IMG/VR virus record: IMGVR_UViG_3300035181_000236
Location: 1-20,260 of that record
From: a virus
Direction: 5' to 3' (one strand)
DNA: 20,260 nt
The first letter of the stretch is position 1. Every line of letters starts with the position of its first letter. Both the position numbers and the translations under genes were made by a program. Positions 1-20,260 of this stretch are shown here, one piece after another. Below the pieces are notes generated by a model. The model made no database searches. It saw nothing but the letters and a program-made list of their open reading frames with translations, and had not been told where the DNA came from.

Positions 1-906
1 TTAATTGTCATCTTTAGCTGCTTCCTGTGCTTCTTCCCTTAACTGTCTAATATCGGCCTCTAATGCTAATTGTCTAGAGAAACTAGGACTAGCACCGCTA
101 TCAATTAACAAGTCGTCGCGCAGATCTTGAGATTTCTTTTCTAAGTTAAAAACACGAGTAAAACTGTTTTGCAATGATTGTGTATAATAAGAGAATGGAT
201 TATCACTCTTTGATTCGTCGAATTGCAAGCCCATCTGTGCTAATTGCAACAATGACTGACCCTTCATCTCATCGATATATGTGTATCCGCGCCAATTTCC
301 ACGTTGGCCATATTTGTTTACCATAAGAATAAACATTTTAGCAAGTTTATCAGTGATAGATCCTCGTTCTAAATTAAACTTACCATTTTTAGAATGTGAC
401 CTACCTACTTCTTTAGCAACACCATTTTCGATAATATAATGCTTAAATGGAAAGAAATTTAATTTAACATGTTTATCTGCTTCTGTTTTTGGATTTTTCT
501 TGCGTCCAGGAGCGGGAGGTATATGTTCAAATGTTAAAACACGATAAACTAATTCATCCACCGAAATCGTATCTGCTTTAACTTTATGTTCTGATAACTT
601 AGGTCTTTCTGTTCTAAATACATTACTGGCGACTGCTGCTGCAAATGCCGCCGCACTTACCCTTGCTGCCCTAGAAATTCTACCTTTATCCTGAACTTCT
701 GTTAAGAATATTTCGTCTACTGTGCTAACAATTACATCATAGTCAGAATATTTTGTTTCTGTATATTCTGAAAATGAATTTTTACTACGGTGTATCTCTT
801 TTAACATGTCCTTATTATTAAGGTAGTTAATTTTTTTAACGGGAAACATAGTAGTGGGTTCCGGTGCAAAATCAATTTCACCATCAATATCGTCGTCGTC
901 AATCAT
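1..906 (-). CDS. 55: Late-transcription sigma factor, T4 gp55 family, with large insertion
   Basis: The 301-residue product is expected to bind host RNA polymerase core and direct it to late promoters, together in T4 with the gp45 clamp and gp33 co-activator. Two blocks resemble T4/cyanophage gp55: an N-terminal NYLNNKDMLKEI (residues about 27-38) and a C-terminal stretch with NWRGYTYIDEM (about 204-214) and SKSDNPFSYYTQ (about 232-243), the sigma region-2-like part. Between them lie about 130 residues (53-183) where T4 gp55 (about 185 residues in all) has only some 25. This insert contains an Ala-rich helix-like run (about 80-95) and a basic PGRKKNP segment. The N terminus is very acidic (MIDDDDIDGEID). 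The ATG at 906 has a GGAG Shine-Dalgarno (916-913) and lies behind a sigma70 promoter. The gene diverges from the baseplate genes and its stop codon is the first three bases of the window. Family assignment is from remembered motifs; the role of the insert is unknown. Confidence 0.85.
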   Translation of the reverse strand: MIDDDDIDGEIDFAPEPTTMFPVKKINYLNNKDMLKEIHRSKNSFSEYTETKYSDYDVIVSTVDEIFLTEVQDKGRISRAARVSAAAFAAAVASNVFRTERPKLSEHKVKADTISVDELVYRVLTFEHIPPAPGRKKNPKTEADKHVKLNFFPFKHYIIENGVAKEVGRSHSKNGKFNLERGSITDKLAKMFILMVNKYGQRGNWRGYTYIDEMKGQSLLQLAQMGLQFDESKSDNPFSYYTQSLQNSFTRVFNLEKKSQDLRDDLLIDSGASPSFSRQLALEADIRQLREEAQEAAKDDN

Positions 907-935
907 TTATTTCTCCAAGTAAAGTGCTTTTTTGT

Positions 936-964
936 ATTATAGCAACTGAATTTCGAATAGTCAA
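936..964 (-). promoter_or_regulatory. Sigma70-type promoter for the gp55-like gene
   Basis: On the minus strand a -35 box TTGACT (964-959) is followed by exactly 17 bases and a perfect -10 box TATAAT (941-936). The -10 is preceded by TGC, the extended -10 signature. The start site would fall near 929, giving a leader of about 22 bases with the GGAG ribosome site. It reads like a host-RNA-polymerase promoter, so the late sigma factor would be made before, and independently of, the late genes it controls. Visible directly in the sequence; activity is inferred. Confidence 0.8.
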
Positions 965-971
965 GAGTTTC

Positions 972-995
972 GTGATAAACATATATGTTAATCAC
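972..995. promoter_or_regulatory. Imperfect palindrome between divergent promoters (operator-like)
   Basis: Arms GTGATAAACAT (972-982) and ATGTTAATCAC (985-995) are reverse complements at 10 of 11 positions around a 2-base centre. The site lies just upstream of the -35 box of the gp55-like promoter and 3 bases before the GATAAATA late promoter, so a protein bound here could affect both. No gene ends here and no T-run follows, so it is not a terminator. That it is an operator is inference. Confidence 0.45.
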
Positions 996-998
996 CAA

Positions 999-1006
999 GA
1001 TAAATA
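999..1006 (+). promoter_or_regulatory. Late promoter GATAAATA upstream of gp48-like gene
   Basis: The octamer GATAAATA matches the T4 late consensus TATAAATA at seven of eight positions and the NATAAATA form reported for cyanophages fully. By T4 geometry transcription would start near 1012, giving a leader of about 17 bases that contains the AGGAG ribosome site at 1015-1019. It would drive the run of five genes through 8022. Confidence 0.7.
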
Positions 1007-1028
1007 AGCAATACAGGAGAATAAAGTA

Positions 1029-1718
1029 ATGGCACAACAAGACCAACGCGCAAGAATACAGCCGAAAACGCTTGCTATAGATAGTTCTGGCAATAATGAA
1101 GTGCTCGGTCCACGCGATCCATCAAATATATTATTTCCTTTATGGTCTACACGCGGTATTATTTTTCCATATACCCCATCAGTATCGACAGGCAGTGTTG
1201 TAGAATATGATAATTCTAGCTTCATTCATTCAAACTATGGCTATAATGCATATGTTAGATCGTTTCCAAAACCTATTAGTATTACTGCGGAATTTACTGC
1301 ACAATCTAACGACGAAGCATTATATTTATTAGCTGTGATACATTTCTTTAGATCCATTACGAAATCCTATTTTGGTGTTAATCCATACTTAAAAGCAGGT
1401 ACACCTCCGCCAACATTAATATTTAATTATTTAGGTGATTACCAATATAATAATGTGCCCGTAGTTGTTAAAAATTTCGAATACACATTACCTGCTGATA
1501 TTGATTATATTCCTGTAAACACTGCTAACAATCAAATATATTCGGAAAACATTGGTGTGAGTTTACCACAAGGTAATAATGGAGGATTCACATGGGTTCC
1601 TACGCATTTAACTGTACAACTAGACTTAGATACTCAATATATACCTATTCAACTTCGTAATGAATTTAATCTGGACGAGTTCCGACAAGGTAAACTAATT
1701 AATAAAGGCTACATTTAA
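1029..1718 (+). CDS. 48: Baseplate tail-tube cap protein, gp48-like
   Basis: The 229-residue protein is expected to cap the hub and start tail-tube polymerisation in the baseplate. The supporting signature is a GTPPPTLIF...GDYQYNNVPVVVKNFEYTLPADIDYIP block (about residues 124-162), which I recall as typical of T4-like gp48. It is preceded by FPKPISITAEFTAQSNDEALYLLAVIHFFRS, resembling tube-protein folds. It is clearly shorter than T4 gp48 (about 364 residues). The start is supported by AGGAG (1015-1019) nine bases upstream and the late promoter before it. Its stop overlaps the next start (TAATG), indicating translational coupling. A gp54-type tube protein is an alternative; the position next to gp53 and hub genes fits either. 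Confidence 0.7.
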   Translation: MAQQDQRARIQPKTLAIDSSGNNEVLGPRDPSNILFPLWSTRGIIFPYTPSVSTGSVVEYDNSSFIHSNYGYNAYVRSFPKPISITAEFTAQSNDEALYLLAVIHFFRSITKSYFGVNPYLKAGTPPPTLIFNYLGDYQYNNVPVVVKNFEYTLPADIDYIPVNTANNQIYSENIGVSLPQGNNGGFTWVPTHLTVQLDLDTQYIPIQLRNEFNLDEFRQGKLINKGYI

Positions 1719-2005
1719 TGGCTGCAAATTCGAAAGATACGAGTCCTTATTCGCAAACACCGATTAAAAATTGGTATTTAGATTTATGGGTTCCTCGAAA
1801 TATAACTAAGAGCGATTTTGATAAAATTATCATCATACCACCCGCATTTAATCAGCGACCAGACTTATTGAGTAATCAGGAATATGGTACACCTAAATTG
1901 TGGTGGGTATTTGCACTACGTAACCCAGACTTAATCATTGATCCTATTAACGATTTTATTTCTGGCTTAGAAATTTATATACCGAATAACATATTGAAGA
2001 GCTAA
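1718..2005 (+). CDS. 53: Short baseplate wedge protein, gp53-like
   Basis: This 95-residue protein carries the hallmark of T4-like gp53: QEYGTPKLWWVFALRNPDL (residues about 54-72) followed by DPINDFISGLEIYIPN, a LysM-like fold ending. In T4, gp53 joins wedges to each other and to the hub during baseplate closure. T4 gp53 has about 196 residues, so this is about half length and consists of little beyond the conserved segment. The ATG overlaps the gp48-like stop by one base, and the stop lies one base before the next ATG, so translation is probably coupled through the three genes. Confidence 0.8.
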   Translation: MAANSKDTSPYSQTPIKNWYLDLWVPRNITKSDFDKIIIIPPAFNQRPDLLSNQEYGTPKLWWVFALRNPDLIIDPINDFISGLEIYIPNNILKS

Positions 2006-2006
2006 T

Positions 2007-4673
2007 ATGGCTGATAAATCATTTCTAGGAAATAAAGATCCATTTCCCGCTGGAAATACTACAGTTGCGGGAGACATAGCATTCGGGTTACCAGATGAAG
2101 AAGTTGCACCGGTAAAAAATAAAGCATATGCGCCTCCGCAGGCCCCGGCAGTTAAACAAGGGGTATCTTCTACTAAAGCAGCACCTAATAATGCATTTGT
2201 GAATAATGCATCTAGTAAAGACTTAACTACTATTGCATTCACTCCTAACATACTCGACAACTATGATGTGTATACATACCACTGGAAGTTATTTATGGTG
2301 CCAATGGCAGCTACAATCTCAGGTAAAGTATTAGATTTAAGCCAGCAGACCATTATAGTAGAAAGCGGAGTAACCGACTTAACTATCGATAAGGTTGAAA
2401 TATCTAGCATAACTACTCCATCTGTAGAAACCGGGTCTGGCACATCTACAACAGTTAAATTTGAAATTGTCGAACCGTCGGGCGCCGGACTACTTGATAA
2501 GATATTTTATGAAACCCTTGCATTAGGGTTAGGTAATTGGATGACAAATCCATATTACTTACAATTAGAATTTAGAGGACGTGATCCTTCCAACGAAACA
2601 TCCTTGATAAACGGTATTTCTGGAGATTTAGGTCAAATGAAATGGGTATGGCCGATAAAATTAACTGGATCAAAAGTTAACGTAACCCATGTAGGTACAC
2701 GATATGAATTTGATGCAGTAATGTACGACGAATCTGCACAATCAAATTGTTTATTTTCAGTTCAACATAATGTTACATTAACAAATTTGAAAACATTTGA
2801 TGATGCAATGCAAGATCTTGCTAAAAAATTAAACGAAGATTGTTATGAACAGTTGATCGATAACTATAGTATTCCTAATACCTATACAATCGTAGTAGAT
2901 CCTATATTAGGAAGTCGCCCACTTGTTAATCCAGATCATAATAAAAATACAGCACGGGCATCCGATTTCGTAGATTTCTCAAAAAAAACTGCATCGTTTA
3001 ATTCGGGGTCTAGTATTGATTCGATTATTAATGCCCTATTAGGTAGCACTTCTTTAGGACAGACCGGCTTACAAAATTCTAAAACACCTAGTTCGAAACC
3101 GCTAACACCAACACAACAACCGGAACAAATGAAAAAACTTTGGAGAGTAGTTACCGAAACTAAGCCCATTGCATTCGATCCACAACGACAGGACAATGCT
3201 GTAGCAATAACAGTTTTCGTTGTGGAATATCAAATCGGGGCATTAGAGGCTGATGCAGCTCAGACCGGACAAACACCGGACCAAGTTGCTGCAATGAAAC
3301 GTCGTATAGACGAGTATATGAATAAACGTATCCTGCGTAAGAAGTATAATTATATATTTACTGGTCTAAATGATCAAATTATTGCACTAGATCTTAGTAT
3401 GAATTTTGCGTTTGCTGCTACGACTGCACGGTTTGGTGGTGTATATATTGATAGTGCTGCTGGTAGCACGAAAGGCGTATCACAAGAAGAAAATCAAAAT
3501 AATGAAAAAAAGGCTGGTGAAATTCTTAGAACAGCATTAAGATTTATAAACGATGCAAAGCCGGGGACAAATGTTGATGCAAAAATTGCTGAAGCAACAC
3601 GAGCGATTGATGCAACAAAAGTGAGTCCAGAAGTAGCAAAACATCACAAACTACTTCTTGAAAAGTATAAACCTGAGAATAGACAAGCATTTACGACCGC
3701 AATAACAACAGGTGGGAGTTTTAATCAAGACAGTACAATAGGGCCTACTGACGGTAAAGGTAATCCAATACCGGCAGCAAAAATAGGATCGTTATCCACT
3801 TCTGTGCCGTCAGATGGGGCTAATTTAACATTTGTATCAGATGTTGTAATATCATCAAACGCTGCACAAACCGTAAGAGCACAAGCACAGGCACTTGCAA
3901 AAGGTAAATTACGTCCTATTCCTACAATAACAGGAACTCAAGAAGGCAACTTTAAAGGTATTGACCCCGCTAGTGATTCGGGACGAGCCCGCACTTCTAG
4001 TATGTTTGCAACTGCATTATACAGTAATTTAGACGGTAGTATGCAACAAATAAAGATGACAATAAAAGGTGATCCTTTTTGGTTATTTCCCCGTGGTGTT
4101 GGAGCATCGCAACAGGCATTAATTTGGAAATCGAGCCTGCCTAAAGATGTAGCAATAAAGGATATTAAAGACGCACAAGTATTTCATCCCGAGTCTGTAA
4201 ATTTGTTTGGCATTGATAATTTTATTGTATTACGTTTTAGAACTCCTCGTATATATAATAACGTAACAGAGCCACAGGATCCATATACTGATGCAGATAT
4301 ATTTAATGGGATATATAAAATGACACGAATTGTTAGTAAATTTGCAGTTGGTAAATTTACACAAGATGTTGAATGCATTTTAGATCCCGTTATTAATTTT
4401 GCTGAATTGCCAGATTTCAAGGACTTCTTAAATTCGATTGAAAAAACTAATGCTGTTAATGATACAACAATTTCTCCAGCTGCGAGTGCAGTACCGAAAA
4501 CTGCCGTAAAGACTGAAAAAATAGCAAGTGATACTAATATTCCTAAGGGACAGGGAACTATACAGAATCAGACGCCTGCATCTTCTATGAAACATACATT
4601 TGGACAAACACAAACTATACCTAAGTCAAATATTCCGACCGATGATAACACATCATTTCAACAAATAATTTGA
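2007..4673 (+). CDS. Large putative baseplate hub protein (gp27 analogue candidate)
   Basis: The 888-residue protein lies between gp53-like and gp5-like genes, where a hub subunit is expected. A low-complexity N terminus (1-70) is followed by DNYDVYTYHWKLFMVP (about 84-99) and a GNWMTNPYYLQLEFRGRDP block (about 177-195). Next come TKPIAFDPQRQDNAVAITVFVVEYQIGAL and IFTGLNDQIIALDLSMNFAFAA (about 378-472), and DGSMQQIKMTIKGDPFWLFPRG (about 674-695). Near the C terminus FNGIYKMTRIVSKFAVGKFTQDVECI (about 766-791) resembles the 'GxYxVxxVxHxFxxGxFxQ' strand pair found in many phage hub proteins. The last 80 residues are Ser/Thr/Gln-rich and look disordered. T4 gp27 has about 391 residues, so the protein is more than twice as long. 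I do not recognise the whole chain; the hub role rests on C-terminal pattern and position. No signal peptide or membrane segment is seen. Confidence 0.6.
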   Translation: MADKSFLGNKDPFPAGNTTVAGDIAFGLPDEEVAPVKNKAYAPPQAPAVKQGVSSTKAAPNNAFVNNASSKDLTTIAFTPNILDNYDVYTYHWKLFMVPMAATISGKVLDLSQQTIIVESGVTDLTIDKVEISSITTPSVETGSGTSTTVKFEIVEPSGAGLLDKIFYETLALGLGNWMTNPYYLQLEFRGRDPSNETSLINGISGDLGQMKWVWPIKLTGSKVNVTHVGTRYEFDAVMYDESAQSNCLFSVQHNVTLTNLKTFDDAMQDLAKKLNEDCYEQLIDNYSIPNTYTIVVDPILGSRPLVNPDHNKNTARASDFVDFSKKTASFNSGSSIDSIINALLGSTSLGQTGLQNSKTPSSKPLTPTQQPEQMKKLWRVVTETKPIAFDPQRQDNAVAITVFVVEYQIGALEADAAQTGQTPDQVAAMKRRIDEYMNKRILRKKYNYIFTGLNDQIIALDLSMNFAFAATTARFGGVYIDSAAGSTKGVSQEENQNNEKKAGEILRTALRFINDAKPGTNVDAKIAEATRAIDATKVSPEVAKHHKLLLEKYKPENRQAFTTAITTGGSFNQDSTIGPTDGKGNPIPAAKIGSLSTSVPSDGANLTFVSDVVISSNAAQTVRAQAQALAKGKLRPIPTITGTQEGNFKGIDPASDSGRARTSSMFATALYSNLDGSMQQIKMTIKGDPFWLFPRGVGASQQALIWKSSLPKDVAIKDIKDAQVFHPESVNLFGIDNFIVLRFRTPRIYNNVTEPQDPYTDADIFNGIYKMTRIVSKFAVGKFTQDVECILDPVINFAELPDFKDFLNSIEKTNAVNDTTISPAASAVPKTAVKTEKIASDTNIPKGQGTIQNQTPASSMKHTFGQTQTIPKSNIPTDDNTSFQQII

Positions 4674-4695
4674 TATACAATAAAATGGAATTTTA

Positions 4696-7245
4696 ATGGC
4701 ATACATTAGCACCTCAACAAGAACAACAAAATCGAGTGATACACAGACCGCTTTAGGGCGTTCATCTTCACTATACGGCGTATTTCTTGGATTTATAAAA
4801 CAGGCAACAGATGTCCAACGTAATGGTCGGTTAATGGTCTGGATTCCTGAATTTGGATCAGCGCCGGATAATCCTAGCGGGTGGACATTAGTAAATTATT
4901 GTTCACCTTTTGCCGGAGCAACGAATGTAGATACTATAAGCAAAACCGATACGCATCAATTTGACCAAACACAGACATCGTATGGAATGTGGATGGTGCC
5001 ACCCGACGTTAATAACGAAGTATTAATTATGTTTATTAATGGCGATCCGTCGCGTGGTGTATGGATTGGATGTTTATATAACCAATTTATGAATAATATG
5101 GTGCCAGGTATGGCAGCAGATGCAAAGAATTGGGAATATCCTGGCAAGATAGTGCCTGTAGCAGAATATAATAAATGGGACACATCGGTAACAGAACCTG
5201 ATCGCGCAATTAAACCATTCGAAAAAACAAAGTTTAGAGGTGTAAGTAATCAGGGGTTAATTAATGATCGTAGTCGCGGAACAACAACATCTAGTGCCCG
5301 TAGAGAAGCACCTAGTAATGTATTCGGCATTATTACTCCTGGTCCAGTAATTGACCCAAGTGTAACATCTGATAAATTTCGTAGGAAAGGCGGTTCATCA
5401 TTTATTATGGATGATGGCACAGGGACAGAATATATCCAGCTTACTACTAAAACCGGAGCTCAAATTAGATTAGATGAAACTAATGGATTCGTGTATCTAC
5501 TTAATAGAGATGGTACGGCATGGGTGCAGATGGATCAGAAAGGTAATATAGATATCTTTAGTGCTGTCGATATATCCTTGCGCGGTCAACGTGATGTTAA
5601 TATTCGTGCCGACAGAAATATTAATATGGAAGCCGGTCAGAATATATACATGAAGGCTGCAAAAGACACAATACAAGAAACGACTGTATTTACATATGAT
5701 GTAAATAATGTTCCTAAAACAAAAACTATACCTGTTTGGAACTATAAGGGCGAAGGTAAGGGCGATGGCGGTAATATTGTGATGCAAGCACTCAACAACT
5801 GGCATAGCACAACTAAAAATAGTGCATTCCTGACAGTTATTGACAACAATATGGATATAGACATAGGAAATGCATTCTCCTTAACTACTATATCGGCAGG
5901 ACAAGATTACAATTCAAAATTAGGTATTAAAATGTCAACAGCCGCAGCATTTGATATTGTTGCTACTGGTAATATTCGTGTAGGATCGAATGGTAGTATA
6001 TCAGTTGTAGGTATTTCAGACATAACTGTTTGCGCAGATGCTGATATTAGCATAAAGTCATCAGCCAATATACGAGCAGCGGCAGGCAGCGATATATTAT
6101 TAGAATCGATGACATTTGGTGTTACAGCGAACACGTTATTATCCGGTACATTAGGTGTAGTAGGTTTAACTAGTATTGCAGGCGGATTAAGTGCCGGTGG
6201 AACAATAAATTTAGGAACAGCAGTATCTGTAAGTCCGCCACCATCTGCGAATCCCGGCGCAGCCGAAGCAGCTATGACAGCCGGTGTTGCAAAACCTGCA
6301 GAAGTTAAACAACTAACAGAAAAAATTAATATCCTTGCGACATGGATTCCGACAGTTACTTATCCTACATGGAAACCAAATACTGCATATGCAGGCGGTG
6401 CTATAGTGGTTAATAATAGCATTACATATATTGCAAATAATAAAGGTGTACCGGCAGCAGCAACATTTAATGCACCATTTTGGACTATTTTTATTCCTGA
6501 GGATAAATTTAAAAGAAAATCGGAAGCATTACAAACGACTGTTTCTAGATTTCCTACATATGAACCTTGTCCGGAACATGAGACATTTAGTTTTGGGTCA
6601 ATCGGCGGTTATACACCAAAACAAACTGAAGCAGCAAAAACTTATAATGGGTCAAGCGGTCCCGGCAGTAGTGCAACTAGTTCGCCTCTACCGGATACTA
6701 CCCCTGGTGCAAATAATAAAGATATTCCTCCTACTCCGGCAGATGAAAGTGCTGTTACTAAAGATTTTAATATGGCAGCATATCAATGCCAATTAAAAAT
6801 AAATGAGGGTGTTAAATATACTTCATATAATGATAGTAGGGGATTGCCAACGGGCGGTATTGGACATTTATTGCGCACAAACGAGATTTCTAAATATCCT
6901 GTGCCGTCTACTATTACTGAAGAACAAGTTAATGCATGGTTCCAAGCTGATTCACCTGTTTCTATTTCCGGTGCGCAAAGATTACTAGGTATAGACACAT
7001 GGGGTAATTTATCTGATGTAAGAAAACGTGCTTGTGCAGACTTATGTTATAACATGGGTGAGGGCGGATTGAGTAAATTTAAAAACTTCCTATCTGCAAT
7101 GAAAGCAGGTGATTATAATGCAGCCGGTGCCGCATTAAGGGATTCGGGATGGTTTAATCAGGTAGGACAACGTGGCCCGCGAATTATATCGATGATTGTT
7201 AACAACACAGATCCTAGCGGCTGTGATAAAAAATTTCCAGGATAA
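4696..7245 (+). CDS. 5: Baseplate hub spike with C-terminal lysozyme, gp5-like
   Basis: The 849-residue protein is expected to form the membrane-piercing spike and cut peptidoglycan during DNA entry. An OB-fold-like N domain (about 26-137: VFLGFIKQATD, NGRLMVWIPEFG, VLIMFINGDPSRGVWIGC) is followed by beta-helix octads of pattern [DN]-[IV]-x-[LIM] at 284-323 and 418-473. A CBM5/12-like module with NTAYAGGAIVVNNSITYIA lies at about 556-599, and a Gly/Ser/Pro linker at about 640-690. A T4-type lysozyme domain (GH24) closes the chain at about 691-849. There E704, D713 and T719 keep the exact spacing of T4 lysozyme E11, D20 and T26 (NEG-x7-ND...TGGIGHLL), with CADLCYNMGEGGLSKFKNF and WFNQVGQRGPRII further on. 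In T4 gp5 the lysozyme sits between OB-fold and helix, so the order here differs. The ATG follows a weak TGGAA site. Hydrolase activity is inferred from the intact triad. Confidence 0.88.
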   Translation: MAYISTSTRTTKSSDTQTALGRSSSLYGVFLGFIKQATDVQRNGRLMVWIPEFGSAPDNPSGWTLVNYCSPFAGATNVDTISKTDTHQFDQTQTSYGMWMVPPDVNNEVLIMFINGDPSRGVWIGCLYNQFMNNMVPGMAADAKNWEYPGKIVPVAEYNKWDTSVTEPDRAIKPFEKTKFRGVSNQGLINDRSRGTTTSSARREAPSNVFGIITPGPVIDPSVTSDKFRRKGGSSFIMDDGTGTEYIQLTTKTGAQIRLDETNGFVYLLNRDGTAWVQMDQKGNIDIFSAVDISLRGQRDVNIRADRNINMEAGQNIYMKAAKDTIQETTVFTYDVNNVPKTKTIPVWNYKGEGKGDGGNIVMQALNNWHSTTKNSAFLTVIDNNMDIDIGNAFSLTTISAGQDYNSKLGIKMSTAAAFDIVATGNIRVGSNGSISVVGISDITVCADADISIKSSANIRAAAGSDILLESMTFGVTANTLLSGTLGVVGLTSIAGGLSAGGTINLGTAVSVSPPPSANPGAAEAAMTAGVAKPAEVKQLTEKINILATWIPTVTYPTWKPNTAYAGGAIVVNNSITYIANNKGVPAAATFNAPFWTIFIPEDKFKRKSEALQTTVSRFPTYEPCPEHETFSFGSIGGYTPKQTEAAKTYNGSSGPGSSATSSPLPDTTPGANNKDIPPTPADESAVTKDFNMAAYQCQLKINEGVKYTSYNDSRGLPTGGIGHLLRTNEISKYPVPSTITEEQVNAWFQADSPVSISGAQRLLGIDTWGNLSDVRKRACADLCYNMGEGGLSKFKNFLSAMKAGDYNAAGAALRDSGWFNQVGQRGPRIISMIVNNTDPSGCDKKFPG

Positions 7246-7248
7246 CAT

Positions 7249-8022
7249 ATGACTTGTTCTGCACCAACAGTGGTAGTCGGCGGGGTAACATTATCTACAA
7301 GTGATTTCGAAAATGCACAAGCACTATTAGAATTGAGCGGAGACGGCGGCGATCCTACACTAGACGGATATGACGAGAATGTAGCCGGTGGAAACAATTC
7401 CACAGGAACAGCAGGAGTTCAGATTGCTAATCCAAGCACACAAACATCGTTACCAACACCGAGCCCGATTCCAGGCACAGAGTCAAATACTAGACCGCCT
7501 CCTGACAATCCGGGCTCGCCAGTTACGTGTGCAACCTGGGCTGGAAATTATGACGATCAATTAAGCCCTAATTTTAAGGTACGAGATTTTACTGTTAATG
7601 CACTGTTTCCGAATCAATTAGTAGATTATCAAACTTATACTGCGAATGCAAGATGTTGTAATTTACAGGCGCTTGCTAAAAATGTTGCAGAGCCGTTATT
7701 AGCAAAATTTGGAACATTTAAAATAAATTCAGGTATTAGAAATGCATCATCAACTCCGTCGGGCGTTAGTCAGCACATAACTGGCGAAGCAATGGATGTG
7801 CAATTTGCGGGTTGGAGTTACGCAACATATTGGGATAATGCACAGTGGGTTAAAGATAACATACCTTACGATCAGTTTATATTCGAACACAGTGACAAGA
7901 CTGGGTTAGCATGGTACCATCTTAGTTTCAGTCAATCTGCACCAAGAGCGCCGTCTAGTCCCACTAAAGTTATGACAATGTTCAGAAATCACTATGACCC
8001 AGGCTTGCAAAGACATGGTTAA
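7249..8022 (+). CDS. M15-family peptidase (Peptidase_M15_3 type), probable peptidoglycan hydrolase
   Basis: The C-terminal half (about 120-250 of 257 residues) carries the zinc-peptidase signature SxHxxGxAxD as SQHITGEAMD, with H176 and D183. It is followed by YDQFIFEHS with E213 as probable catalytic base and WYHLSF with H224 as third zinc ligand. Known relatives are D-Ala-D-Ala carboxypeptidases or endopeptidases that cleave peptidoglycan stem peptides. Residues 1-95 are Gly/Pro/Thr/Asn-rich and look like a flexible tether. There is no signal peptide or membrane segment. The gene starts three bases after the spike-lysozyme stop codon and precedes the gp25-like gene, so it is embedded in the baseplate operon. 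It may be a virion-borne tail-tip peptidase or a lysis enzyme expressed with late genes; no holin is visible in the window. Family confidence is high, biological role moderate. Confidence 0.82.
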   Translation: MTCSAPTVVVGGVTLSTSDFENAQALLELSGDGGDPTLDGYDENVAGGNNSTGTAGVQIANPSTQTSLPTPSPIPGTESNTRPPPDNPGSPVTCATWAGNYDDQLSPNFKVRDFTVNALFPNQLVDYQTYTANARCCNLQALAKNVAEPLLAKFGTFKINSGIRNASSTPSGVSQHITGEAMDVQFAGWSYATYWDNAQWVKDNIPYDQFIFEHSDKTGLAWYHLSFSQSAPRAPSSPTKVMTMFRNHYDPGLQRHG

Positions 8023-8027
8023 TAGTC

Positions 8028-8043
8028 GTGATAAACTTACCAC
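8028..8043. promoter_or_regulatory. Short dyad upstream of the gp25 late promoter
   Basis: GTGATAA (8028-8034) and TTACCAC (8037-8043) are complementary at 6 of 7 positions around AC. The sequence CGTGATAAAC (8027-8036) is identical to 971-980 before the first late promoter, and in both places it begins exactly 28 bases before GATAAATA. A conserved binding site or an accessory promoter element is inferred. Confidence 0.35.
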
Positions 8044-8054
8044 ATAATTTTGTT

Positions 8055-8062
8055 GATAAATA
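8055..8062 (+). promoter_or_regulatory. Late promoter GATAAATA upstream of gp25-like gene
   Basis: This is the same octamer as at 999-1006, in a 56-base gap between the peptidase stop and the gp25-like ATG. The predicted start near 8068 leaves only about 11 bases of leader, with a weak AAGAG ribosome site at 8068-8072. It would drive the gp25-like and gp6-like genes. Confidence 0.68.
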
Positions 8063-8078
8063 ACAGAAAGAGAATTAT

Positions 8079-8498
8079 ATGGCATCTAATCAAAAAGGTT
8101 TAGTTCAACGAAATATCATTACAAGGAAACCATACTTTGTAGGATTTAACACGGTAGGACAACCTAATCCACCATATTCATTAACTAATATTGAAATAGT
8201 TAAACGAGATATACTAAATCAATTTGCAACGCCGATTGGTTCGAGGTTAATGTTACCTAGTTTCGGATCGAATATTTTTAATTATCTATTCGACCCATTT
8301 GATGATTATACAAAAAATGCGATTATAGCAGATGCTGTAAGGGTTGTACAAGATGATCCGAGGGTGCAATTTGTATCCATTGATGTATTTCAAAATGATC
8401 AAGCACTTACAGTTGCTTTGGTACTGTTATTTGTGCCGGAATCTGTTACAGATAACCTGTTCGTAATTTTCTCATTAACCGATAAAGAGAGTTTCTAA
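8079..8498 (+). CDS. 25: Baseplate wedge protein, gp25-like (GPW/gp25 family)
   Basis: The 139-residue length fits the family (T4 gp25 is about 132). The conserved core RDILNQFATPIGSRLMLPSFGSNIFNYLFDPFDD (residues 43-76) is followed by a helix and the DDPRV motif (92-96), the counterpart of the conserved EPR motif in gp25 proteins, with Glu replaced by Asp. A closing beta hairpin (LTVALVLLFVP) follows. In contractile tails gp25 holds the wedge core bundle together with gp6 and contacts the sheath start; the next gene here is gp6-like, as in many T4-like phages. The stop overlaps the gp6-like ATG (TAATG), suggesting translational coupling. Despite older names, this family is structural and is not treated here as a lysozyme. 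Confidence 0.9.
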   Translation: MASNQKGLVQRNIITRKPYFVGFNTVGQPNPPYSLTNIEIVKRDILNQFATPIGSRLMLPSFGSNIFNYLFDPFDDYTKNAIIADAVRVVQDDPRVQFVSIDVFQNDQALTVALVLLFVPESVTDNLFVIFSLTDKESF

Positions 8499-11400
8499 TG
8501 TCAGAAAGTATTCGCCAATCAAACCTTTTCGCTGCTGAGGATTATAAAAAGGTATTTCAAGCATATCAATTTATTGATTATACAGCATATGACTTCGACA
8601 CACTGAAACAAGCGTTAATAAATTATGTTCAAACTTATTATCCTGAAGATTTCAATGATTATATCGAAAGTTCGGAATTTATTGCAATTATCGAATTACT
8701 TGCATATTTTGGCACGAGTTTAGCATTCAGAACTGATTTAAACAGTCGTGAAAACTTTATAGACACCGCCGAGCGTAGAGAAAGTATTATCCGTCTTGCG
8801 CAAATGGTTAACTATGTGCCGAGCAGGAATATTGCAGCTAGCGGATTATTTAAAATAGCATCGGTACAAACAGATCAGCCATTAACGGATGCTAACGGTG
8901 TTAATATTAACAATCATTCTATATTTTGGAATGACCCTAATAATCCCGATTGGTTTGATCAATTTGTTCAAGTATGTAATGCTGCATTTAGTCAGTTAAA
9001 TCCGTTTGGGCGCCCGACTAAGAGCGGTGCAATAGGAAGTATTCCTACCGACTTATATCAATTAAATAATATATTACGATTAAGTGTTACATATCCTGCT
9101 ATTATTACTATTAACGGACAGCAATATCCGATCGATATATGTAACCCAGATTTTGTACCAAATCAGACAATATTTGAACGTGACCCCGACCCTGCTAATG
9201 CATTTAATTTTATATATCGTAATGATAGTTTAGGTGTATCCTCGGCAAATACTGGTTTTTTCTTATATTTTAAGCAAGGTAACTTAATCAATACGGATAC
9301 TAATTTTGATTTTCCAGTACCAAACAGATTATTCCCGATAGAAATACAGGATATTAACCAGACTGACGTATATGTTCAAGAAACAGACGAAGCAGGTAAT
9401 GTAATAAACAAATGGTTAAGGGTGCCTGCATTAGCAGGTGAAAATATCATTTATAATAGTATTCAGTTTGCGCAACGAAATATATTCGATGTTTTATCGG
9501 GCGCAAATGACACGATTACTGTTAGATTTGCTGACGGTAATTTCGGCAATGTGCCGACAGGATTATTTAGATTCTGGACCCGTATTAGTGCAAATCAAGC
9601 ATTAGTTATTCGTCCAAATGATGCACAAGGATTACAGATTAATATTCCTTATATCGGAGTAGATCAGCAATCATATACATTATCTATAACTTTCAATCTA
9701 GAACAAACTATCGGTAACGCTGCACCTACTGAATCTAATGACCAGATTAGATTACGTGCGCCCGAAGTATTCTCGACACAATCGCGTATGGTTAATGGCA
9801 GTGACTATAATGTATTACCACTAATATATGGAAATCAAATTGCAAAAATAAAAGCAATTGGACGAACATACAGCGGTCAAAGTCGTTATATTGACCTGAA
9901 TGATCCAACAGGTTTCCATCGTGATTTAATTATATTTGGTCAGGATGCCGCGCTATACAGGGATAATCAAAATATTCTAAGAGAAGTAATTAAAGATTCA
10001 TCCAATTCGGGAACCATTGATCAAATTATCGTAAATACGATTCAGGAGATGCTCCGAGATAATAAAGTTAATAATTTCTTTTACGACGAATATCTTCCTC
10101 AATTCGAATCTACTATTAGAGTTAATCCTACTCTTGCTTCTCCGACCGGATATTCTATATTAGATTTAAGTAATCCTAATCAACAATCATTGTTTTGGAA
10201 AACAAGTCCATTAAAATTTAAAAATACAACAGGTTATTTTGCAAATACGACAGTACCTAATGCGCCGGCTGTAGAATTAAACAATGAATTTACTACTAAT
10301 AATGTTCCTGGCGGCACATATCAGCCATGGGCATTTATTAAGTCGGGATCAGTATTGGAATTTGCAAATCCTGCTAACCCTGTTGCAACATTAAATTCAG
10401 CAAGTGTTAACAGCGTAATTCAGTCCGGTATACCGTTAATTGTTAATCCGTTAAATCCGTATGCAAACATTGGACCGGTCGAGTTAGGTGTCGAAGAACA
10501 AGCCGATTTCCAAGCAATGACACTTTACCCTGCTTTTAGAAATGCATTAAATTCTACAGAAATTGCAGAAGTTGTTGCATCAATTAATGCCGGCATATCG
10601 TTTTGGTTGTATTATGATTTATTAACTGACGAGTGGCATACATCGACAACCGCAACACCTGGATTACAAGATCAAGTTGACCAGCCATGGAAATATGCAC
10701 CTGCAATTATTAGCGGCATCAATACAGAAATATATTCAGACTGGGCGCCATATGCTGCTAGTGGTTTACTATATATCGCTATTGCAAGCAATAATCAACT
10801 AGGTACAACTACATATGATCTGACTGCCAGAGGCCGCACTTATGTATTCGAATCCTACAGGGATGTAAGATTCTATTGGGAACCAAATCAGATTGTTATA
10901 GATAATGCAACAGGATTAGCATTACAAGATACTATCGAAATTATGCCATTTATTAATACAAATGCAAGCATAGATAATAATTTGCCAGTAATTACTAACC
11001 CGACAACTGCATTTTTAGAAACACAAATTAATTTTAATATAACTGGTGTATATATTCAGGACGATGGATATTTAGATAATGCTAAAGTAGAAGTATCCTT
11101 AGTCGACGAAAACGAGGATGGTATACCCGATGACCCTAGTGCGTTTGATAGAATTGTTGCTGCCGACGACAGAGTTGTATTTGAATTTTTTACAGATGCA
11201 TTAACCGGTTATCAAAGCACTCGCCCGTGGATTTGTAATTGGAAAACTAATTTAGAAAATATATCGACTGCATTATATGTATATTTCCCTGTTAATCCAA
11301 CGGATCCTACATTATTATACAGTCCGCCGTATATCGCAGATCAAATATTATCGGGGCTTGATATACTTAATCCGGGCAGTGTTGTCGGACTTAATTACGT

Positions 11401-12406
11401 ATATATGGATGATGCTGATTTATTATTCATTAATAATCTATCACAGATAGTGTATACCGATCCTATAACTAATCCAACTGATATTACTATTGCAGATCAA
11501 TTAAGCGCATTCTTTAATAACATTACAACTATATATCCGTGGTTATCTAATACCGGTGCGCTAGTTAATAAATCAAGTATTTTAACAACATATTTCTTAA
11601 ATAAATCATATTTATTATCAGCAATTAGTCCACCTGGTTTTGGCGTATATTATTCATTAGAATTTGCAACAACACTTAACACTGGATATGTAACAAGCAG
11701 TATAGTTGTAGAAGCAAAAGATACGAGTCATTATGATAAAAATGGTAAATCGTTTACACAAAATACTACAATTAATCCGCCTAGTCGACTGCCGTTATAC
11801 TTTAAGTGGAGCCATTTTTCACCTATTGATCAGCGAATAGATCCATCGGCGTCGAATATAATCGATATGGTTGTTATTACTGACAGTTATTATACAGATG
11901 TAACAAATTGGAAAAATAGTAATAGTAATTTATTCTCATTTCCTGCCGCACCAACAACTGAAGAATTAAGGGTTCAGTTTCAAAACTTAGATCAATATAA
12001 GATGGTTAGTGATTCTATGGTTTGGAATTCGGGAACATTTAAAATTCTATTTGGAACTCAAGCACAGACAGAATTACAAGCAACATTTAAAGTAGTAAAA
12101 TCTCCGTCAACAAATATAAGTGATAATGAGATAAAGACTATGGTTATAACAGCTATTGATCAATATTTTGATATTAGAAACTGGGATTTTGGCGAAAAGT
12201 TTTTCTACACAGAATTAGCAGCATTTATCCATCAACAACTTTCTAGACTCATAAGTTCAGTTGTTATTGTACCGAATAACGCTAACTCCCAGTTCGGAAA
12301 CCTATTTGAAATTATAGCTAGTCCGACTGAAATTTTCATATCAACTGCAACAGTTAATAATGTTTCTATAGTGTCAAATTTGACGGATCAGAATTTACGT
12401 GTATAA
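8498..12406 (+). CDS. 6: Baseplate wedge protein, gp6-like (baseplate J family), enlarged
   Basis: The N terminus resembles T4-like gp6: FDTLKQALINYVQTYYPEDFNDY, then ESSEFIAIIELLAYFGTSLAFRTDLNSRENF and RRESIIRLAQMVNYVPSRN (about residues 34-110). A baseplate-J-like core with NGSDYNVLPLIYGNQIAKIKAIGRTYSG lies at about 431-458. The conserved C-terminal part includes FDIRNWDFGEKFFYTELAAFIHQQL and PTEIFIS (about 1224-1285). gp6 dimers form the ring that joins wedges and drives the baseplate shape change. At 1302 residues it is about twice T4 gp6 (660); the extra mass is in the middle (about 500-1150). That region includes DENEDGIPDD (870-879), a pattern like calcium-binding thrombospondin-type loops. 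Start follows the gp25-like stop by overlap. No frameshift is seen. Confidence 0.85.
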   Translation: MSESIRQSNLFAAEDYKKVFQAYQFIDYTAYDFDTLKQALINYVQTYYPEDFNDYIESSEFIAIIELLAYFGTSLAFRTDLNSRENFIDTAERRESIIRLAQMVNYVPSRNIAASGLFKIASVQTDQPLTDANGVNINNHSIFWNDPNNPDWFDQFVQVCNAAFSQLNPFGRPTKSGAIGSIPTDLYQLNNILRLSVTYPAIITINGQQYPIDICNPDFVPNQTIFERDPDPANAFNFIYRNDSLGVSSANTGFFLYFKQGNLINTDTNFDFPVPNRLFPIEIQDINQTDVYVQETDEAGNVINKWLRVPALAGENIIYNSIQFAQRNIFDVLSGANDTITVRFADGNFGNVPTGLFRFWTRISANQALVIRPNDAQGLQINIPYIGVDQQSYTLSITFNLEQTIGNAAPTESNDQIRLRAPEVFSTQSRMVNGSDYNVLPLIYGNQIAKIKAIGRTYSGQSRYIDLNDPTGFHRDLIIFGQDAALYRDNQNILREVIKDSSNSGTIDQIIVNTIQEMLRDNKVNNFFYDEYLPQFESTIRVNPTLASPTGYSILDLSNPNQQSLFWKTSPLKFKNTTGYFANTTVPNAPAVELNNEFTTNNVPGGTYQPWAFIKSGSVLEFANPANPVATLNSASVNSVIQSGIPLIVNPLNPYANIGPVELGVEEQADFQAMTLYPAFRNALNSTEIAEVVASINAGISFWLYYDLLTDEWHTSTTATPGLQDQVDQPWKYAPAIISGINTEIYSDWAPYAASGLLYIAIASNNQLGTTTYDLTARGRTYVFESYRDVRFYWEPNQIVIDNATGLALQDTIEIMPFINTNASIDNNLPVITNPTTAFLETQINFNITGVYIQDDGYLDNAKVEVSLVDENEDGIPDDPSAFDRIVAADDRVVFEFFTDALTGYQSTRPWICNWKTNLENISTALYVYFPVNPTDPTLLYSPPYIADQILSGLDILNPGSVVGLNYVYMDDADLLFINNLSQIVYTDPITNPTDITIADQLSAFFNNITTIYPWLSNTGALVNKSSILTTYFLNKSYLLSAISPPGFGVYYSLEFATTLNTGYVTSSIVVEAKDTSHYDKNGKSFTQNTTINPPSRLPLYFKWSHFSPIDQRIDPSASNIIDMVVITDSYYTDVTNWKNSNSNLFSFPAAPTTEELRVQFQNLDQYKMVSDSMVWNSGTFKILFGTQAQTELQATFKVVKSPSTNISDNEIKTMVITAIDQYFDIRNWDFGEKFFYTELAAFIHQQLSRLISSVVIVPNNANSQFGNLFEIIASPTEIFISTATVNNVSIVSNLTDQNLRV

Positions 12407-12426
12407 TAGTAGTAGATAATTCTGGT

Positions 12427-12434
12427 GATAAATA
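12427..12434 (+). promoter_or_regulatory. Late promoter GATAAATA upstream of the giant structural gene
   Basis: This is the third copy of the octamer, in the 62-base gap after the gp6-like stop. T4-style geometry puts the start near 12440, inside the left arm of the adjacent inverted repeat, with a leader of about 29 bases. Confidence 0.65.
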
Positions 12435-12458
12435 GTAGGAAGTAACATTCCTACTATT
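12431..12458 (+). repeat. Perfect 11-bp inverted repeat (RNA hairpin) before the giant gene
   Basis: AATAGTAGGAA (12431-12441) and TTCCTACTATT (12448-12458) are exact reverse complements around the 6-base loop GTAACA. The repeat overlaps the end of the late promoter and finishes one base before the GGAAA ribosome site (12460-12464) of the next gene. There is no downstream T-run, so it is not a typical intrinsic terminator. RNA reading through from the gp6-like gene can form the whole hairpin. RNA started at about 12440 would lack most of the left arm. Confidence 0.7.
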
Positions 12459-12468
12459 CGGAAATTAG

Positions 12469-15400
12469 ATGACCCAATACATTAAAAAACTGCCCGCGGT
12501 ATTTCAGACAGTAACTGAATCGAAGTTTTTCGACGCAACCTTTGATCAAATTTTCTCGAAAAAAGACAGCGACTTACTATCCGGTTATTTAGGACGCAGA
12601 AATCCAGGCGACTATAATCCTGTCACTGATTTTTATCTTCCTGAACCGTCTAAAAATAGAACACGTTGGCAATTAGAGGCTACTGCATATGCAAAAGATG
12701 CAAGTAGCAATAAAACAAATATATTCTTTTACGAAGATTTATTAGAACGTATAGAATATTTTGGTGGCAATACACTTAATCAAGATAGATTATTCGAATC
12801 AGAATACTATAGTTTCGCGCCACCCATTGATTATGATATGTTTATTAACTATCAAAATTATTACTGGGTAGAGCAAGGTCTAGCAACTATTACTATAACT
12901 GGTGTATTAGGTGCCGATATTATTGGACAGCCGTCGTTTAACACTAATCAGGTAGTTGGTGCTACCCCGGCGAACTTAACTATTACAACTGGGATGACTA
13001 TTGTATTATCTAGTGACCCATTATACAGTGTTCCACATATCGTAGAAAACATTGGCGGTTGTACAGGTATACGGTTAGTTCCACAATTTCCAGATTTTAC
13101 CGAAGGTACTATATTCGAATTTTTACCATGGGATAGTTCGATTGAATTATCTACAGGAAGAGTTATAGATAATATACACTGGGATGCAAATACATGGGAT
13201 ACTCAGTCACAACCATCTGCAGGCGATTATATAACGATTGAACGAGGCTCACTAGATAGGAATGCATGGTCTAGGACTAATAAATGGTTTCATATTCAGG
13301 CTATCAATGATACTATCGCAGCAACAGGGACAAGTTTTCCACAAAATTCTACACGGGCATTACGTCCTATTATCCAATTTATAGCTGACTTAAACTTATG
13401 GAAATCTGGAACACAGTTTAGATCAGAAATAGACTATGGATTTAGAAATGATCAATTCGGATTACCGTTGCATGTGTTGACGTTCCAAGGTCAACAAATA
13501 ACAACTGTCAATGCTGCACTTAGCACAAATTTTATCGGCGGAGAACTAGTATGTTTCTTTAACGATACTACTTCGTTTGACTTGTGGGATCTAAGTGCGT
13601 GGGGTTCGCCTCCAGACATGTGGGATGCAGGTTTTGCATTGTTTAATGAATATATTTTTCAGGTAGAAATATTACCGAGCGGTATAACTAATTTCATACC
13701 ATATACTGCATGGACTACTCCGGTGCTAGAGGGTGACATTGTATTTGTAATAGAAGACGGACCATACGATGCCGCCCAACGTGGTCAAACATGGTATTAT
13801 AGCGACGGTATCTGGCAAGAAGCTTTTAATGACAAGCTGTCGACCAATCAAGCACCTTTATTTCAATTATATGATCACAATGGTGTTAAATTAGATGATG
13901 CTGTGACGTATCCGAAGAACACGTTTAGTGGTAACAAGATATTTTCTTATAAACTTGATACAACGCCGGGTGCATCGATAGATCCTGTATTAAAATTTGC
14001 AATTGTATATACTGCATTAGGTCAGTCATCCGACATTGTTTTTCAAAATAATCTCATTACTGATAGATATGTATATAGCACGTTATCGTTACCAATCACA
14101 GGTTATTATTACTATAAAACTGTGAATGATCCAGTTATATATAACAACTGGAATCTATACCAACCTTGTCAATGTGACATTGTGCCACCCCCACCAGTAA
14201 ATTGTTTAGAAACAAGTAAGCAGCGTGTTATTGACCAATATGTTGTAGGTTACGGTACAGAATTTCAATTTAAATTAAGTGTTACTCCATACGGGTATCC
14301 GTCTTCCCCGGATTTAATTGTAATTGTAAATGACGCCGAAGTTAAAAATTCTACCGAGCAAATAGACGGATATACATTTGCTACAATTAACAATGAATTA
14401 TATATAGATCTTAACGTATATATTGCTTCACTATTGTCCACAAATCCTGCACAACCGCCTGTTGTAGAAATACAAACATATACACACGGATTATTAGATC
14501 CGTTAGCAACAGGGTATTTCCAGATTCCGCAACAGTTGGAAGCTAATCCGACACAATTAGAAATCACAGAAATCAGCGGTAGTAACTTAATTGAACAATT
14601 TTCATCTATCATTGCAAATCAAATTGGCGAGATAGGAATTTCATTTGGCGGAAATAATAATTACCGTGATACTAGAAAAAATAGATCACTAGGAATGTAT
14701 ATTTTACAAAACGTCGCACCAGCATTAAAGTCGATGTTAGTATCCTCGTCCGACGATTTAGATTTTATTGCTGCTGAACGATTTAGTCAAGACGAGTATA
14801 CCAAATTTAAGAATAAATATTTACGCACAGCATTACAACTTATAAATCAAGGTTTTAATCCAGTACAATATCACAATAATACTATTATTGTTAGTGCATG
14901 GGTTGAAGAAATATTAAAAGTAGTTAATGTATCTAATGAATTTTCGAATGCATTTGCATATTCATATATGATTGCAAACGGAAGCTCATTTGCTAATGAA
15001 ACTGCAATTGTTCCGCTTACCGGTGATTTAGTATTAACAAATTATGTTGATTTATCGGATCCACGTAATGCATTGTATATATACGATACTACTGGCGGTC
15101 AAGAAGAACTATTGGTAATTGGGACAGATTATGAATTTATTTCCCAAAATCTATTAATAGAAATTAAGTTTAATTCTGCTAGAATCGGTAATCCAATATT
15201 TGTTGCTTTTTATAAAAATCCTATACCTGCATATATTCCATCTACTCCGTCGAAAGTCGGCGCTTATGCTACTTACTTGCCACGATTAGAATGGGACACA
15301 TCTTATACTATTCCTACTTGGGTCATTATTGGTCATGACGGTTCTAAAACAATCGCATATGGCGATTACAGAGATCAGTTATTATTGGAACTTGAAAAAA

Positions 15401-18400
15401 GAATTTATAATCTAATTGAATATAAATTTAGGCACCAATATTATTTGCCTGTAAGATTAGAGTCAGTGAAAGATGGATTTTACAGACAAACCAGATATTC
15501 TCGACAAGAGTATTTAGATATTACCGAATCTTACCTAAATAAATGGTCGGCAAAAAATCGTGCAAATTACCGAGCAAACGACTGGTACACAACAAGTATC
15601 GATCCTGCAGTAATTCCTAGTTTTGTTCCGGGCGTAGGTAATATTTGGAAATTATATAATTATAGAAATGCAGTAAATGCATTAGCTGTACCATTAAATT
15701 TACCCGGTAATTGGAAGGGAATATTCCAACATTACTATGACACATATTGTCCAGATACTCGCCCATGGGAAATGTTAGGATTTAGCCAACAACCGTCGTG
15801 GTGGGAATTTGAATATGGTGCTCCTGTTGTTAACATGGCTGGACTAAATGTATGGACTGCTACAGCCGCGGGCAATAATAATATGTGGCAAGACTTGGAA
15901 GACGGCATAATTCGGCAAGGATCGTCGGCCATTTATGATCCTGTTACTCTACTACCAGATGCGCAGCCTATGTGGAAAAGACCCGGATTATCGGCAATTA
16001 TACCTGTCGATAATGCAGGAGAATTACTGTCGGTAATGACATTGTTTAATGTTGCATTCTCGGGAAATTATTATGAGCCGTTTGATCATTTTGACGAAGA
16101 ATGGATATATGGCGACGGTAGTCCAGTGGAACAAGCATGGATGTCAACTTCGGCATATGCATTTAGTGTACAGGAATTTTTATTCCTAATGAAACCAGCG
16201 CCATATGCTGAATTAATGTGGGACACCGTGGGCACGACTATATCCCCGGGTGTAATAATTATTCCCGGAATTGAAAGTCCTGTAATGTCGAATACAAACT
16301 GGCAATATGTGCAGAATGATACATTTACAAGTGATGACCCATTCTTTGCATGGATGCGACCAAAAAATAAAGACCAGATAGTTCACGCAGAAATTATAAA
16401 TAACATTCCTGCAATCAGATACGGTTATCAGCGTTGGATTAGTGATAGAATTTCTTTCTTAGGAAAAAATATTGCTACTACTTTTGGACAAAAAATTAGA
16501 ACATTAGATGTTAATCTTGCAAATAAACTCGCTGGATTTACTAATAAAGATACTAGTAATCTATATATTGAAGCAATAAGCCCAAATGCAACAACTAATA
16601 GTTTAATATTACCTTCGACTAATTTCCAAGTTATATTACATAAGAGTCCTGTAGTAGACACATATTCATATAGTGGAATTATTATTCGTGCCCTTGCAGA
16701 TGGAACATTTGCAGTTTATGGATATGATTTATTAAATTCTGCATTTACAGTATTGGATCGTTCACCATCTGTATTAATAGATGTATCTGTCGGTGGTACT
16801 CCTGCACCTTTCTTATATTTCACTCCAGGTGCAACATATAATGAAGGCGATATTGTTCGATACAATGGTATATATTATGTATCAATAAGCACACATTTAG
16901 CACAGAAATTTATATCAAAAAATTACCAAAAACTATCAAGTCTGCCTATTATTGATGGAATATCAGTAGTATATAAACCTGTATCCGAAGAATCTATTAC
17001 TAAAATTCCATACGGAACCGTTTTAAGATCGGCACAAGATGTTTTCGATTTAATGATTGGGTGGGGAGCATATCTAGAATCAAAAGGTTGGAGATTTGAC
17101 GAAGTAAATGCAGACACAAATATGTTAAGTAACTGGTTAGCATCAGCAAAACAATACCTATTTTGGTTGAACACAAGTTGGGCGCCCGATGCATCGATTC
17201 AGTTAAGTCCTCTTGCAAATAAAGCAACACTGGTAGTTTCTCGTGGTTATCCTAACGATGTTGAATCATTATCTAACGGAGTATATAGTATTCTTGACAA
17301 ATATGGAATAGCTATAGCGCCGAATAATACATCAACTAATAGAGATGGCAGAATGATTTCTGTCGAACCAACTACATTAACGGCCGGTGGCATATATTAC
17401 TTGCAAGTTAACACATCTGAAACTGAACATGTTATAATTTGCGACAATGTAACAAGTTTTAACGATACAGTTTATTCTCCATTGCTGAGAGCTAGGCAAC
17501 AACGAATTCGATTTATAGGATTTAGGAGCAATGGTTGGTACGGTAAGATGGAGGCACCTGGTTACCTCGTAATAGACAACCAACTAGTACCTAACTTCGA
17601 CACTATTGTCGACAGTATGCGGTATTTTTACGACCCTAATGTTGTAATCGATAATCCAAGTTTAGAAGACCTTGGTCGCCATTTAATTGGATACGAAAGT
17701 AAGAGTTATCTAGATAATTTACAAGTATCGAACGATGTCCAATATTTATTTTACCAAGGTGCTATTAGACAGAAAGGTACTGTCCAAGCATTTGACAAAT
17801 TATTTAGATCCACTAAAATACAGACAGATGAAATTATAGAAGTGTTTGAAGAATGGGCATTAAAATTAGGTTCGTTTGGAAATACGATCGAACAAGTATC
17901 GACAGAATTTGTTCTTATCCCTGAACAAAACACTGGCGAAGTTGTTGTTGCACGATTAAACTATATTCCGTCAACTATCGGGTTTGTAAGACTGATTAAT
18001 ATTCTTAATGCAGAAAATAAATATACCACTGTTCCTAAGATTGTAATTGCACCACCAGATGCAACTATTACTGATCCGAATCTAACAGCACCGCTTAGAC
18101 AAGCAAAGGCATATGCTATATTAGATATCGATGGCAGAATTTCTCGTGTAGATATTTCTGATCCAGGATATGGATATTTAACAGCACCATATATCCAGAT
18201 TGATTCAGGTACATCGTCGCATTCACTTGACAAATTATATAGTGTATGGCAAGGAGAGATTATAAAAGATAGTGTCCTTGATAATATTATCAATATTGAT
18301 ATTGATCAAACTACTAAGTGGGTAGTTCGACCAAACGATCCGTCATATTCTTTACAGTTTCCTGTAACAAATAAAATAGAATATTCACTGCCGAATGCCG

Positions 18401-20260
18401 GCTATGTGAATTTCGATGATGTTACATGGGCATCATTTGATGTAAATCAAACTACAATTAAATGGGGCACACCATCATTAAATCCTGCCGCGCTGGATAC
18501 AGTATGGATTGCTAAAACATTCACTGAAGACTGGTGTGTTTACAAGATGGTAGAATTTAATGAAAACTGGAGTATTGTTGATGTTGGCGGCGATCTGGTA
18601 TTATTAACAGATATCGGAACATCTATTATTCCTGAATATTGGAATTCTGCCATAGGTAATAGAACTGACTTCGGAAATATGATAGTAATGCAGCAAGTTG
18701 TCGACGGAAAACCAGTATCTGATAATAATTATACTGTTGGATTTACGCCATATACAACTACCGACTATAATACGCCGGGTATTTATATCGACCCAACTAC
18801 GCTTATATCATACAATGCATATTACTTAACAACTTTAGCTGGCGTACCTATTACATCTTCCGAAATAGGTAATTATGATGTCTTTACTGATTTATTATTA
18901 TATAAAACAATGCGTTGGTTCGATAAACCTGTAGAACCATTATTACCGACATATGTTGGACTAGGAGATTTAATTTGGGTCGATAATGTCGCAGCTAAAT
19001 GGGCAGTATTTAAAATACAAGCAAATCCTGGTGTATGGGATATTAATTTTTGGGATCCAACTATTATAGATTTTTGGAGCCCAAATTACGGATGGGACGT
19101 CACCGGGCCACTGTATTTCTCACTTCATAGATTACAAGAATCGTTAATAAATACGTCGTTATTCGAGAGTGCAACGGTATTTGCTACAGGTGGCGAAGAA
19201 GTAGTCCAGTTACCTATATATGATCCATTTAAGGATATATTACCTGGTCCTGCAAAACAGAATATTACATATATATCTTTACAGGACCCTGCTAGTTATA
19301 ATGTAACAGCAAATGAAGTATTATTCAGCGAAAATATAACATTTTCTAGTAGGCAGGTCGGACAATTATGGTGGGATTTGTCAGCAGTTCGTTATACATA
19401 TTATGAACAGCCGATTGCACTAGACGGGTCAGAAACCGAATTAGAAAATCTTATATACAGAAGAAACAACTGGGGTCGTTCGTTTCCTGGTAGCACTATT
19501 GCGATTTATGAATGGGTGCAAAGTGATGTTCCGCCGTCGAAGTATACGGGAACAGGTATACCTAAAGATACAACGACATTTGTGCAAGTTAATACATCAA
19601 ATAGATTTACTAGTGCAACACAGACGAATTATTATTTCTGGGTGCTAAATGCAACCGATAAGCCTAATGTAGAAAACAGAACTATGGCTGCATTAGATGT
19701 TGCTTTGTTATTACAATCGCCTAAGAGCCAGAATTTTTCGTTCTTTTGCCCGATACAGCAGACAGCAACTAATAATTCTTATATGTTTTACAATGTGCAG
19801 GAGATATTGGCATACCGTGGAAATAATATACAATTACAATATAGGCTCACTGAACGAGAAGATCAGGAACATGCGCAGTGGTCATTCTTCAGGGAAGGCG
19901 ATTCTGCATCTATAGTTACTGACCAATTTTGGAATAAGTTAGTTGATAGCATATGCGGATACACAAAGGTATTACCGGTATCCGATGAATATACTGGCAT
20001 CATTGTTGCAAAGAACTTACCGTGGGATATCTATGGATGGGATATTACTCAATTTGACTCTGCCACATCGACTAATGACATAGTATATGGTGAAATCCTG
20101 CCTGTGCCAGATCCTACATTAAGTGAATATGAAAAGTATGGTATTGAATACAGGCCGCGACAAGGAATGTTTGTATCATTACCAAATGCACGAAAAGTAT
20201 TTGTTCAGGCTGCAAATGATTTGTTAAAACATATTCCTATAAGAGATACTAACCCCGGTT
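12469..20260 (+). CDS. Giant virion/baseplate structural protein, 3' end outside the window (gp7-position)
   Basis: I translated this frame line by line: it is open for 2597 codons and leaves the window without a stop. The ATG is immediately preceded by an in-frame TAG (12466-12468) and a GGAAA ribosome site (12460-12464), so the start is well fixed. The chain starts MTQYIKKLPAVFQTVTESKF. It has motifs I recall from very large structural proteins of marine T4-like phages: ERGSLDRNAWSRTNKWFH (about 255-272), IIGHDGSKTIAYGDYRDQLLLELEKRIYN (about 954-981), YDTYCPDTRPWEMLGFSQQPSWW (about 1091-1113) and QVGQLWWDLSAVRYTYYEQP (about 2297-2316). A CBM5/12-like segment lies at about 1451-1489. The order after gp25 and gp6 matches T4 gene 7 (1032 residues), so a wedge or peripheral baseplate role is likely. 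Homology to gp7 itself is unproven. No signal peptide or membrane segment is evident. Confidence 0.8.
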   Translation, partial: MTQYIKKLPAVFQTVTESKFFDATFDQIFSKKDSDLLSGYLGRRNPGDYNPVTDFYLPEPSKNRTRWQLEATAYAKDASSNKTNIFFYEDLLERIEYFGGNTLNQDRLFESEYYSFAPPIDYDMFINYQNYYWVEQGLATITITGVLGADIIGQPSFNTNQVVGATPANLTITTGMTIVLSSDPLYSVPHIVENIGGCTGIRLVPQFPDFTEGTIFEFLPWDSSIELSTGRVIDNIHWDANTWDTQSQPSAGDYITIERGSLDRNAWSRTNKWFHIQAINDTIAATGTSFPQNSTRALRPIIQFIADLNLWKSGTQFRSEIDYGFRNDQFGLPLHVLTFQGQQITTVNAALSTNFIGGELVCFFNDTTSFDLWDLSAWGSPPDMWDAGFALFNEYIFQVEILPSGITNFIPYTAWTTPVLEGDIVFVIEDGPYDAAQRGQTWYYSDGIWQEAFNDKLSTNQAPLFQLYDHNGVKLDDAVTYPKNTFSGNKIFSYKLDTTPGASIDPVLKFAIVYTALGQSSDIVFQNNLITDRYVYSTLSLPITGYYYYKTVNDPVIYNNWNLYQPCQCDIVPPPPVNCLETSKQRVIDQYVVGYGTEFQFKLSVTPYGYPSSPDLIVIVNDAEVKNSTEQIDGYTFATINNELYIDLNVYIASLLSTNPAQPPVVEIQTYTHGLLDPLATGYFQIPQQLEANPTQLEITEISGSNLIEQFSSIIANQIGEIGISFGGNNNYRDTRKNRSLGMYILQNVAPALKSMLVSSSDDLDFIAAERFSQDEYTKFKNKYLRTALQLINQGFNPVQYHNNTIIVSAWVEEILKVVNVSNEFSNAFAYSYMIANGSSFANETAIVPLTGDLVLTNYVDLSDPRNALYIYDTTGGQEELLVIGTDYEFISQNLLIEIKFNSARIGNPIFVAFYKNPIPAYIPSTPSKVGAYATYLPRLEWDTSYTIPTWVIIGHDGSKTIAYGDYRDQLLLELEKRIYNLIEYKFRHQYYLPVRLESVKDGFYRQTRYSRQEYLDITESYLNKWSAKNRANYRANDWYTTSIDPAVIPSFVPGVGNIWKLYNYRNAVNALAVPLNLPGNWKGIFQHYYDTYCPDTRPWEMLGFSQQPSWWEFEYGAPVVNMAGLNVWTATAAGNNNMWQDLEDGIIRQGSSAIYDPVTLLPDAQPMWKRPGLSAIIPVDNAGELLSVMTLFNVAFSGNYYEPFDHFDEEWIYGDGSPVEQAWMSTSAYAFSVQEFLFLMKPAPYAELMWDTVGTTISPGVIIIPGIESPVMSNTNWQYVQNDTFTSDDPFFAWMRPKNKDQIVHAEIINNIPAIRYGYQRWISDRISFLGKNIATTFGQKIRTLDVNLANKLAGFTNKDTSNLYIEAISPNATTNSLILPSTNFQVILHKSPVVDTYSYSGIIIRALADGTFAVYGYDLLNSAFTVLDRSPSVLIDVSVGGTPAPFLYFTPGATYNEGDIVRYNGIYYVSISTHLAQKFISKNYQKLSSLPIIDGISVVYKPVSEESITKIPYGTVLRSAQDVFDLMIGWGAYLESKGWRFDEVNADTNMLSNWLASAKQYLFWLNTSWAPDASIQLSPLANKATLVVSRGYPNDVESLSNGVYSILDKYGIAIAPNNTSTNRDGRMISVEPTTLTAGGIYYLQVNTSETEHVIICDNVTSFNDTVYSPLLRARQQRIRFIGFRSNGWYGKMEAPGYLVIDNQLVPNFDTIVDSMRYFYDPNVVIDNPSLEDLGRHLIGYESKSYLDNLQVSNDVQYLFYQGAIRQKGTVQAFDKLFRSTKIQTDEIIEVFEEWALKLGSFGNTIEQVSTEFVLIPEQNTGEVVVARLNYIPSTIGFVRLINILNAENKYTTVPKIVIAPPDATITDPNLTAPLRQAKAYAILDIDGRISRVDISDPGYGYLTAPYIQIDSGTSSHSLDKLYSVWQGEIIKDSVLDNIINIDIDQTTKWVVRPNDPSYSLQFPVTNKIEYSLPNAGYVNFDDVTWASFDVNQTTIKWGTPSLNPAALDTVWIAKTFTEDWCVYKMVEFNENWSIVDVGGDLVLLTDIGTSIIPEYWNSAIGNRTDFGNMIVMQQVVDGKPVSDNNYTVGFTPYTTTDYNTPGIYIDPTTLISYNAYYLTTLAGVPITSSEIGNYDVFTDLLLYKTMRWFDKPVEPLLPTYVGLGDLIWVDNVAAKWAVFKIQANPGVWDINFWDPTIIDFWSPNYGWDVTGPLYFSLHRLQESLINTSLFESATVFATGGEEVVQLPIYDPFKDILPGPAKQNITYISLQDPASYNVTANEVLFSENITFSSRQVGQLWWDLSAVRYTYYEQPIALDGSETELENLIYRRNNWGRSFPGSTIAIYEWVQSDVPPSKYTGTGIPKDTTTFVQVNTSNRFTSATQTNYYFWVLNATDKPNVENRTMAALDVALLLQSPKSQNFSFFCPIQQTATNNSYMFYNVQEILAYRGNNIQLQYRLTEREDQEHAQWSFFREGDSASIVTDQFWNKLVDSICGYTKVLPVSDEYTGIIVAKNLPWDIYGWDITQFDSATSTNDIVYGEILPVPDPTLSEYEKYGIEYRPRQGMFVSLPNARKVFVQAANDLLKHIPIRDTNPG

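Follow-up and report, generated by a model that had tools for sequence, protein, structure and literature searches.

A jumbo-phage central spike with a putative lysozyme past its beta-helix and a conserved junction motif

The spike gene, its neighbourhood and its relatives

The window analysed here is a 20,260-nucleotide stretch of viral DNA (IMG/VR record IMGVR_UViG_3300035181_000236, positions 1 to 20,260). On its plus strand, at 4696..7245, a single uninterrupted ORF encodes a gp5-type central spike protein of 849 amino acids, which matches phrog_13211 ('baseplate hub subunit and tail lysozyme') over aa 31–325 in PHROGs (E 4e-65). The gene lies among baseplate genes on the same strand, encoding a gp53-like wedge subunit (1718..2005; phrog_7145, E 2e-25), a gp25-like wedge subunit (8079..8498; PF04965, E 9e-8) and a gp6-like wedge subunit (8498..12406; phrog_10646, E reported as 0, 1047 bits), while a late sigma factor is encoded on the opposite strand. 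This baseplate region is syntenic with those of RaK2, 121Q, CBB, PA5oct and XacN1. Further downstream, a giant plus-strand ORF of at least 2597 amino acids (12469-20259), open at the window end, matches phrog_10938 (virion structural protein).

Between the spike and gp25-like genes lies a plus-strand gene for a predicted M15-type zinc peptidase, a possible second wall enzyme (7249..8022; phrog_894, E 1e-13, with weak PF08291 and PF13539 matches). Its metal-binding motif, SQH176xxGxAxD183 ... WYH224 as read from the sequence, is intact, and the product may add peptide-bond cutting. In the window it directly follows the spike, and an M15-type gene is present in a subset of relatives; elsewhere the spike–gp25 slot holds GH24 in RaK2, 121Q and XaC1, M23 in XacN1 and no such gene in others.

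A scan of viral contigs found 60 IMG/VR loci encoding this spike protein, from which the same architecture, suggested for a metagenome search by an earlier sequence-only reading of the window, could be followed: all 34 of the aligned relatives carry a C-terminal lysozyme. The alignment comprises 35 rows, namely the window protein and 34 full-length relatives from independent metagenome contigs (~50–75% identical), and the counts given below for the carbohydrate-binding module and the catalytic triad refer to it. Some cultured relatives (PA5oct, SCTP-2) have no lysozyme on the spike, as might be expected if an assembly or annotation artefact had fused two genes in the window. We nevertheless reject an artefact of this kind as extremely improbable, because the fusion recurs in every full-length aligned relative, on separate contigs from separate samples (one contig being 385 kb), and it is also found in the sequenced isolates RaK2, 121Q and CBB.

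Domains of the spike protein

The protein is laid out as OB-fold, beta-helix, CBM5/12-like module, tether and GH24 lysozyme. The sequence-only reading had proposed this order, with the lysozyme of a central spike placed C-terminal to the beta-helix, unlike in T4 gp5, and Pfam and AlphaFold2 models agree with it along the 849-residue ORF. Since the full-length AlphaFold2 model was poor (pLDDT 54.7) outside the CBM (~85) and most of the lysozyme (~85–90), with VIA rows spanning the lysozyme only, the core was folded alone, as a monomer of residues 1–480 with 61 aligned sequences, giving a model with a pLDDT of 82.5 and a pTM of 0.68.

The OB-fold domain (aa ~26–130; 4771..5085, plus strand) contains a Phage_base_V OB match (PF04717) at aa 95–128 (E 8e-9, over the Pfam cut-off), and aa 25–130 of the model match contractile-system spikes and isolated OB folds in Foldseek and VIA comparisons. 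The intertwined beta-helix shaft (aa ~240–530; 5413..6285, plus strand) matches the DUF2345 beta-repeat family of Pfam weakly (E 0.003); aa 240–440 are modelled with a pLDDT of ~90 or above, and aa 370–530 vary in length and sequence among the aligned relatives. Top Foldseek matches of the core were contractile-injection spikes (7aef_q, E 7e-11), with further matches to the Anabaena system, AFP, PVC, VgrG, P1, T4 gp5 (1k28/1wth) and pyocin R2. VIA-align superposed the core on 7aef_q (Z 11.9, rmsd 2.9, 217 aligned), on VgrG1 4mtk (Z 9.4, rmsd 5.8, 225 aligned) and on T4 gp5 1k28 (Z 8.6, rmsd 11.3, 295 aligned), and a sequence profile of the core likewise retrieves 7aef_q (E 1e-9), along with several VgrGs. 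An OB-fold and a beta-helix are thus both present upstream of the lysozyme, in the core model and in its fold matches. VgrG proteins have a gp27-like part fused ahead of the OB-fold; this part is absent from the window protein, as the OB-fold starts near residue 26 and leaves no room for it.

The CBM5/12-like module (aa ~555–602; 6358..6501, plus strand) gives a PF02839 (CBM_5_12) match in the window protein at aa 558–579 that falls below the cut-off (E 0.017, 18.6 bits against 26.2); the segment taken alone reaches E 0.002, and one relative, L032, lies over the cut-off (E 2e-6, 28.1 bits). As only 12 of the 35 aligned rows carry the module and 23 lack it, we regard it as an optional cassette rather than a fixed part of the spike.

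The C-terminal domain (aa 690–849; 6763..7242, plus strand) is a predicted T4-type GH24 lysozyme with both the family match and the Glu/Asp/Thr triad: Phage_lysozyme (PF00959) matches aa 703–821 over its cut-off (E 1e-10, 42.5 bits against 22.3), and both the sequence and the model of the domain (Z ~17 for the model) match T4 gp5 and T4 lysozyme. As proposed from the sequence, the catalytic residues are intact: in the 35-row alignment E704 and D713 are invariant and T719 is present in no less than 90%. They also line up with the triad of T4 gp5. The T4 protein shares the OB-fold, the beta-helix and a GH24 domain with the same triad but is ordered OB-fold, lysozyme, helix, whereas the window lysozyme, at residues 690–849, lies past the helix. 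Every part of the protein is under purifying selection; pairwise dN/dS is mostly 0.03–0.1 over the OB-fold, the first part of the helix, the tether and the lysozyme (0.03–0.08 over GH24 in most pairs) with a tendency towards higher values in the CBM and where the helix varies; the ratios are rough, as several pairs approach saturation at synonymous sites.

The GH24 domain also matches the endolysin family phrog_7, which would fit an endolysin with a tail-like N terminus instead of a spike. This reading is very improbable given that the gene sits among baseplate genes in the order seen in RaK2-type phages, that the core matches contractile-system spikes and that homologues occur in virions (PMC5259590; PA5oct record). 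With an N-terminal OB-fold, a beta-helix shaft after it and a baseplate gene setting, the protein has the features of a gp5/VgrG-type spike, and we consider it highly probable that 4696-7245 encodes the central spike, presumably trimeric, of a jumbo myophage of the RaK2/PA5oct type, bearing a putative muramidase as C-terminal cargo.

Known spikes and the variable segment past the helix

The C-terminal-lysozyme layout is not new, since it has been described for RaK2 (PMC3622015, 2013) and CBB (PMC5259590, 2017). RaK2 gp078 (886 aa), a distant homologue of the window spike, was reported to have 'a very unusual domain composition' that sets it apart from T4 gp5, comprising a beta-helix and a lysozyme at the C terminus; the protein was not detected in virions (PMC3622015). 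In CBB_240, likewise a homologue of the window spike, a gp5 OB domain lies at the N terminus and a lysozyme at the C terminus, a difference from T4 that its authors noted, and mass spectrometry detected the protein in virions; an M23-like segment was also reported in CBB and other RaK2-like phages (PMC5259590). These RaK2-type spikes (RaK2 gp078/ORF078, 121Q gp587, CBB_240) share with the window protein the OB-fold, beta-helix, C-terminal GH24 domain and locus, with the gene order sigma55-like, structural, gp53, structural, spike, wall enzyme, gp25, gp6. They differ in that RaK2 has an M23-like segment (PF01551) before its GH24 domain, whereas a Pfam search of the window protein gave no M23 match at E up to 0.1, and in that the RaK2 group lacks the junction motif described below; the window protein has this motif and the CBM5/12-like module, and its GH24 domain falls on another tree branch.

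The closest core from a cultured phage (46–48% identity) is that of the Pseudomonas jumbo phage PA5oct, which also shares synteny and the junction motif, but its spike stops a few residues past the motif, without CBM or lysozyme; this spike is marked ESI-MS/MS in its database record. Outside phages, the evolved VgrG of Vibrio cholerae, VgrG3cp, shows that a contractile-system spike can carry a working muramidase at its C terminus (PMC9927483), but it belongs to type VI secretion and a toxin–immunity setting. Cyanophage S-SM1 gp5 was set aside as a parallel, having no GH24-like active-site motif by eye, with GH24 in another gene, and a word search of the Alcyoneusvirus adsorption and MIJ3 papers did not find lysozyme, spike or hub.

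In the spikes compared, taken from both cultured phages and viral contigs, the post-helix segment consists of nothing, GH24, M23 with GH24, SLT with CHAP, VanY or a trypsin-like domain. Cargo-less spikes include those of PA5oct (477 aa) and SCTP-2 (476 aa); M23 together with GH24 is carried by RaK2 and Vibrio phage 2.275.O, and other cargo includes VanY (L149, L150), M23 (L134) and SLT_3 (XacN1). Judged from these sequences, what follows the helix is a slot for exchangeable cargo, in which the enzyme has been swapped between lineages.

Several individual loci add to this range. The spike cargo of L112 (4932-7370) is an SLT transglycosylase with a CHAP domain. In Agrobacterium phage Atu_ph07 (L004, 5932-8529) the spike C-terminus is a trypsin-like protease (PF13365, E 6e-17), which the tail of the Phosso protein (L009, 4941-8075), with its long glycine-rich stretch, resembles by eye. 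Two GH24 domains per spike chain are found at L096 and L108, and by HMM also at L099 and L100, and a close relative of the window spike (L053, 2675-5902) is lengthened to 1076 aa by additional repeat-like and proline-rich stretches past the helix.

The GH24 domains of the spikes do not form one clade, with p-AU values of 0.023 for grouping those of the window and RaK2 together and 0.008 for grouping all spike GH24 domains, AU tests that provide moderate evidence because they rest on a quick 159-column tree and the groups were picked once an initial tree had been seen. To this extent they favour separate sources for the lysozymes of separate spike clades. Inheritance of a single C-terminal lysozyme by the whole jumbo-phage spike family, with loss in PA5oct-like spikes, would explain why C-terminal GH24 occurs in many lineages of the family; we find it unlikely, given the same AU tests and a core tree in which cargo-less spikes are nearest to the window clade, albeit with weakly supported deep branches. 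Free-standing lysozymes encoded next to the spike gene (RaK2 ORF073, 121Q gp586 and XaC1_315; L002, L008 and L007) nest among RaK2-type spike lysozymes, a placement suggestive of duplication between the cargo of the spike and the gene beside it.

Tether, junction motif and possible mode of action

The tether (aa 603–689; 6502..6762, plus strand) is ~85 residues long and predicted to be disordered (pLDDT ~25–31; aa 602–687 in the full-length model), in keeping with the flexible linker that the sequence-only reading had placed here. The notion that it is simply a passive flexible linker did not hold: its dN/dS of 0.03–0.14 is comparable to that of the enzyme, and this strong constraint, together with a motif shared far beyond the window clade, indicates that it is not a passive spacer.

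This junction motif, TTVSRFPTYEPCPEH in the window protein (aa 614–628; 6535..6579, plus strand), is conserved across the spike family with the consensus TIxxRxPTxEPxxxH, or more broadly TIxxR-hydrophobic-P-T/Y-H/Y/R/A/F-EP-aromatic or C-xx-H. A strict form of its centre is present in 32 of the 39 spikes of the window clade and 30 of 59 other spikes, where fewer than 0.2 are expected after shuffling, counts that show only a non-chance composition because related sequences are not independent. The motif ends the enzyme-free spikes of PA5oct, SCTP-2 and L107 and stands ahead of the cargo in loaded spikes, preceding the last GH24 domain in all 45 motif-bearing GH24 spikes. In XacN1, CM1, L129 and L132 the spike lacks the motif, which lies instead on the wall hydrolase encoded by the gene that follows (M23 in XacN1 and in CM1, M15 with tail lysozyme in L129, M23 with tail lysozyme in L132). 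A motif profile gave chance matches only against the PDB (E 0.26 or worse), tblastn with short motif segments returned near relatives or chance-level matches only, and a text search of the open-access literature on the motif letters retrieved unrelated papers only. A conserved junction motif that is reused on other wall enzymes appears to be undescribed.

Some spike tips hold a metal bound by histidines, P2 gpV being an example. The motif as such a helix tip was not adopted, as Tyr, Arg, Ala or Phe frequently takes the place of its first His, and it is further disfavoured by the ability of the motif to sit on a separate enzyme. T4 gp5 is cleaved beside its lysozyme during maturation. By analogy, the window lysozyme could be cut from the helix at virion maturation and held non-covalently by tether and motif, the tether being a processing site, and a segment predicted to be disordered yet strongly conserved is what a protease or docking site would look like; an S351L mutant of the T4 protein is in the PDB (1wth). 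However, the motif also ends enzyme-free spikes, which have nothing to cut off, and cleavage would be unnecessary for helix formation because the enzyme sits past the helix, at the far end, and we consider maturation of this kind improbable. We assign moderate probability to the motif being a putative docking or assembly tag. That it might serve tail-tip wall enzymes generally as a docking tag across a broad group of jumbo phages, following the enzyme between genes, is a more tentative proposal, which we hold to be possible but somewhat doubtful.

Drawing on knowledge of the spike family, we infer the following mode of action. Three chains would join via their OB-folds and beta-helix under the tail tube, which the spike trimer would close. 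Upon sheath contraction the helix would pierce the outer membrane, and three GH24 domains on their ~85-residue tethers would enter the periplasm with the tip and cut glycan strands, allowing the tube to pass; where present, the CBM5/12-like module could keep the lysozyme close to glycan that contains N-acetylglucosamine. A probable role of the motif, which stands where the slot begins, is to dock either the enzyme borne on the tip or the spike end onto another tail-tip or assembly protein, and the slot itself would swap enzymes between lineages, as in the 'evolved' VgrG proteins of type VI secretion.

What sequence comparison would add to the known layout is the exchangeable cargo slot, the optional CBM cassette, the separate lysozyme sources and the conserved tether motif. 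The T4 layout is only one solution, with a wide group of jumbo phages carrying a swappable wall enzyme past the needle, a load resembling that of type VI secretion spikes. If the docking-tag reading is true, enzymes could be swapped while delivery stays unchanged, and the motif would offer a concrete starting point for testing how tail-tip enzymes are mounted, a matter little understood in phages other than those of the T4 type.
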